From NCBI RefSeq assembly GCF_019891175.1, contig NZ_CP072600.1, positions 1,302,001-1,366,000 of the forward strand: a DNA stretch of 64,000 nucleotides. Direction: 5' to 3'. This DNA is from Leptothermofonsia sichuanensis E412. GTDB taxonomy: Bacteria; Cyanobacteriota; Cyanobacteriia; Leptolyngbyales; Leptolyngbyaceae. Below, piece after piece: positions 1-64,000 of this stretch (position 1 is its first letter; the number at the start of each line of letters is the position of its first letter). The notes below the pieces were generated by a model. That model saw only the letters and a list, made by a program, of their open reading frames with translations, was not told the origin of the DNA and made no database searches. Position numbers and translations under genes: made by a program.

Positions 1-2487
1 AAGCTGGTAATCTTTCTCAGTCTGACTTTTGAGTGATGTCATGTACTGGTTTAAGGTCACTCCCAGCGCTACCAGCAGGGTACAGGGAATAACCATCTGC
101 AACAGGCGCAACTCTTTCTGGATGCGACGAGTTTCTTCCCGACTGACGGTGATGAACCGATGCGCCAGCGCAGAAAGTTCGTCTGGGAAGGTTTTCAGAT
201 AATCCTCAGCATCAATCAGGCGATCGCCATGCAACAGATAATCATTCGAGCGGGGTTCGTCTGCGTTCTGCCATTCCCTGGCGGCATGTTCAATCCGACG
301 CTGCCGTCTCAACATCTCCCGATTTTCATCTAACCAGAACCGCAGCATTGACCAGTGCCGGATTAAGGTTTCGTGGGCAACATCAACTGTTTCCTGATTG
401 ATTGCACAGGATGTTTGAGTGTAGCAGCGCTCTGCCAGATGGTTGGTCGGTAGTTGAGTAATGCGATTGAGCAGGTGTTCTCCTTGTAACCCAACCGATT
501 GCAGTCTCGTAGAAAATTCTGGGGTGGCTGGATTGGCTTTAGGAAATTTGCCCTGGCACATTTGAGCCAGACGCAGTGCTGTAGAAACACTGGCAATGCT
601 CTGGTCAACCCGCTCCTGGTAGCGGTTTGATACAATCTGGTTGGTGACCACCAGCTTGGCGGTGACCAGCTTTTCCAGGACCCGGTCTACTAACTCTACT
701 GGAAACCGGGGGCTGACCAATTCTGATTTGAGTACCCGGCGGCGGGTATCTTCTGTGCCGTCGCCGAGCTGGGTGAGTGCAATAAAAATGCGTTTGGCAA
801 CCTGTTGCTCTTCCAAACTAAGGCTGTAGAAGATTTCATCTGCCCGCTTTTGCAGCGTTCCGCGCACACCACCTAATTCCGTGTAGGCATCCAGCGTGAG
901 CCGATCAGGGCCTCCATCCGGATCTGGTTGCCGCTGTCGCCACAGTTCTAGCAGCGTGTACTGAAGCAGAGGTAACTCACCAGGGGCACCAACCACATCT
1001 AACAGGATGTTGTAAACTAGATTGGGGTCACAGATGGCTCCCACCTTCTGGGCAGGTTTGACGACAGAAGCTTTGATCTGTTCATAGGTCAGGGGAGTCA
1101 CTGTCACCAGGTTTTGCTCTATTTGCTCTGCCAGCCCGTTATACAGGGAGCACTTACCAAAAAAGTCTGCTCGCAGCACGATGATAATGCTGAGACAATC
1201 ACTGGCTTCTAGCATTGCGGTCAGCAGACTGTTAAAGAATCGGTGGCGATCGCGTTCTGCCTGGGGTCCCTGACACAGGGTAAACACTTCCTCAAACTGG
1301 TCAATAATCAGCAGCAGGCGCGAATTTCTCCCATATTTAGACGAGATCAGACTGGCACGCACCAGGTGAGAAAGTCCGTTCCCCCCTTCCTGGAGCAACG
1401 CCTCTGCCCGGCGCAGATGTTCCGCCCGGTCTACGGTGGGTGCCTGGGAGTTGACAAATGCACTCGCTAGACTTCTGAGGGGCTGATCTGTCGGAGTAAT
1501 GAGCTGAATCCGCCAGCGATCGCTACCAGAAAACTTATGTCCCTGTCGCAGTTGGTGAATCAACCCGGCTCTGACCAGGGAGGATTTACCACTCCCGGAC
1601 GCGCCTACAACTGCTACAAAGTTACGAGTTTTAAGTTTTTCAATCAGTTGATCTGTCAGGTCTTCCCGGCCAAAAAAATACTCAGCATGGGCTTCATCAA
1701 AGCACTCCAGTCCCCGGTATGGGCAAATTTCCTGAGACAGTTCTGTTTTGAGCAGGGTCGGTGCTCCCTGGCAGCGAGTCAGAACAATTTCACTCCCGGA
1801 GTTTTCAAACAGTGGCTGTTGGGTTTCCGTTTTCAGAGCATTGCTCACCCAGTCTGTGAGGGCATAGTTTGTCACTGTTCCCGTGGGAACCCGGCCTGGA
1901 TCCAACCCTTCAATTAAGGCTTGAGTGAACACACTATATTTGCCTTCGATTGCCTCGTATGCCATTTCGTATTCCCGCGAGGCTGCCATGAACAGGCGAT
2001 CAGTTCCAGCGCGGGCACCGGGATCCGCTTCCAGGAAGTTGAGTAATTCACCACTGTGGCAACAGTCAAGCAGGATAATACGCTGTTTGACTGGACTTTC
2101 CTGAAGCAACCGCCGCAGCCAGAAGAGGGATAATCCATAAAAACCTGCATTGGGATTGGCATCACTGGTTGCCAGGTAGCCTTCTTGAATACCCGCATCC
2201 TTCTGCAAGCCATGCCCCGAAAAATAAAACAATGCGGTATGGGGAATGTTATTGCCTTTAGGCTTAAACAGTCGTACCAGGGCCGCTTCTAGTTCGGCAA
2301 GGGAGACCAGTGTTTTTGCCCCTACTGTAGACTGCCCGGCTTGAATGATATCGGGCATCCGGGTCACACGGAAGTCGCCGTTGATTTGTAACTGCTGGGC
2401 GATCGCTTCTGCATCGTGGGCTGGGGCTTTCAACCCAGGTAGCCATTGATAAGCATTAATTCCAACAACAAGAGCGTCCCTTGACAT
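1..2487 (-). CDS. Caspase-like peptidase with nSTAND NTPase (3' end outside window)
   Basis: 829 residues are visible and the frame runs off the left edge. The start is ATG at 2487, ten bases after a GAGG. Residues 1-240 are a caspase (peptidase C14) domain: SGHG puts the catalytic His at about 92, and DCCHSG puts the Cys at about 143. After a linker, residues 255-290 hold the block CPYRGLECF...FFGRE that introduces nSTAND ATPases. Walker A is GASGSGKS at about 295-302 and Walker B is LLLIIDQFEE. Near residue 805 a hydrophobic stretch probably crosses the membrane. In the family this layout is usually followed by WD40 or other sensor repeats, which would lie outside the window. Such metacaspase-STAND proteins are proposed cell-death or defence effectors; the role here is inferred. 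Both dyad residues are intact. Confidence 0.9.
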   Translation of the reverse strand, partial: MSRDALVVGINAYQWLPGLKAPAHDAEAIAQQLQINGDFRVTRMPDIIQAGQSTVGAKTLVSLAELEAALVRLFKPKGNNIPHTALFYFSGHGLQKDAGIQEGYLATSDANPNAGFYGLSLFWLRRLLQESPVKQRIILLDCCHSGELLNFLEADPGARAGTDRLFMAASREYEMAYEAIEGKYSVFTQALIEGLDPGRVPTGTVTNYALTDWVSNALKTETQQPLFENSGSEIVLTRCQGAPTLLKTELSQEICPYRGLECFDEAHAEYFFGREDLTDQLIEKLKTRNFVAVVGASGSGKSSLVRAGLIHQLRQGHKFSGSDRWRIQLITPTDQPLRSLASAFVNSQAPTVDRAEHLRRAEALLQEGGNGLSHLVRASLISSKYGRNSRLLLIIDQFEEVFTLCQGPQAERDRHRFFNSLLTAMLEASDCLSIIIVLRADFFGKCSLYNGLAEQIEQNLVTVTPLTYEQIKASVVKPAQKVGAICDPNLVYNILLDVVGAPGELPLLQYTLLELWRQRQPDPDGGPDRLTLDAYTELGGVRGTLQKRADEIFYSLSLEEQQVAKRIFIALTQLGDGTEDTRRRVLKSELVSPRFPVELVDRVLEKLVTAKLVVTNQIVSNRYQERVDQSIASVSTALRLAQMCQGKFPKANPATPEFSTRLQSVGLQGEHLLNRITQLPTNHLAERCYTQTSCAINQETVDVAHETLIRHWSMLRFWLDENREMLRRQRRIEHAAREWQNADEPRSNDYLLHGDRLIDAEDYLKTFPDELSALAHRFITVSREETRRIQKELRLLQMVIPCTLLVALGVTLNQYMTSLKSQTEKDYQL

Positions 2488-2927
2488 TTGCTAAAAACCT
2501 CGAAAAGCTTAGTTTCAGTCATTTGATTGAACCAACTTCAGCCAAATTGCTGAGTTAAGCTTCAAATCCAATCAAAAGTATTTTGAAAGAATTCCTTCCC
2601 TGGTTGAATGAGTCAGTAGCTGCATGAAAAGCAGACTTAGAAGGACATTCCCAATTCCAAGCTAATAGGAAACACACGTTAAGTCATAGGGGGTATCACC
2701 CCTAAAGGTGATTTTTTACGAATTTATCTCTCAATCAAGTAGCATTTTTTCTAATTCACAACTAAATCTTAAAAAATTACTTAATTCTAGATAGATCCGA
2801 TTTACTTACCTGCCAGAAAAATTTGAAAGTTAATAGCAGAATCAACAGCGAAATCACAGATCTTGATGTTGCCTGCCGCCTTGTGGCAGCCTCAGATCCG
2901 CGTATTTACTTTGGTAAATTTCCGCAC

Positions 2928-3020
2928 TATGGCGATCCTATCTGGATTGTGAAAAAGGATTCCCCAGAAATCCTGTCTCACAAAGTCTCTTACTCTCACA
3001 CCTGATTTAGGACTGCTACA
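2928..3020 (+). mobile_element. 93-bp MITE-like element, family A copy 1
   Basis: The same 93 bp recurs at 56702-56794. Shared blocks include GCGATCCTATCTGGATT near the left end and GATTTAGGACTGCTA at the right end. In the second copy the ends are TATAGC and GCTATA, an inverted pair; here they have drifted to TATGGC and GCTACA. The middle can fold as GGATTCC...GGAATCC. No open frame of note, so it would be a non-autonomous element or folded repeat. Confidence 0.7.
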
Positions 3021-3021
3021 T

Positions 3022-3117
3022 GTTACTGGTGTAGCCGGGGACAGGGGATGGGAAACACAGGTTTATTCAGGTGCGGACATTCTGCACCTGAGTGTTACTG
3101 GTGTAGCCGGGGACAGG
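3022..3117 (+). repeat. 24-bp direct repeat, two copies 72 bp apart
   Basis: A 24-bp block that begins GTTACTGGTGTAGCCGGGG occurs at 3022-3045 and again at 3094-3117, followed each time by a purine-rich tail. Between them CAGGTGC and GCACCTG form a short hairpin. It lies just 3' of family A copy 1 and downstream of the lipoprotein gene. Confidence 0.7.
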
Positions 3118-3216
3118 AGATGGAAGACAGGAAAGGGGAGAGGGCGAGATCACCCTCTGTTTAATCGGTGTAATTATCTGTCTTGACCTGGGTGGCCACT
3201 GCTATAACTCACCGGT

Positions 3217-4992
3217 TTACTTTTCAATGTATAGCTCCTGAATATTCCAGAGGGCGCCTCCCAGTTCCGGGTACTCAACTCCCTGGACGCGATCGCGCAC
3301 GGCTGCCATGATGCGCTCAACCACCAGGGGAATCCAGGGTAGATTTTCCTGCTGAAGCTGCTGGGTTCTGGCATAGATGGCTCTGCGCCTGGTTTCATCT
3401 AACTCCTGCGCCCCCTCAATGAAAAGACGCCCAATCTCGGCTTCCCAATCGGAAACCACCCGTCCTTCTATGGGTTTGCCACCGGCTTTCGCCAGATTGA
3501 AATTATGGGACGAACCATCAGGAGACCAGATATTGGAGCCGTCATTGGGTTCCCGTCCACTGCCCATTGCCAGCAAATAGGCATCCCAATCCAGAGAGTT
3601 GTTCAGCTTGTCAAGCAGGACGTTGAAATTGATTGGACTTAAATCCACTTGCATCCCAATTCTTGCCAGATCTTGCCGGATCTGAGCCAGCATCTGTTCC
3701 CGGATGGTGTTGCCAGCATTGGTCATTAAGGTGAACTGTACCCGGTTGCCCTCTGCATCCAGTAGTTGCCCTTTGGGGTCGTATTTAAAACCAGCATCCA
3801 GCAGTAGTTGTCTGGCTTTTTCTGGGTCATAATTGTAAACTCTCAGCCCCTGCTCTGGGGAAAGGTAGAAGGGGCTTTGGGGAATCAGGGTCGAGTTGAT
3901 TAAAGCACCCAGCCCCCGGTAGATGGTGTTATTCATCTTTTCGCGGTCGATCGCATAGGCAACTGCCTGCCGAAATGCCACATTGTTAAACCAGCGGGAC
4001 TTAATGGGGTTCACGATGGGGCGACCATCCCGGCGACCCTGGTTGAGGTTGAAGGACATAAAGGTGGTGATGGGGCGCTGACCACCCATATGAACCGTAA
4101 ATCTGCCTCGTTTTTCCTCGCGCTTTAAAAGGGTGAAATCTTCTGGACGGATGGGTTCTGATACATCCAGGCCGCCAGAGCGAAATTGCAACAATGCGGT
4201 ATCCCGATTTTCAACCACGCTCCAGACAATACGCTCAATATAGGGCAGAGGGTTTCCCTCCGAGTTTTTGCGCCAGTAGTAGGGATTGCGCTTAAAGATA
4301 ACTCGCTGGCTGCTGACATAGCTCTCCATGACGTAAGGACCATTGGCGATGATCTCTCTGGGATCGGTATCCGTGCCCCAGGTGGATAGGAATAGTGGGT
4401 TACCGTCGGACCCTTTGGTGGTCACCGCCTTCTCCAACGCATGTCTGGGCATGATTGGGATTCCAGTAATCCGCAGGAAGGGCGCGAACGGCTCAGGGGT
4501 GGTGAACTCCACCCGAAGATCGTCGATCTTACGAACCGATGGGAAGAGCCGATTTTTACCAATCCTCAATACATCCTGAATATCCGTTGGAATGGCAGGG
4601 TTGAGATAGATGTCACGATAGCTAAAGACCACATCATCTGCGGTCAGGGGTTGACCGTCAGACCATTTCAAGCCCTTTCGCATGGTGAAGGTAATGCGTT
4701 TCTTGTCGTCTGAGATTTCCCAGGACTCTGCCAGGGATGGCTCAATTTGACCTGTCAGGGCATTTTCTGTAATCAGCCCCTCATAGATCAGGGAGAAAAC
4801 GTTGGGGGACTCGTTGCTGAGGGCGTAGTTGAAGGTTTTGGGGTCGCTCAGAGTCCAGTCAATCAGTTCTGGTACCTGGGCGGCTGATGTTCTGAACCGA
4901 TCAGGGCTACAGGCAGTCAGGGCGATCGCGCTCACCCCGACCAGCAAGACCATCAACCAACGCCTCAAAAGTTGCGAGTTAAGAAATCTCAT
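3217..4992 (-). CDS. Peptide/nickel-type ABC transporter substrate-binding lipoprotein (SBP_bac_5)
   Basis: The product is a periplasmic solute-binding protein of the DppA/OppA cluster. From the chosen start (MRFLNSQ, 591 residues) it has a basic n-region, a hydrophobic helix and the lipobox LTAC with the lipidated Cys at about 28. An alternative ATG lies seven codons upstream at 5013. The body carries family features: LAESWEISDDKKRITFTMRKGLKWSDGQPLTADD-type text split across residues 85-125, a long C-terminal lobe, and PESWNLAKA-like oligopeptide-binding segments. No cognate permease or ATPase is adjacent: the next gene is divergent and encodes an exporter-type ATPase. The substrate is therefore unknown; small peptides are the family default. 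Confidence 0.88.
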   Translation of the reverse strand: MRFLNSQLLRRWLMVLLVGVSAIALTACSPDRFRTSAAQVPELIDWTLSDPKTFNYALSNESPNVFSLIYEGLITENALTGQIEPSLAESWEISDDKKRITFTMRKGLKWSDGQPLTADDVVFSYRDIYLNPAIPTDIQDVLRIGKNRLFPSVRKIDDLRVEFTTPEPFAPFLRITGIPIMPRHALEKAVTTKGSDGNPLFLSTWGTDTDPREIIANGPYVMESYVSSQRVIFKRNPYYWRKNSEGNPLPYIERIVWSVVENRDTALLQFRSGGLDVSEPIRPEDFTLLKREEKRGRFTVHMGGQRPITTFMSFNLNQGRRDGRPIVNPIKSRWFNNVAFRQAVAYAIDREKMNNTIYRGLGALINSTLIPQSPFYLSPEQGLRVYNYDPEKARQLLLDAGFKYDPKGQLLDAEGNRVQFTLMTNAGNTIREQMLAQIRQDLARIGMQVDLSPINFNVLLDKLNNSLDWDAYLLAMGSGREPNDGSNIWSPDGSSHNFNLAKAGGKPIEGRVVSDWEAEIGRLFIEGAQELDETRRRAIYARTQQLQQENLPWIPLVVERIMAAVRDRVQGVEYPELGGALWNIQELYIEK

Positions 4993-5070
4993 AGAGGAAA
5001 TACCAACGAGCATTAGCGCATATTCGCCTTTCCAGGATACGAAAATCTTGGCCGGGTTAATAGGGTGGGA

Positions 5071-5157
5071 AGTGAGGAGTGAGGAGTGAGGAGTGAGGAA
5101 TGGGGAGTGAGGAGTGAGGAGTGAGGAATGGGGAGTGAGGAGTGAGGAGGGGTTAGG
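5071..5157 (+). repeat. Heptanucleotide tandem repeat (GGAGTGA)n
   Basis: About a dozen imperfect copies of GGAGTGA, with the variant GGAATGG inserted at intervals, fill the middle of the gap between two divergent genes (4993-5319). This matches the short tandemly repeated repetitive sequences known from filamentous cyanobacteria. The rest of the gap shows no gene. Confidence 0.85.
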
Positions 5158-5319
5158 AGTTGCTGGTTGTTAGAAGAAGAGAGAGGAAAGTGTGCGGACG
5201 GAAGAAGTGATTGTTAGAGTCTGGTTGACTGCAAATTCATTCAGGGAATTTGCCAGGGGGTTTAGTATGTTGTAAGTCGGTCGTGAACAGTTGCAGAAGA
5301 CCGGAATATTTAGGAACGT

Positions 5320-6300
5320 ATGGATGCTGATAATCAGGGAACAACTGAACCAGGGGTGGTCGATCGCCCGGCAGTGGTGGAGACTTATGAGCTACGCAAG
5401 ACTTATCGAACCGGGTTTTGGCTGACACAGAAAATTGTGTCACTGCAAAACTGCACATTGCAGGTGTATGAGGGAGAAACGTTTGGTTTACTGGGTCCCA
5501 ACGGGGCAGGTAAAACGACCCTGCTGAAGACTTTATTGGGAATTACTCGCCCGTCGGGGGGCAAAGCAAAGCTACTGGGAGAGGCCCTGGGCGATCGCGC
5601 GGTTAAGCAGCGAGTGGGGTATCTGCCTGAAAACCCTTATTTCTATGACTACCTGACCGGTTGGGAAATTTTACAGTTCACGGCGGGTTTATTTCGGATT
5701 CCTCGTTCTGTCCAGAAGCAGCGGATTCCCGAATTGCTCGATCTGGTTGGACTGGCTCAATCAGCCGCAAAGAAGAAGCAACTGCGGCAGTACTCCAAAG
5801 GAATGCTGCAACGGATCGGGATGGCACAGGCGTTGATCAATGATCCTGAAGTGGTATTTCTGGATGAGCCAATGTCGGGTTTGGATCCGATGGGGCGTTA
5901 TCAAATTCGGGAGATCATCCTTTCTCTGAAGTCCCAGGGACGCACTATTTTCTTCAACAGCCATGTGCTCTCGGATGTGGAGATGATTTGCGATCGCGTT
6001 GGCATCCTGGCGCAAGGCGAACTGATCTGTGTCGGGTCTTTACAGGAACTTTTAGGCACGGCTGTAACCTATTTTGTTAAAGGCAAGGGTGGCAGCCTGG
6101 ATGTGCTGAAGAAACGAATGACCGATTTGGGTTTTCAGGAAGGCTGCTGGTATGGGCATTTAGAAGGGGATCCCTACGATTTCCTGGCTTCCCTCAACCT
6201 GATGGGAGCACAGATTGTCACCGTCAACCTGGCACGCCCGACTCTGGAGGAATTTTTTATCCAGCAGTTGCGCGATCGCGGCATCCATACGAGTAGTTAG
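5320..6300 (+). CDS. ABC transporter ATP-binding protein (exporter type)
   Basis: This is a 326-residue soluble ATPase of the ABC-2/CcmA-DrrA type. Walker A is GPNGAGKT at about 59-66, the signature is a degenerate YSKGM, Walker B is VVFLDEPMSGLDP and the switch His is in NSHVL. A C-terminal extension of about 90 residues ends in the TLEEFFIQQLRD element typical of drug/lipid/polysaccharide export ATPases. No membrane partner lies next to it, so it must pair with a permease encoded elsewhere. Its last sense codon and stop are part of a 12-bp duplication that abuts the 81-bp element just downstream. Confidence 0.9.
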   Translation: MDADNQGTTEPGVVDRPAVVETYELRKTYRTGFWLTQKIVSLQNCTLQVYEGETFGLLGPNGAGKTTLLKTLLGITRPSGGKAKLLGEALGDRAVKQRVGYLPENPYFYDYLTGWEILQFTAGLFRIPRSVQKQRIPELLDLVGLAQSAAKKKQLRQYSKGMLQRIGMAQALINDPEVVFLDEPMSGLDPMGRYQIREIILSLKSQGRTIFFNSHVLSDVEMICDRVGILAQGELICVGSLQELLGTAVTYFVKGKGGSLDVLKKRMTDLGFQEGCWYGHLEGDPYDFLASLNLMGAQIVTVNLARPTLEEFFIQQLRDRGIHTSS

Positions 6301-6306
6301 CTTGAT

Positions 6307-6387
6307 GGCGCTGCTGAATAGCCGTATGAATTGGAACGAAGTTTCAATTCATACTCGCTCTAATTCATACCCAGATTCAGCAACGCC
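6307..6387 (+). mobile_element. 81-bp MITE, family B copy 1, with 12-bp target duplication
   Basis: The ends are GGCGCTGCTGAAT and, inverted, GGCGTTGCTGAAT. The centre is a hairpin, ATTGGAACGAAGTTTCAAT. A second copy lies at 22680-22760 with about 93% identity. Directly abutting both ends is a 12-bp direct repeat: AGTTAGCTTGAT at 6295-6306 and AGTTAGTTTGAT at 6388-6399, one mismatch. The left repeat includes the stop codon of the preceding ATPase gene, so insertion left that reading frame intact. Confidence 0.85.
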
Positions 6388-6503
6388 AGTTAGTTTGATA
6401 GATGGGTATCCCGCCCTGAGAAAGTGCGGTTTTCTCCCCTTATAAATATCAGGAAAGCTAAATGATGAGTTCGAATTTATACTAGTCCTTTAGCCGTAAT
6501 ATT

Positions 6504-6920
6504 ATGGGGAGACGCAGTAGAAAACACAGTAAGCAGTTTTCCTGTGGGCATCGGGGGTTTGGAAAAGCGTGTCATCGCTGTGTCAGAGATAACGATCTCG
6601 TCCGTCAAAAACTGGTATCCGTTTATCAACAAAGACTGGCAAAACAGGAATGGGAGCAGTCTTTTGCGGACGATCCAGTTGATCTTAGAGGACTAACAGA
6701 GCATGTAATTGTAAAAGCCAGACAAATTATTGCCAATCTGCACAATGGGGGAACCCATCGCCAATTCAAGGGTAAACGGTTTCATTTTGATCGAACCCTG
6801 ATCACGATTCCTGTTACCTATGATTATCGGATGTTGTGCCGTGAGTATAACGGCAAACTAGTTCCTCTCAGGGTTCTTTCCCACGAGGCGTATAACGGAA
6901 TCGCTCGCAACAAAAATTGA
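6504..6920 (+). CDS. Small protein with Cys/His zinc motif and RelE/ParE-like C-terminus
   Basis: 138 residues. The N-terminus has CGH at 14-16 and CHRC at 23-26 (C-x-H-x7-H-x-x-C spacing), a likely zinc site, after a basic MGRRSRKHSK lead. The C-terminal third (FKGKRFHFDRTLITIPVTYDYRMLCREYNGK... split here) reads like the strands of the RelE/ParE toxin fold, with a YRMLCREYNGK strand turn and an LRVLSHEAYN ending. No antitoxin-sized partner is visible: upstream is family B MITE and downstream a convergent cyclase gene. I recognise it as a conserved cyanobacterial small protein type, but I do not know a proven function; toxin likeness is inference from pattern only. Confidence 0.7.
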   Translation: MGRRSRKHSKQFSCGHRGFGKACHRCVRDNDLVRQKLVSVYQQRLAKQEWEQSFADDPVDLRGLTEHVIVKARQIIANLHNGGTHRQFKGKRFHFDRTLITIPVTYDYRMLCREYNGKLVPLRVLSHEAYNGIARNKN

Positions 6921-6943
6921 GATGTGCCGATGAATACATCAAC

Positions 6944-8011
6944 CTAAAATACAGCCGTCCCTGGGAGGTCTTCTTCTGACTCGATTCTTTTCCAATCTCC
7001 TGCAATGATGCGATCGCGCCCCTCTGACTTTGCCTGATAAAGTGCCCTATCTGCCTCTGCCACCAGAGAACTGCTGTCCTGATTGGAGGATGGAACCACA
7101 GTTGCTACCCCCAGACTGAGGGTAACCACAGTCGCCACCTGAGATCCCTGATGCTCCAGTTTCAGGCGTTTCAGCGCTATCCGAATGTCTTCTGCCACCT
7201 GCAAAGCGCCTTCCAGGGGCGTATTCGGTAACACAAGAGCAAATTCTTCCCCACCATAACGAGCCACTACATCAGCGGGGCGCTTTGCGGATGCTTGAAG
7301 CACCATTGCGATCGTGCGCAGACAGTCATCTCCAGCCTGATGTCCGTAAGTATCGTTATAGTTCTTAAAATAGTCAACATCACAGAGAATCAGAGACAGC
7401 GGTAACTGTTCGCGGGCCAGTCTGCGCCACTCTTGCTCCAGATATTCGTCAAACCGGCGACGGTTCGCAAGCTGAGTTAAGCCATCCAGATTGGCAAGCC
7501 GTTGCAATTCCTGATTTGCCGCCTGAAGAGCTTTTTCAGCCATACGACGTTCGCTGACCTGCTGTTTTAATAGTTCATTTTGTTCATGTAACTGCTGTTG
7601 CAATCGGCGCAGGGTCATATGAATCGTAACGCGCGCCATGACCTCTGGAATCCGAAAGGGCTTGGTGATATAGTCCACCCCACCCACATCAAAGGCTCGT
7701 AACTTATCCAGGACTTCATCCAGGGCACTGATGAAAATTACGGGGATATCCCTCGTCTCGGTATTCTCCTTGAGTACCTGGCACAGTTCATAGCCATCCA
7801 TTTGAGGCATGCAGATATCCAGCAGAATCAAGTCAGGTGGATCCTGCTTAATAGCTGCTAATGCCATTTCACCAGTCGTCTCTGCCCGCACCTCATAGCC
7901 TCGCCGGGTTAGCATTCGGGTCAGGAGGTGCAGGTTATCGGGGGTGTCATCTACAATCAAAATTTTGCCCTGGCTGGCAATTTTCTGGCTATGCTCTGAT
8001 GACGTGCTCAT
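6944..8011 (-). CDS. Response-regulator diguanylate cyclase (REC-GGDEF, PleD-like)
   Basis: The start chosen is ATG at 8011 (MSTSSEH), preceded by AAGGAAA; a longer frame begins at 8047. Residues 16-130 are a receiver domain with acidic pair DD, phospho-acceptor Asp in ILLDICMP and the conserved Lys in ITKPF. A coiled linker of about 45 residues (QQLHEQNELLKQQV) leads into a GGDEF domain with active site GGEEF. Five residues upstream of it is RPAD, the inhibitory I-site (RxxD), so product inhibition by c-di-GMP is expected. The protein would make c-di-GMP from two GTP when phosphorylated. No cognate histidine kinase is adjacent. Confidence 0.93.
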   Translation of the reverse strand: MSTSSEHSQKIASQGKILIVDDTPDNLHLLTRMLTRRGYEVRAETTGEMALAAIKQDPPDLILLDICMPQMDGYELCQVLKENTETRDIPVIFISALDEVLDKLRAFDVGGVDYITKPFRIPEVMARVTIHMTLRRLQQQLHEQNELLKQQVSERRMAEKALQAANQELQRLANLDGLTQLANRRRFDEYLEQEWRRLAREQLPLSLILCDVDYFKNYNDTYGHQAGDDCLRTIAMVLQASAKRPADVVARYGGEEFALVLPNTPLEGALQVAEDIRIALKRLKLEHQGSQVATVVTLSLGVATVVPSSNQDSSSLVAEADRALYQAKSEGRDRIIAGDWKRIESEEDLPGTAVF

Positions 8012-8182
8012 GGGCGGTTTCCTTGTTGCACGACTCCCTGTTTCCAAAATATTCCCTTTTTGTCTCCCATTCCCTCGCTGAAATCCTGAATTCAGGAGGA
8101 CATAATGGTGTATGATTCCTGCTGCCTGATGCAGCCATCATCTAAGATGGGCGAAGTCTATGCAATCCTGATCGTGAGGTTC

Positions 8183-9199
8183 ATGATGATTGAAGTTGAG
8201 CACCTAAGCAAGACCTACGGCTCAACCATGGCGATTGAGGATATTACGTTTGCGGTTGAGCGAGGAGAGATCCTGGGCTTTTTGGGACCCAATGGGGCTG
8301 GAAAAACCACGACAATGCGCATTTTAACCGGGTATCTGCCTGCCACTGCGGGGACCGCAAAGGTTGCCGGGTTTGAGGTGCATGAGCATTCGCTGGCAGT
8401 TCGGAAGCACATTGGTTACTTGCCTGAAACACCGCCGCTTTACCCGGAGATGACTGTGGAAGGCTTTTTACACTTTGTGGCGCGAATTAAAGCGGTCAGT
8501 GTGGGCGATCGCCCCCAACGGGTGGAGTCAGCCATTGAACGCTGTGGTTTGTTTGAAAAGCGCACAACACTGATTCGCAAGTTGTCAAAAGGGTATAAGC
8601 AGCGAGTGGGCATTGCTCAGGCGATCGTTCACGACCCACCAGTGATTATTCTGGATGAACCCACGGTTGGACTGGATCCGCGCCAGATCATTGAAGTGCG
8701 AAACCTAATTAAGAGTCTGGCAGGTGAGCACACCGTAATTCTTTCGACCCACATTTTACCCGAAGTCAGCATGACCTGTAACCGGGTTGCTATTATCAAT
8801 CGGGGGCGCGTCGTTGCCACCAACACCCCAGAAAGTTTAATGGCTCAACTGACGGGAGGTTCCAGTTACGAACTAGAGGTCGAAGGGGAAGCCAGCGATA
8901 TAGAAACTCGATTAATGGTATTTTTGCGAGGATTGGCTGGAGTAAAACAGGTAGAACAGGTAGTCGCTGAGCATCTGCCTGCAAACCACTTCAAACTGCG
9001 GGTGATTGCTGAAACCAGCGTTGAACCCGTTGGGCGGGAGATTGCTGCCACGGTGGTTGGTTCGGGACTGGGATTATATGAGATGCGCCGTGTTCAGGCC
9101 ACCCTGGAAGATGTCTTCCTGCAATTGACCACCGAGGAAACTCCCGCCGATGCTGACATGACAGCCAGTAACACTGAGTTAACAGGAGAAGCGGCCTAG
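8183..9199 (+). CDS. ABC transporter ATPase, GldA-like
   Basis: Start chosen at ATG 8183 (MMIEVEHLSK), six bases after GTGAGG; a longer frame opens at 8105 but its first 26 codons look non-coding. Walker A is GPNGAGKT at about 35-42, the signature is LSKGYKQRVG, and Walker B is VIILDEPTVGLDP. The C-terminal TLEDVFLQLT is typical of ABC-2 exporters. The stop codon is immediately followed by the ATG of the permease gene, so translation is probably coupled. With the next three genes it forms a Gld-type ABC module, named from Bacteroidota gliding genes but present in many non-gliding bacteria. Confidence 0.92.
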   Translation: MMIEVEHLSKTYGSTMAIEDITFAVERGEILGFLGPNGAGKTTTMRILTGYLPATAGTAKVAGFEVHEHSLAVRKHIGYLPETPPLYPEMTVEGFLHFVARIKAVSVGDRPQRVESAIERCGLFEKRTTLIRKLSKGYKQRVGIAQAIVHDPPVIILDEPTVGLDPRQIIEVRNLIKSLAGEHTVILSTHILPEVSMTCNRVAIINRGRVVATNTPESLMAQLTGGSSYELEVEGEASDIETRLMVFLRGLAGVKQVEQVVAEHLPANHFKLRVIAETSVEPVGREIAATVVGSGLGLYEMRRVQATLEDVFLQLTTEETPADADMTASNTELTGEAA

Positions 9200-10012
9200 A
9201 TGCGTATCATCATCGCCAACATTCTGGCAATTTACCGGCGAGAACTGCAAAGCTACTTCGCCTCCCCTCTGGCTTACATCGTTGCTGGAATTTTCTGGTT
9301 ACTGGCAGGCATTTTCTACGTGGCGTTACTGCTGGGACCAGACGGAGTAATTCAGCGTGCCGCCTTAATCGATGCCCAGAGCCAACAATTTGGCATTCCT
9401 GCTCCACCGGTCGATGCTCCGACCATTCTTCTCCAGTTCTTCCTGCAAGCACTTGGCTTCGTTTCTTTATTCATTTTGCCCGTGCTGTCTATGGGACTTT
9501 ATGCCGAAGAGCGTAAACGCGGCACTCTGGAACTGCTGGCAACCTCTCCCATTACCAATTGGGCAGTGGCATTGGGGAAGTTGCTGGCAGTCGTCACCTT
9601 TTTTCTGACCATGGTGCTGCCGTTGCTCGTCTATCAGGCGATCGCCTACAGCGCCACCAACCCACCCATGAGTGCAGCAGTAGTTTTGCTCGGTCATCTG
9701 GGACTCATTCTGCTGGCAGCTTCCATTCTGTCTCTGGGTATGTTCATTTCCTCCCTTACCGACAGCACTATCCTGGCAGCGATTTTCACCTTTGCCCTGG
9801 TACTGCTTTTGTGGATGATCGATAGTCTGTCCAGAAGCATCACAGGTCCCCTGGGCAGTATGCTGGGGCATCTTTCCCTGCTAAAACACTACGGTAATTT
9901 GACCCAGGGAATCGTAGACAGCAGCAGCCTGATTTTATTTGCCAGCTACATCATTCTGGGTTTATTTTTAACGGCGCAGTCCATTGAGGCATTTAAGTTT
10001 CAAAGGTCTTGA
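9200..10012 (+). CDS. ABC-2 type permease, GldF-like
   Basis: 270 residues, about six hydrophobic segments. The N-terminal YRRELQSYFASPLAYIVAG is characteristic of the GldF/ABC-2_3 permease group, and the YAEERKRGTLELL segment is the cytoplasmic coupling helix that contacts the ATPase. It starts on the base after the ATPase stop codon. It would form the membrane channel of the exporter encoded by this cluster. The substrate is unknown. Confidence 0.92.
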   Translation: MRIIIANILAIYRRELQSYFASPLAYIVAGIFWLLAGIFYVALLLGPDGVIQRAALIDAQSQQFGIPAPPVDAPTILLQFFLQALGFVSLFILPVLSMGLYAEERKRGTLELLATSPITNWAVALGKLLAVVTFFLTMVLPLLVYQAIAYSATNPPMSAAVVLLGHLGLILLAASILSLGMFISSLTDSTILAAIFTFALVLLLWMIDSLSRSITGPLGSMLGHLSLLKHYGNLTQGIVDSSSLILFASYIILGLFLTAQSIEAFKFQRS

Positions 10013-10053
10013 AAGGAGTGAGCAGTGAGGAGTAAGAAATGATGAGCTTCCGT

Positions 10054-10084
10054 GACCTTGGAGGTTTTGAAAACCTTCGAGGTC
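10054..10084 (+). repeat. Imperfect palindrome between gldF-like and gldG-like genes
   Basis: GACCTTGGAGGTTTT is followed by an imperfect inverted copy, AAAACCTTCGAGGTC, forming a 31-nt hairpin. Its tail is pyrimidine-rich with short CCCTCTCCCT-type repeats up to 10145. It may attenuate readthrough from the first two genes of the module to the last two, or be a mobile hairpin repeat. Confidence 0.55.
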
Positions 10085-10184
10085 TGACCCTGACCTTATA
10101 TCTTTTCTCCTTCACTCCCTTTACCCCTCTCCCTCCCTCTTCCCACGCTCAACCACCACTTAGCTGTTCTCTACGTGTGTCGTG

Positions 10185-11813
10185 ATGAAAACAATCAAAG
10201 CAAATCTGAAATATCTCAAGTACCTGTTCTGGCTGGGTCCGATGCTGGTACTGGCAGGTTTGACTGCTGGCGTTGTGTCAGCCAGTTGGGGTATCGCGCC
10301 TCTGGGTTTGATTGTTGCGGGGATGGTATTGATTGGGCTGTGGCTTCTATTTTTGAGCCGATTTGAGGAAAGTAAGACACGCCCTGGTTTCTGGCGCAGA
10401 CGCTCAACCCAGGCTGGAACCAACGCCCTGATTTCGACTGTAGCTGTGCTGGTACTGTTGGGGCTGGTCAATTTCCTGGGAACTCGCTATGTGGCTCGCC
10501 TGGATTTAACAGAGAACCAGACGTTTACACTGGCATCAGAAACTCAGCAACTGGTACGCAATCTGAAGCAACCCGTCAAGGTCTGGGTGTTTGATCCGCA
10601 GCAAAGCACGCAGGACCGGGAACTGTTGGAAGGATACCGACGGCTGAACCAGCAACAATTCAGTTACGAGTTCGTTAACCCAAATGCCCAGCCGGCAATC
10701 GTCCAACGGCTGGAGGTGAAAAAGGCTGGGGATGTGATTGTGGAAGCCCCCACAACTGAACGGAAACAGTTTGCTCAATCGGTAGGGAATGATGAGCGCT
10801 TGACGGAGTCAAAGTTAACGAACGCGATCGCCCAGGTGACAACGACTCAACAGGTTTCTCTCTATTTCTTGCAGGGGCATGGTGAACGCCCCACAGAAGA
10901 ACGCCAGGGTGCTATCTCTGAAGCAGTGAAAGCCTTGCAGGATAGGGGCTATACCGTTAAGCCCCTGAATTTGGTGGAAAGCGTTGCTTTTCCCAAGGAT
11001 GCCCGCGTGATCGTCCTGGCAGGCCCCCAGAAAGCATTGCTGAAGCCAGAGGTCGATGCGCTGGCAAATTACGCGAACCAGGGTGGCAACCTGATGGTCA
11101 TGGTTGACCCCAATGTTAATCCAGGACTGGATGGTTTATTGTCTCCCTGGGGCGTTACACTTGACCCTCGTGTGGTGATTGACACCTCTGGTCGAGTCGC
11201 CAATTTGGGTCCCCTGGATGTCACAGTCACTCAATATGGTGACCATCCCATCACTCAGAATTTTGGTAACGCCCTCTCGTTCTATAGCGGTGCCAGAGCT
11301 GTAGATGCCAAAGAGACAAAGGGAGTGACCTTTACCCCACTGTTGTTTACCAGCGATCGCGTCTGGGCAGAGAGCGACATCAAAAAAGAACCCATTCAGT
11401 TTGATCCTGCAACTGATCGCCAGGGTCCCCTGGTATTAGGCTTTGCCCTCAGCCGTACCCTGTCAGCACCTGCTACACCTGCCAAACCTTCCCCCAGTCC
11501 CTCCCCTGCGCCTTCCCCCAGTCCCTCCCCTGAAGCCAAACAGAAAGAGTCCCGCATGGTCGTCATTGGTAACTCCAGTTTTGTTGCCAATGGCTACTTC
11601 AACCAGGTGATGAATGGAGATGTTTTCCTCAATTCCATTCGCTGGTTAAGCCAGGCAGACCAGCAAACGTTCTCTATCCGTCCCAGGGAGGCAAAGAACA
11701 GGCGCATCGTGCTCAATAGCCAGCAGGCAAACCTGACTGCATGGCTGTCGCTGATTATCCTGCCGCTGATTGGTTTCGGGACGGCGGCTACCGTCTGGTG
11801 GAGGAGAAGGTAG
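10185..11813 (+). CDS. GldG-like auxiliary subunit of ABC transporter (ABC_transp_aux)
   Basis: About 542 residues; ATG at 10185 is preferred over the GTG one codon earlier. Two membrane segments lie at the N-terminus, then a large extracytoplasmic domain (RYVARLDLTENQTFTLA start, a hallmark of GldG proteins), and one membrane segment at the C-terminus (LSLIILPLIGFGTAATVWW). Near residues 435-455 a low-complexity linker of Pro-Ser repeats interrupts the domain; the DNA there is a CCCAGTCCCTCC-type repeat. It is followed after 4 bp by the DUF4340 gene. Known Gld modules carry the same order, so this is the periplasmic partner of the exporter. Confidence 0.9.
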   Translation: MKTIKANLKYLKYLFWLGPMLVLAGLTAGVVSASWGIAPLGLIVAGMVLIGLWLLFLSRFEESKTRPGFWRRRSTQAGTNALISTVAVLVLLGLVNFLGTRYVARLDLTENQTFTLASETQQLVRNLKQPVKVWVFDPQQSTQDRELLEGYRRLNQQQFSYEFVNPNAQPAIVQRLEVKKAGDVIVEAPTTERKQFAQSVGNDERLTESKLTNAIAQVTTTQQVSLYFLQGHGERPTEERQGAISEAVKALQDRGYTVKPLNLVESVAFPKDARVIVLAGPQKALLKPEVDALANYANQGGNLMVMVDPNVNPGLDGLLSPWGVTLDPRVVIDTSGRVANLGPLDVTVTQYGDHPITQNFGNALSFYSGARAVDAKETKGVTFTPLLFTSDRVWAESDIKKEPIQFDPATDRQGPLVLGFALSRTLSAPATPAKPSPSPSPAPSPSPSPEAKQKESRMVVIGNSSFVANGYFNQVMNGDVFLNSIRWLSQADQQTFSIRPREAKNRRIVLNSQQANLTAWLSLIILPLIGFGTAATVWWRRR

Positions 11814-11817
11814 GAAA

Positions 11818-12465
11818 ATGAAATTTCAACGCACTCCCTTGATTTTGCTTCTGGCAGCACTGATTTTGGGGACTGGGATTCTTATCTATGAAACTCAGAT
11901 TAGCCCGCAACAGGAAGCGGCGAAGGAAACCAGGAACAGGCTGTTTCCGTTTAAGGAAGAGGATGTGCAGTCCTTCAGCTTAAAGACCCGGCAGCAGACA
12001 CTTTCCTTCGAGAAAAAATCGGCGGCAGCACTGACCAAATCCCAGCAAAATTCATCCCCATCTCCCCAGGCGATCGCCAATGCATTTGTCTGGAAAATGG
12101 TTGCGCCCACCACTGCGACCGCGAATGATGCCTATGTTTCCTACCTGCTCAACCTGATGGCAACCGCCACCCGCGAACAGACGATTACAGTTCCAGCCGC
12201 CCAAAGAGCGGAATTTGGGTTCGATCAACCACTGGCGATAACGGAAGTCAAACTGAAAAATCAGCAAACTCACTCGCTGGTGTTGGGCAAATCCAATTTT
12301 GATGGCAGTGCGCTGTATGCCCAGGTTGATCCCCCCACCGACCCCAACCAGGATCTTTCAGTTGTGCTGGTACCCGCCGACTTTGAAAACGCAGTCAACC
12401 GTCCCCTTGCCGAGTGGCAAGCTCCAGAACCAAAGTCAGATGGGAAAGGTAAGAATAAGAAATGA
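11818..12465 (+). CDS. DUF4340 membrane-anchored protein of Gld-type ABC module
   Basis: 215 residues from ATG 11818 (MKFQRTPL), which follows GTAGGAAA in the stop region of the previous gene; a longer in-frame start at 11770 overlaps that gene and is less likely. One N-terminal membrane helix (LILLLAALILGTGILIY), then an extracytoplasmic region with FPFKEEDVQSFSLK and LVLGKSNFDGSALYAQVD segments characteristic of DUF4340. Shorter than many family members. It closes the four-gene export module. The C-terminus is Lys-rich. Confidence 0.88.
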   Translation: MKFQRTPLILLLAALILGTGILIYETQISPQQEAAKETRNRLFPFKEEDVQSFSLKTRQQTLSFEKKSAAALTKSQQNSSPSPQAIANAFVWKMVAPTTATANDAYVSYLLNLMATATREQTITVPAAQRAEFGFDQPLAITEVKLKNQQTHSLVLGKSNFDGSALYAQVDPPTDPNQDLSVVLVPADFENAVNRPLAEWQAPEPKSDGKGKNKK

Positions 12466-12484
12466 GGGTAGAGTTTGAAATTTC

Positions 12485-12533
12485 ACCACAGAGACACGGA
12501 GAACACAGAGTAATTCCTCTTTGCCTCTGTGGT
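12485..12533 (+). repeat. CCACAGAGACAC hairpin repeat, copy 1
   Basis: ACCACAGAG at the left pairs with CTCTGTGGT at the right, enclosing further partly paired purine/pyrimidine arms. Copies lie at 22626-22781 (interrupted), 38144-38200 and 42288-42343. Three of the four sit directly 3' of a coding region, so they may serve as transcription terminators or RNA-stabilising hairpins in addition to being a dispersed repeat. Confidence 0.75.
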
Positions 12534-12587
12534 TCAAACAAAGCTAGCGGCTAACTTTCTACAGCCTGCATTTTTCTACAGCCTGTG

Positions 12588-13283
12588 TCATGTTTTCGTC
12601 AAGCCGTGTTCCAGAGCATACCTGACTAACTCGGTACGACTGTTCGTGCCTGTTTTAGTGAACAGGCGACTGACATATTTCTCAACGTTACGAACGCTGG
12701 TATCGAGGCGGCGAGCAATTTCCTTATTCATCAAGCCATCAACAACGAGATCCAGAACACTCTGTTCCCGGGGAGTGAAGTCAATTTTGATGGGGGAAGC
12801 TGATTGGGGAATGCCCCCTTTCTGCATCAACATTGAGCGAATCTCAGCAATCTGGCGTGCCATATCCGCAATATTGTGGGGTTCATCTCCCTCAGTGGAC
12901 TGACGCAGGGCAGTTTGTTTCTCCAGCAGGTTAGTGACGATCGCCACCAGTTCATCTGGATCAAACGGTTTGGAAAGATAGGCATCGCAGCCTGCGTTAT
13001 AGCCCTGGATGCGATCAGAGGTCATTCCCCGTGCAGTTAAAAATACCACTGGCAACGTTTTGAACTGGGGGTCTTCCCGCAGTTGTTTGAGAAACTGATA
13101 GCCATCTACCTGAGGCATCATAATGTCAGTGATGATCAGGTCGGGTAGCTTTTGGTGTGCCAGTTCCAGCCCCTCTGTCGCATTGCTGGCAACATCAACC
13201 ACAAACCCACTGTCTTCCAGGTAAGCCTGCACTGCCTCGCGCAAGCCTGGTTCATCATCCACTAACAACAGTTGCCCTGACAT
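12588..13283 (-). CDS. Response regulator with LuxR-type HTH (Ycf29/Rre1-like)
   Basis: 231 residues. The receiver (1-120) has the acidic pair DD at 9-10, phospho-acceptor Asp 53 in IITDIMMP and Lys 105 in LSKPF. A linker leads to a LuxR/NarL helix-turn-helix at about 168-228 (TPREQSVLDLVVDG, MNKEIARRLDTSVRNVEKYVSRLF). The start MSGQLLLVDDEPGLREAVQAYL resembles the cyanobacterial/plastid Ycf29 (Rre1) group, which responds to stress with Hik2/Hik34; that assignment is from memory and less sure than the domain call. No kinase is adjacent. Three 16-bp repeats lie immediately upstream. Confidence 0.9.
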   Translation of the reverse strand: MSGQLLLVDDEPGLREAVQAYLEDSGFVVDVASNATEGLELAHQKLPDLIITDIMMPQVDGYQFLKQLREDPQFKTLPVVFLTARGMTSDRIQGYNAGCDAYLSKPFDPDELVAIVTNLLEKQTALRQSTEGDEPHNIADMARQIAEIRSMLMQKGGIPQSASPIKIDFTPREQSVLDLVVDGLMNKEIARRLDTSVRNVEKYVSRLFTKTGTNSRTELVRYALEHGLTKT

Positions 13284-13295
13284 TTAGAATATATT

Positions 13296-13342
13296 CTCCT
13301 AGAATTATGTACTCCTGGAATTATGTATTCCTGGAATATGCA
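13296..13342 (-). promoter_or_regulatory. Three tandem 16-bp repeats upstream of the response-regulator gene
   Basis: On the plus strand the units are CTCCTAGAATTATGTA (13296-13311), CTCCTGGAATTATGTA (13312-13327) and TTCCTGGAATATGCA (13328-13342). In the gene's sense the unit reads TACATAATTCCAGGAG, so the gene-proximal unit supplies the TAGGAG ribosome-binding site 13-14 bases before the ATG. The array could be an operator for autoregulation or a tandem duplication of the leader. Confidence 0.6.
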
Positions 13343-13436
13343 TTCCCAAGCCAGGATTATCCAGGAATAGTCAACCCAGTCCCAAACTCAGCCAGAAGTT
13401 GACAGGCTTTTCATCCCATTGTACCGATAGTCACCC

Positions 13437-14393
13437 TCATCGAGGGGTTGAATCAGCTTCTTCTCCCTTGCCAGGCGATCCTGAGAGAACCATTCCAACC
13501 TGTGGAATGCCCTGTCTTGCCCGCCCTGTCAGAGTCCGGTTGCTAAAATCGACCCCACTGAATGCCTGGTAAGCGCTGAGGCTGCGATTTCGCCCTAAGC
13601 CGTAGCGACCGAAATTGATGTCACCTGATTTCAGATGCAGGAGTTGTTGCAGACGCTGCTGCGCAATCTGATCCAACTGCCACCACTGGGGGTGGTCTTC
13701 CCAGTGCCGGGGTTTACCGACCCGGTTATATTCGTGATAGCAAACAATTCGGTGGGGGTAGTAGATGTCCCAGCCACTGGTCCAGGCACGCACTGCCAGA
13801 TTCACTTCTTCGCCATAAAAGTAGAGATGGGGGTCATAGGGGACTTCCTGGATCAATTGCGCAGGGGCAAACCAGAACCCTGCCGCCATAAACATCCCCA
13901 ACTGTGGCTGGCGATCGCTGGCTAAATTACCGGCACTGACCAGACTGAGACTACCCTGTTCATGAAAATGGGAGGCTGCCAATCGGGTTGGTGCTCCAGG
14001 ATGCAACACATCTGGGGGAGTATAGGCAGGTGGATAGGCTGTCAGCACTGGTTTAGGACTGGGACATTGATGCAGCATGGTAAGGAGCAACTCATCCCAA
14101 CCAGTCACAAACCGCATGTGGCTGTCAATTTGTAGCGTGTAGGGTTCACCTTCCCAGAGGGATTGAGTTTTGGCGCGTGCCCATCCAACTCCACGGGCAC
14201 GATCGCTGTCCACCAGAAGCATCCGACAACAGTCCAGGTGTTCCAGTGGTAGGGGGTCAATCCCAACTTTACCCTGCCACACCACTCCAAACGAAAGGCG
14301 ATCGGGCTGTCTGGCTTTTTCAATCGCATCGGCAATCGTGGCTGCAAGTTCCGGGTCGCGGTAGCTGGCAATCTGGATGAAGATTGTGGACAT
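13437..14393 (-). CDS. GlcNAc-transferase family (GT60-like) glycosyltransferase
   Basis: 318 residues with the start FIQIASYRDPELAATI and the block LQIDSHMRFVTGWDE, which are the diagnostic nucleotide-sugar and metal-binding parts of the GlcNAc (Skp1-type, GT60) family; the DSH replaces DxD. Further on, FYGEEVNLAVRAWTSGWD and YHEYNR fit the acceptor half. It probably transfers a sugar to protein or glycan hydroxyls; substrate unknown. It ends a minus-strand run pilT, KaiB-domain gene, this gene with gaps of 14 and 18 bp, suggesting one operon. In that context modification of pilus or surface proteins is possible but unproven. Confidence 0.85.
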   Translation of the reverse strand: MSTIFIQIASYRDPELAATIADAIEKARQPDRLSFGVVWQGKVGIDPLPLEHLDCCRMLLVDSDRARGVGWARAKTQSLWEGEPYTLQIDSHMRFVTGWDELLLTMLHQCPSPKPVLTAYPPAYTPPDVLHPGAPTRLAASHFHEQGSLSLVSAGNLASDRQPQLGMFMAAGFWFAPAQLIQEVPYDPHLYFYGEEVNLAVRAWTSGWDIYYPHRIVCYHEYNRVGKPRHWEDHPQWWQLDQIAQQRLQQLLHLKSGDINFGRYGLGRNRSLSAYQAFSGVDFSNRTLTGRARQGIPQVGMVLSGSPGKGEEADSTPR

Positions 14394-14411
14394 AAGGGGG
14401 CAACCGTTGCC

Positions 14412-15230
14412 TTACTCCTCCAGCAAATCAATCATGCTCGACAACTGATCAGTTCGGTCAAAATTTCCTACAATCCGACGTATGGGATGGGGATAAACTC
14501 TGACCAGAGTAGGCGTTGCAGAGATTTGATCCAACTCTGCTGCTTCAGGATGCTGGATCACATCAATAACTTTTAGCGTATAGGGATGACTGAGCGATTG
14601 TTCTAAAAACTGATACAGGTTCTTTAATATACGCTCTGTAGCTGTCGTAGAACCAGATATAAATAACCGAAAAACGTAGCCCCGGGCAGATGCAAGGGCT
14701 TCTTCCGGAGAACTTTGGGAGGTAGATGCAGGTGGTGATCGGTCAGGTTGCCCTGGAGGAACTGGCAAAGAGGGAGCAGGCTGCCAGCAATGGGTAAGAT
14801 TCACCACAGGATACCGCGCCAGCAAATCATGCGGCTCCCAAAGCTGCGGAAACTGCCTGCGATAGGTTGAAAGCACGGCTGGGTCGCAGACCCCTGCCTT
14901 GAGGGGAAGGCTTTGCCACACCAGGTTGCCCGTGCCAAATACCTGATTCAACAGGGGTTGATACCTGAGAACCGCTGGAGAACCTTCTGCAACTGTTTGA
15001 ACCTGCCCCTTTCGATCCATCCAGCGATCAACTGTTGCTGTGTAACAGGGCACAAGAAAGTGAGGAGGCTCTGGCAACCCCAAAATATCCCGTAACATAA
15101 CGCACAGATGCAGATGCCAGCGGTTCTGCTTATCAGGGTCAACAGAATAAACCAGATCCCCACCAGGGGTGAATAATGCAATTCCCTTAAACAGGTCAGG
15201 GGGGCTTTCTGATTGCAGGTTCACGGGCAT
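14412..15230 (-). CDS. KaiB-fold protein with N-terminal domain of unknown function
   Basis: 272 residues. The last 87 (YVFRLFISGSTTATERILKN onward) are a full KaiB-like thioredoxin-related domain: LKVIDV, then P-x-x-A-E-x-D, ATPTLVRVYP and RRIVG follow KaiB almost word for word. The first 160 residues (FKGIALFTPGGDLVYSVDP, TATVDRWMDRKG) are a domain I do not recognise, joined by a Pro/Ser linker at about 150-185. KaiB itself is about 100 residues and SasA carries its KaiB-like fold at the N-terminus, so the order here is different. RBS CAGGGAA precedes the ATG. Probably co-transcribed with pilT (14 bp gap). It could bind KaiC or another ATPase; not certain. Confidence 0.85.
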   Translation of the reverse strand: MPVNLQSESPPDLFKGIALFTPGGDLVYSVDPDKQNRWHLHLCVMLRDILGLPEPPHFLVPCYTATVDRWMDRKGQVQTVAEGSPAVLRYQPLLNQVFGTGNLVWQSLPLKAGVCDPAVLSTYRRQFPQLWEPHDLLARYPVVNLTHCWQPAPSLPVPPGQPDRSPPASTSQSSPEEALASARGYVFRLFISGSTTATERILKNLYQFLEQSLSHPYTLKVIDVIQHPEAAELDQISATPTLVRVYPHPIRRIVGNFDRTDQLSSMIDLLEE

Positions 15231-15244
15231 TTCCCTGTTTATAG

Positions 15245-16612
15245 TTATACGCGCCCTCTAAGCGCTTGAGCCATTTCATTGGGCTTTGGCGACATCTCAA
15301 GAGCCGTTTCTTCTGTAATTCGCCCAGCTTCGTAGAGCTTATAGAGAGACTGGTTCATCGTGCACATACCGTCAAAGGTACATCTGGGAATGATTTGCTC
15401 AATCTCCTCGATTTCACCCCGACGGATATAGTCTTTGATGGCGTCTGTGTTGATCATAATGTCATGGAAAGCGGCTCGCTTGCCATCCGTAGTGCGACAC
15501 AGTCCCTGAGCAATAACAGCAACCAGAGATTCTGCCAGGGATACCCGCATAGGGGCCTGTTGTTCTGGTTCGTACAGTTGCAAAATCCGTTCAATGGTTT
15601 TTACAGCACTGTTGGTATGCAGGGTTCCCATTACCAGGTGTCCAGTTTGGGCAGCTTTAAGCGCCGTATTAACCGTTTCCTTGTCCCGCATTTCACCCAC
15701 CAGGATGATGTCTGGATCTTCTCTCAGAGCAGCTTTCAGGGCATTATCAAACTTGCGCGTGTGCATTCCAACTTCACGGTGTTTGATCAGCGCTTTTCGA
15801 CTTGTATGCACAAACTCAATCGGATCCTCAATCGTAATGATATGTTTGGGCTGCTCATTGTTGATGTAGTCAATCATGGCTGCCATTGTGGTGGATTTCC
15901 CTGATCCCGTAGGACCTGTCACCAGAATCAGCCCTTTGTGATAGTGACATATGTCTTTAAAGACAGGCGGCAGGTTCAGTTGCTCCAGTGTCAGAATTTT
16001 AAGCGGGATCAGGCGCAGCACCATTGCAGGTCCATGCAGGGAGTCAAAAATATTGATCCGCACCCTGGCAAAGTCATATTGAGTTGCACCATCAAAGTCC
16101 AGATTTTCCTCAAATTTTTTGATATCCTCTTCACTGAGGATTTCTCGTAACCAGCTAAAGAAGGTTTCCCGATCCGTGGGAGGCCAGTCGGTTGGATCCA
16201 TTTCTCCCCGGTTGCGGTAGCGCGGAACTTCACCAACACCCAGGTGGACATCGGAATAGCCCTTGTCATAAGCCACTTTGACAATTTCTGCCAGCGTTGG
16301 ACTGTTGCTGGCAGGTCCCCGTGGAATCGCCGGAATCGCCTGTGGGGTAGGGCGATGAGCCGATGGAGGAGCCGGGGCATGGCTGGCTGATGGCGTGATT
16401 GTTGTGGCCGGTATCGGTGGCGGAGCCGCATGGGATGAGACAACGGTTGGCGCACCGGAGCCAACTGGCTGAGAAGAAATTGTAGTCGGCATGCTTAAAG
16501 CTGCCGATACGGTTGTGTTGACGCCATTGGCACCTCTTGCAGGTGGAGGGGGAGCCGGGGGAATGCGGGGGGGAGGGGGTGGCGAACTGGGTGGACGCTG
16601 TGGTTCTGTCAT
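15245..16612 (-). CDS. pilT: Type IV pilus retraction ATPase PilT
   Basis: 455 residues. The first 95 are Pro/Ala/Ser-rich and disordered, an extension absent from E. coli-type PilT (about 345-370 residues). The catalytic part starts near PTLAEIVKVAYDKGYSDVHL. Walker A is GPTGSGKST, the Asp box gives TIEDPIEFVH, Walker B is DPDIILVGEMRD and the His box is HLVMGTLHTNSA. The family hydrolyses ATP to depolymerise type IV pili at the inner membrane, driving twitching and DNA uptake. Here it leads a three-gene group with a KaiB-fold protein and a glycosyltransferase rather than pilB/pilC. Confidence 0.93.
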   Translation of the reverse strand: MTEPQRPPSSPPPPPRIPPAPPPPARGANGVNTTVSAALSMPTTISSQPVGSGAPTVVSSHAAPPPIPATTITPSASHAPAPPSAHRPTPQAIPAIPRGPASNSPTLAEIVKVAYDKGYSDVHLGVGEVPRYRNRGEMDPTDWPPTDRETFFSWLREILSEEDIKKFEENLDFDGATQYDFARVRINIFDSLHGPAMVLRLIPLKILTLEQLNLPPVFKDICHYHKGLILVTGPTGSGKSTTMAAMIDYINNEQPKHIITIEDPIEFVHTSRKALIKHREVGMHTRKFDNALKAALREDPDIILVGEMRDKETVNTALKAAQTGHLVMGTLHTNSAVKTIERILQLYEPEQQAPMRVSLAESLVAVIAQGLCRTTDGKRAAFHDIMINTDAIKDYIRRGEIEEIEQIIPRCTFDGMCTMNQSLYKLYEAGRITEETALEMSPKPNEMAQALRGRV

Positions 16613-16929
16613 ATGCTACTTCTCTACACGTCTTGAAGAGGTAAAGCCTGCAAATCTGGTAAATGTCGTGCGATCGCCTCCAGCAGAGAGGTATAGTCTA
16701 TTTACAGAACAAGCCATCCGCCAGAACAAAGACCAATGGCAGTATGCTTGAGCGTGCCTCCCCACTCAGAATTGGCGAATTTTCCAGTCGTCACGTTTTT
16801 ACTAAAATAGCAGATGCCTCTCTATAGTGCAGTCTTCCCAAAAGTTCGCCTGCCTTATCAGAAAGAGTACGGGTGGCTTTGGAGACTGAGTGGTTAGTTT
16901 TAGAATTCCGTTTAGTAGGATTAAATCAG
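16613..16929. other. Gap of 317 bases, promoter region of pilT operon
   Basis: Divergent intergenic stretch between pilT and a small plus-strand gene. It contains two HIP1-like sites and AT-rich blocks (TTTTTACTAAAATAG near 16795). I see no RNA gene or repeat in it. Both the pilT operon and the small gene must be driven from here. Confidence 0.5.
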
Positions 16930-17124
16930 ATGAGTGATTTAGCTGGCTGGTATATAATTCAGCAGGAAAATGGGCAATGTATTATCCTGCCTGCTCATCA
17001 GGTTGAGAATACTTCGGACAGACGTTCTTCCAATCCGGAGCAATGGGGTCCCTATGGTTCTCAACAGGAGGCGATCGCTCGACGGGTTGGTTTGATTCGT
17101 GCTGGCAAGTGCAAACCAGCTTAA
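16930..17124 (+). CDS. Conserved-looking small protein, 64 residues
   Basis: The start is ATG 16930 (MSDLAGWYII), ten bases after TAGGA; the frame is open from 16873 but without a better ribosome site. The product is soluble, begins with WYIIQQENGQCIILP and ends with GPYGSQQEAIARRVGLIRAGKCKPA, which looks like a short beta-hairpin followed by a helix. I recognise the style of small cyanobacterial proteins of unknown role but not a named family. A 101-bp family C element lies 8 bases after the stop. Confidence 0.6.
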   Translation: MSDLAGWYIIQQENGQCIILPAHQVENTSDRRSSNPEQWGPYGSQQEAIARRVGLIRAGKCKPA

Positions 17125-17132
17125 GAATGAGT

Positions 17133-17233
17133 CCTAGTGGTTTGTCAACCTTGAAATTGTGAGTCTGGGATCAGGAAAAGGTTATTATTTCGGGGTTTTC
17201 AGCCCACAAAATAATTCTTGACAGACCACTGGG
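17133..17233 (+). mobile_element. 101-bp MITE, family C copy 1
   Basis: Ends are CCTAGTGGTTTGTCAA and, inverted, CCCAGTGGTCTGTCAA. A second copy is at 42467-42566; both contain GGTTATTATTT and CACAAAATAATTCTTGACAG blocks. No coding capacity. The inverted ends and dispersed placement indicate a non-autonomous transposable element. Confidence 0.8.
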
Positions 17234-17415
17234 CTTTGCCCTCAGACGTTTTCAGAGATAACAGTTGAGAGCTGCATCACTTCAACCCATCACTTCTACA
17301 GTAAATTGAACTCTTCTGGTAGTTTTCTGGTATCCTTTCAATTCTGAAGTCTGAATGTGTTGAGTGGGTAACGCCCCGATTAATCAGACATCCATTCACA
17401 AGGGAGAACGTGGTG

Positions 17416-17664
17416 ATGGTCATTAGCATCATGCAGGATACGACTACCTGGCTCATGGGTATGGCTCACTGGACAGATGCTTTACAAATGATTCACTGGC
17501 ATCTGCCGCTGGATCTGGCGATCTTAAATAAACCCTTAGAGGTTGACCTGGCGGGGGATGTTCAACGGGCTTTCAATAACTTTGTGAAAACAGGTCAGGT
17601 CTGGGCATTTTTAATTGGAATTATTCTCGGTTATCTGTTCAGAACGTTTACGAGCTTTGGTTAA
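17416..17664 (+). CDS. Small single-pass membrane protein
   Basis: 82 residues from ATG 17416, eight bases after AGGGAGA; two GTG codons just upstream are alternatives. The first 60 residues are amphipathic with Trp and His clusters (WLMGMAHW, MIHWHLPL). A C-terminal membrane helix is clear: VWAFLIGIILGYLFRTF. I do not recognise the family. It stands alone between a family C element and argH. Confidence 0.6.
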   Translation: MVISIMQDTTTWLMGMAHWTDALQMIHWHLPLDLAILNKPLEVDLAGDVQRAFNNFVKTGQVWAFLIGIILGYLFRTFTSFG

Positions 17665-17971
17665 ATAGAAATTTAGTCTGATCCAGCCAGATGAGGTGTG
17701 GAGTCTGCTTTTCAGTTAATAGCAGTCCTTGCTTTCTTCAGGTGGCGGACTTACAGCGATTTTCAGATGAATCAGCCACATTTTTGGGGCGTTGGGTACC
17801 GGGTACTGGGTGTGGCGAAATCAATTAGTAACTGCTGTAATGTTTTGTTCATTTATTTTTCGCGTAGATTTATTTTGTGTAACAAGTGACCAGGTACTCT
17901 GCGGCATCAGTTCAGAACCCCTTTTAATAAGTAGTCTTGTTGAACTCTGATCTAAGTCGCGAAGGTGTCCC
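17665..17971. other. Gap of 307 bases before argH
   Basis: Contains a heptamer-like run, GGGTACCGGGTACTGGGTG near 17795-17813, and an AT-rich stretch at 17830-17880 that would suit a promoter for argH. No gene or structured RNA recognised. Confidence 0.5.
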
Positions 17972-19366
17972 TTGATTCAAGATTCTTCCCAACCATCTAC
18001 CTGGAGCCAGCGGTTTGAGTCGGCGCTGCATCCTGCCATCGCCCGTTTCAACGCCAGTATCCACTTCGACATCCGTTTAATTGAATATGACCTTACCGGC
18101 TCTCAGGCTCACGCCCGTATGCTGGCACATACCGGTATTATTTCTCCTGAAGAGGGGGAGCAACTGGTTAATGGATTGGAACAAATCCGCAAAGAGTATC
18201 GCCAGGGGTTTTTCAATCCCGGAGTTGAGGCAGAAGATGTTCATTTTGCGGTTGAGCGCCGTTTGACCGAGCTGGTTGGCGATGTGGGGAAAAAGCTCCA
18301 CACCGCGCGATCGCGCAATGACCAGGTGGGCACAGATACTCGCCTTTACCTGCGTGACCAGATTCAGCAGATCCGGACTCAGTTACGGGAGTTTCAGTCG
18401 GTTTTGCTGAACCTGGCTGATCAGCATGTAGAAACATTGATTCCCGGTTACACCCATTTACAGCGGGCGCAACCTCTCAGCCTTGCCCATCACCTGCTGG
18501 CATACGTTGAGATGAGTCAGCGAGACTGGGAACGCCTGGGTGAGATCTATCAACGGGTCAATCTTTCACCCCTGGGATCAGGGGCTTTAGCCGGAACCAC
18601 CTTTCCAATAGACCGCCATTACACGGCTGAACTGCTGAACTTTGGTGGGGTATATGCCAACAGCCTGGATGGAGTCAGCGATCGCGACTTTGCGATCGAA
18701 TTTCTCTGTGCAGCCAGCCTGATTATGGTTCATCTGAGCCGGTTATCGGAAGAAGTCATTCTGTGGGCATCGGAAGAATTTGGTTTTGTGACGCTCACAG
18801 ATAGCTGTTCCACAGGCTCCAGCATCATGCCGCAGAAAAAGAACCCCGATGTTCCTGAACTGATCCGTGGCAAGACCGGGCGGGTCTTTGGACACCTCCA
18901 GGCACTGCTGGTGCTGATGAAAGGCTTACCCCTGGCTTATAACAAAGATTTACAGGAAGACAAAGAAGCCTTATTTGACGCTGTTCTCACTGTTCAGGCT
19001 TGCCTGGAAGCCATGACTATTTTATTGCGGGAAGGCATGACGTTCCGCACTACACGCTTACAGGAAGCGGTCAACGAAGACTTCTCCAATGCTACAGATG
19101 TTGCCGATTATCTGGCAGCCAAAGGGGTGCCATTCCGGGAAGCCTATAACCTGGTAGGCAAAGTCGTCAAAACATCGCTGGCACAGGGCAAGTTGCTAAA
19201 AGATTTGAAGCTGGAAGAGTGGAAGGCACTGCATCCTGCCTTTGAGGAAGATATTTATGAGGCGATCGCCCCCGCTCGCGTCGTTGCTGCCCGTAACAGT
19301 TACGGCGGCACAGGGTTTGAGCAGGTCAGGCAAGCCTTGCAATTAGCAAAAGCCAGAATGGCTTGA
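17972..19366 (+). CDS. argH: Argininosuccinate lyase
   Basis: 464 residues, the usual length. The start is TTG at 17972 with GAAGGTG upstream. It cleaves argininosuccinate to arginine and fumarate, the last step of arginine synthesis. Family signatures are visible: [13 protein letters not shown] near residue 110, the catalytic-loop block [12 protein letters not shown] at about 285, and [16 protein letters not shown] at 155. The C-terminus keeps the GGTGFEQV tail. It is monocistronic here with a terminator 20 bases after the stop. Confidence 0.97.
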
Positions 19367-19387
19367 AGAGATGGGCGGCTGCTCACC

Positions 19388-19420
19388 CAGTCGGGTGTTT
19401 TTTGAACAATCACCCGACTG
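19388..19420 (+). terminator. Hairpin terminator after argH
   Basis: Perfect 10-bp arms CAGTCGGGTG and CACCCGACTG enclose a T-rich loop TTTTTTGAACAAT. It is 21 bases beyond the argH stop. The tail is only GTTTG, so the terminator is probable rather than certain. Confidence 0.65.
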
Positions 19421-19531
19421 GTTTGCGGAGTAAATTCACGGAGCGTGGTAGTCAACAGGGCAAACCAATGCAGAGTTTGCTCTGCCAGGCCCTAAGCCCC
19501 AGGGCCATTATTCTCACCTGAGAGTTCTACT

Positions 19532-20161
19532 ATGAAATTCACGCTTTCTCTGTCATCCCTTCTGGCTGCAACTGCCCTTGCCGTTGGCATTTCTCTCCCC
19601 GCAATGGCTGAATCAGCAATTCTATCCGGTTCTCAGCCTGGTAGTCGGATTAATGTCCGCTCCCAGCCAACGGTTGATTCCTATTCTCCCCATTATGGGT
19701 TAGTAGGCGATCGCATTCAAATTATCAAGGATGCGAGAGGCTATGATGGCTACACTTGGTATTACGTCCGCTTTCCTTCTGGCGCTGAAGGCTGGATTCG
19801 TGGAGATTTCGTCACTGTTCCGGTTACCTATCCCGGTAGACCTGGTTATCCCACTAGACCTGGCTATCCCAACCACGGTAGAGAAACCACCGTGGCTTCC
19901 TTTGAAACCAGCAATTACTCTGTCAATGTCTTTCGTCGCAGAGGCAGACTGTTCATGAACGTCTATAACCGACGGTCAGGGATTCAGGAGTTGAACTGGG
20001 CACCGGCTGAAGCGGTCACCTCTGCCCGTGGAACGAGCTATTATAGCGGCACACGGAACTATGGATACACCGTGTTTCAAACGGCCAGAGGACGATATGT
20101 CCTGGAAGTGAGGCTCCACGGTCGTCTGGTAGCCCGTGAAGGCGGTGCTTACATCTGGTAA
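19532..20161 (+). CDS. Secreted SH3b-domain protein
   Basis: 209 residues with a clear Sec signal peptide (MKFTLSLSSLLAATALAVG, cleavage after AMA). Residues 30-100 are a bacterial SH3 (SH3b) domain: INVRSQP, VGDRIQIIK, WYYVRFPSGAEGWIRGDFV. A PGRPGYPTRPGYP linker leads to a second beta-rich domain of about 90 residues. SH3b domains commonly bind cell-wall peptides; the exact role is unknown. It is convergent with the next gene, with a single base between the two stop codons. Confidence 0.85.
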   Translation: MKFTLSLSSLLAATALAVGISLPAMAESAILSGSQPGSRINVRSQPTVDSYSPHYGLVGDRIQIIKDARGYDGYTWYYVRFPSGAEGWIRGDFVTVPVTYPGRPGYPTRPGYPNHGRETTVASFETSNYSVNVFRRRGRLFMNVYNRRSGIQELNWAPAEAVTSARGTSYYSGTRNYGYTVFQTARGRYVLEVRLHGRLVAREGGAYIW

Positions 20162-20162
20162 A

Positions 20163-20675
20163 TCACTGCTCTTTGATGCGGACATCCATGACAGTCAGGT
20201 CAGCAAAATTATAGGTAAAACCTTCCAATTCAATCCGGGTACCCACTTTAATTTTGTTATTGCCCAGTACAGGACCATCTTTGGTGATCTGGGCATTGCC
20301 CGCAAGGGTAACGATGTAATCCCTGGTGAGTCCAGCTTCAGGACGGGGATCAGGCAATGGTTTTACCGAACCATCGGGCTGGGGCACCGGAACGTTTCTG
20401 GGCAGTTCTTCTACCTTTACCATCTTGACTTCCCCAAAGGGCTGGTTGCGGATGATGATCTTGGTTTTATCTCCCTGCTTTAGCAGAGTACTGGAAGCAA
20501 CACTTCTGACAATCACATCCACCTCTACCGGCTTGGTGTTGGTGCTGATCTGGGCAATCCCGGTAGTGCCGGGTAGAAGCACACCAACAATGACCAGCAA
20601 AATAACCAGCACTGCACCAATGTCAAGGATACTGACTTTGCCCAGAAAGCGACCTTGAGAATCCACAATTGCCAT
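20163..20675 (-). CDS. DUF4330 membrane-anchored protein
   Basis: 170 residues. The start MAIVDSQGRFLGKVSILDIGA is diagnostic of the cyanobacterial DUF4330 family. One membrane helix (VLVILLVIVGVLLPG) is followed by a beta-rich extracytoplasmic part with PVEVDVIVRSVAS and TRIELEGFTYNFADLTVMDV. Family function is not known to me. The gene ends one base from the stop of the convergent SH3b gene, so neither has room for a separate terminator. Confidence 0.88.
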   Translation of the reverse strand: MAIVDSQGRFLGKVSILDIGAVLVILLVIVGVLLPGTTGIAQISTNTKPVEVDVIVRSVASSTLLKQGDKTKIIIRNQPFGEVKMVKVEELPRNVPVPQPDGSVKPLPDPRPEAGLTRDYIVTLAGNAQITKDGPVLGNNKIKVGTRIELEGFTYNFADLTVMDVRIKEQ

Positions 20676-20893
20676 GAAACCTAGCCCCGACAGCCTTTTA
20701 CTTTAAAGTTAAATCGCCCAAAACTTTCCCTTTCCTGACCCGGAAAGTCCTGACTGTCAAAGCTCACAACTAAACTCGAACCTTTCCGAATTGGTTTTCA
20801 GGGAATAGAATACTTGGAACGATCCAGTGCCAGACTATCATAGTACTCTCAAGACAACATGGCGAATTCTGGGTGAAAGCAGGGACAGCCTGA

Positions 20894-20912
20894 ATTGAAA
20901 CGAAGTTTCAAT
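20894..20912. repeat. ATTGAAAC-GAA-GTTTCAAT palindrome
   Basis: A perfect 8-bp inverted repeat with loop GAA. The same core, with one change, forms the centre of the 81-bp family B element at 6307 and 22680. It lies 57 bases past the stop of the STAS gene and could terminate it, or be the relic of a family B element. Confidence 0.5.
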
Positions 20913-20969
20913 ATCCTGCCGCGCTTTATCCAGTCTGGGAAAAGACCCGGACCGGGAAACGAGTTGCTC

Positions 20970-21323
20970 CTATTTCACGACAATCACCGCCATGTTATTT
21001 TTGTTGATATGGGTGTCAAATTCTTCGCGGCTTGCATAAATCTCAAAAATTTGATCCATGTCTGAAATGTCCAGCAGGCTGCGTGCCTGATCCTTAGGTG
21101 AACACAGGTAAAGCTGACCACCAGCCAATCTCATTTTGGTGTGCATCGAAACCAACGTACCCAAGCCGGAGCTATCAATAAAATCGATGTTCTGGAGATC
21201 AATCAAAACAGTTTTGACATTCGCCTCCAGGCATGACTTGAACTCTTGCATAATCTGAGGTGAACTGGCAAAAGTGAGAGATCCGCTGGGTTGAATGACC
21301 CGGTAATGATTTGTGGCAGACAT
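20970..21323 (-). CDS. STAS-domain anti-sigma-factor antagonist-like protein
   Basis: 117 residues from MSATNHYRV (ATG 21323, GGTGG upstream); a longer frame begins at 21365. The whole chain is a single STAS domain, with the phosphorylatable Ser in FIDSSGLGTLV, preceded by VLIDLQNIDF and followed by the helix SMHTKMRLAGGQLYL. In the family an unphosphorylated antagonist binds an anti-sigma kinase and releases the sigma factor or another partner. No kinase or phosphatase is adjacent. Divergent from the MalK-type ATPase. Confidence 0.9.
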   Translation of the reverse strand: MSATNHYRVIQPSGSLTFASSPQIMQEFKSCLEANVKTVLIDLQNIDFIDSSGLGTLVSMHTKMRLAGGQLYLCSPKDQARSLLDISDMDQIFEIYASREEFDTHINKNNMAVIVVK

Positions 21324-21501
21324 ATTGAAACCACCAGACGAGATGTTTAGTTCTTTTTGATACATTCATATCGAAGATAAAAATTGGTAGCCTGATTGGT
21401 CAACCTTTGACTGAGATCTTTATAGGAATCCAAAAAACAAGAATTCTACGTGAAACTACGCTCCAGATAGAGTAATAATACTTGTAAAGCTGATAGATCT
21501 G

Positions 21502-22596
21502 ATGGCAAGCGTTCGACTCCGGGAAATCACACGGCGGTTTGAGGGGGTGACTGCGATCGCAGATATCACCTTTGAGGTTCCTGATGGCGAGTTTTGGGTG
21601 CTGGTGGGTCCTTCAGGGTGTGGCAAATCTACGATTTTAAGGACGATCGCTGGATTGGAAACCGCCACTTCAGGGGAGTTGTATATTGGCGATCGCCTGG
21701 TCAACCGGGTACCCGCTCGCCAGCGCGATGTGGCAATGGTGTTCCAGAACTATGCCCTGTATCCCCACATGAGTGTGGCTGCCAATCTGGCTTTTGGGTT
21801 GCAGATGCGTGGGGTTGAGCCGCAGACAGTGCGAACCCGAGTTGAAACGGTGGCGCGAATGCTGGAGATTGAGCATTTGTTAGAGCGCAAACCGCGTCAA
21901 CTATCTGGAGGACAGCAACAACGAGTGGCGCTGGGGCGGGCGATCGCCCGTCAACCCCAGGTATTTTTACTGGATGAACCCCTCTCTAACCTGGATGCCC
22001 AGTTGCGCGATGACACCCGCGCCGAACTCAAACAACTTCATCAGCGAGTTGGCATTACCACTATTTACGTTACCCATGACCAGGTAGAAGCCATGACTCT
22101 GGCAGATCAGATTGTGGTCCTGAACCAGGGACGGGTTCAGCAAATTGGTGAACCTGAGAGAATTTACAACTACCCGCAGAACCGAATGGTGGCTACCTTC
22201 CTGGGCAATCCACCCATGAATATTTTGCAGGCAATCTATGATGGGGCTGCTTTTCAGGTGAATGGACAACGACTGCTCTGCCCAGAAGCCATTCAAACAA
22301 AATTACAGCCTGGTCAGGGTCAGAGTTACGACCTGGGGATTCGCCCGGAGCATGTCAAGATTCGCCCGGATGCCTGCCATCTGAGTGCCGAAGTGAGTGT
22401 AGTCGAACCCCTGGGCAGGGAAACGTTGATTCGGGCTATCATCCCCCCCAATGAGCCGTTCAGACAGCAGGTATTAAATCTTCAGGCAGAAATCGGGCAG
22501 CGAGTTCAGGCGGGCGATCGGATCCCCCTCTGGATTGACCCAGCCCATCTATTTGTGTTTGACCCCATCAGCGGCAACGCTCTGTCTTTCCCTTAA
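21502..22596 (+). CDS. Sugar/glycerol-phosphate-type ABC importer ATPase (MalK/UgpC-like)
   Basis: 364 residues. Walker A is GPSGCGKST at about 38-46, Q-loop QNYALYPHMSV, signature LSGGQQQRVALGRA, Walker B VFLLDEPLSNLDA and the His switch in VTHDQ. After residue 235 comes the C-terminal regulatory (TOBE/MOP-like) domain (LGIRPEHVKI). This length and domain set mark the CUT1 importer group, in which one ATPase may serve several permeases. No permease or binding protein is adjacent, consistent with a shared ATPase. The substrate cannot be read from the sequence. Confidence 0.92.
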   Translation: MASVRLREITRRFEGVTAIADITFEVPDGEFWVLVGPSGCGKSTILRTIAGLETATSGELYIGDRLVNRVPARQRDVAMVFQNYALYPHMSVAANLAFGLQMRGVEPQTVRTRVETVARMLEIEHLLERKPRQLSGGQQQRVALGRAIARQPQVFLLDEPLSNLDAQLRDDTRAELKQLHQRVGITTIYVTHDQVEAMTLADQIVVLNQGRVQQIGEPERIYNYPQNRMVATFLGNPPMNILQAIYDGAAFQVNGQRLLCPEAIQTKLQPGQGQSYDLGIRPEHVKIRPDACHLSAEVSVVEPLGRETLIRAIIPPNEPFRQQVLNLQAEIGQRVQAGDRIPLWIDPAHLFVFDPISGNALSFP

Positions 22597-22625
22597 GGAA
22601 TGAGGATTTTATAACCTGAACTTCC

Positions 22626-22781
22626 ACCACAGAGACACAGAGGGCACAGAGGAGTTGTTCTGTGTTCTCTGTGCCTCTGGGCGCTGCTGAATAGCAGTAT
22701 GAATTGGAACGAAGTTTCAATTTATACACGCTCTAATTCATACCCAGATTCAGCAATGCCTGTTCTCTGTGCCTCTGTGGT
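22626..22781 (+). repeat. CCACAGAGACAC hairpin repeat, copy 2, split by an inserted element
   Basis: The left part ACCACAGAGACACAGAG and the right part CCTCTGTGGT belong to one hairpin. Between them the 81-bp family B element sits at 22680-22760, and 17 bp of the hairpin (TGTTCTCTGTGCCTCTG) is present on both sides, at 22663-22679 and 22761-22777. The uninterrupted version can be read at 38144-38200. It follows the ATPase stop by 29 bases. Confidence 0.85.
22680..22760 (+). mobile_element. 81-bp MITE, family B copy 2, with 17-bp target duplication
   Basis: Same length and termini as the copy at 6307-6387, with six or so substitutions. It is exactly bracketed by a perfect 17-bp direct repeat derived from the host hairpin, proving insertion into that hairpin. 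Right end GGCATTGCTGAAT (inverted), left end GGCGCTGCTGAAT. Confidence 0.9.
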
Positions 22782-23096
22782 ACATCCCTAAGTTTTTCGG
22801 TTTATTGAACTCGCAAACCTAAAAGAGATCCGCTCTCGTCATCCAGACTTTTTCTTTAAAGATTTCCGGATGATGACGGGATCGCTCGTAAAGATTGTAT
22901 GAAGTCTTCAGGCTCCGGCATGTATCGTCCACCCATCCTGGAACGAATGCCCGCCATTTGGAGACCAGAACCTCAGTCATCAGTCGCTGGCATTGTTAAT
23001 TCTGGAGATGAAAAAGGCGCTGCATGACTTGAGAGGCTTCAAGCTTTGACCTGTTGCTGATTTGGCTAGTGTGATTAAACTTTGGAAGTAAAACGC
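22782..23096. other. Gap of 315 bases before the DUF928 gene
   Basis: Between the hairpin repeat and the next start codon. GTCATCC and GGATGATGAC around 22838-22880 form an imperfect stem. No frame looks coding and no known RNA motif is evident. Confidence 0.45.
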
Positions 23097-23810
23097 ATGT
23101 ACCAGACGAAGACTTGCCAAGCCTTTGCCCTATTCTGTACTGCCTTGATTGCCGGTGGTTGCTGGCTGAGTGCATCCCCATCCGCCCTGGCAAATTTACC
23201 TACAGTGAAGGCACTTGCAAAACCCCCAACTTCAGGTAAACCTGGAGGGCTTTCCCCAGGGGGTTCCCGCCCACCAGACTGTTTGGGCAAAAACAACCTG
23301 TATTCCCTGACTCCCCGTGATGGAGGGACGGCAACCGGTCATCCTATCATCCTTGTCTATGTCCCACCCACCGATGCGGTGGAGGGGAGATTTGTCCTCA
23401 AAGATGAGAATAACCAGCCTGTTTACACGACCCAATTTGCCTTGAAAGGGAATGCCATTAATGGGGTGCCGTTGCCGCCAGGGGCTTTTGCGGGCCTGGA
23501 GGTTGGCAAACGCTATGAGTGGATTTTCTCCGTAACCTGTGATGCGGAGGCTCTGGACACAAGCCCTTCCTTTAAGGGATGGATTACGCGCGGCGAGTTG
23601 GATGCTTCGACTGCCGCTCATCTTGCAGTGGCTTCTCCGCTGGAACGCATTTCCCTGTATCAGCAGGAAGGGTTATGGTATGACGGTTTGGGGATGGTTG
23701 CAGAACTGCGACGCTCTAATCCCTATGACCGGGATTTGATCGCTGTCTGGACTAAGTTGTTGAAATCAGCCGGGCTGGATGAACCGATCATTGCCGCTCC
23801 TTTATTTTGA
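23097..23810 (+). CDS. DUF928 secreted protein
   Basis: 237 residues from ATG 23097 (MYQTKTCQ), with GGAAG nine bases upstream; TTG at 23082 is in frame but weaker. A signal peptide ends near PSALA. The mature part follows the DUF928 pattern: NLYSLTPRDGGTATGHPIILVYVPP, VYTTQFALKG, LPPGAFAGLEVGKRYEWIFSV and ASPLERISLYQQEGLWYD (broken here into parts). In cyanobacteria these genes often sit near CHASE2 or CHAT-domain genes; here it stands alone. Function unknown, extracytoplasmic location likely. Confidence 0.88.
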   Translation: MYQTKTCQAFALFCTALIAGGCWLSASPSALANLPTVKALAKPPTSGKPGGLSPGGSRPPDCLGKNNLYSLTPRDGGTATGHPIILVYVPPTDAVEGRFVLKDENNQPVYTTQFALKGNAINGVPLPPGAFAGLEVGKRYEWIFSVTCDAEALDTSPSFKGWITRGELDASTAAHLAVASPLERISLYQQEGLWYDGLGMVAELRRSNPYDRDLIAVWTKLLKSAGLDEPIIAAPLF

Positions 23811-23877
23811 ATCCTGATATGGCAGGGAACAGGGGACAGGAGAAGTTGTTAGTTGTTATTCCCTCGTTACAGGCTAT

Positions 23878-25455
23878 TCAGCCCTGCTGTCTTGTGGGAT
23901 GGATGGCAATGATGTTTAGATTGCCCTGCATCTCTTCGCGGGAGAGAATAGGAGAAATCTGCTGAATAAAGGGGTGGTAGCGAAATAGCTGGTAGCCTCT
24001 GGCTTGCAGAAAGTCGGCTACCGGCAGGTTCACTGTTTCCTGATCCAGCATGTTTTCATAGAGAATAGTGGGGGCAAAGGTTTCCAGCAACTGCTCACTA
24101 CCAGTTAAGACCTGAAGTTCATGCCCTTCGGCATCGATTTTTAAAAAGTCCACGCGCTCAAGTTTTTCCTGCTCAACCAGACTATCCAGCCTGAAACAGG
24201 GGACTTCCTCCCAAACGCCCGATTGGGAAGGTTCAGCTTCAGCCTGCACAATCCGGTTGAGTTCACTGGAACCACTGAGACTCAGTTTTAGGGAGCCATT
24301 GCGATCGCTGGCAGCCCCTGAGCAGACGGTCACCCATTCCATCTGGTTCACCTGGCGGGTTTGGGTCAGGCACTGCACACAACCACCAAAGGGTTCAACC
24401 GCCAGTACTCGACCTGTGCTACCCACCCGCTGGGCCGCACTGAAGGTATACACTCCAACATTTGCCCCAACATCGATGACCGTCATTCCTGGCTGGATCT
24501 GGCAGCGCCAGAATTCCATCTCTTGTTCAAACCAGTCACCCTCTGCCAGGAGCACGCCCGTCACGATACTGGCAAAACTGGGTTCTACAGCCAGCCGTAT
24601 TCCCTGGTCATAGGGAACATAGGTCCACGGGCTATCGAGGTCCAGCGTCGTCCAGTCCCAGGGGAGGGCGGTTGGATCCGTCCAGGCATAATCGCGGGCG
24701 ACCTTGAGCCAGAACTGAGCAATTTCTATCTGGCCTCGCTGACGATAGGTCAAATAGAGGGAGTGTAAGATGGCCGGGTCGCCGGGTGCCAGTTTTCTGG
24801 CTTGTTGCAGGTTAAACACCCCTTCCAACTGGTCATTGAGCAAATGGGCAATCCCCAGTTTGAGGTGGGCGTGGGCAGAATTGGGGGAAAGCTGGACGGC
24901 GAGGGAACACGATCGCATCCCACCACTGTTATAAAAGGCAAGGTTTGAACGGCAAAAAACCTCATTCAGTAAAAGTATTGCCTGCTGGCAACTGTCTTCT
25001 GCCCTGAGAATTTGCCTGAGCAGGTCAATTTCCCAACCCGGATGATTGCGTAATGGTAGATAGATTAATCCAGGGGGGGAAGATGGATTAGTGTGATCAG
25101 CCGCATGAAAAGATTCAATCAGTCTGGAGAAAATATACTGACTCAGGTTGCTTGCCTGTCCAGTCATGCAGGAAATCAACGCCAGGTGTGCCACGCAGAG
25201 CGGATGGCTGCCCCCCTGATTCAACCATTCAGATGCCAGACGTAAAGCCTCAAAGCGCTGCTCCACGTCCTCCCCCAGCGAGGCTTCTGCCAGCATGACC
25301 ACTGCCCGGTTATTCCAGTCCAGGGGCGAATCGGGTTCATCCCAGTTCGTTTGTGCAAGCCTGGCTGCCAGGCGGGAACGTTCTTCCAGGTCCAGTTGCA
25401 GGTCAGCCCTGAGAAGGTAGTGCCAGTATGGATTGAAATCAATCGAGTTATTCAT
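23878..25455 (-). CDS. FkbM-family methyltransferase with N-terminal TPR-like region
   Basis: 525 residues. The N-terminal 280 are helical with TPR-like patterns (ALRLASEWLNQGG, AHLKLGIAHLLNDQLEGVFNLQQARKL in parts). From about 300 a Rossmann methyltransferase of the FkbM type begins: GMTVIDVGANVGVYTFSAA is the SAM-binding motif, VLAVEPFGG follows and VDFLKIDAEGHELQVLTG is the FkbM signature. The family O-methylates sugars or polyketides. A TPR scaffold suggests a glycan or protein-bound acceptor. The gene stands alone between two intergenic gaps. Confidence 0.88.
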   Translation of the reverse strand: MNNSIDFNPYWHYLLRADLQLDLEERSRLAARLAQTNWDEPDSPLDWNNRAVVMLAEASLGEDVEQRFEALRLASEWLNQGGSHPLCVAHLALISCMTGQASNLSQYIFSRLIESFHAADHTNPSSPPGLIYLPLRNHPGWEIDLLRQILRAEDSCQQAILLLNEVFCRSNLAFYNSGGMRSCSLAVQLSPNSAHAHLKLGIAHLLNDQLEGVFNLQQARKLAPGDPAILHSLYLTYRQRGQIEIAQFWLKVARDYAWTDPTALPWDWTTLDLDSPWTYVPYDQGIRLAVEPSFASIVTGVLLAEGDWFEQEMEFWRCQIQPGMTVIDVGANVGVYTFSAAQRVGSTGRVLAVEPFGGCVQCLTQTRQVNQMEWVTVCSGAASDRNGSLKLSLSGSSELNRIVQAEAEPSQSGVWEEVPCFRLDSLVEQEKLERVDFLKIDAEGHELQVLTGSEQLLETFAPTILYENMLDQETVNLPVADFLQARGYQLFRYHPFIQQISPILSREEMQGNLNIIAIHPTRQQG

Positions 25456-25888
25456 GATTCAATCATTCCCTACGGCCATGAACGGCTATCAAAGGCGGGT
25501 GATAAAATGCCATCACTCTAATGGCGATCGCGCAGGTATAGCCCTTTTCAAGGGTGTGAAGTACAGTGGGGTGCGGAGCACCCCACTGTACTTCACGCTC
25601 CCGTACTTTACTCAATTGAAAAACGCTATATTGGGTGCTGTTCCAGATTTTCTCTGTCTACTGTGATTTTATGCCTGCAAATTGACTTATACTGACTCAC
25701 CTGACGACAGAAACCAATTGCCCAGGGAACCCATTACTCATCATCCATTACTAAACAGAGTAAATATGATAGGAGCAACCCTGGCTCCTGGAGGTAAAGT
25801 GTGAGAGGTGAAAAGCCAAAGGTAAAGCGTGAAAATAAGAGATCCTTCACCCTCTCCACTTTCGACTTTTTACTGGAATCGTCGGACA
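25456..25888. other. Gap of 433 bases before bioY
   Basis: Holds the 94-bp family D element at 25537-25630 and, further right, the stem AGGAGC...GCTCCT around 25762-25781. Open frames across it lie over the element and are not genes. The promoter for bioY-lspA should lie in 25640-25880; no specific box was identified. Confidence 0.5.
25537..25630 (+). mobile_element. 94-bp MITE, family D copy 1
   Basis: Ends TATAGC...GCTATA with inner inverted TTTTCAA/TTGAAAA. The centre is a long perfect stem, GTGAAGTACAGTGGGGTGC against its complement, around the 3-base loop GGA. The second copy at 36199-36292 has the same length and the loop TCC, the exact reverse complement. Both copies are preceded by CAGG. 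Confidence 0.85.
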
Positions 25889-26473
25889 ATGGGGATTTCC
25901 ACTGAACTGCTGTGGGCGTTTATTGGGCTGCTGCTGACCATCGGCGGCACTTTTCTGGAAGCGTTTGTCGCAACGCCCACCTGGCAGTGGGGAGCACATA
26001 GCGTCCAGACTCATTCGCTGGGGGTCACCTACCAGATTGGGGCGGTGTTTTTAGTTGGCTGCCTGGGGGGAAAAAATGCCGCCGTTCTTTCCCAGATTGC
26101 CTACCTCCTGCTGGGACTGACCTGGTTTCCTATTTTTGCCCAGGGAGGCGGTATCAGCTACATTAAAGAACCCAGCTTTGGCTACATTCTTGGATTTGTG
26201 CCCGCCGCATGGGTCTGTGGTTCCCTTGCATTTAAGGCACTGCCCCGCCTGGAATCCCTGGCATTTAGTTGCTTCTGTGGCTTGCTGAGTATCCACTTCA
26301 CTGGCATGGTGTATCTGGTGGTGTCCTATTCTTCCGGGTGGCTGGACAATGTTCAAATTCCTTTGCAAGAGGCCTTGTTAAAATATTCGCTTTATCCATT
26401 GCCAGGTCAGTTTGCCGTCATCTGTGCGGTGACGCTAATTGCCTTCACCCTGCGCCATGCCATGTTCTACTAG
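25889..26473 (+). CDS. bioY: Biotin transporter BioY (ECF S component)
   Basis: 194 residues from MGISTELLW (ATG 25889); the frame is open from 25829. Five to six membrane helices. Family motifs are GGISYIKEPSFGYILGFVPAAWVCG in parts, matching BioY's GGxxY...GY-x-x-GF segment. BioY binds biotin in the membrane and works alone or with an EcfT/EcfA module. Only 8 bp separate its stop from lspA, a pairing often seen in cyanobacteria, so they are probably one transcript. Confidence 0.9.
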   Translation: MGISTELLWAFIGLLLTIGGTFLEAFVATPTWQWGAHSVQTHSLGVTYQIGAVFLVGCLGGKNAAVLSQIAYLLLGLTWFPIFAQGGGISYIKEPSFGYILGFVPAAWVCGSLAFKALPRLESLAFSCFCGLLSIHFTGMVYLVVSYSSGWLDNVQIPLQEALLKYSLYPLPGQFAVICAVTLIAFTLRHAMFY

Positions 26474-26481
26474 TTTTCATA

Positions 26482-26964
26482 ATGTTCAAAAACCGCTTTT
26501 TCTGGGTTACAGCTCTGATCGCCCTGATTCTGGATCGATTGACCAAGTTTCTGGTTGTCTATACCTTTCCATTGACAGTCCCCCCCCATACGCTGCCAGT
26601 TATTCCAGGCGTGTTCCACCTCACCTATGTGGTCAATACAGGCGCAGCCTTCAGCCTGTTTCCTCAGGGCGTAACCTGGCTGCGGTGGCTATCGTTAGGG
26701 GTGAGTGTGGGACTCATGTTGCTGGCCTGGTTTGGACCGAGTCTCAGCCGTTGGGAGCAAATGGGTTATGGCTTTATTCTCTCTGGAGCGGTTGGCAATG
26801 GCATTGACCGTTTTGTGCTGGGGAGTGTGGTGGACTTTTTAGATTTCCGGCTGATTCAATTTCCGGTATTCAACCTGGCAGATGTGTTCATCAATGTGGG
26901 AATTGCCTGCTTACTGATTGCCACCTTTATTCGCAGACCCAAAAATCGCTCTGAATCTGAGTAA
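26482..26964 (+). CDS. lspA: Lipoprotein signal peptidase (signal peptidase II)
   Basis: 160 residues with four membrane helices. The start is ATG 26482, eight bases after the bioY stop. Catalytic aspartates are seen in GNGIDR and FNLADVF, and the NTGAAFSLF motif is present. The enzyme cuts the signal peptide of diacylglyceryl-modified prolipoproteins in the inner membrane; the binding lipoproteins encoded at 3.2-5.0 and 33.4-34.3 kb would be substrates. Length is normal. Confidence 0.95.
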   Translation: MFKNRFFWVTALIALILDRLTKFLVVYTFPLTVPPHTLPVIPGVFHLTYVVNTGAAFSLFPQGVTWLRWLSLGVSVGLMLLAWFGPSLSRWEQMGYGFILSGAVGNGIDRFVLGSVVDFLDFRLIQFPVFNLADVFINVGIACLLIATFIRRPKNRSESE

Positions 26965-27207
26965 CGTAGTGTGCAACCGGCTAGTCAAGATTCCCGGCAT
27001 CCTGTTGAGCTGTGTGCAGCGGGATGCCGTCATCCCGACTGTCTTGAAGTCGTTGGATTGGAGTAACGTCCCCTTTAGCAAACTCCAGGCGTTTCCCAAA
27101 GATGCCAGGCCGGTGACCAGGTGGACGAATCGAGATATAAGTCAATGTCGCTGGATTAAGCCAGATGCGATCGCTTAACCTGAATAATTCATCAGAAGAA
27201 TAGCCCT

Positions 27208-27232
27208 GGTGTCCAGGCTCTGCCTGGACACC
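27208..27232 (+). terminator. Perfect hairpin, possible bioY-lspA terminator
   Basis: GGTGTCCAGGC, loop TCT, GCCTGGACACC: 11-bp perfect arms. It lacks a T-run (tail GTTCTAAAAG), so it may be a terminator of the rho-independent type without U-tract or only a repeat. Confidence 0.45.
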
Positions 27233-27238
27233 GTTCTA

Positions 27239-27307
27239 AAAGCCTATCCGAAAACTTTCTCAGTCTGGATGTAAACTTTGTTCATTGGGGCTTTTCGGAT
27301 AGGCTTT
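27239..27307. repeat. 69-bp unit with 16-bp perfect inverted ends
   Basis: AAAGCCTATCCGAAAA at the left end and its exact complement TTTTCGGATAGGCTTT at the right. Placed between convergent genes, it could act as a bidirectional terminator; the length and perfect ends also fit a small non-autonomous element. Confidence 0.65.
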
Positions 27308-27441
27308 AATGCGGCTCTGCCGCTGATACGGAGGCGGAGCCTCCAGAACCCATTCCCACGCAGAGCATGGGAACGAGAGCAGCCTTCAAATATACCCTGT
27401 CGAACATAAGTAATCGCTCAAAGCTTCTCCAGGTAAAGAAT

Positions 27442-27545
27442 CTAGAACGCCGGTACAGAAATCGGATTTCGTCTACCGGATGCCCAGGTTTCGTTGAATT
27501 TCTCACCAGAAATCCGATTTCCTGGAATTCTGAACCGATGCCTAG
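27442..27545 (+). mobile_element. 104-bp MITE, family E copy 1
   Basis: Starts CTAGAACGCCGGT and ends, inverted, CTAGGCATCGGTT. Internally AGAAATCGGATTTC and AGAAATCCGATTTC face one another. The second copy, 42366-42470, has better-preserved ends (CTAGAAC on both sides). Confidence 0.8.
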
Positions 27546-27607
27546 GCATTTTTCATAAAAGTCATGAATAATGCAGGTTAACTTAAAGCTGCTGAACACA
27601 ACCGTTG

Positions 27608-30600
27608 TTATGCCGCCGGAATTGAAATTAAAAATTCAGATCCTTTACCCGGTTCGGATGCCACAGTAAGCTGACCACCATGCTTTTCCACAATCGAATA
27701 ACTGATCGATAGGCCCAGTCCTGTTCCTTTGCCCACTGGCTTTGTAGTGAAAAATGGGTCAAACAGGTGTTTTTTCACCTCGGCTGACATGCCAGGACCG
27801 TTATCTGCAATCCGAATGGTGATTGTGTTGGAGTCTACTAGCTGAGTCCGAATCCAGATGGTGGGAGACTGAACCTGTCCAGTTTGTCCGTTACTGGTTA
27901 TTGTGTCATCCAGGGCATCAATTGCATTGCTCAGAATATTCATAAACACCTGGTTTAACTGGCTGGCAAAGCAGGTAACCAGTGGCAGTTGACCATACTC
28001 TTTAACAATTTTGATCGCAGCGTGACCTGATTTCTCTTTAAGGCGATGCTGGAGAATCAGTAATGTGCTGTCGATACCTTCGTGAATATCAACTGGCTTC
28101 ATATCTGCCTCATCCAACCGCGAGAAATTGCGCAGGGAAAGCACCAGTTGGCGAATGCGATCGGCACCTACTCGCATAGACTGAAACAATTTCTTCAGAT
28201 CATCCTTCAGGAATTCAAAATCCATTGCTTCTATATCCCGTTGAATAGGCTCAACAGGTTGAGGATAGTAATGCTGATATTGATCAATTAGATGCAGTAA
28301 ACTTTTGCAGTACTCATCTGCATGGCTCAGGTTGCCATAGATGAAATTAATCGGATTATTGATCTCGTGGGCAACTCCAGAAACCATCTGACCCAGAGAG
28401 GACATTTTTTCAGTTTGAATCAGTTGGGTTTGAGTTTGCTTCAATTCAGCCAAAGTATCAGAAAGATCTTGATTTTTCTGGTTCAACTCTCGGGTTCGCT
28501 GCTCTACCTTCTGCTCTAATGTGTTGTAGAGTATGGCATTTTGCAGAGAAATAGCTGCCTGACCTGTCAATAGTTTAAGAACTTCCAGGCGATCGCGGGT
28601 AAATGCCCTGGCAATCAGATTGTTCTCCAGATATAGAATGCCAATTAACCGTCCCTGGTTGTGAATAGGAGTGCATAAAATACTTTTAGGCTGATGTTTT
28701 AGAATGTAGGGATCGGTGATAAACCCTGTTTCAGTTCTGGCATCATCCAGAACTAAGGTTTCTGAAGTTCGGATGACATAGTTAACAATTGACTGGGGAA
28801 TTATTTCACCAGAGTTGACTAATTCTGTTTGCAGAATGGTGTGATCTTCTGCCTGGTGAATCACAACCCATGCATGATCCTCTGGAAGAATCAGACGACA
28901 GTTGTCGGCTCCAGCATTCTCAATTAATACTCGAATTAAGGTTGAAAGGAGTTGCTCAAGCTGAATTTTTTCAGATAGAACTTGAGAGGCTTTAAGAACC
29001 GTAGAGAAATCTAATGATTGAAAGAGGCTGGTGCTACTGTTGGGATGGGATGTGGAGAGTGTAACTGGAATACTTTCAGCTCGATAGTTTAGGGTTGTGG
29101 AGTTCAGCATAGAACCCAACAGTTGGGGATAGCGATTTTCTAAGTCATGAACTTTGGCGATCGCCCCCCATCGAATATAGCTGTAATAGGCATCTGCCAG
29201 ATAAATCTGAGCAATTTTTTCCCGACCCCATGCCAGATAAAACTTTGCTGCCAATTCATGAATTAACGCTTTGTCATTGGGATAGTGATTATTTTCCACC
29301 TCGGCAATGGCGCGATCGTAGTACTCGATTGCCTCAGTTCGCTGTCCCAGAACTCGATATCGTTCGGCTTCAACTAAATAGAATTTATGCAAATAGTTCA
29401 TCGGGGCATGGTGTGCCCAGTCTTGCAGTTTACGCTGATTTTCTGATACCTGCTCAAGCAAATTATGGTTCAGGTTGGTTTCCGATTGAGCCGCCAGGCA
29501 AGTCAGTGAATCATAGAAGTAAAAGATCGGAACAGTGGCAAATCCGGTTCCGCCAGCTAAAAATTCCTGGGATTTCTGGGCATTGATCATAGCCTGGTCA
29601 ATATCGCCAAAAAGATAGGACAAAATCAGCCGATGCAGGTAAAAATAGTGCAGTCCAGTAATATCATTGGCTGACAGAAGCTGAGCCAGGGACCGGGTTT
29701 CATTAAAAGCCTCTCCATTTAATGTGCACAGGTCAGGGGGTTTACCCAATAACGTCAGAACCGCCTGCCAGTAAATCTGACAATAGTTCAGGGTGGTGAC
29801 CTGTTTCAGAGATGCCAGAACCTGACTGTAGGTTTTGATTTCTTTCTCTAAAACAGGCAGTTCTCGACCAATGAGATAGGAATACTGGCAAATATCTTTG
29901 ACACAGTAACCAACAAATTCCAGATTGCCTGCTTCCAGCCCAGTCTGATAGCCTTCCATCAGGTACGGTAAGGTTTCTTTGAGATGGGATTTGCCATGAA
30001 TAATGAAGGCTCCCAGCACAAAATAAGTACGGGTTTTAATTTCCTTGCAGTCAGATTGGGATACTAAGATAAGTCCAAGTTGACCAAACTGATTGGCTGT
30101 GGCAACATCTTGCAGAATATTGGACAGGAGAATGCCGTAATTGGCATAGAAGAACGGTGACTGGGGCGCATTGCCAAACTGAAGCGAGGCATTGACCTGG
30201 GACAGAATAACGAGGGGAAACAGCATGGGGGCCGCCAGATAAATGGCTGGAATGGCAACCGATACCAGACTCATAACCGCTAGCCTGGCGGCATCGGTCA
30301 TGGCTGGTAGATGGCTGAGTGCGTCTACCCCCCGTCCGTTAACCAGAGCGGCGGTCACCTGGAGGGCAGATTGAATGTGTTCTGCTCCAGGTTGATCGGG
30401 GAACTCAATCCCAAATTGCTGAAGGGCCTGCCGGGCGATCGCGATCGCCTCCAGTAGGCGATTCTGGGAAGTATAGGCCTGGATCTTGATCTGATAGATT
30501 TTGACCTGATCCAGCAGGGTTTGAGCTTGCGACAGGAGTGTGTCGGCTAATTGTTCCATCTGGTCCAGGTCACCCCCCAGATAGGCAGCTTCTGCCGCAG

Positions 30601-33181
30601 ACTCATGCAACGCCAGAGCCAGTTCGTATTGAGTTTGCCAGCCGTCAATCTGCAACAGCTTAATCCCGGCGGTCAGATACTCTAAAGCGGTTGAGTAAGC
30701 GGTCGCAGCTTTCGCTTTCTCCCCTGCTTGCAGGTTCAGGTACGTCAATTCCGCCCGTTCGGTTGGAGTCAATCGTTCAAATGCCTGCGCCTCTGGTTGA
30801 CCCGTCAGTCCAACACCGTAATTCAACTGATTCACGATCTCAAAAATTTTCTCTTCCCTCTCTGCTCTGGGCGTGCTGGCTAAGAGTTGCCGACCAATTT
30901 GGAGATGGGTGGACTGTTTTTGGGATGCTGGAATCAAGCCATAGGCTGCTTGCTGGACGCGATCGTGGAGAAATTTATAGCCCGGTGGGGAAGAATGGAC
31001 AGCGGATAGAGGGGATTCTGTGGTTGCCTGATGTTTCAGGCGGATTTCTTCTGAGAATTGAACCCGTTTGGAGCCTTCACCATGAGGCAAGATCAACCCT
31101 TCTTTGACCGCTTCCCAGAGGTCAGAGGCCGTTTCGGCTTTGGATTTGCCGTAGACGATCGCCAGGGTTGCCAGGTCAAACTGGTTACCGATGCAGGCTG
31201 CAAGTTGCAAGACGGTCTGGGTGCCAGGAGCCAATTTCTGCAATTGCTCTCCCATAAATTCCATCACATCGTCTGTGAATGACCGGGTTCTGATGCGACT
31301 CAGGTTGTACTGCCAGCCTCCAGCCACCGGATCAAAGGAAATCAGGTGTTCTTCGTACAGGGATTTGAGAAACTGGCTGGTGAAGAAGGGGTTCCCTTTC
31401 GTTTTCTGATACACCAGGTCAGAGAGGGCATGGGTCTGGTCAGGGGAGCAATGCAGGGTATCGGCAATTAGGTGATTCAGATCGGCTGGCTGGAGGGGGG
31501 CCAGGGCGATCGCACTCACAGGCGTTCCTGTCTGGCAAATTTCGTCAATGGTCAGCATGAGCGGGTGGGCAGCCGAAACTTCATTGTCCCGATATGCCCC
31601 AATCAGCAAGAGATGGCGACTCTCTGCATCCCCCATCAACAATTGCATTAGCTTTAAGGACACAGAATCTGCCCACTGGAGGTCATCCAGAAAAATCACC
31701 AGGGGATGATCGGCTGCCGCAAAGACCTGAATGAATTTTTGAAACAGCAGATTAAACCGATTCTGTGCCGCTGCACCCAGCAACTCTGGGACAGCAGGTT
31801 GGGGACCCAAAATCGTTTCCAGTTCGGGGATCACATCAATCAGCACCTGCCCGTTTTCACCCAAAACCCTCAAAATCCTGAGTTTCCATCGCTCGATTTG
31901 GGCATCACTTTCGGTCAACAATTGTCCCATTAAATCCCGCAGGGCCTGCACAAAAGCAAACAAAGGCACGCTGCGTTGAAGCTGGTCAAACTTGCCTCGA
32001 ATAAAGTAGCCCCGCCGCAGGGCGATCGGCTTGTGCACTTCATTCACAATGGCGGTTTTGCCGATCCCAGAAAACCCGGCAACCAGCAAGAGTTCGCTGC
32101 GGCAGGTAGGGGCGGAGGGAGACCGGAGGGGACTAGCAATTTCGTGCAGGTTCTGGTTGTTGGTTCCCGCTACCCCGTCCCCCGTCCCCCGTCCCTGGTC
32201 CCCTGTTTCTCCTGCAACCCGATCAAACGCTGCCAGCAATGTTGCAATTTCCTGTCCGCGTCCATAGAGTTTTTCGGGGATGACAAAGCGATCGGAAATG
32301 TCTTTTTGCCCCAGCTTAAAGGAGGAGATGGTTCCCGTTTTCTCCCACTCATACCAGCATCGTTCCAGATCATGCCGTAAACCAGGGGCACTCTGATAGC
32401 GGTCTTCTGCGTTTTTCGCCATCAACTTGCTGACGATTTCAGAAAGAACAGGCGGAACACTGGGATTGAGGGTGTGAACAACAGGGGGATGTCTGGCGAT
32501 GTGGCAATGAACCAGTTCTACAGGATCTTCAGATTGAAAGGGTAATTGCCCGGTGAGCAGTTCAAAAAAAGTAATTCCTAGAGAATAAAAGTCAGCCCGA
32601 TAATCAATCCCCCGATTCATCCGCCCAGTCTGCTCTGGCGACAGATAGGCCAGGGTGCCTTCCAGAACATTGGGATTGGTCAGCACCTGGGTCTCTTTGG
32701 GGAGGAGGGAAGCAATGCTAAAATCGGCGAGCTTGACCTGCCGGGTGGTGGGGTTGATCAAAATATTGGCCGGCTTAATGTCTTTGTGGATCACCCCATG
32801 CTGATAGAGACCATGCAGGGTAGTGGCGAGTTGAAGGGCGATCGCCCAAAAATCAGATAGTTCCAGGGGATGCCCCTGGCTATACTGCTTCAGGGAAATC
32901 CCGCCGAAGTCTTCCATCACCAAAATGTAGCCGTTACGAAAACTCTCCAGGCTGTAGGGTTTGACAATGCCAGAGAGATCCAGCATTTGAGCGATGGTGT
33001 ACTGATTGCGGAAGTGGGCCAGGTCACTGATGGTAGGATATTCTGACTTGAGTAGTTTAATCACAACGGGCTTGCGATCGCCATCTCGAATTGCCTGGTA
33101 AACAACAGTTCTGGAACTTATGTAGAGGCGATTGGTAATGCGATAGCCTGGGATTGAAGTCGTCAATTCAGCCAGATTCAT
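27608..33181 (-). CDS. Trifunctional Ser/Thr kinase, AAA-type ATPase, GAF, sensor histidine kinase
   Basis: 1,857 residues from ATG 33181 (MNLAELTTS), nine bases after AGGA; the frame is open to 33361. Residues 1-275 are a Hanks-type kinase with catalytic loop HKDIKPANIL (non-RD, Lys in place of Arg) and DFS in place of DFG. After a linker, an AAA ATPase has Walker A GFSGIGKT and a helical TPR-like middle of about 900 residues. A GAF domain follows near 1430-1580, then a coiled coil and a histidine kinase: H-box GVAHEINNPINF, N-box NILSNAIDAL, G-boxes IADNGPGM and GTGLGLSISYSIVE. This is the HstK-like family of filamentous cyanobacteria and fungi. Partner regulator and signal unknown. The first linker contains a heptamer repeat. 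Confidence 0.93.
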   Translation of the reverse strand: MNLAELTTSIPGYRITNRLYISSRTVVYQAIRDGDRKPVVIKLLKSEYPTISDLAHFRNQYTIAQMLDLSGIVKPYSLESFRNGYILVMEDFGGISLKQYSQGHPLELSDFWAIALQLATTLHGLYQHGVIHKDIKPANILINPTTRQVKLADFSIASLLPKETQVLTNPNVLEGTLAYLSPEQTGRMNRGIDYRADFYSLGITFFELLTGQLPFQSEDPVELVHCHIARHPPVVHTLNPSVPPVLSEIVSKLMAKNAEDRYQSAPGLRHDLERCWYEWEKTGTISSFKLGQKDISDRFVIPEKLYGRGQEIATLLAAFDRVAGETGDQGRGTGDGVAGTNNQNLHEIASPLRSPSAPTCRSELLLVAGFSGIGKTAIVNEVHKPIALRRGYFIRGKFDQLQRSVPLFAFVQALRDLMGQLLTESDAQIERWKLRILRVLGENGQVLIDVIPELETILGPQPAVPELLGAAAQNRFNLLFQKFIQVFAAADHPLVIFLDDLQWADSVSLKLMQLLMGDAESRHLLLIGAYRDNEVSAAHPLMLTIDEICQTGTPVSAIALAPLQPADLNHLIADTLHCSPDQTHALSDLVYQKTKGNPFFTSQFLKSLYEEHLISFDPVAGGWQYNLSRIRTRSFTDDVMEFMGEQLQKLAPGTQTVLQLAACIGNQFDLATLAIVYGKSKAETASDLWEAVKEGLILPHGEGSKRVQFSEEIRLKHQATTESPLSAVHSSPPGYKFLHDRVQQAAYGLIPASQKQSTHLQIGRQLLASTPRAEREEKIFEIVNQLNYGVGLTGQPEAQAFERLTPTERAELTYLNLQAGEKAKAATAYSTALEYLTAGIKLLQIDGWQTQYELALALHESAAEAAYLGGDLDQMEQLADTLLSQAQTLLDQVKIYQIKIQAYTSQNRLLEAIAIARQALQQFGIEFPDQPGAEHIQSALQVTAALVNGRGVDALSHLPAMTDAARLAVMSLVSVAIPAIYLAAPMLFPLVILSQVNASLQFGNAPQSPFFYANYGILLSNILQDVATANQFGQLGLILVSQSDCKEIKTRTYFVLGAFIIHGKSHLKETLPYLMEGYQTGLEAGNLEFVGYCVKDICQYSYLIGRELPVLEKEIKTYSQVLASLKQVTTLNYCQIYWQAVLTLLGKPPDLCTLNGEAFNETRSLAQLLSANDITGLHYFYLHRLILSYLFGDIDQAMINAQKSQEFLAGGTGFATVPIFYFYDSLTCLAAQSETNLNHNLLEQVSENQRKLQDWAHHAPMNYLHKFYLVEAERYRVLGQRTEAIEYYDRAIAEVENNHYPNDKALIHELAAKFYLAWGREKIAQIYLADAYYSYIRWGAIAKVHDLENRYPQLLGSMLNSTTLNYRAESIPVTLSTSHPNSSTSLFQSLDFSTVLKASQVLSEKIQLEQLLSTLIRVLIENAGADNCRLILPEDHAWVVIHQAEDHTILQTELVNSGEIIPQSIVNYVIRTSETLVLDDARTETGFITDPYILKHQPKSILCTPIHNQGRLIGILYLENNLIARAFTRDRLEVLKLLTGQAAISLQNAILYNTLEQKVEQRTRELNQKNQDLSDTLAELKQTQTQLIQTEKMSSLGQMVSGVAHEINNPINFIYGNLSHADEYCKSLLHLIDQYQHYYPQPVEPIQRDIEAMDFEFLKDDLKKLFQSMRVGADRIRQLVLSLRNFSRLDEADMKPVDIHEGIDSTLLILQHRLKEKSGHAAIKIVKEYGQLPLVTCFASQLNQVFMNILSNAIDALDDTITSNGQTGQVQSPTIWIRTQLVDSNTITIRIADNGPGMSAEVKKHLFDPFFTTKPVGKGTGLGLSISYSIVEKHGGQLTVASEPGKGSEFLISIPAA
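32173..32207. repeat. Heptamer repeat inside the kinase gene
   Basis: Three perfect CCCCGTC units and two variants (CCTGGTC, CCCTGTT) in the plus sense. In the protein they encode GDQGRGTGDG in the linker between the Ser/Thr kinase and the AAA ATPase. The unit type matches intergenic heptamer repeats elsewhere in the window. Confidence 0.8.
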
Positions 33182-33387
33182 CGGCATCATCCTACAATCA
33201 ACACAGTTCTTCCAGAATGCCCCATTCTGAATCACGCTGTTCTGGTAAATGTGCGCAACCTTCATCCTCTGGTATGTCCAGCTCTCAGTAGATATACGTT
33301 CTTCTGGAACCCTGTCCATTGATGTACTCAGATCTTCGCCTTTGGCTGAAATGAAAACCATAGGATTTAATTCGTAGGCTTGAATGT

Positions 33388-34299
33388 ATGTTCCAGGCTA
33401 CAAAGCGATTTTGGGTTCCTTTTCTGATCAGTCTTATCCTGGCAGTTGGGATTGTCAGTTGCCTGCCTGCAAGCCAGACTACGGGGGATGGAGATATTAT
33501 CCTGGCTTCGAAAGACTTTACAGAACAGGACATTTTAGGGGAGTTGCTGGCCCAGCAAATTGAAGCGAAGACCAGCCTCAGGGTCGATCGCCGTCCTCGC
33601 CTAGGAGGCTCCTTTGTCTGTCACCAGGCCATTACCAGTGGCAAAATTGATGCCTACGTTGAATATACGGGCACCGCATTTACAGGTATCCTGAAGCAGC
33701 CACCCATTGCAGATGCCAGAGAAGTCCACCAACGGCTGAAGCAGTTGTATGGCAAACAGTTCAACTTAGAAGTGATGCCTTCCCTGGGGTTTGAAAATAC
33801 CTTTGCCATGATTATTCGCGGTGAGGATGCCCAGCGCTATAACCTGGAAACCCTTTCTCAGGCAGCGCAGTACACCCCTCAGTGGCGGGGTGGATTTGGT
33901 TATGAATTTCTGGAACGGGAGGATGGCTTTCCTGGGCTTGCCAGAACCTACAACCTGAAGTTCTCCAGACCACCCCAGATTATGGATTTAGGCTTGATTT
34001 ATCGGGCGCTGATTCAGAAGCAGGTGGACTTGATTGCCGGAAATTCTACAGATGGACAGATTGCCCGCCTGGGTCTGGTAGTGTTGAAGGATGATAAACA
34101 CTACTTCCCACCCTATGAAGCCGCTCCCATTGTCCGCCAGGGAACTCTGAACCGGTATCCCCAGTTGCGGGATGCAATCAATTCCCTGGCAGGCAAAATT
34201 TCAGCCGATGAAATGCAGCGGATGAACTACCTGGTGGAAGGGGAATTGCGCGATGTCAAGGAAGTGGCGCGGCAGTTTTTGCTGACTGAGGGATTGTAG
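33388..34299 (+). CDS. Glycine betaine/choline-type substrate-binding lipoprotein (OpuAC/OsmF-like)
   Basis: 303 residues. Signal helix LISLILAVGIVSC gives a lipobox with Cys near 25. The mature part follows the quaternary-amine-binding family: IILASKDFTEQDILGELLAQ at the start, GSFVCHQAITSGKIDAYVEYTGTA and the TDGQIARLGLVVLKDD segment. It should deliver glycine betaine, choline or a related osmolyte to an ABC permease, but none is encoded nearby. The last 44 bases overlap the convergent hydrolase gene. GGSF-C-H-Q differs from the more usual G-x-x-x-V-C/H patterns, so the ligand is open. Confidence 0.87.
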   Translation: MFQATKRFWVPFLISLILAVGIVSCLPASQTTGDGDIILASKDFTEQDILGELLAQQIEAKTSLRVDRRPRLGGSFVCHQAITSGKIDAYVEYTGTAFTGILKQPPIADAREVHQRLKQLYGKQFNLEVMPSLGFENTFAMIIRGEDAQRYNLETLSQAAQYTPQWRGGFGYEFLEREDGFPGLARTYNLKFSRPPQIMDLGLIYRALIQKQVDLIAGNSTDGQIARLGLVVLKDDKHYFPPYEAAPIVRQGTLNRYPQLRDAINSLAGKISADEMQRMNYLVEGELRDVKEVARQFLLTEGL

Positions 34300-36139
34300 A
34301 GACGGGCGATCGCCCGGTTCCCTCGCCGACCAATTGCTCTGCCACCAGCGATCGCACCAGGCTCAACGGCATAAAGGGTTCACTCAGGTACCGGCTGTAG
34401 GTAGCACTCAGAAAAGGGCGATAGGCAGGCTGATTGCCCACATAGGTCTTAAAAAATGCCACACTGAGGGCACTGGCATAGCGATGGGCGATCGCCGGGT
34501 TAGCTCCTACAACTTCCTGGGGCAGTGCCACTACCCCAGCACCCGGATTCGCTCCACTCAAGACTGAAAAGTGAGTGCCGCCATCGATCATTGCCAGATA
34601 TTTACGGGGGGTCGTGAGCCAGGTAAATGGCTTGATTTGCTCCAGTAAGGCGGGGGCAACGGTATCAGCATTACTACTCACCAGCATGGTAGGCACCTGG
34701 ATCTGACTCAGTCCTTCCGTCCCAAATACAGCGCTGGTGATCGGATTCATCGCCATGACTGCCTTCACCCGATTATCCTGTAAAGTTGGCTGAACCTCTC
34801 CCACAAAAAGGGATTCAGCCCGGCATTGAAGCAACAGGGAAAGATTAAAAGTGTTCTTCAAATCACGGCACTCGGCTTGCAACTGTTTCAGATTGATGGC
34901 AGCACCCCCTAAAGCCAGGGCCGTGTATCCACCCAGGGATTGGCCAATCACCCCCACATTCTGCAAGTCTAATCGATCCTTCAACACCACATCCCCGGAC
35001 GTATGCCGCCCAATCTCATTCAGCATGTAGGTAATATCCAGTGGGCGATCGACAAACTCAGTGGGTTCTGCCACCTCACTGACGATGCCGCGAATCAGCG
35101 CCTCTAGCTGCTTTGAGTTACTACCAGGATGCTCTGGAATCAGGACCGCAAACCCGTGGGAAGCCAGATGGCGAGCGAGGTAGGTAAACGTATTGCGGTC
35201 TGAACCTAAGCCGTGGGAAATCACCAAAACTGGAACTGGTTTCACAGGAGCAGGCAAAACACTTTCTGGCAGGTAAACATCCACAGGAATTACCCGCCCA
35301 ATCGCTCCAGCTTGAACGGCAGAATTCTGGGCAGAACTGCTTTCTGATGAATTAATGGTGCCCGGACGGCTGGCATCAACCAGCGTAAAACTCAGTTTTT
35401 TGGGCAGGAATGGACCAGGAAGACGGGGGTCATCCAATCCTCCCAGGGAAAATCCTTCATCCGTTTGGCGCTCTATTTCTGCCTGTTGCGCCACAATGGC
35501 GGTTGCTCGCTTGGTCTGGTTGACCAATTTTTCCAGGGTGGCCGCAATCTCCAACCCCTGCTTAATATTGACTCGCAGCCCTTTACTGGGGAACTTACGT
35601 AGAAAGTTCAAAACCGTTAGCCCTTCAGAATCCGTGGCTGCCAGGAGGACCGCTGCCCGAATAAACTGCTGACCAGAATCCCGGGAGTCTGGCTGAATCA
35701 CCTCTCCGACGCGCTTGAGCAGTTCTTCCCCCTGGGGGCTGTAAAGAAACTGGGCAAGGGCAATTGGGCTGAGATCTGCTCGTGATTTCAATACATTTCG
35801 GATCTGCTCAAGATCCGTCGGATCACCGTATTGAGCATACACGGCAATATTTTCGTCCATTGTGCCATCTCTGGCATAAGCCTCCAGGGCAGCTACGGTA
35901 ACCGAACGCTCCAGAATGCCATAGGTGACATAGACTTTCTCCGCTGCCTGCCCAGGAATCGCCATAGAGGTCACCAGGCAACCAGCTAAAACTCCCAGCC
36001 ACGAATAACGATCCAGGGAAACCCAACGATGGATTGGCGAGAAAGAACCTGATTTAGAAGGAACGGTTGACTTAGAAGCAAACAACGAATCACGCATAAC
36101 TGTCTCAACCCCACTGAGAAAGGACAATGGGAATCCCAA
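34256..36139 (-). CDS. DUF1400-alpha/beta hydrolase
   Basis: 627 residues from ATG 36139, or 612 from ATG 36094 (MRDSLFASK). A signal helix (WLGVLAGCLVTSMAIPGQAA) lies 45 residues in. Residues 65-200 are DUF1400, a cyanobacterial domain usually ahead of a hydrolase. The second half is an alpha/beta hydrolase: oxyanion-like VLVISHGLGSDRNTF, nucleophile elbow GQSLGGYTALALGG, later ADTVAPA and the His in GGTHFSVL. Related proteins are chlorophyllase- or platelet-activating-factor-acetylhydrolase-like esterases. Exported location is likely; substrate unknown. Its 3' end overlaps the convergent binding-protein gene by 44 bp. Confidence 0.9.
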   Translation of the reverse strand: MGFPLSFLSGVETVMRDSLFASKSTVPSKSGSFSPIHRWVSLDRYSWLGVLAGCLVTSMAIPGQAAEKVYVTYGILERSVTVAALEAYARDGTMDENIAVYAQYGDPTDLEQIRNVLKSRADLSPIALAQFLYSPQGEELLKRVGEVIQPDSRDSGQQFIRAAVLLAATDSEGLTVLNFLRKFPSKGLRVNIKQGLEIAATLEKLVNQTKRATAIVAQQAEIERQTDEGFSLGGLDDPRLPGPFLPKKLSFTLVDASRPGTINSSESSSAQNSAVQAGAIGRVIPVDVYLPESVLPAPVKPVPVLVISHGLGSDRNTFTYLARHLASHGFAVLIPEHPGSNSKQLEALIRGIVSEVAEPTEFVDRPLDITYMLNEIGRHTSGDVVLKDRLDLQNVGVIGQSLGGYTALALGGAAINLKQLQAECRDLKNTFNLSLLLQCRAESLFVGEVQPTLQDNRVKAVMAMNPITSAVFGTEGLSQIQVPTMLVSSNADTVAPALLEQIKPFTWLTTPRKYLAMIDGGTHFSVLSGANPGAGVVALPQEVVGANPAIAHRYASALSVAFFKTYVGNQPAYRPFLSATYSRYLSEPFMPLSLVRSLVAEQLVGEGTGRSPVSTIPQSAKTAAPLP

Positions 36140-36198
36140 TGCCTGTTCATACTCAATCGCTTCTATTCTGGCTCAACGGGGCGATCGCCAACAACAGG

Positions 36199-36292
36199 TA
36201 TAGCCCTTTTCAAGGGTGTGAAGTACAGTGGGGTGCTCCGCACCCCACTGTACTTCACACTCCCGTACTTTACTCAATTGAAAAACGCTATA
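36199..36292 (+). mobile_element. 94-bp MITE, family D copy 2
   Basis: Differs from the copy at 25537-25630 only at the hairpin loop (TCC here, GGA there) and one stem-flank base (ACTCCCG versus GCTCCCG). The near-identity of the two copies points to recent movement. It lies 60 bases upstream of the DUF1400 hydrolase start. Confidence 0.85.
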
Positions 36293-36421
36293 GAAAATGA
36301 GAATCCAGTATGGGGTATCGGTGCCAGGTAAGCCAGCGGTTAACGATTCGCGATCTATCTCACAACTCACAACCAACAACTAACTTACTGAACCCTGTAC
36401 CCCATACCCTGTACCATATTT

Positions 36422-36907
36422 TTATTGCTGAATCAGCTTTCTGACTTCCTGTTGCAAGGAGGGATCTTTCTGTACCTGGGCAAGAATCTCGTTAAACCGG
36501 GCAACATTCATACCTTCAGACTCAAGAGCCTTTTCCATCTTTGCCTGGGTATTTTTCTCAATCTCAACCAGTTGAGAGAACGCCTGTTTATAGCTTTGCT
36601 CTTCCTTAGAAGTTACCTGCTGACTGGGTTTCTTGGAGGGATCTTGACGGGACTGATGGATTTCATTGAATCGCTCCTCAGTCAATCCTTCTTTCTGGAC
36701 GGCCTGCACCATCTGGTTGTCCCTCTCCTGCATAATCAACAGGGCTTTTTTGAGGGCACTGGTAAACTTTTTCAGTTCCTCAGTACTAACCTTGGTGGGA
36801 GCTGCCGTTTGAGCGGGCGCGGGGGATGGGCTTTGTGCCTGGACTGGTAAGCTACCAACTCCTAACAGCAACATCAGGGAGCAGCTTGCCAAAATGTGTT
36901 TCACCAT
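36422..36907 (-). CDS. DUF4168 secreted protein
   Basis: 161 residues with a signal peptide ending at PVQAQ. The mature part is Pro/Ala-rich for 20 residues and then strongly helical and charged: STEELKKFTSALKKALLIMQERD, then EEQSYKQAFSQLVEIEKNTQAKMEKALESEGM and FNEILAQVQKDP in parts, the DUF4168 pattern. Family function is unknown. The stop lies just beside the heptamer-like text CCCTGTACCCCATA at 36393-36417. Confidence 0.87.
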   Translation of the reverse strand: MVKHILASCSLMLLLGVGSLPVQAQSPSPAPAQTAAPTKVSTEELKKFTSALKKALLIMQERDNQMVQAVQKEGLTEERFNEIHQSRQDPSKKPSQQVTSKEEQSYKQAFSQLVEIEKNTQAKMEKALESEGMNVARFNEILAQVQKDPSLQQEVRKLIQQ

Positions 36908-37132
36908 AAATTAATTCCTGAATCAGTACAGTGGATTCTCGGCTGGGCACTCTTCAATGAGAGAAAATCCCATTGTCCAGGCATCCGCACGAACCCATCC
37001 CTAGTTTAATCAGGTCAGAAATTTCTGCAATCAAAAGAGGTTTTACCTCTTAGCGCACCATTTCAGCCCAGTACTTTTCGGCCAGCCCGGCGAAATTAGC
37101 GCAACTATCATCCCTGACAGGATGCCAATGCT

Positions 37133-37489
37133 TCAGGCAAACACAAGGCTATTTCGGGCTACATAGTCCTGCCATAGCTGTGCCAGCTCACTGGCTTGAC
37201 TCTCCATCTCTTGAGAAAGGTGATACATCAGCCGGGGGCGTCCCCGTCCTTCCACCTTCCTGGAATAGCTCGTAATTACCCCTTCCCGCAGCAAGAATCT
37301 GAGCGCCCCATAGAGAACGGTGTCAGATAACCGATAGGGTGGGTACTGGTCTTCCACGATTTGAATGAGTTCTGTACCGTAGGAGTCCTGTTTCAGTAAC
37401 GTATGCAGAACAAAACAGGTAGCCAGTTCCTGATTCAGATAGACAGCAGGTTGGCTCTGGAAAAACTGATAAATCTCTTTGAGCGTCAT
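37133..37489 (-). CDS. PadR-family transcriptional regulator
   Basis: 118 residues, a compact winged helix: TCFVLHTLLKQDSYGTELIQ, then LSDTVLYGALRFLLREGVI and the wing SRKVEGRGRPRLMYHLS. These are the PadR landmarks. The C-terminal dimerisation helix is short (EMESQASELAQLWQDYV). In Synechococcus the PadR-type protein Pex extends the circadian period by repressing kaiA; whether this is that orthologue cannot be decided here. It is divergent from the hli gene with 312 bases between, so it may regulate it. Confidence 0.88.
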   Translation of the reverse strand: MTLKEIYQFFQSQPAVYLNQELATCFVLHTLLKQDSYGTELIQIVEDQYPPYRLSDTVLYGALRFLLREGVITSYSRKVEGRGRPRLMYHLSQEMESQASELAQLWQDYVARNSLVFA

Positions 37490-37801
37490 GACAATATTGC
37501 TCGGTTAAAGGGTTCAATCCTTTTAGACAGAGAACATTGCCAATAAGTTCATGTTGATGAAAAAAGTTTTTCGTAGGGAGCGTGGACCAAATAAACCGAT
37601 GACATATTAACGATTCTCCATCCTCTCAGAAATTAGAACTACCGGGGTGGCGTAATGGCAAACCTCAACAACTCCAGGGTTTCCCTGCTGGAATCCTTAA
37701 ATAGTCACCACGTTTTAAAGAAATAAGCTGAAAAATGTTTACATTTCTAAACAATACTTGTTACAATTCCTTACAGTTAAAGCAATGGTCAGGAGATTGT
37801 T
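37490..37801. other. Divergent promoter region between padR and hli
   Basis: 312 bases shared by the two genes. AT-rich, with the HLR1-like direct repeat at 37760-37777 close to the hli start and GTTTACAT at 37737-37744 as a further half-site. AACTCCAGGGTTTCCCTGCTGGA near 37669-37692 makes an imperfect stem. No RNA gene recognised. Confidence 0.55.
37760..37777 (+). promoter_or_regulatory. HLR1-like site (RpaB box) upstream of hli
   Basis: GTTACAAT-TC-CTTACAGT is a pair of direct half-sites separated by two bases. The established HLR1 consensus is (G/T)TTACA(T/A)(T/A) twice with a 2-bp gap; the first half is perfect and the second differs at the first base and the seventh. It lies 25 bases before the hli ATG, where RpaB is known to control high-light genes in other cyanobacteria. 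Confidence 0.6.
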
Positions 37802-38011
37802 ATGAGAAGTGGCATGGTAACGGAAGAGCGTGGCAGGCTTAACAACTACGCCATTGAGCCAAAGATGTACACAGCAGATGAGTCTCAGTTTGGCTTTAAT
37901 AAGGGATCTGAGCTGCTTAATGGCAGGTTGGCCATGATTGGCTTTGTGGCGTTGATTGCACTCGAAGTTTTGACCGGACATGGAGTCTTGGGTGTTCTGG
38001 CAAATCTCTAA
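37802..38011 (+). CDS. hli: High light-inducible chlorophyll-binding protein (Hli/SCP)
   Basis: 69 residues, single membrane helix. The start follows AGGAG with six bases spacing. The chlorophyll-binding motif ELLNGRLAMIGFVALIALE has the conserved Glu, Asn and Arg. FGFNKGSE just before it is typical. Hli proteins sit in the thylakoid, bind chlorophyll and carotenoid, and protect photosystem II assembly and chlorophyll recycling in strong light. An HLR1-like box upstream and a strong terminator downstream make it a single-gene unit. Confidence 0.95.
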   Translation: MRSGMVTEERGRLNNYAIEPKMYTADESQFGFNKGSELLNGRLAMIGFVALIALEVLTGHGVLGVLANL

Positions 38012-38042
38012 ACTTTTTGGCTAAGACGCAGGTAGGAAGATA

Positions 38043-38074
38043 AAAGCTCCCGTTCAGTAATGAACCGGAGCTTT
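38043..38074 (+). terminator. Rho-independent-type terminator of hli
   Basis: AAAGCTCCCGTTCA, loop GTAA, TGAACCGGAGCTTT: 14-bp arms with one mismatch, followed by CCTTTATTATTT. It lies 32 bases past the hli stop. Confidence 0.85.
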
Positions 38075-38143
38075 CCTTTATTATTTAGGATCCTCTGTTA
38101 TTTCAGGATCGTGGATGAAATAAACCGAAAACCTTAGCGTTCC

Positions 38144-38200
38144 ACCGCAGAGACACAGAGGCCACAGAGGATAGCTCCGTGTTCTCTGTGCCTCTGTGGT
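38144..38200 (+). repeat. CCACAGAGACAC hairpin repeat, copy 3 (uninterrupted)
   Basis: ACCGCAGAGACACAGAG pairs with CTCTGTGCCTCTGTGGT. This copy shows the ancestral form of the interrupted one at 22626-22781. It lies between the hli terminator and the glycosyltransferase start. Confidence 0.8.
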
Positions 38201-38278
38201 GAAGTTTTAGGTTACAGAATCCTCATTCCTTAGAATTGTGGTTGACTCATTTGAAACTTGCTGTAGAAGGAGCAGGGA

Positions 38279-39460
38279 ATGAAATTGAGCCTTTGCATGA
38301 TTGTGAGGGATGAGGAGGAAGCGTTGCCCCAATGCCTGAAAAGTGTTCAGGGGGTTGTGGATGAAATGGTGGTTGTCGATACTGGCTCCACTGATCGCAC
38401 GGTTGAAGTTGCTCGCCAATATGGAGCCAGGGTTTACTCATTCACCTGGAATCATGACTTTGCGGCGGCTCGTAATGAGTCTCTGCAATATGCCAGCGGC
38501 GAGTGGATACTGGTGCTGGATGCGGATGAAGTTCTGGAACCGGGGATGGGTTTGTGCTTAAAACAGGCCATTGAGCAGAGAGATACCCTGGTCGTTACCC
38601 TTCTCAGGCAAGAAGTTGGAAACCATCCCAATTCGTTGATCTCACGAGTATTTCGCAATCGTCCTGATATTCGATTTTCTCGTCCTTATCACGAGTTGAT
38701 TGATGATAGTGTCACCGATATCCTTAACCGGGAACCTCACTGGCAGGTAGTGGAACTACCAGGAGTGGCGATCGCCCACACTGGCTATGAAACTAATACC
38801 ATTGCCCGGCGGCGCAAGCAAGACCGTGCCCGCACTGCTATGGAGCACTATCTCGCTACTCACCCAGACGATGCCTATATCTGTAACAAGCTGGGAGCAC
38901 TCTACCTTGACTGTGGCAATTTCTCTCAGGGGATCAGGCTCCTGGAACATGGGCTGGCATCCTCCCCAGTTGAACCATCGGTTTTGTATGAGTTGCATTA
39001 CCATCTGGGCAGTGCCTATAACCAATTGCAGGCAACGACTCAGGCAGAATACCATTACCGCCTGGCAACGGAACAACCCATCTCACCCCGCTTAAAACTG
39101 GGCGCATACACCAACTGGGGCAGCCTGCGCCAGGAACAGGGTGATCTCATCGGGGCAACAGCCCTTTTTCAGCAGGCTGTCGCCATTGACCCCACCTTTG
39201 CCATTGGACAGTTCAACCTGGGGCTGGCTCTGAAAGCGACTGGAGATCTGGCAGGGGCGATCGCCCATTATCAGCAGGCCATTGCTCTCAATCCTGGCTA
39301 TGCCGATGCCTACCAGAATCTGGGGGTGGTGTTATTGAAAATTGGCAGTGTTAGAGAGGGTGTCGAAGCATTTCAACAGGCGATCGCACTTCACACCCAG
39401 CACGGCTCACCCGAAGCAGAACGGTTACGGCAGACCCTCAGGGGAATAGGGCTGTTGTAG
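38279..39460 (+). CDS. GT2 glycosyltransferase with C-terminal TPR repeats
   Basis: 393 residues. Residues 1-110 are a GT-A family 2 fold: LSLCMIVRDEEEALPQCL, VVDTGSTDRTVEVA, and LDADEVLEPG carrying the metal-binding DxD. From about 190, TPR units follow, the clearest being GDLIGATALFQQAVAIDP, GDLAGAIAHYQQAIALNPGY and the next unit. TPR glycosyltransferases modify proteins or glycans with the TPR part presenting the acceptor. RBS AAGGAG precedes the ATG. It stands alone. Confidence 0.9.
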   Translation: MKLSLCMIVRDEEEALPQCLKSVQGVVDEMVVVDTGSTDRTVEVARQYGARVYSFTWNHDFAAARNESLQYASGEWILVLDADEVLEPGMGLCLKQAIEQRDTLVVTLLRQEVGNHPNSLISRVFRNRPDIRFSRPYHELIDDSVTDILNREPHWQVVELPGVAIAHTGYETNTIARRRKQDRARTAMEHYLATHPDDAYICNKLGALYLDCGNFSQGIRLLEHGLASSPVEPSVLYELHYHLGSAYNQLQATTQAEYHYRLATEQPISPRLKLGAYTNWGSLRQEQGDLIGATALFQQAVAIDPTFAIGQFNLGLALKATGDLAGAIAHYQQAIALNPGYADAYQNLGVVLLKIGSVREGVEAFQQAIALHTQHGSPEAERLRQTLRGIGLL

Positions 39461-39781
39461 CCGGGGATAGTGGGTGTTTGGGAAACCGCATTAGAGTATA
39501 TATCGAGGATATATCGACTTGTTGTCGATCTCATTGTCTTTCTGGCTCGTTACTAATGCCATTAAAAAGCTTGTTGTGCCGCTTAAGTTACGGGTGAGGT
39601 AGTGGTTGAAAGGCTACCTGTTGGTGTTAAACATCAAGCTATCAAAAAGCCTTGAATGGGTAGCTTCATATTGGATAGTTACTCCGCTTCAGGGCTTTAC
39701 AGTAATCTTTAAATTTGCAATCCTTTAGTCCTGCTCAGGTTTGCTGAGATTAAGGAGGTTATGTCATGGGGCGATCGCGGC
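39461..39781. other. Gap of 321 bases before the IS remnant
   Basis: Contains AAGGCTACC...AAAGCCTT (39618-39653), a loose stem, and at its right end AAGGAGG followed by ATGTCATGGGGC. That start-like sequence runs straight into the insertion sequence and could be the 5' stub of the gene whose 3' end is at 40848-40982; I cannot prove it. No other gene. Confidence 0.45.
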
Positions 39782-40839
39782 ACTGGTCTGTTAAGAGATG
39801 GCTGCTAGAATCAAAGCAGTCTGGAGGATGAAGACATGAACTGTCTCCATTGTCAAAGCGAAGCTGTAGTCAGAAATGGTCGCACTCAACGGCAGGATGG
39901 CAGCATCGTTCAAAAGTATCTCTGTGAAACCTGCACCAAACAGTTTAACGATCGCACAGGTACCCCGATGTCCCGACTGCGCACCTCGTCTGTGATTGTG
40001 GGTGCCGCCCTCAATGTACGAACTGAAGGACTGGGCGTTCGGGCAACGGGACGGGCATTTGGAAAATCCCATTCAACCGTGATTCGGTGGGAACAACGTT
40101 TGGCCCAGCAATCAGACCAGTGGTCACCGTCTGCGCCTGCGGAAGCGGAGGTGAGGCTCGAAGGCGATGAAGTTTACACCTGAGTACGGGCGAATATTTC
40201 CCCCAAAGCGTGTGAAGGGTGGACCATTCATTTGATTGAGCGCAATAGCCGCTACTGGGTCGGTGCTTTAGCTGGAAAGAAGGAGGCATCTCTGTTTGAA
40301 CGTGGCGTGAAACGAGCATGGGAGTGGACAAAGTCGGCTCAGTTTATTGGGTGGTTCACGGATGGAGAACGCCGCTACGGCAAGATAATGTGGAAACTGG
40401 CAAGCGTCTATCTCAAGAAAAGGGAGCGTTCAGTGCACTACCCCTATCGCAAGGTGTGGCGAGAAGGTTTAGAAGTTGCGATGAAGATCAAGGGTTCCCA
40501 GGGAACGCGACGCGTTGAGTGGGTATACCGAGAGCATCCATTTACGGCTATTAGTCCCACCTCCGAGGTGCATGCCAATCACATGAAGCCCATAACAGTG
40601 CGCTCAGACGGCGGTGTAGTGCCTATCGTAGACGGCAGAATTTGTATGCTAAACGAGTTGAAGCGCTCCAACGAGTGTTGGATGTGCAGCGGTTAGCTCA
40701 CAATTGGGTTCGTCCCCACTGGAGGTTAGCTAAAGGGACAACGCCAGCGATGGCGATGGGGTTTTGTTCGCGCCCGGTTTCAATGCATGAACTCCTGACA
40801 CTCCGTGGCTTTTCCTCCATCATTCCTTAAAAAACCAGT
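39782..40839 (+). mobile_element. IS1-like insertion sequence, inactivated
   Basis: About 1,058 bp bounded by imperfect inverted ends: ACTGGTCTGTTAAGAGATG at 39782 and, inverted, ACTGGTTTTTTAAGGAATG ending at 40839 (about 15 of 19 match). It encloses one DDE transposase frame broken by a stop and a frameshift. No direct target repeat is obvious. The zinc-ribbon N-terminus, size and sequence suggest the cyanobacterial IS1-type group; the family name is from recall. Confidence 0.75.
39836..40830 (+). pseudogene. IS1-like transposase with nonsense codon and frameshift
   Basis: The frame starts MNCLHCQSEAVVRNG with a C-x2-C zinc ribbon (second pair CETC) and reaches EGDEVYT, then TGA at 40181; CGA (Arg) is the likely ancestral codon. 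The same frame resumes with GWTIHLIERNSRYW, FTDGERRYG (second catalytic Asp) and VHANH. There the expected NEAHNSALRRR is found in another frame, NSALRRRCSAYRRRQNLYAK onward, because one A appears lost near 40582. That puts the catalytic Glu out of frame. The last part reads LAHNWVRPHW to the stop at 40830. Two small lesions in an otherwise full-length gene imply recent inactivation. Confidence 0.88.
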
Positions 40840-40847
40840 ACTTAGCA

Positions 40848-40982
40848 ATGGTTTTTCAAATGCGGGCAATCGATCGAAAGCGAATCATTGGGAAAATTGG
40901 TGAGACGGAATCGGAATATCTGGCACAGATTGATGCGGAAATTTGGCGGATGTTGAAACCCTCAGAAACTGAGGAATCATGA
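40848..40982 (+). pseudogene. 3' remnant of a PemK/MazF-family toxin gene
   Basis: 44 codons with an internal ATG only: MVFQMRAIDRKRIIGKIGE, then LAQIDAEIWRMLKP. This matches the C-terminal helix of MazF/PemK ribonucleases (Q-x-R-A/T-I/V-D-x-x-R-I/L...G). The first two thirds of the toxin are missing; the IS right end lies 8 bases upstream. Insertion and deletion by the IS is the simplest explanation. No antitoxin gene is visible. Confidence 0.6.
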
Positions 40983-41182
40983 AGTGCAATTGTTTACTCA
41001 TAATGCGATGGCTCACCCATAGCGATCGCCTGGGGCAAGAGGGGGCGATCGCATGGATTGCCTGATAAACCCTGGCTAATTGTGTTTATGCCGTGGACTT
41101 TCTATAGTGTTGAGTGGGGTATTGATTGAGCAGGGCATTAGCCGCCTGCCCGATCGTTTTTTGCAGATTTCAGTGACCAGCC

Positions 41183-41476
41183 ATGTCAAACGGCTCTCCC
41201 AGTAATTCTCCAACCGTTGAAAAGGTTAACCGGCCAGCTCAATCTGCCCGCTGGCACACATTTCCTGAAATTTTGAGCCGGCTGCATCAGGAGAAGATTT
41301 ACATCCATCCAGAGCAGTTAGCGGAATTTATGTTGTTCCACGGATTGCCAGTCGATCTCCGCTATGTCCCCAAACATCTGATGCAACGGGCAAAGGTGAT
41401 CAACGACAATTACAGGGGGGATATGGCAAGGGAAGAGGTGGTGGACGACCTGCCGGGTCTGCTGCCGCTTGAGTAG
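41183..41476 (+). CDS. Hypothetical protein, 97 residues, upstream of cobO
   Basis: Soluble, with a disordered N-terminus (SNGSPSNSPTVEKVNRP) and a compact helical remainder: ARWHTFPEILSRLHQEKIYIHPEQLAEFMLFHGLPVDLRYVPKHL (in parts) then AKVINDNYRGDMA. It looks conserved but I do not recognise it. It lies 98 bp ahead of cobO on the same strand and may be co-transcribed. No Shine-Dalgarno sequence is evident before the ATG. Confidence 0.65.
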   Translation: MSNGSPSNSPTVEKVNRPAQSARWHTFPEILSRLHQEKIYIHPEQLAEFMLFHGLPVDLRYVPKHLMQRAKVINDNYRGDMAREEVVDDLPGLLPLE

Positions 41477-41574
41477 AACCGGGAAAGGGAGGCGGTTCTG
41501 GTGGAAGCCGCCGTTTTATCCCTGATACTTGAGCAAGAATCTATGGGATGCCAGTCTTATGCAGGAGTTTAGAG

Positions 41575-42249
41575 GTGACAGACCATTTGGATACCGAATT
41601 GACCAGGGATGGGATCGCACCCCGTCCCTCTGACGATATTGCCTACCGCCAGAAGATGCAACGGCGGAAGGAAGTCCAGGAGCAGCGTCTGGCGGAGATG
41701 GCCAGCGAGAAGGGATTGGTCATTGTTCACACCGGAAATGGTAAAGGGAAAACCACAGCCGCCCTGGGAATGGTGTTGCGATCACTGGGGCATGGCTACC
41801 GGGTGGCGATCGTCCAGTTCATTAAAGGAGCCTGGGAACCGGCAGAAAAGGCAGCCTTCAAGCCCTGGTCCACGGCAGTGGATGGCAATCCACCTCAGCT
41901 AGAGTTTCACGCCATGGGGGAAGGGTTTACCTGGGAAACCCAGGATCGCGATCGCGACATTGAGCGGGCACAACAAGCCTGGGAAAAAGCATTGTCTTTC
42001 ATCTGCAATGCCGACTTTAAGCTGGTTCTGTTGGATGAAGTGAATGTGGCCTTGAAATTGGGTTATCTGTCAACTGAACAGGTGCTGGCAGGACTGGAAC
42101 AGAAACCAGCCCATTCCCACGTTATCTTAACGGGACGGGGTGCACCCCAGCTCCTGATCGACCGGGCTGACCTGGTCACAGAGATGACGCTGGTAAAACA
42201 TCCCTTTCGGGAACAAAAAATTAAAGCCCAACCGGGCATTGAGTTCTAG
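41575..42249 (+). CDS. cobO: Cob(I)yrinic acid a,c-diamide adenosyltransferase
   Basis: 224 residues from GTG 41575, seven bases after AGGAG; an ATG at 41548 is in frame but lacks a ribosome site. The P-loop is TGNGKGKTTAALG at about 50, followed by VAIVQFIKG, FHAMGEGFTWET and LVLLDEVNVALKLGYL, all CobO/BtuR landmarks. It transfers the adenosyl group from ATP to cobalt in corrinoids during cobalamin synthesis or salvage. Its stop TAG is within the left end of the element at 42243. Confidence 0.93.
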   Translation: MTDHLDTELTRDGIAPRPSDDIAYRQKMQRRKEVQEQRLAEMASEKGLVIVHTGNGKGKTTAALGMVLRSLGHGYRVAIVQFIKGAWEPAEKAAFKPWSTAVDGNPPQLEFHAMGEGFTWETQDRDRDIERAQQAWEKALSFICNADFKLVLLDEVNVALKLGYLSTEQVLAGLEQKPAHSHVILTGRGAPQLLIDRADLVTEMTLVKHPFREQKIKAQPGIEF

Positions 42250-42372
42250 TGCAGGTTGCCGAAAATAACCCGCCAGTTTCAGGTTGAACCACAAAGACAC
42301 AAAACGCACGAAGCAACTTTGTGTCCTTTCGTGCTTCTGTGGTGAAAAACTTCTGCCGCAATGCACTAGAAC
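42243..42372. mobile_element. 130-bp unit with GTTCTAGTGCA inverted ends
   Basis: GTTCTAGTGCA at 42243-42253 is exactly inverted at 42362-42372. The unit encloses a copy of the CCACAGAG-type hairpin. The left end overlaps the last codon and stop of cobO; the right end overlaps the left end of family E copy 2 by CTAGAAC. A single copy, so mobility is inferred from form only. Confidence 0.5.
42288..42343 (+). repeat. CCACAGAG-type hairpin repeat, copy 4 (diverged)
   Basis: ACCACAAAGACACAAAACGCACGAAG region pairs with CTTTCGTGCTTCTGTGGT. It is the most diverged of the four copies but keeps complementary changes (AAAG with CTTT), so the stem appears preserved. Confidence 0.7.
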
Positions 42373-42470
42373 GCCGGTACAGAAATCGGATTTCTTCTAC
42401 CAGATACCAAGATTTCGTTGAATTTCTCAACAGAAATCCGATTTCTTGGAATTCTGAACCGATGTTCTAG
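42366..42470 (+). mobile_element. 105-bp MITE, family E copy 2
   Basis: CTAGAACGCCGGT at the left, inverted CTAGAACATCGGT at the right. About 90% identical to 27442-27545. Its left CTAG is part of the preceding unit and its right CTAG is part of the following family C element. Confidence 0.85.
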
Positions 42471-42566
42471 TGGTTTGTCAACTTTGTATTTGTGAGTCTG
42501 AGATCAAGAAGAGGTTATTATTTTGGGGTTTTCAAGTCACAAAATAATTCTTGACAGATCACTGGA
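42467..42566 (+). mobile_element. MITE, family C copy 2
   Basis: CTAGTGGTTTGTCAA at the left and inverted CAGTGATCTGTCAA at the right. About 87% identical to 17133-17233. Shares CTAG with family E copy 2. The right end lies 10 bases from the stop of mraY. Confidence 0.85.
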
Positions 42567-42575
42567 GCCGGATTA

Positions 42576-43667
42576 TCAACTCAGTGCCAGCGCCAGGAAA
42601 GCCAGCAACCCACCTACCAGGTAAAACAAAGCGACGATGCGGGTTTCTGACCAGCCAGAAAGCTCTAAATGATTGTGATAAGGGGACATCTTAAACAAAC
42701 GCCGACCAATGCCATCAGGACCCTTCGTAGCTTTGTAGTAGGACACTTGAGCAATCACCGAAAGGGTTTCCACGAGAAACAAGCCACTGATAATCAAAAG
42801 GGCGAACAGGCTGTTAGTCAAAATTGCGACGGCTGCCAGGGCACCCCCCAGTGCCAAAGAGCCAGTATCCCCCATGAATACCCTGGCGGGATTACGGTTG
42901 TGCGCCAGAAAGCCCAGACAACTTCCGCTCAAAGCCGCACAGAACAGCATCAAATCAGGATGGGAGGGAGCAATCAGGATGCCCAACCCCATGAGGGCGA
43001 TCGCCACGGTTCCAGCGGCCAATCCATCCAGGCCATCGGTTAAGTTGGTGGCGTTGCTTTCTGAAACCAGGACAAAGCCTGCCAGGAGCCAGAAAAGAAC
43101 CCCCAGCGGCACCACCCAGCCAAAAGGAAGGGCGATCGAGGTGATGCTGAATGGTTGAGTCAGCCAGAGCCAGAGGCAGAACAGTGCAGCAAAGCCAATC
43201 TGTAAGCTCAATTTCGTTCGTGGGGAAATTCCCTTATTCGACTTGCAGCGGATAATTTGCCAGTCATCCAACCAGCCGATCGCCCCATAGGCAAGGGTCA
43301 GGGCTGATACAGCTACCACATTCGGAGAAAAACCGGACCACAACAGGGAAACCACAACTGCAACGGGTAGAAAAAAGATCCCCCCCATGGTTGGGGTGCC
43401 CGCCTTTTTCAGGTGAGCCTGGGGACCATCTTCACGAATAATTTGACCCGCTTTCAGCGATCGCAGCAAAGGCACGACCCAAAAACCCAGGCCAGCAGTT
43501 GCCAGGGCACATACCCAGAAGGGAAGCGACAGCGAAAGCGTTTGCCCGAATCGCCCGGCAGCGAGATCAAAAAAGACTGAAACCAGACTGAGTCCAACCG
43601 TCAATAGGATAAACAGTACCGCTCCTGAGAGTCTTAACGTCCGACTGGGAAATAACTTAGCGTCCAC
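42576..43667 (-). CDS. mraY: Phospho-N-acetylmuramoyl-pentapeptide transferase
   Basis: 363 residues with about ten membrane helices. It attaches UDP-MurNAc-pentapeptide to undecaprenyl phosphate, giving lipid I, at the cytoplasmic face. Signatures: AGTPTMGGIFFLPV, NATNLTDGLDGLAAG with the catalytic Asp residues, FMGDTGSLALGG, and the His-rich loop SPYHNHLELSGWSE (HNH here where many bacteria have HHH). The gene lies alone with a repeat cluster downstream; it is not within a dcw cluster, as usual in cyanobacteria. Confidence 0.96.
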   Translation of the reverse strand: MDAKLFPSRTLRLSGAVLFILLTVGLSLVSVFFDLAAGRFGQTLSLSLPFWVCALATAGLGFWVVPLLRSLKAGQIIREDGPQAHLKKAGTPTMGGIFFLPVAVVVSLLWSGFSPNVVAVSALTLAYGAIGWLDDWQIIRCKSNKGISPRTKLSLQIGFAALFCLWLWLTQPFSITSIALPFGWVVPLGVLFWLLAGFVLVSESNATNLTDGLDGLAAGTVAIALMGLGILIAPSHPDLMLFCAALSGSCLGFLAHNRNPARVFMGDTGSLALGGALAAVAILTNSLFALLIISGLFLVETLSVIAQVSYYKATKGPDGIGRRLFKMSPYHNHLELSGWSETRIVALFYLVGGLLAFLALALS

Positions 43668-43871
43668 AAGCCTCCTGCCTCACTCCACTCACTCCACACA
43701 CACCTAACTACACGATCCTGGGAAAATCAGACAAATCTTAACTTAAAAGCGAGCCTGTAGGCTTTCCTTTCTGGATGAGGTACACCTCATCTGTTTGACT
43801 CAAGAGGCCTTGACTCAGGAGTTCTACAGTTCTGTATGCACCTCACTGGATTCAAAACCGCTAAACAGTGA

Positions 43872-44111
43872 TTAGTCTTCCAGATCCAGTTCATCATCGT
43901 CATCATCGAGATCGAAACTGTTATCGTCTCCCCCCATCAGGTCGCTGATGTCTTCTCCTTCGTCCTCCAGGTAGTCAAAATCGCTACCTTCACGCGCCAG
44001 GAGCCGACCACTACTTTCCAGCCAATCCAGAATGGAAGACTCATGCTTGAGGGGGATTACAGCAGCCCGCTGATTACGGGGTTCTTCACGGAGAGAGGGA
44101 TTATACGTCAT
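43872..44111 (-). CDS. DUF3134 acidic protein
   Basis: 79 residues. The start MTYNPSLREEPRNQRAAVIPL and LDWLESSGRL fit cyanobacterial DUF3134. The C-terminus is extremely acidic, with Asp/Glu runs (DLDDDDDELDLED). Function unknown. Between it and mraY a hairpin GATGAGGT-AC-ACCTCATC (43775-43792) may end transcription. Confidence 0.82.
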   Translation of the reverse strand: MTYNPSLREEPRNQRAAVIPLKHESSILDWLESSGRLLAREGSDFDYLEDEGEDISDLMGGDDNSFDLDDDDDELDLED

Positions 44112-44297
44112 ATGTCTGAGTTTGGATCAACAATTTAATAGATCACTATCTTAATTCTTTCAGAACTTTGAGCCTGGTGTCCATCCTCCTCGAAGTGAAA
44201 CACCCAGAGTGTATCACTATAGAAATAAATTGCAAGTTTTTTCGTCTTCAAGGATCTTCCTAAACAAACGTTCAACCTTACATCAGGAATTACAGTA

Positions 44298-44882
44298 ATG
44301 ATTGGTAAAGCAGCGTTATTAGAAACTATTTCAGGTAAAAATCGGGGTTTGTTGACGACGGATACAGAAAGGCAAGCCATTCTGGCGGCGATCGCCCAGT
44401 TAGAAGATCGCAACCCCACTCCCCGCCCAGTGGAAGCCAGTGATCTGCTGGAGGGCGACTGGCGACTTCTCTACACCACCAGTCGAGGCATTCTGGGCAT
44501 TGATCAGGTTCCTTTCCTGAAGCTGGGGCAGGTGTATCAGTGCGTTCGTGCCGCCGAACTGAAAGTTTACAATATTGCTGAAGTCTATGGTCTGCCCCTG
44601 CTGGAGGGAATTGTCAGCGTCGCCGCTCGCTTTCAACCTGTATCCGAGCGTCGGGTGAATGTTAAATTCGAGCGTTCAATAGTCGGATTACAGCGATTCA
44701 TTGGCTATCAGACACCGGGCCGTTTTATCCGGCAACTTGAATCGGGGGAGAAACTGGCTGCGATCGACTTGAATATCGAGAACCGCAATCAGCAGGGATG
44801 GCTGGACATCACCTATCTGGATGCAGACCTGCGGATTGGACGGGGAAACGAGGGGAGTGTGTTTGTGCTGACGAAAGGATGA
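44298..44882 (+). CDS. PAP/fibrillin (plastid-lipid-associated) family protein
   Basis: 194 residues. The fold of fibrillins is recognisable: AILAAIAQLEDRNPTPRPVEA, then LEGDWRLLYTTSRGILGID and the C-terminal WLDITYLDADLRIGRGNEGSVFVLTK (in parts). These lipocalin-like proteins associate with thylakoid lipids and plastoglobule-type structures and protect photosystem II in cyanobacteria and plastids. The gene is 15 bp ahead of the nuclease gene, so they may share a transcript. Confidence 0.93.
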   Translation: MIGKAALLETISGKNRGLLTTDTERQAILAAIAQLEDRNPTPRPVEASDLLEGDWRLLYTTSRGILGIDQVPFLKLGQVYQCVRAAELKVYNIAEVYGLPLLEGIVSVAARFQPVSERRVNVKFERSIVGLQRFIGYQTPGRFIRQLESGEKLAAIDLNIENRNQQGWLDITYLDADLRIGRGNEGSVFVLTKG

Positions 44883-44897
44883 GGGAAGCCGATAACG

Positions 44898-45842
44898 ATG
44901 GTTGAGGAGCAGATACTAAAAGATGCGTCTAATCACAGGTCACCTGGTTACAAATCTGGCAATGGTGGAAGGCGTTCATCCGTTCTCCCTCATCCTTTCA
45001 CCTTCCCCATTCGCCTGTCTCAGGGGCAGCTAAATCTGCTGTCAACCTGTCCGCGAAAATTTCAGCACATTTATCTGGAACAACTGGCGGCTCCTGCAAC
45101 CCCCGAACAGCAGGAAAAAATGATTTGGGGTTCCAGGTTTCACTTGCTGATGCAGCAGTGGCAACTGGGGTTGCCCGTTGATCGCCTGGTTAAAGAAGAC
45201 AGTCAGCTCCAACCCTGGTTTTCCGCTTTTATGGCGGCTGCTCCTCAGATTTTGAAACTGGATGCAGGGGAGACCGCTACCCATCAGTACAGTGAATATC
45301 CTCTGACAATCGCCTTTCAGGGCTATTTGCTCACTGTGGTTTACGATCTGCTGATTTCAAACCAGAACCAGGCAAAGATTCTGGATTGGAAAACCTATCC
45401 CCGTCCTCAGAACCCTGGCTGGTTGCAGCAAAACTGGCAAACCCGGCTTTATCTATTTACGCTGGCTGAGATGGGGACCTATTTGCCAGAACAAATTTCC
45501 ATGACCTACTGGTTTTTCCAGGTTAACAACCCCTCAGCCCCAGATCCCCAGAGCGTTACGATCGCCTACGACACCACCAGACATGAAAAAAACCGCCGGG
45601 ACTTAACCGCGCTGTTAAACCAGTTAACCGACTGGTTAGAACGCTACCAGGCTGGGGAATCGTTTCCCCAGGTATTCCCATCAGCGAACCAGTGTGCGGC
45701 CTGTCATTTTGCCGTCCGGTGCGATCGGGCGGTCCCGCGCTCCGAAACGGGCGCATCCCCCCACCCCGTCCAGTCACCAACTGACCGGATCAACGATTTC
45801 TCAATCCCCAACCTGGCAGAAATTCAGGAAATTGAGCTATAG
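44898..45842 (+). CDS. PD-(D/E)XK nuclease with putative Fe-S cluster (RecB/Cas4-like)
   Basis: 314 residues. After a 30-residue lead, LSQGQLNLLSTCPRKFQHIYL gives the first Cys and the start motif of RecB-type nucleases. GSRFHLLMQQW follows, AKILDWKTYP holds the catalytic Asp and Lys, and WQTRLYLFTLA is the Q-x3-Y motif. Near the C-terminus CAACHFAVRC supplies three more Cys, as in Cas4 and AddB-type iron-sulfur nucleases. No cas genes are nearby, so a repair or housekeeping role is likelier than CRISPR adaptation. Confidence 0.88.
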   Translation: MVEEQILKDASNHRSPGYKSGNGGRRSSVLPHPFTFPIRLSQGQLNLLSTCPRKFQHIYLEQLAAPATPEQQEKMIWGSRFHLLMQQWQLGLPVDRLVKEDSQLQPWFSAFMAAAPQILKLDAGETATHQYSEYPLTIAFQGYLLTVVYDLLISNQNQAKILDWKTYPRPQNPGWLQQNWQTRLYLFTLAEMGTYLPEQISMTYWFFQVNNPSAPDPQSVTIAYDTTRHEKNRRDLTALLNQLTDWLERYQAGESFPQVFPSANQCAACHFAVRCDRAVPRSETGASPHPVQSPTDRINDFSIPNLAEIQEIEL

Positions 45843-46069
45843 GTGGGCAGAAGTGAGGGATGCGGGGATTGGGTGTCGGGTAGGGGGTCCTGGAAAGGCC
45901 CCTGGTGAGGCTTTGCCTCATACTAAGCCTGGAGGCAGCGCCCTCCTGTTTGCGTTACAAAGCAAAGCTTCGTAACGAGGGAAAGCCCCAAATTTGAGCT
46001 TCCCTAAACGAGAACTCAGGGGTTTCAGCCAATGAGTTGCCCATCGCGTACCTAACAACCAATAACCCT

Positions 46070-46111
46070 TTCCCTATTCCCTACTCCCTATTCCCCTATT
46101 CCCCTACTCCC
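46070..46111 (+). repeat. Heptamer repeat (TCCCTAT/TCCCTAC)n abutting a start codon
   Basis: Six or so 7-8-base units end one base before ATG 46112, taking the place where a ribosome-binding site should be. The complementary purine form occurs elsewhere in the window. The upstream stretch 45843-46069 has AAGCAAAGCTTCGTAACGAGGG-like dispersed repeat text and no gene. Confidence 0.8.
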
Positions 46112-46675
46112 ATGACTGACCCACCCAAAGACCAATCTCTCCCCATTGCTGTTCGGGATATGGACATTAACGACCTGGCTCCTGTGTATCATCTGGGGGA
46201 GTCGTTGTTTACTAGTGACCTGTATCCCTACATCTATCGCACCTGGGATCAGTGGGAAGTCATCGGGCTTTATAACACCGATCCGGAGTACTGCCTGGTG
46301 GCTGAAGTTGATAATCAGCTTGCAGGCTTCATCCTGGGTACCATCATCAACAAAGCCTCGTGGACTTATGGTTACATCATCTGGTTGGGAGTCAGTCCTG
46401 CTTTCCAGCGGCGCGGGATTGCCGACCGTCTGGTTGATAAGCTGGTTGAACGCATGATCGATGATGGTGCCCGGTTCATGATGGTAGATACGGATCCAGA
46501 AAACATTCCAGCAGTCAAATTCTTTACCCGTAAAGGTTTCGGTAACATCCGCAAGCATGTATTTCTGTCCATGAACCTCAGTAAACATGAGTATTACGGC
46601 AAGCTGATCGCCTATGAACGGGAAAAAGCAGAACGTGCTGTGTGGAAGCGCCCGCGTCGTCCAAATAAATCTTGA
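46112..46675 (+). CDS. GNAT-family N-acetyltransferase (RimI-like)
   Basis: 187 residues from ATG 46112 (MTDPPKDQ); the frame is open further up across the repeat but those codons are low-complexity. GNAT landmarks are GYIIWLGVSPAFQRRGIADRLVD (acetyl-CoA loop Q-R-R-G-I-A), MMVDTDPENIPAVKFFTRKGF and MNLSKHEYY. It could acetylate protein N-termini or amines. The stop is 14 bp before recJ, so they are likely one operon. The missing Shine-Dalgarno may lower expression. Confidence 0.88.
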   Translation: MTDPPKDQSLPIAVRDMDINDLAPVYHLGESLFTSDLYPYIYRTWDQWEVIGLYNTDPEYCLVAEVDNQLAGFILGTIINKASWTYGYIIWLGVSPAFQRRGIADRLVDKLVERMIDDGARFMMVDTDPENIPAVKFFTRKGFGNIRKHVFLSMNLSKHEYYGKLIAYEREKAERAVWKRPRRPNKS

Positions 46676-46689
46676 GGATTCTTTTCCCC

Positions 46690-49305
46690 ATGCCCGATCG
46701 CACGCTTCACTGGCAAATTCACTCAACCGCCTCACCTCCCCCGTGGTTCACTGACGCCATTCGGCAGCAGATGCCAGACATTGATGGGCGTTATATTGCT
46801 CAACTGTTATGGCAGCGCGAGATGCGGGATCCAGCCCAGTTGGCGGGGTTTCTGGATGCTCAGTTCTACCATCCCACCAGCCCTTTTGCGTTTGGGCAGG
46901 AGATGGAGTGGGCAGTCGATCGCCTGAGCCAGGCGTATCACAGTCAAGAACCCATTGCCATCTGGGGAGACTTTGACGCCGATGGCGTGACAGCCACAGG
47001 GGTCCTCTGGGATGGCTTGGGGCAGTTCTTTACCCAGCAGAAAACACTTTTTTACTACATTCCAAATCGCCTCACGGAGTCCCACGGACTATCCCGGCAG
47101 GGAATGGACTGGCTGTATGCAAAAGGCTGCCGGTTAATCGTGACCTGTGACACGGGCAGTACCAGCCTGGAAGAGATTGAGTACGCCCGTCACTTAGCCA
47201 TGGATGTGATTGTGACTGACCATCACACCCTGCCACCAGAGCGTCCACCAGTTACTGCCATGATCAATCCCCGTTACCTGCCTGGGGATCATCCCCTGGC
47301 AACACTGTCGGGAGTAGCTGTGGCATACAAACTGGTAGAGGCCCTGTATGAACGGCTGCCACAGGTGCCGCAAAAGCCCCTGGAGCATTTGCTGGATCTG
47401 GTGGCGATCGGGTTAATTGCTGATCTGGTGGAGTTGAAAGGGGATTGCCGCTACCTGGCACAACGGGGAATTGAGCAATTGCAAAAGCAGTCCAATCCAG
47501 CAACCGTAACCCGTCCAGGGGTGGCGAAGCTGCTGGAATTTTGTAAGCGGAGTGGCGATCGCCCCACCGATATCTCCTTTGGGTTGGGTCCCCGGATTAA
47601 TGCCGTCAGCCGCATCCACGGCGATGCCCATTTCTGTGTTGAACTGCTGACCAGCGAGGATACCCAGCTCTGCACTCACCTGGCAGAAGCAACCGAACTG
47701 GCAAACACTCGCCGCAAAGCCCTCCAAAAAGAAGTCACTGAGCAGGTTACCCGCCGGTTAGCTCAACTGGATTTGTCCACTACCGGTGTGATTGTGCTGG
47801 CAGATGAGCAGTGGCAGGTGGGCATCTTGGGGCTGGTTGCCGGGCAGATTGCTCAGGAGTATGGGCGTCCGACTATTTTGTTGAGTACGGAAGGGATGGG
47901 TGGAATAGAAGAGGGGGGAGAGAGGGGAGAGGGGAGAGGAGAGAGGGGAGAGGAGGAGGCGTTGCCGGTTCGGATTCAACGGTTGAAATCCCGGGTGCCG
48001 CTTGCGCGGGGGTCTGCCCGGTCGGTGAACAATATTGACCTGTATCAACTGGTAAAAGACCAGGCACATTTGTTGACAACGTTTGGCGGACATCCCTATG
48101 CAGCCGGGTTGAGCCTTCCAGTTGAAAATCTGCCCCTGTTCACGGAGGGAATAAACCAGACCTTGCGCCAGTCTGTCGATCCAACAGACGCTATCCGACG
48201 AATACAGGCAGATCTGACCGTGACGGTGGCAGAACTGGGGAAGGAACTGTTTCAGGAGTTGAAGCTACTTGAACCTTGCGGTATGGGTAATCCAGTTCCC
48301 CGACTGCTGATTCAGAACTGCTGGTTTGACCGGGTCTGGAATAAGAAGATTCAGGACTGGAAAGGGCAGCAGGTACAGTACATCAAAACTGAATTTGAGC
48401 TTTGGGACGAGTCGGCTACCCAGGGATTTGCGGGGGTCTGGTGGGGACACTACCGGGATGAGCTACCTGCTGGGCGCTGTGATGTGATAGTCGAACTGGA
48501 CAGCAATAATTACAAGAAGCGCTACGAAGTCCGATTGGTGGCTGTGCGCCCCTGTGCGGATCAAATTGAAGCCATGGCTGATACAGCCTGGATTATGGAT
48601 TTGCGGCAGGCGGTGCCGGGAGAAGAGCAGGAAAGCGAGAAAGGAGCGGCTGAACCGTCCTATGAATTGAATGCCTTCAACGCATCCACCCTTCAAGTCC
48701 TACGCAAAATCAGCAACGTCAGCCAGAAATTAGAGTGGCAGAGGGTAGACCAACCAGTTTCTCCATTGTTCCTGCATCAGTGTCCCAGCAGTTGGAGCGA
48801 GTTTCAGGTCTGGCTCCGTCGATCGCGACAGGAACAGCGACCGCTGGCGATCGCCTATCCGTCCCCATCAGATAGGGATCCCCAGGAAATCTGGCACCAA
48901 CTGGTGGGAGTTGCCAAGTATCTGAGCCGCACCGGCAAAACGGTGACCCGACAACAGGTATTGGATCGATTGGGAATTGGCGATCGCGCCCTGGAAATGG
49001 GCTTTCAAACCCTGGGGTATCTGGGTTTTTCCTTCAGTGACGAAGAGAATGCACTGCGCGTTACCTGGCAGTCCCCCCTGGACCCCAAAGCCCAGAGTAA
49101 CCAGGGGATAGAGCCACCATTCATGGCAGCCGTGCAGCAATTCATTGCCGTCGTCAAAGAAGAACAATTTCGCCGTCGTTACTTTTACCAGGTACCCCTG
49201 GCAACGATTCAGGCGGTGGCCGCCCAATTAGATTTGCCGGAAGCAAGGGATGCTGCTGGAAACAGAGATCGCTCCAGCCAGCTCACTGGAATGCCGGATG
49301 GGTAA
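46690..49305 (+). CDS. recJ: Single-stranded-DNA-specific exonuclease RecJ
   Basis: 871 residues from ATG 46690, with GAGG 12 bases upstream. The DHH domain shows GDFDADGVTATG, TCDTGST and VTDHHTLPPE, the metal-binding motifs. The DHHA1 domain has FGGHPYAAGLSL. RecJ digests 5'-ended single strands in recombination and mismatch repair. It is about 290 residues longer than the E. coli enzyme: a C-terminal OB-like part and a further cyanobacterial extension with helical text (QVWLRRSRQEQRPLAIAYP). Between the two core domains residues 407-424 are Gly/Glu/Arg-rich, encoded by a purine repeat. Confidence 0.94.
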   Translation: MPDRTLHWQIHSTASPPPWFTDAIRQQMPDIDGRYIAQLLWQREMRDPAQLAGFLDAQFYHPTSPFAFGQEMEWAVDRLSQAYHSQEPIAIWGDFDADGVTATGVLWDGLGQFFTQQKTLFYYIPNRLTESHGLSRQGMDWLYAKGCRLIVTCDTGSTSLEEIEYARHLAMDVIVTDHHTLPPERPPVTAMINPRYLPGDHPLATLSGVAVAYKLVEALYERLPQVPQKPLEHLLDLVAIGLIADLVELKGDCRYLAQRGIEQLQKQSNPATVTRPGVAKLLEFCKRSGDRPTDISFGLGPRINAVSRIHGDAHFCVELLTSEDTQLCTHLAEATELANTRRKALQKEVTEQVTRRLAQLDLSTTGVIVLADEQWQVGILGLVAGQIAQEYGRPTILLSTEGMGGIEEGGERGEGRGERGEEEALPVRIQRLKSRVPLARGSARSVNNIDLYQLVKDQAHLLTTFGGHPYAAGLSLPVENLPLFTEGINQTLRQSVDPTDAIRRIQADLTVTVAELGKELFQELKLLEPCGMGNPVPRLLIQNCWFDRVWNKKIQDWKGQQVQYIKTEFELWDESATQGFAGVWWGHYRDELPAGRCDVIVELDSNNYKKRYEVRLVAVRPCADQIEAMADTAWIMDLRQAVPGEEQESEKGAAEPSYELNAFNASTLQVLRKISNVSQKLEWQRVDQPVSPLFLHQCPSSWSEFQVWLRRSRQEQRPLAIAYPSPSDRDPQEIWHQLVGVAKYLSRTGKTVTRQQVLDRLGIGDRALEMGFQTLGYLGFSFSDEENALRVTWQSPLDPKAQSNQGIEPPFMAAVQQFIAVVKEEQFRRRYFYQVPLATIQAVAAQLDLPEARDAAGNRDRSSQLTGMPDG
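47908..47959 (+). repeat. Purine repeat inside recJ
   Basis: GAGGGGAGA-type units, all purine over about 50 bases. In the protein they encode alternating Gly, Glu and Arg in the linker between the DHH and DHHA1 domains, just after ILLSTEGMGG. The length keeps the reading frame. Confidence 0.85.
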
Positions 49306-49484
49306 TCTTTGCAGCCGCCAATCTAACGGTCAGAACACCAACCAGGTGGCAAAACTTTCTGATTCAAACTGAAGAACTGGTGGCAAGATGGCGAAGTGAG
49401 AAGATGGTAGACCTGAGACACTGGATAGTAAACAATTGTCCAATGTCTGCACTCGTTCTGGAGATCTGTGTTGGGAGGAAAGGT

Positions 49485-50072
49485 ATGAACCGGATCAGAT
49501 GCGTCGGTTCCCTGAGTCTGGGAATGTTGCTGCTGTTCATCGCCGGACGAGTTCAGGCTTTACCAGGGCAATCACCGGATGAAGCAGAAGCCTGGATTCA
49601 GGCCCATCCAACTCTGCGCCCTGCAAGCGGTGAAAAGCTCCTGATCCGTAAGAGTGCCACACCTGCCCAACGATTTCAGTTCAAGGCCTCTTTGCTTCAG
49701 GTGGGTCGAGCCGCACCAGGCCCCACGGGAGGTATTATCCGCACGGAAGAAATTTCTATTTACGACATGATCAATGGGGTGACCATCGCTCGCCTGCAAG
49801 AATCCCTCCGATCCATTTACGGCGCAGTCATTTATCAGGACTATGTCAGTGCAAAAGTTGTCTACCGCTATCCCGGACCTGCCACGGTGGATCAGGCGGT
49901 CAATCAAAAAGCGCCGCTGCTGGCAGCGGTACAGGGCGAAGTTCGATCCGGCGATCGCTACGCCTACTGGCTGGAAATTGTGAGCACCAACGGGTTTGCT
50001 TACCTCGGCAGAGCCACGGTTTTCCTTAAAAAAGATTTGCCTAAACTCCAGACAGAGCTTCAGAGTAATTAA
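49485..50072 (+). CDS. Secreted hypothetical protein, 195 residues
   Basis: Start ATG 49485 (MNRIRCVGS) follows GGGAGGAAAGG; the frame is open from 49380. The signal peptide ends at VQA. The mature part has SPDEAEAWIQAHPTLRPASGEKL and later QESLRSIYGAVIYQDYVSAKVVYRYP (in parts) and ends TVFLKKDLPKLQTELQSN. I do not recognise the family. It sits 321 bp upstream of the Tyr-rich peptide gene on the same strand; a functional link is possible but not shown. Confidence 0.7.
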   Translation: MNRIRCVGSLSLGMLLLFIAGRVQALPGQSPDEAEAWIQAHPTLRPASGEKLLIRKSATPAQRFQFKASLLQVGRAAPGPTGGIIRTEEISIYDMINGVTIARLQESLRSIYGAVIYQDYVSAKVVYRYPGPATVDQAVNQKAPLLAAVQGEVRSGDRYAYWLEIVSTNGFAYLGRATVFLKKDLPKLQTELQSN

Positions 50073-50393
50073 AAGTGCTGCTCACAGCATCCTGGATGTT
50101 GGATTTGCGATTTCAGATTGGATAGGGATAGTCCTGCGGAGCAGAACAGGTTTCCGATCGCAAACCCCGTCATGCTGTCTTTTTGACCCTGTTCTCCGTC
50201 CCCTATCCCCTGTCGCCTGCCATATCGGTTTCAACGGTTTTTGGAAAAATTTCTGGCCGCGATCGCATTTTTCCGGATGGGGTGAACTGCCAGCGGATAA
50301 GGATTACATAACCTGAATCCAAGGTTTAACAAAGCACCTCACAAGTTCGGCAGCACCTAACCGATATCTTTTTCACTACTCAAGGAGTCAATC
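50073..50393. other. Gap of 321 bases, promoter region of the Tyr-rich peptide gene
   Basis: Contains a loose heptamer-like run (CCGTCCCCTATCCCCTGTCG near 50197-50216) and a HIP1 site at 50261. The peptide gene has a strong AAGGAG site seven bases before its ATG. No other gene seen. Confidence 0.5.
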
Positions 50394-50603
50394 ATGGAAG
50401 CTACAGCAAAAGAACTGCAAACCAATGAACTGTTCACTGACCTGACCGAAGAGGAATCCTCCACGGTTTCTGGAGGTCACTACTACGGTGGTTACTGCGG
50501 TTACCGGCGGTTCTATGGCTACCGCCCGGTTTACTACCACCGTCCCTACTACGGTTACTACCGTCCTCGCTACCGTCCAGTTGCTTACTACTACTACTGG
50601 TAA
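50394..50603 (+). CDS. Double-glycine leader peptide with Tyr-rich core (putative exported RiPP-like precursor)
   Basis: 69 residues. Residues 1-28 are a typical cyanobacterial double-glycine leader: ELQTNELFTDLTEEE then STVSGG, with hydrophobic residues at the positions C39 peptidases read. The presumed 41-residue core holds 17 Tyr, 7 Arg, 5 Gly, 4 Pro, one Cys and a terminal Trp. It is built from YRP, HRP and YYG units, for example YRPVYYHRPYYGYYRPRYRP, and ends in YYYYW. It contains no Ser or Thr, so it cannot be a lanthipeptide. A terminator follows, then the C39-peptidase exporter gene. Function is unknown; no modifying enzyme is adjacent. Confidence 0.8.
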   Translation: MEATAKELQTNELFTDLTEEESSTVSGGHYYGGYCGYRRFYGYRPVYYHRPYYGYYRPRYRPVAYYYYW

Positions 50604-50660
50604 TTCCGGCGTGGTACCTGGAGTCTAACTCTCTAGCGACGGTTTGTAGTTATCAGTGTG

Positions 50661-50687
50661 ACGCCCGCGAAAGCGGGTGTTTTTTTT
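50661..50687 (+). terminator. Strong terminator between peptide and exporter genes
   Basis: ACGCCCGC, loop GAAA, GCGGGTGT followed by a run of eight T. It lies 58 bases past the peptide stop and 70 bases before the exporter start, so the peptide would be made in large excess over the exporter or the exporter has its own promoter. Confidence 0.9.
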
Positions 50688-50757
50688 CGGAACAGTTAGG
50701 GATGCCGGTGAAGAGTGCTGATATAGCAATCCATGTAGGATCGGGGGAGGTTGCTGA

Positions 50758-52995
50758 GTGAAAGGATTGTTCTTGACTTTCTCTAATTTTGAACACGTGA
50801 AACATTTTCTAGAGTCGCTTCATCTACCAGGAAAGCGAGATCGATCAAAAAAGTATTCTGTTGTTCTGCAACAGAATGAAGAGGACTGTGGCGCTGCCTG
50901 CCTGGGGGCGATCGCCAAACACTATGGCCTTACCCTGACGTTCACTCGCCTGCGGGAAGCAGTGGGCACAGGGCAGCAGGGCACTACGCTGCTGGGGCTA
51001 AAGCGGGGAGCCGAAGTTCTGGGATTTAATGCCCGCTCAGTCCGTGCCTCTATCCAGATTTTGGAGCAAATGGAGGAAGTCCCCCTGCCTGCCATCATCC
51101 ACTGGATGGGTAGCCACTGGGTTGTGTTATACGGGCAACAAAATCAGCAGTATGTCGTCGTCGATCCAGCCGTGGGTGTGCGCTATCTCTCCAAAGAGGA
51201 ACTGTGCGAGGGCTGGGTAGACTGGACCATGCTGTTGCTGGAACCTGACCCTGTCCGGTTCTATGCCCAATCTTCAGATGAACCAGTCCAAGGCATTGGT
51301 AACTTTTTTCAGCGGATATGGGTCTATCGCAAATTGCTGGCAGAAGTGTTACTGATCAACGTGCTGCTGGGTTTGCTATCGATCGCCACGCCCTTTCTAA
51401 TCCAGGTCCTGACCGACGATGTACTGATTCGGGGAGACACCCGCCTGCTCAATGGTCTGGCACTGGGCGTGATTGTGCTCAACCTGTTTAGCAGCAGCAT
51501 GGGCTTAGTGCAGGCAAATTTGATTGCCTATTTTGCTCAGCGGTTAGAACTGGGGCTGGTGCTGGAATTTGGGCGGGCAATTTTGCGGCTGCCACTGACC
51601 TATTATGAAACCCGCCGCAGTGGGGAAGTGGTCAGTCGTTTACGGGACATTCAGGAACTCAACCAGTTGGTGTCCCAGGTGGTCGTCAGTTTACCCAGTC
51701 AGTTTTTTATCGCAATTGTGTCCCTGTTCCTGATGCTGGTCTTTAGCTGGAAGCTGACCCTGGTTGCTTTGATCATTGGGGTGCTGATGACCCTGTCCAC
51801 CCTCCTCTTCCTGCCAACGTTGCAGCAAAAAACTCGTAGCTTGCTGGTCTTGGAGGCTGAAAATCAGGGTGTCCTGGTAGAAACCTTTAAGGGTGCCCTT
51901 ACCCTCAAAACCACCACAGCTACCAACCAGTTTTGGGAAGAGTTCCAGAGCCGGTTTGGCAGATTGGCAAACCTCTCCCTTCGGACTACTCAAATTGGGA
52001 TTGTGAACACTACCTTTTCTGAGCTGGTGTCTGGGGTGGGGGCCGTGACCTTACTCTGGTTCGGTAGCAGCCTGGTAATCAGTCGAGAGCTATCCATTGG
52101 TCAACTCCTGGCATTTGCCAGTTTTAACTCCAACGTGACCGGATTAATCAGCACGGTGGTTAAGTTTGTGGATGAGTTTGCCCGGGTGCGAACAGCCACC
52201 CAGCGGTTAGGAGAAGTCATTGAACACCCGGTAGAAACCAGGGGGGATACCTCCAAACCCTTCGTCAGAATTCCAGAGGAAGCCGCGATTGAGTGCGATC
52301 GCCTGACCTTCCATTATCCCGGTCGCGTTGATCTGCTGGATAACTTTTCCCTCAGGCTGTCTGGTGGTGAAGTGATTGCCCTGATTGGCAAGTCAGGCTG
52401 TGGCAAGAGTACTTTAGCCAAACTGATTGCCGGGCTATATACCTTGCAGGCGGGCAACATCCGGATTGGTGGGTTTAATCTCTCTGATCTGTCACTGGAC
52501 TGTCTGCGCAAACAGGTTGTACTGGTACCCCAGGATGCCCATTTCTGGAGCCGCTCGATTCTAGAAAACTTCCGTCTGGGAACGCCCGATGTCCCGTTTG
52601 AAGAAATTGTTCAGGTCTGTCAGGTCACAGGAGCCGATGAATTCATCAGTCGTCTGCCAGACAAGTATCAGACGATTCTGGGCGAGTTTGGCGCAAACCT
52701 GTCCGGGGGACAGCGGCAGCGACTGGCGATCGCCCGTGCTCTGATTAATGACCCGCCCATCCTGATTCTGGATGAGTCTACTGGAGGACTTGATCCCGTG
52801 AGTGAGGCAGAAGTGCTGGATCATTTACTCTACTATCGCCAGGGAAAAACTACAATCCTGATCAGCCATCGCCCCCGTGTCATCAATCGAGCTGACTGGA
52901 TTGTATTGCTGGATCAGGGAAGGCTGATTACCCAGGGACCCTTAAAGGAACTGCGTAACCAGTTAGGCGAGCACCTGGATTTCCTGACCCCTTAA
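50758..52995 (+). CDS. C39-peptidase ABC exporter (PCAT)
   Basis: 745 residues from GTG 50758 with GGGGGAGG seven bases upstream. Residues 30-165 are a C39 peptidase: Cys 44 in EEDCGAACLG, His 120 in GSHWVVLYG and Asp 136 in VVDPAVG, an intact triad. Then six membrane helices (ABC transmembrane region, 190-470) and an ATPase with Walker A GKSGCGKST, signature NLSGGQRQRLAIARAL and Walker B ILILDESTGGLD. Such proteins cut precursors after a Gly-Gly leader and export the core. The gene directly upstream encodes such a leader. No membrane-fusion (HlyD) gene is nearby, which a two-membrane exporter would need. Confidence 0.95.
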   Translation: MKGLFLTFSNFEHVKHFLESLHLPGKRDRSKKYSVVLQQNEEDCGAACLGAIAKHYGLTLTFTRLREAVGTGQQGTTLLGLKRGAEVLGFNARSVRASIQILEQMEEVPLPAIIHWMGSHWVVLYGQQNQQYVVVDPAVGVRYLSKEELCEGWVDWTMLLLEPDPVRFYAQSSDEPVQGIGNFFQRIWVYRKLLAEVLLINVLLGLLSIATPFLIQVLTDDVLIRGDTRLLNGLALGVIVLNLFSSSMGLVQANLIAYFAQRLELGLVLEFGRAILRLPLTYYETRRSGEVVSRLRDIQELNQLVSQVVVSLPSQFFIAIVSLFLMLVFSWKLTLVALIIGVLMTLSTLLFLPTLQQKTRSLLVLEAENQGVLVETFKGALTLKTTTATNQFWEEFQSRFGRLANLSLRTTQIGIVNTTFSELVSGVGAVTLLWFGSSLVISRELSIGQLLAFASFNSNVTGLISTVVKFVDEFARVRTATQRLGEVIEHPVETRGDTSKPFVRIPEEAAIECDRLTFHYPGRVDLLDNFSLRLSGGEVIALIGKSGCGKSTLAKLIAGLYTLQAGNIRIGGFNLSDLSLDCLRKQVVLVPQDAHFWSRSILENFRLGTPDVPFEEIVQVCQVTGADEFISRLPDKYQTILGEFGANLSGGQRQRLAIARALINDPPILILDESTGGLDPVSEAEVLDHLLYYRQGKTTILISHRPRVINRADWIVLLDQGRLITQGPLKELRNQLGEHLDFLTP

Positions 52996-53032
52996 ATCTG
53001 ACCTATGAACGCCATGTGCAACTTGGAAGCTA

Positions 53033-53098
53033 AGATCCCCGGTGTCTCGTGAACTTCAATCGAATTGACTGGCTAACCTTGCTAGACACCGGGGATCT
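53033..53098. repeat. 66-bp unit with 15-bp perfect inverted arms
   Basis: AGATCCCCGGTGTCT at 53033-53047 and its complement AGACACCGGGGATCT at 53084-53098. Lies between convergent genes, so it may terminate transcription from both sides; the perfect arms and 36-base spacer also fit a dispersed cyanobacterial element. Confidence 0.7.
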
Positions 53099-53144
53099 GA
53101 AGATTGGCGCACTTCGGATTATTAATCTGAGTCCCTGAATCTGA

Positions 53145-53945
53145 TTACTTGCTGGCAACAACTGCCAGGTTCCAGGCAAAGCGCTTCATCAGGGGAAGCT
53201 TTTTCAAAACCCGATCAATTTTTTCCAACCGCAGGTAATCTCGCTCCAGGCGAGCGTGTTCAATAATGATTTTTTTCCAGTAGCGCTCTTCATTGGGGTT
53301 AACTTTCTCAATCAGGTAGAAGCGCAGAAAAATCCAGAGGGTCGCCAACCAGAAGGTGTCATAGGTAGTGTGGGAAAAGTGCGATCGCACAAAATCCACC
53401 AGGCGGATATCCAGAGGAGTTTCATCCTCTGTCCTGACTTTCGTTGCCATTCGCCGATACACATTGATCACTGGATTATGCTTCAGCGGGTCCCAAAAGC
53501 AGGCTTTGCCGCCCGGCTTCAACACCCGATACATTTCCCGAATTGCCAGCCGTGGATCGGGAATGTGATGCAGCAGGTTTGAAGCATAGACCACATCAAA
53601 GGTGTTGTCTGGAAAGTCAATATCCATTGCATTGACGACTGCACCCTCGACTGCTACACCATTTCTGGCAGCTAACCTCTGCGCCACATCGACCATTCCC
53701 GGTGAATAGTCCGCTGCCACACACCGGGCACCTTTGAGGGCAAAGTAGACACTGTTCTCCCCTGCCCCACATCCCAGATCCAGCAGATATTTACCCTGCA
53801 CATCCCCCAACTGCCTCAAAATAAAGCGATTTTCGGGTGCTGTGCAGGCTTCAAAATAGTCCGCAACCCGGATCCCTTCCACATCGATCGCAGCCGCCCA
53901 CTGGTCATGGAACACCTGTTCTTTGCGTAGGATTTCGTCTTGCAT
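53145..53945 (-). CDS. Class I SAM-dependent methyltransferase
   Basis: 266 residues. SAM motif I is YLLDLGCGAGENSVYFA, then CVAADYSPGMVDVAQRL, FDVVYASNLLHHI and YRVLKPGGKACFWDP: a methyltransferase_11/25-type Rossmann fold. The C-terminal third is hydrophobic/aromatic (TFWLATLWIFLRFYLIEKV), suggesting a membrane-associated or lipid-like acceptor. It starts 25 bases after the leuA stop and is probably co-transcribed. It is convergent with the peptide exporter. Confidence 0.9.
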   Translation of the reverse strand: MQDEILRKEQVFHDQWAAAIDVEGIRVADYFEACTAPENRFILRQLGDVQGKYLLDLGCGAGENSVYFALKGARCVAADYSPGMVDVAQRLAARNGVAVEGAVVNAMDIDFPDNTFDVVYASNLLHHIPDPRLAIREMYRVLKPGGKACFWDPLKHNPVINVYRRMATKVRTEDETPLDIRLVDFVRSHFSHTTYDTFWLATLWIFLRFYLIEKVNPNEERYWKKIIIEHARLERDYLRLEKIDRVLKKLPLMKRFAWNLAVVASK

Positions 53946-53970
53946 GGGCTGAGGGACAGGTCGTGGGAGT

Positions 53971-55572
53971 TCAGGGTGTGGCTATGGCTTCCTTCTGCTG
54001 GCGCTGTAAAGCCACATAAAGGCGATTTAGCGCATTCACATACGCCTGAGCAGAGGCCACGATGATGTCTGTATTGGCGGCATGACCAGAGTAAATCCGT
54101 TCCTCATGGCGCAGTCGAATCGTGACCTCACCAATGGCATCAATTCCCGCTGTGACAGACTGTACCGAGAACTCAATCAACTGATTGGGGACATTCACTA
54201 CCCGGTTAATGGCTTTGTAAACGGCATCCACAGGTCCAGTACCAGTAGCAGCATCGGTCAACTCTTCCCCATCAGGAGTGCGCAGGGTTACCGTTGCCGT
54301 TGGGCAGGCATGGTTGCCACAAGAAACCTGAACCAGTTCGACTCGGAACAATTCAGGAGTTTGCTGGATTTCGTCATTGACAATCGACTCCAGATCCCAA
54401 TCGGTGACTTCTTTTTTCTTATCTGCCAGCTCCTTGAACCGGACAAATGCTTTATTCAACTCCTGCTCTGATAGCTCAAAGCCCAGTTCTTTCAAACGGG
54501 ACCGGAAGGCATTACGCCCTGACAGCTTACCCAGCACAATCTGGTTATCGGTCAAGCCAATCGACTGGGCGTCCATGATTTCATAGGTCAGCCGGTTTTT
54601 CAGGACGCCATCCTGATGGATGCCTGACTCATGGGCAAAGGCGTTGGCTCCCACAATTGCCTTATTGGGCTGTACCAGCATCCCCGTCAGATTTGAAACC
54701 AGACGGGAGGTCTTATAAATCTGACGGGTATCAATATTGGTTAAGGGCTGTTCTGAATCAACTGGACGACCCAGAAACGGATTAAAGTATTGCCGCCGCA
54801 CGTGGAGCGCCATGACCAGTTCTTCCATTGCTGCGTTGCCGGCTCGTTCACCAATCCCGTTAATGGTACATTCCAACTGGCGTGCTCCATTCTTGACTGC
54901 CTCTAAAAAGTTGGCAACCGCCAGACCCAGATCGTTGTGTCCGTGGACGGAAATGATTGCCTGGTCAATGTTGGGCACATTTTCCTTAATGCCGCGAATC
55001 AGGGCACCAAACTCAGCCGGGGTAGTGTACCCGACTGTGTCAGGGATATTGACTGTAGTTGCCCCTGCGGCGATCGCTCGTTCCAGGACCTGATAGAGAA
55101 ATTCGGGATCTGAGCGACCGGCATCTTCCGGGGAAAACTCAACATCATTGACAAACGATCGGGCAAAGGCAACCATCTCCTCTGCGATCGCCAGCACTTC
55201 TTGACGGGTTTTCTTCAGCTTGTACTCTAAATGAATATCAGACGTGGCAATAAAAGTATGGATGCGAGGTCGAACAGCCGGTTTTAAGGCTTCTGCGGCA
55301 GCCTGAATATCCTGCCTGGTGGTCCGCGCCAGACCACAAATAATGGGACCATCCTCGACGCCAACCGATTCTGCAATCTTTTGCACGGCTTCAAAGTCAC
55401 CAGGGCTGGAGTAGGGAAATCCCGCTTCAATCACATCTACACCCAGTCGAGCCAGTTGACGAGCAATAGTCAGCTTTTCATCAATATTGAGCGCCGCTCC
55501 CGGAGCCTGTTCACCGTCTCGAAGCGTCGTATCAAAAATAATGATTCGATCCTGACTGGGTTTAGTGCTCAT
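53971..55572 (-). CDS. leuA: 2-isopropylmalate synthase
   Basis: 533 residues. It condenses acetyl-CoA with 2-oxoisovalerate, the first committed step of leucine synthesis. The N-terminal TIM barrel has [31 protein letters not shown] with the metal-binding His pair, and [15 protein letters not shown]. The C-terminal regulatory domain (leucine feedback) is present from about 390, with [25 protein letters not shown] in parts. Length is the long bacterial form. It precedes the methyltransferase gene by 25 bp. Confidence 0.97.
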
Positions 55573-55717
55573 GGTTCATTCCCTGAAATCCATAAAAAAT
55601 GACAACAACCTCAATTCTAAAGGGTACAGGGCCTCCCGTGGAGGGTATCGCAGCAGGTCAGTCAAATTTAGCCTCTCCTTTACTCTGTAACTCTTCACCC
55701 CATACCCCGTACCCTGG

Positions 55718-56236
55718 TCAATAATCTACTTTCTCAATTTCTTTGCGAATGTCATTCAAATCAATATAGTGGTCAGTCACATTACGAAGTTCGCGGGCAA
55801 TCATACCTTCGGTTGAAACAACCGTAATGTGAGTATTTTTAGAACGCAGCAGCTCGATCGCTCGCTCAAAATCTCCATCTCCACTAAATAAAATTACCCG
55901 ATTGTACAAATCAACCGTGTTAAACATGTCTACAACAATTTCGATATCCAGATTCGCTTTTTGAGAGAAACGACCTGAATTGTCATCATAGTATTCCTTC
56001 AAAATCTTGGTTCTGACGGTATAACCCAGACTGATCAACGCATCCCGGAAACCTCGTTGATCCTGAGGATCTTTTAAGCCTGTATACCAAAAAGCATTGA
56101 CCAAAAGAACATCCGACTCTCTTGTGAAATACTCCAGCACTCGTTTTGGATCAAAGAACCAGCCATTTTTCTGTTGGGCGTAGAACATATTGTTGCCGTC
56201 TACAAAAATTGAAAGACGGTTTGTCAAGTTATGCAT
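55718..56236 (-). CDS. NYN-domain protein (LabA/DUF88-like)
   Basis: 172 residues, the whole chain a PIN-like NYN ribonuclease fold: SIFVDGNNMFYAQ, NLDIEIVVDMFNT and ILFSGDGDFERAIELLRSK carry the conserved Asp residues. In Synechococcus the homologous LabA acts in negative feedback of KaiC and in circadian output. Orthology is not proven here. It lies upstream of leuA on the same strand with a 145-bp gap that contains a heptamer-like run. Confidence 0.88.
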   Translation of the reverse strand: MHNLTNRLSIFVDGNNMFYAQQKNGWFFDPKRVLEYFTRESDVLLVNAFWYTGLKDPQDQRGFRDALISLGYTVRTKILKEYYDDNSGRFSQKANLDIEIVVDMFNTVDLYNRVILFSGDGDFERAIELLRSKNTHITVVSTEGMIARELRNVTDHYIDLNDIRKEIEKVDY

Positions 56237-56641
56237 AGAAGCTAGTAGGTCTAGAATTTGATAAGAGATAATAATGGTCGAATAATCAATTGTAACAACT
56301 TGCTTTACCTGATTCCTCTGAATATAGTCTGAATATAGAAGTTTGCTGATCTAGTTTGCTAATTTTGAGTCTGACGTTGCAGATCTCCATTCAAACAAGA
56401 GAGTCTACGTCCATTCCAAGCCCCTCCGAACAGCTTAAACTCCTCCGAAAAGCCTGACTGACAGACATTAATTTCCTGCCCACACAATTTTGGCCAGCCT
56501 TTCGATACTATCAGCGTAAAAGTCATTCAGCCATCTCAAAAAAATTTTTTCTATAAAACATCCTCCGTTAGAAGGGTTTTTGAGCACAATAAACGGGCTA
56601 CCAATTATCCCCTGGAACCCGCAAACCTATATCTTCAACAT

Positions 56642-56680
56642 AATATACAGGCTGAATATACAGACTGAATATACAGGCAA
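56642..56680 (+). repeat. Three 13-bp tandem repeats (AATATACAGGCTG)
   Basis: AATATACAGGCTG, AATATACAGACTG and AATATACAGGCAA lie in a row at 56642, 56655 and 56668. Related single units (CTGAATATAG) occur near 56320-56337. Confidence 0.75.
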
Positions 56681-56701
56681 GCTGAAACATAAAGGTTCAA
56701 C

Positions 56702-56794
56702 TATAGCGATCCTATCTGGATTATGAGAAAGAATTCCTGGGGAATCCTTTCTCACAAAGCCTCTTACTCTCACAACTGATTTAGGACTGCTATA
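56702..56794 (+). mobile_element. 93-bp MITE-like element, family A copy 2
   Basis: Intact ends TATAGC and GCTATA; interior as in copy 1 (2928-3020), about 87% identical. Near-end inverted match TATAGCGATCCTA against TATAGCAGTCCTA. TATAGC ends are shared with family D. Confidence 0.75.
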
Positions 56795-57199
56795 AAAATG
56801 AATTGACTTTTAGCCGAACAGGTGTTCAATGCCTTCATTATCGCAAAAAAAACTTAAGATTTTCGGAATAATGGGGGTTCTTGTGCTATCGATGGCTGGA
56901 GGGCTACGGCAAGAAGGCGGAATTATGTTGGGCTATGTCCGTGCTTAGCAGGCTGGAGGCTGAAGGTGAAATCCCGATAAATTCTAAAGTTGGGCATCCA
57001 GGGACTGTGTGGTTATTTCTGCCAACCTGCACTACGCATTTTTAGAGAGAACCGATAGGGTTAGACTGGCTCCTTTGTCCCGATCGCTTAAGATAGGTCA
57101 GATGCCTGCAACAGATGATACGGGGTTGTGATAAAGGTTCCCTTTGGGCACATGGCGTATGGGTGCATGGAATAAACGTCCTTCAGACGAGTGCTAAAG

Positions 57200-59755
57200 A
57201 TGTTTAACAAATCGTCTAAATCGTCTAATTCGTTATTGCCCCCAACAGAGGCTTTGCCGCCCAGCAACTCTGGTCGGACCCAGAAGGCAAGCACGGTCGT
57301 TGGGGGGCAAAAGAAAAAGGCACTGGTTCGCGGCCATTTTATGGCAGGGGTATGGGCGATTGTGGCAGCGATCGCCACTGCCCATCAAATCAGCCTGGTA
57401 CAGTTCTGGGAGTGCCACACCCAAACCCTTTTCTTCAAGCTCCGGGGTCCAGTGGCCTCTCCCCAGGATATTCTGATTCTGGCAATGGATGACGATTCGG
57501 TTAAAGCCAGCCAGTTTTATCGCAGCGATCCCAACCAGTATGCCTACCTGGCACCGCTACGAACCTCACCCCCTAAGCGCAGTGCCTATGCCATTGCGGT
57601 TGACCGTTTAATGAAGTCCGGTGCCCGCACCGTGTCGATTGATGTACTGTTTGATGCCCCCAGCGATTCTCCTGAAGAGGATGCTGAGTTTGAGAACGTG
57701 CTGCGTCGTTATGCGGGTCGGGTAACCCTGGCCGCCGTTTACAATGCCGAAACGACTCCTCAGGGTGAGCAAACGGAACTGGTTCTCCCAGATCTTGTGT
57801 TTCGGACTTCTCCTGCTTCTATTGGATTTATTAACTATCCCCTTTCCCTTGATGGCAGAATTCACAGGCTGGGTAGCACCTATCCCCAACTGGAGGTGGA
57901 AAATGCCCAACGTCGGGGCAAGAGCTATCCGCCTGAAGTTGCCGAGCAGATTGTGCGGCGCTCAAAGGAATTGTTTTTTGAGCAGGGCAAAGATATTCTC
58001 TCATTTGCAGAAGCCACCCTCAAAGCAGCCAGAATTCCTTACCAGCCATCCCGGGGGCACACTATTTTTTTCTACGGTCCTGATCGGACGTTTCCCCATA
58101 TTCCTCTGCGGGATGTTTTGGACCCGGAAACCTGGAATCAACATCTTCAGCAAGAAACGTTTCGAAACAAAATTGTCCTGATCGGACCTACGGCTAAGGT
58201 TTATCAGGATCTCCACGCAACGCCCTTTTCTAAAACCTTTCCCTACACCACGCCGATGGCAGGGGTAGAGGTCAACGCCAATGCGATCGCCACGTTACTG
58301 GAGAACAAGTCCATTGCTGAAGCTATTCCCAACCCGTCCTGGCGGGGTGCCACCGTGCTGGTGATTGTGCTGGCGGCGGCTGGTATTCAGAGTGCTTTTT
58401 TGTTGTTCTTGGCCTCTGCCCACCGCTTTCAGAAACAACTTCAGCCTTCCCTGCTGCGGTTTATTCTGGCTGCCGGAACTGTGCATCTGGTAACTGCCGG
58501 GGCGATCGCCCTTGCCTGGGGGGGAATTAGCTATTTTGCATTCGTGAATGGTCAACTGATTTTGCCGGTAGCAGCTCCCATGGCGGCGATCTCCCTCAGC
58601 GGTGTTAGTTACTTTGTGGCAGCCTCTGCCAGCGAATACCGCAGCAAACTTCAAATTGTCAAAATTCTGGCCCAGTTTCCCCGATCAGAAGTGGTCCAGA
58701 GAATTTTGCATGAGTACGTTGAGTTTCAAGATTTACTCCAGGAACCAGAACAGGCATTTTTCGGAAAAATCCTGAAGGATCGGTACCGGGTCACTAAGGT
58801 TTTAGGTTCCGGTGGCTTTGGCAGGACCTATATTGCTGAAGATACGCAGCGTCCAGGTAATCCCCTCTGTGTCGTCAAGCAACTCAGACCGGCCAGTGAC
58901 AATGCCAACCTGGTACAGCTTGCCAAGCGTCTGTTTGAGCGGGAGGCCCGGACGCTGGAAAAACTGGGAAAACACAGCCAGATTCCTCAATTGCTGGCAA
59001 ATTTTGAGGAAGATGGAGAATTTTACCTGATCCAGGAGTTCATTCCAGGCAGCCCCCTGAGTCAGGAACTTCCGCTTGGGAAACAACTCCCTGAAGCCAG
59101 AGTCGTTGGTATTTTGCGGGAAATCCTCCAAATTTTAGAGTTCGTCCACAGTCAAGATGTCATCCATCGAGATATTAAACCGGGCAACATCATTCGACGT
59201 AACTCAGACGGTAAGCTGGTTCTGATTGATTTTGGTGCTGTCAAAATTTCTGATCAGATAGAATCCGAAAGGCATACGGCGCTTACGGTTGGAATTGGCA
59301 CAAAAGGCTATATGCCCAGTGAGCAAAGTGAGGGTAAGCCAAAACCTAACAGTGACATTTACGCGCTTGGGATGATTGGGATTCAGGCGCTAACCGGGCT
59401 TTTCCCCAATCAAATTCGGGAAAAGGAAGACTTAAAGACAGGCGAAATTGCTTGGAAAGAGTGGGCAAAGGTTAGCCAGCCGCTGGCAGAAATACTCAGT
59501 AAGATGGTGCTTTATGACTATCGGAAGCGCTACCAAACAGCGACCCAGGTGTTGCAAGACCTCAACAGTCTGCCAGTTTCTACGGCTCCTCCCCCGCCGG
59601 TAGAGGATGAACCTGTCATGCCGACTGACCGATCCAGTGATCTGGATGCTTACGTCGTAGAAGAAACCCGTCCCTGGCCCCAAACCTTTGGCTCAATATC
59701 GGACCCTTTAAGTGGGAAGAATGTTCAAGATTCGGAGGATCAGGGCAATCCTTAA
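57200..59755 (+). CDS. CHASE2-domain Ser/Thr protein kinase
   Basis: 851 residues from ATG 57200 (MFNKSSKSSN); a GTG three codons upstream is in frame. After one membrane helix, residues 60-400 form a CHASE2 sensor outside the membrane (SVKASQFYRSDPNQYAYLAP, KIVLIGPTAKVYQDLHATPF in parts). Three helices follow at about 390-480, then a Hanks-type kinase with glycine loop VLGSGGFGRTYIAE, catalytic HRDIKPGNII and DFGAVK, all intact. The tail of 80 residues is Pro/Glu-rich. CHASE2 kinases are abundant in filamentous cyanobacteria; ligand and targets are unknown. Confidence 0.93.
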   Translation: MFNKSSKSSNSLLPPTEALPPSNSGRTQKASTVVGGQKKKALVRGHFMAGVWAIVAAIATAHQISLVQFWECHTQTLFFKLRGPVASPQDILILAMDDDSVKASQFYRSDPNQYAYLAPLRTSPPKRSAYAIAVDRLMKSGARTVSIDVLFDAPSDSPEEDAEFENVLRRYAGRVTLAAVYNAETTPQGEQTELVLPDLVFRTSPASIGFINYPLSLDGRIHRLGSTYPQLEVENAQRRGKSYPPEVAEQIVRRSKELFFEQGKDILSFAEATLKAARIPYQPSRGHTIFFYGPDRTFPHIPLRDVLDPETWNQHLQQETFRNKIVLIGPTAKVYQDLHATPFSKTFPYTTPMAGVEVNANAIATLLENKSIAEAIPNPSWRGATVLVIVLAAAGIQSAFLLFLASAHRFQKQLQPSLLRFILAAGTVHLVTAGAIALAWGGISYFAFVNGQLILPVAAPMAAISLSGVSYFVAASASEYRSKLQIVKILAQFPRSEVVQRILHEYVEFQDLLQEPEQAFFGKILKDRYRVTKVLGSGGFGRTYIAEDTQRPGNPLCVVKQLRPASDNANLVQLAKRLFEREARTLEKLGKHSQIPQLLANFEEDGEFYLIQEFIPGSPLSQELPLGKQLPEARVVGILREILQILEFVHSQDVIHRDIKPGNIIRRNSDGKLVLIDFGAVKISDQIESERHTALTVGIGTKGYMPSEQSEGKPKPNSDIYALGMIGIQALTGLFPNQIREKEDLKTGEIAWKEWAKVSQPLAEILSKMVLYDYRKRYQTATQVLQDLNSLPVSTAPPPPVEDEPVMPTDRSSDLDAYVVEETRPWPQTFGSISDPLSGKNVQDSEDQGNP

Positions 59756-59770
59756 TGCGACAATCCCCGT

Positions 59771-60001
59771 CTAAGAAGAGGACTGAGCATTCAGAATTTG
59801 ATGCATGGTTAAAGTCAGCTCTGGAAAGGTACGAGAGATTATGCGATCGCCTGGTTTGAAACTACTGACCTGATATTGACCGTTTTGATCAAGCAGGTAA
59901 ACAACGATAGTTGGAACCTTTGGGTTGCCCAGATAGGTTCTGCTGCCGATTGCAAGATAGTCTACGATCCCCAGCTTCTGGTTAGCGTTTGATGCCTGCA
60001 A
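59771..60001 (-). pseudogene. 3' fragment of a Uma2-family nuclease gene
   Basis: 76 residues: LGIVDYLAIGSRTYLGNPKVPT, then VYLLDQNGQYQVSSFKPGDRI and ISRTFPELTLTMHQIL (in parts), matching the C-terminal half of Uma2/DUF820 restriction-like endonucleases. The N-terminal half with the catalytic PD-(D/E)XK motif is missing upstream. The frame has a start codon by chance. Its stop is close to the CHASE2 kinase stop (convergent). Confidence 0.65.
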
Positions 60002-60212
60002 TGGTAGTTCTGATATGGCAGCCGGGGATCTTTGTCCTTACCCGCCCGCAGGAAGCCCGATCGCAACCACAATGTACTCTGAAAACTTTCGGTCATCCCA
60101 GAAGCCGGATAATAGAGAAATCTTTGACTACCTGTAAGATCATCTATACGCAACCCATTTTATACCTGCATTTTATACCTGAACGCCCTAACCCCTCACG
60201 CTCCACTCCAAC

Positions 60213-63200
60213 ATGTCGATGAACCCCTCCGATCTGCAAGCTCGGCTGGATGATTACTACAACCAGATCAGCACCATCATTCTTTCCCGTCAGAATCCCA
60301 TTACGGGGTTGCTGCCCGCCAGCACGGCGGTCAATGCCCACGGAGACTATACCGATGCCTGGGTGCGGGACAACGTTTACAGCATCCTGGCGGTCTGGGG
60401 GCTGGCGCTGGCCTATCGCAAGATAGATGAGCAGCAGGGGCGCACCTTTGAACTGGAGCACAGCGTTGTCAAACTGATGCGGGGGTTGCTGTTTGCCATG
60501 ATGCGGCAGGTGCAGAAGGTAGAACGATTTAAGCAGACCCAATCCCTGCTGGATGCTCTGCACGCCAAGTACGATACCCATACGGGGGATGTGGTCGTCG
60601 GGGATGATCAGTGGGGACACCTCCAGCTAGACGCCACCTCGGTTTTCCTTCTGATGCTGGCACAGATGACTGCCTCCGGGTTGCAAATCATTTTCACCAC
60701 GGATGAGGTCAACTTCATTCAAAATCTGGTCTACTACATTGGGCGGGCTTATCGGACCCCGGACTATGGCATCTGGGAACGGGGAAATAAGATCAACCAC
60801 GGCAACCCAGAGCTAAACGCCAGTTCGGTGGGGATGGCAAAAGCCGCATTGGAGGCAATGAATGGGCTGAACTTGTTTGGGGTGCGGGGTGGTCAGGGTT
60901 CCGTGATCCATGTGTTGCCGGATGAGATTGCCCGATCGCGCATTACGCTAGAATCCCTCCTGCCCCGCGAGTCCAGTTCTAAGGAGGTGGATGCAGCCCT
61001 GCTGAGTGTGATTGGCTTTCCGGCATTTGCGGTGGATGACCAGGCGTTGAGCGATCGCACTCGTAACGAAATTATCCAGAAGCTCCAGGGCCGGTACGGC
61101 TGCAAGCGGTTTCTGCGGGACGGACACCAGACCGTTCTGGAAGACACCACCCGGCTGCACTACGAACCCCGTGAACTGAAGCAGTTTGAGCATATTGAGT
61201 GCGAGTGGCCCCTGTTCTTTACCTATTTGCTGCTGGATGGGGTGTTTCGCGGCGATCACAACCAGATCCAGGAATACCAGCAACGGCTACAGGCGGTACT
61301 GGTCGAACGGGAAGGACTGAAACTGCTGCCCGAACTGTACTATGTCCCGAAAGCATTGATTGAAGCGGAACGGGCAAATCCTGGCAGTCAAAACCGCCTG
61401 CCGAATGAGAATGTCCCCCTGGTCTGGGCACAGAGCCTGTACCTGCTGGGACAAATGCTGAGTGAAGGATTGCTGGCTATCGGAGATATAGACCCCCTGG
61501 GTCGTCACCTCCATGTCCGGCAACAGCGGAAACCCCCCATCCAAATTGCTCTGATTGCTGAAGATGAGGCATTACAGGCAAAACTGGCAACCTACGGCAT
61601 TGACACCCAGACTCCTCACCAGATGGAGCCACTGCTGGTCCGGCAGGCAAGTGAACTGGCCGCTGTCTATACCCAGATTGGGCGGAATGACAAGTTGAAG
61701 CTGACTGGACGCCCCTTTCGCCGTTTGCGCAGCCTCACCACCTCCCGTATCTTTCGCATCCGGCAGGAGACGATCGTGTTTCTGCCTTCCCTGCTGGATC
61801 GGCAACAGTTTTACCTCACCTTTGACCCTCACTTCCTGGTGGCCCAAATTCGGGCAGAACTGGCCCACATTCAGCGCCACTGGAGCCAGTTGGGGCGTCC
61901 TACGATGACCCTACTGTTAACCGAATCGATGCTGGCAGCCGATGATCCAGAGACAGGAGATGCAATGCCCTTCCTGACGCTGATGCAGGAGTTCAAAGAG
62001 GGTAGTTGCAATGGTATTCAGGTCAGGCTGGGACGGTTGCACCAGTTAATGCTGACAGCGGCGATCGAGCGGATTGACTTTTTGCATGATTTTGAGTTCA
62101 CCCAGTCGCCAGTGCAGGATGCTACACCCGAATGTCTTTACCTGGCATTTAATCTGGAGCGGAGTGGACCCCTGAGCAGCACCCAGGAGTTTCGCCTGGA
62201 GTATGAAACCCGGATTAAATTGCTGCTGGATACCCTGCGCCAGTCGGAAAACATCTATGAGCAGGTGGAACTGCTGAGTACGCTGGTGCGCCTGAAAGGA
62301 CTGGCGTTTGATACGGGACTGGGGCAACCAGTACAGTCCGTTACCGTTGCCATGCTATTGGACGAACTCTACGTCAAAGCTGGAAAACATAAGCTGTGGG
62401 CAATTGTGCGGCGGGTTGCGGGTCTGTACGACAAGATGGCTCTGAATCTGGCAGATGTGGTGACGGATATTCTGGTACGGGGTAAGCAGATTGCGATCGG
62501 GCGTGCCTACAGTGAAGCTTCTCTGATTACCCGTCCCCTGACTCCCCCCGAAATTATGGAGAAGATTCGGGAGTTTTGCCGCGAAGATGTGCGCGATCGC
62601 GTCCTGACCCAGGAAATCCTCATCTACCTGAGTTTGTTAATTAAAGCCGAACCCCAACTGTTCAAAGGCTTTCTCACTTTCCGGGTCGGTTATCTAATTC
62701 TGTTGATTACCAGCGAACTGGCAGCCGACCTCCAGGTCACCCAGGATGAAGCCTACGAACGCCTGATGCAGCTCAGTCCCCACGAAATTCAGACCCGGTT
62801 GCACCGTACCCTGGTGGGTTACGAAGGTCTGGACAAGGCTTTATTCAAACAGGAGTCGCTGCACATCCGGCAGGAAGAGAAAATCGATTGGGTGGTCCTG
62901 CCGGAGGAGGAACCTGTGGTGGAAGACTGGCGGCGCAAACGGCAGCTAGACGGCTCCCTCAATCGGGTACCCCAAAACTTCTACCCCAGGGTCTGGAAGG
63001 TGTTACAACACTGTCGTGGACTGGTCATTGGGGACAAACTGGAACGGCGCAACCGACTGGACAGTGAACCCCTGCTGGCAGAAATGACCCCTGGTGAAAA
63101 GAACTTTGCCTTGCAAGTGGAGCATCTGCTGAACAAGATTCAGGCTCCTGAATATCGCCAGGTGAATGTGGAAGCCTTGATGGAACTGGCCGCGATCGCC

Positions 63201-63431
63201 GAACGCAACCCCAGCCTGCAAATCGAAGACTACATCGTGCTCGATGTTCTGATTGGTCACGCGGTTCGCCTGGCCTGGCTGGAGCAACATCCAGAACACG
63301 CTCATGCCTATGAGGGATACAAAGCGGCTGCCTGGCGATCATTCTATGAAAGCTCTCCCTATGACTGTGCCAAATACGTTGCCCAGGCATTGAAATTCCT
63401 GACGCATCTGGGACAGCGATCGCCTGTTTAG
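60213..63431 (+). CDS. GH15 / phosphorylase-kinase-alpha-like protein
   Basis: 1,072 residues (ATG 60213 or 60219). The N-terminal 450 residues resemble the glucoamylase-like (alpha/alpha)6 domain of phosphorylase b kinase regulatory subunits: QNPITGLLPASTAVNAHGDYTDAWVRDNVYSI (in parts), DQWGHLQLDATSVFLL, YGIWERGN and INHGNPELNASSVGMA. The remainder continues the PHK-alpha type C-terminal part. The bacterial homologues are annotated GH15 but substrate is not established. No signal peptide, so cytosolic; a role in glycogen metabolism is inference. Confidence 0.87.
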   Translation: MSMNPSDLQARLDDYYNQISTIILSRQNPITGLLPASTAVNAHGDYTDAWVRDNVYSILAVWGLALAYRKIDEQQGRTFELEHSVVKLMRGLLFAMMRQVQKVERFKQTQSLLDALHAKYDTHTGDVVVGDDQWGHLQLDATSVFLLMLAQMTASGLQIIFTTDEVNFIQNLVYYIGRAYRTPDYGIWERGNKINHGNPELNASSVGMAKAALEAMNGLNLFGVRGGQGSVIHVLPDEIARSRITLESLLPRESSSKEVDAALLSVIGFPAFAVDDQALSDRTRNEIIQKLQGRYGCKRFLRDGHQTVLEDTTRLHYEPRELKQFEHIECEWPLFFTYLLLDGVFRGDHNQIQEYQQRLQAVLVEREGLKLLPELYYVPKALIEAERANPGSQNRLPNENVPLVWAQSLYLLGQMLSEGLLAIGDIDPLGRHLHVRQQRKPPIQIALIAEDEALQAKLATYGIDTQTPHQMEPLLVRQASELAAVYTQIGRNDKLKLTGRPFRRLRSLTTSRIFRIRQETIVFLPSLLDRQQFYLTFDPHFLVAQIRAELAHIQRHWSQLGRPTMTLLLTESMLAADDPETGDAMPFLTLMQEFKEGSCNGIQVRLGRLHQLMLTAAIERIDFLHDFEFTQSPVQDATPECLYLAFNLERSGPLSSTQEFRLEYETRIKLLLDTLRQSENIYEQVELLSTLVRLKGLAFDTGLGQPVQSVTVAMLLDELYVKAGKHKLWAIVRRVAGLYDKMALNLADVVTDILVRGKQIAIGRAYSEASLITRPLTPPEIMEKIREFCREDVRDRVLTQEILIYLSLLIKAEPQLFKGFLTFRVGYLILLITSELAADLQVTQDEAYERLMQLSPHEIQTRLHRTLVGYEGLDKALFKQESLHIRQEEKIDWVVLPEEEPVVEDWRRKRQLDGSLNRVPQNFYPRVWKVLQHCRGLVIGDKLERRNRLDSEPLLAEMTPGEKNFALQVEHLLNKIQAPEYRQVNVEALMELAAIAERNPSLQIEDYIVLDVLIGHAVRLAWLEQHPEHAHAYEGYKAAAWRSFYESSPYDCAKYVAQALKFLTHLGQRSPV

Positions 63432-63539
63432 ACGCAGTATTCAGACACGCAGTGCATCAAAGTATCAGATGCCAGCCTGAAAAGGCTACTATTTCAACTC
63501 ACTTGCAGAAATTTCTCATTTATAAATAGTTGCTTGTTT

Positions 63540-63674
63540 CATCGGGGTCAACACGGTGTTTTACAGCTTTTTACTGCCGATGGGCAACTGGTTCCCACCC
63601 CAGAGGAAGCGGCAAATCAGGCAGAGGAATTATTAGCCCACTACCGCAGTCAGTTCGGCAAGTTGCCAAACTAG
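63540..63674 (+). pseudogene. C-terminal fragment of a second Uma2-family gene
   Basis: The frame HRGQHGVLQLFTADGQLVPTPEE... ends AHYRSQFGKLPN and has no start codon; upstream in the same frame the text loses coding character. LQLFTADGQLVPTPEEAA is the typical Uma2 tail that precedes a helical coiled end. It follows the GH15-like gene, while the other fragment (59771-60001) precedes it. Confidence 0.55.
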
Positions 63675-63718
63675 ACTCAAAGCCCCCAAAAACCTCCGGG
63701 GTCTAAGCCTGCCATCTA

Positions 63719-64000
63719 CTACAATCTTCCAAGCAGGTAGCTTGCGATCGCCCCCACCAGCACCACAGCAACGATCATGCCAAACCCAATCCACAGGAGG
63801 GGAATGCCGCGCCAGGAGATAATCTCTAAGCTGCCCGATGGCAGAAAGCGAATTTGAAACTTTGCCAGCGGTAAAGGCGTTTCAACTCCCTCCGGTTCAG
63901 CCGGGGGACGCAGCAAATCAGGTAAGGGAGTCTGCTGGGCATAGTCTAAGGCAGATTGATTCAGGGGTTCATAGGCAGCGATTGTCCCTGTTGCATCGAC
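63719..64000 (-). CDS. C-terminally membrane-anchored protein (5' end outside window)
   Basis: 93 codons are visible and the frame runs off the right edge; a TTG at 63916 is an internal codon rather than the start. The visible part is Pro-rich (TPLPDLLRPPAEPEGVETPLPLA), then FQIRFLPSGSLEIISWRGIPL and a final membrane helix, LLWIGFGMIVAVVLVGAIAS. Not recognised as a named family. The N-terminal domain, which would identify it, lies outside. Confidence 0.65.
   Translation of the reverse strand, partial: VDATGTIAAYEPLNQSALDYAQQTPLPDLLRPPAEPEGVETPLPLAKFQIRFLPSGSLEIISWRGIPLLWIGFGMIVAVVLVGAIASYLLGRL

Follow-up and report, generated by a model that had tools for sequence, protein, structure and literature searches.

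The closest described counterparts of the locus analyzed here are found in Synechococcus elongatus, where EbfG1 to EbfG4 were characterized as biofilm matrix proteins made with a double-glycine leader (PMC4997328; PMC9981879). The EbfG proteins are needed for biofilm formation, and EbfG1 to EbfG3 form amyloid (PMC9981879). In the same organism, efficient EbfG export and biofilm formation depend on the cysteine of the C39 domain of PteB (PMC4997328). Known cargoes with a Gly-Gly leader are thus not limited to bacteriocins, lanthipeptides and signals, as the original prediction had wrongly assumed. Similar gene arrangements are the group III 'bacteriocin' clusters (Wang et al., 2011; PMC3140520), which combine a short-type C39 exporter with HlyD and one to several double-glycine precursors. 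Most cargo of cyanobacterial double-glycine exporters has been labelled 'bacteriocin' without tests.

The window analyzed in this study, a stretch of 64,000 nucleotides from the genome of Leptothermofonsia sichuanensis E412, contains a gene for a small double-glycine precursor directly upstream of a C39 exporter gene (Table 1). The coordinates, the Gly-Gly leader of 28 residues and the Tyr-rich core of 41 residues were all found as originally described. The leader ends in STVSGG, and its positions L13, F14 and G27 are invariant in the alignment of the window peptide with 24 relatives. The core contains 17 Tyr, 7 Arg, 5 Gly and 4 Pro, is free of Ser, Thr, Lys, Asp and Glu, and has the C-terminus YYYYW. 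When all six frames of the window were compared, it was found to be the 41-residue stretch richest in Tyr.

Table 1. Features of the peptide-exporter locus (positions within the window).
Feature	Position	Strand	Evidence
Ribosome-binding-site-like AAGGAG	50382..50387	+	Upstream of the peptide ATG; read from the sequence
Tyr/Arg-rich double-glycine precursor peptide, 69 aa	50394..50603	+	ORF; dN/dS against same-genus homolog; homologs beside orthologous exporters
Leader, 28 aa, ...ELFTDLTEEESSTVSGG	50394..50477	+	Alignment with 24 relatives; leader profile recovers more members
Core, 41 aa, predicted mature peptide from HYYGG	50478..50600	+	Cleavage after GG predicted from the leader
Conserved intergenic element: hairpin (50660-50681), T-run, CGGA/CTGA	50654..50703	+	Terminator scan; shared by most Tyr-rich loci; two-sided pair changes
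C39-peptidase ABC exporter (PCAT), 745 aa, PteB ortholog	50758..52995	+	Pfam; PCAT1 structure match; reciprocal best match to the exporter beside EbfG1-4
C39 peptidase domain, residues 32-161	50851..51240	+	Pfam; Q38/C44/H120/D136 conserved

The nearest homolog, from a genome of the same genus (G001), is 84% identical to the window peptide. Between the two genes, codon positions 1, 2 and 3 take 9, 7 and 28 substitutions, respectively. This corresponds to a dN of 0.12 and a dS of 1.20 for the whole frame and to 0.098 and 1.01 for the core alone. The peptide frame, including the core, is therefore under purifying selection, with a dN/dS of about 0.1 relative to its nearest relative. The same picture was mostly repeated in further pairs of relatives, an Okeania pair being too close to inform. 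The substitution pattern in these pairs argues that the core is selected as a protein and not merely as a DNA composition. Non-conservation of the frame with the exporter had been named beforehand as evidence against the prediction; both the frame and its linkage to the exporter proved to be conserved across many genomes. Judged by these sequence comparisons, the peptide gene is real, conserved and exporter-linked.

The exporter was identified by Pfam as a protein with Peptidase_C39, ABC_membrane and ABC_tran domains. The Walker A, LSGGQ and Walker B motifs are intact, so that the expectation of an intact C39 exporter downstream of the peptide was borne out for the domains, the C39 residues and the ABC motifs alike. 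It consists of the C39 and ABC parts without an N-terminal extension, which is the short type characteristic of group III. Similarity to PCAT1 (PDB 4ry2) extends over residues 30-732 and covers the same three domains. PCAT1 comes from a Gram-positive source, whereas the window exporter would be expected to depend on an adaptor and on a channel in the outer membrane.

To place the exporter relative to PteB, the published N-terminus of EbfG1 was used as a search pattern, which matched one genome. The matched locus encodes four leader peptides that agree with the published sequences TTYNPPSYPYPSYPK, SGYSIPTYPK and LLQTANSVAAAIAK (PMC4997328), and the exporter that follows them is PteB by position. 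This protein and the window exporter are reciprocal best matches with 55% identity over 714 residues, compared to 34-36% for the runners-up. The PteB match reaches about 900 bits, against 404 for the next best protein in the window's genome. On the basis of this reciprocal relationship the window exporter is assigned as the PteB ortholog, and since the two are reciprocal best matches, the locus is best read as a PteB-type export system, with the same export route and a new, lineage-specific Tyr/Arg-rich cargo. Export of the core through the adjoining exporter, as originally predicted, is very likely, given the conservation of the peptide-exporter pair and the orthology of the exporter to PteB.

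Like the EbfG system of S. elongatus PCC 7942, the locus has its small double-glycine precursor directly upstream of the orthologous exporter, and the cores of EbfG1 and EbfG2 also start with a Tyr/Pro-rich stretch, in their case together with the motif SVxQSV. The window core, however, is Tyr/Arg-rich throughout, whereas the EbfG cores are rich in Ser, Ala and Thr, and it lacks both the amyloid-hotspot tail and SVxQSV. No similarity to the four EbfG cores was visible; SVxQ[ST]V was found only in some relatives from the Leptolyngbyaceae, whose cargo includes an additional two-part core form with a Tyr/Arg/Pro-rich part followed by SVxQ[ST]VNVNV. The group III clusters differ in their cores, which are rich in Gly, Cys, Ser and Thr; the available part of the paper by Wang et al. 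(2011; PMC3140520) mentions none that are Tyr/Arg-rich and free of Lys.

No Pfam match was obtained for the peptide, and neither Pfam nor NCBIfam holds a family for its core. The leader resembles the start of the CTB family bacteriocin model (NCBIfam NF038167); no match to this or the class II bacteriocin models reached the cut-off, the best score being 13 bits against 32, and the core was unmatched. A modified RiPP of the lanthipeptide or NHLP/Nif11 type is not supported either, as no modifying enzyme was recognized among the recurring neighbours of 39 loci; for lanthionine, the window core offers no Ser or Thr. Literature searches returned no description of Tyr-rich double-glycine peptides.

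Such peptides are widespread beside exporters orthologous to that of the window. Relatives were identified in G001, G006, G018, G027 and other genomes; weak matches above an E-value of about 0.1 in the initial search were discarded as mostly chance reading frames within other genes. In all seven of the relatives' loci that were fetched first, an exporter with 68-85% identity lies near the peptide. An exporter-alignment search of reference genomes yielded 80 named loci. Using the leader profile, short double-glycine ORFs were detected near 76 of 113 exporters, and at 39 of the 113 loci scored at least one core was Tyr-rich (15% Tyr or more). On the exporter tree, the Tyr-rich loci make up 8 of 9 in a Leptolyngbyaceae clade and 30 of 32 in a Microcoleaceae/Oscillatoriales clade, and none of the 56 loci in a third, largely heterocystous clade. 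This distribution requires 6 changes compared to 31.9 in shuffles, a clustering to which near-copies contribute. A peptide-profile search independent of the exporter gave matches in 30 of 291 genomes, part of which were leader-only matches with other cores; a C39 exporter homolog was present in 23 of the 31 newly fetched regions around these matches. Dozens of mat-forming cyanobacteria keep a similar peptide-exporter pair, so that these surface or matrix peptides probably make up a family without a name so far.

Among the 58 distinct Tyr-rich cores, the median length is 40.5 residues and the mean net charge +7.3; on average, Tyr makes up 25% of a core, and there are 8.8 Arg but 0.03 Lys. One or two Cys are usual. 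The last residue is aromatic in 72% of the cores, compared to 29% expected from composition, with the reservation that related sequences are not independent. Across the cores the composition is kept, while the sequence is poorly conserved and the length varies, a pattern easier to reconcile with self-association or adhesion than with binding to a receptor. Some genomes carry near-identical tandem copies of the peptide (locus L058).

Several other leader peptides were noticed during this survey. One of them (L168:7025-7186) has a core with 48% Tyr (RYCYYYWAYRCYWYYYRYICRYFRYIYCY), and no exporter homolog was found within the 14.5 kb fetched. In three Nostoc loci (L049, L060 and L063), the double-glycine peptides next to the same exporter type have poly-Thr cores and Gly-rich cores resembling collagen, a further kind of low-complexity cargo. 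At L169, L170, L171, L182 and L188, leader peptides of 29-33 aa lie beside exporters of the same family; they are rich in Arg and aromatic residues, mostly with four spaced Cys, and look like disulfide-stapled cationic peptides.

The terminator that had been predicted between peptide and exporter was recovered as a conserved element. A hairpin, a T-run and a trailing CTGA or CGGA separate the last peptide from the exporter in the window and in most Tyr-rich loci. In 22 sequences, the nine hairpin pairs are formed in 95.5% of cases, and six of the nine show two-sided changes, which exceeds every slid control. No known RNA family in Rfam corresponds to the element. Partial read-through from a plentiful peptide mRNA would supply the exporter, and the terminator would allow far more peptide than exporter to be made. 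The CTGAT/CGGA(T) motif directly after the T-run (50688-50692 in the window) is kept across families.

In the same-genus genome G001, an HlyD gene, two Tyr-rich peptides and the exporter lie together. More generally, an HlyD-family gene is located divergently upstream in 31 of the 39 Tyr-rich loci (the domain was checked for two); HlyD is also a component of the group III clusters. It is not part of the window locus; its ortholog was found at 5.31 Mb of the same genome, where the flanking gene, of 205 aa, is of the same type as the one in G001. At 1.17 Mb, the genome encodes another Tyr-rich leader peptide, which resembles the first peptide of G001. Since HlyD and the second peptide are distant here and together in G001, the cassette is probably scattered in the window's genome. 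The exporter had been called dedicated to the adjoining peptide, which is indeed its likely cargo. The term is too narrow, because the counterpart of the second peptide adjoins the exporter in G001, and at least two peptides are probably among the cargo of the window exporter.

These features are best explained by a secretion cassette of the PteB type (Wang group III) that exports a lineage-specific Tyr/Arg-rich peptide with a double-glycine leader. The peptide would be synthesized as a leader-core precursor and cleaved after Gly-Gly by the C39 domain of the adjoining exporter, and the core would leave the cell via the exporter, an HlyD-type adaptor and an outer-membrane channel. Outside the cell, the mature Lys-free peptide may act as a self-associating or adhesive component of the surface or matrix, with cohesion provided by Tyr-Tyr and Arg-Tyr contacts. 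Such a role at the surface or in the matrix outside the cell is the leading interpretation, judged slightly more probable than not. Of the roles originally proposed, the surface or structural one gains from the EbfG/PteB precedent; for dityrosine, neither a dityrosine-forming nor any other modifying enzyme recurs at the loci. Several observations count against this reading. The window core is without visible similarity to EbfG and without the SVxQSV tail, and HlyD is absent from the locus in this genome. Orthologous exporters in other lineages carry very different cargo, and the function can therefore not be read from the exporter alone. Strong positive charge and aromaticity also suit antimicrobial peptides, which some short four-Cys relatives resemble.

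The strongest rival is a cationic, bacteriocin-like peptide released against competitors, which is considered rather unlikely. A double-glycine leader with a C39 exporter is classic for bacteriocins, the net charge of about +7 without any acidic residue would fit, and the leader shows the weak likeness to the CTB and class II models described above, below the cut-off. The sister set of short, mostly four-Cys peptides beside the same exporter family also looks antimicrobial. However, the search for an immunity gene, which looked for conserved small ORFs without a leader in the vicinity of the peptides, revealed none; the small ORFs that recurred lay at the HlyD position, out of frame or opposite. 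The low-complexity, nearly Lys-free cores, their near-identical tandem copies and the secretion of biofilm proteins by the exporter ortholog speak against this reading as well.

That the peptide is the precursor of a covalent polymer, linked through dityrosine or another oxidative tyrosine bond, appears improbable: none of the recurring neighbours of the 39 loci was recognized as encoding an oxidase, a peroxidase, a tyrosinase or a radical-SAM enzyme. It would nevertheless account for the conserved Tyr-rich composition, with many of the Tyr residues adjacent, and for secretion into an oxygen-rich surface, where photosynthetic oxygen could oxidize Tyr without a dedicated enzyme. The least probable of the three rivals takes the peptide for a signal or for an accessory factor that gliding filaments use in motility or slime secretion. 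The Tyr-rich loci found occur mainly in filamentous non-heterocystous genera (such as Microcoleus, Tychonema, Okeania and Leptolyngbya), which are known for gliding or mats, and Ser/Thr kinase genes lie near some of them. Against it, no receptor or regulator recurs, and low-complexity, repeat-like cores of freely varying length are unlike ligands read by a receptor.

PteB orthology and whole-cargo swaps between lineages suggest a shared surface or matrix secretion route with interchangeable low-complexity peptides. One peptide gene and one exporter would form a compact system for the cohesion of mat-forming cyanobacteria, and its product an unusual natural material built on Tyr and Arg alone. 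A more far-reaching proposal, tentative and possible at best, is that Lys-free Tyr/Arg 'sticker' peptides form a widespread unnamed class, secreted in bulk by PteB-type exporters and self-assembling as a condensate, a fibre or an oxidatively cross-linked film into the adhesive layer at the surface of filamentous cyanobacteria that form mats. If true, bacteria would have their own equivalent of mussel-foot or silk-like materials, made of units of about 40 residues.

Downstream of the locus, the window encodes a fusion of a CHASE2 domain with a Ser/Thr kinase (57191-59755), and kinases with a similar kinase domain were found near HlyD in the cassettes of several relatives. Elsewhere in the window, the RecJ ORF (46672-49305) contains an in-frame low-complexity insert of Glu, Gly and Arg that derives from a GA-rich repeat (47811-48093).
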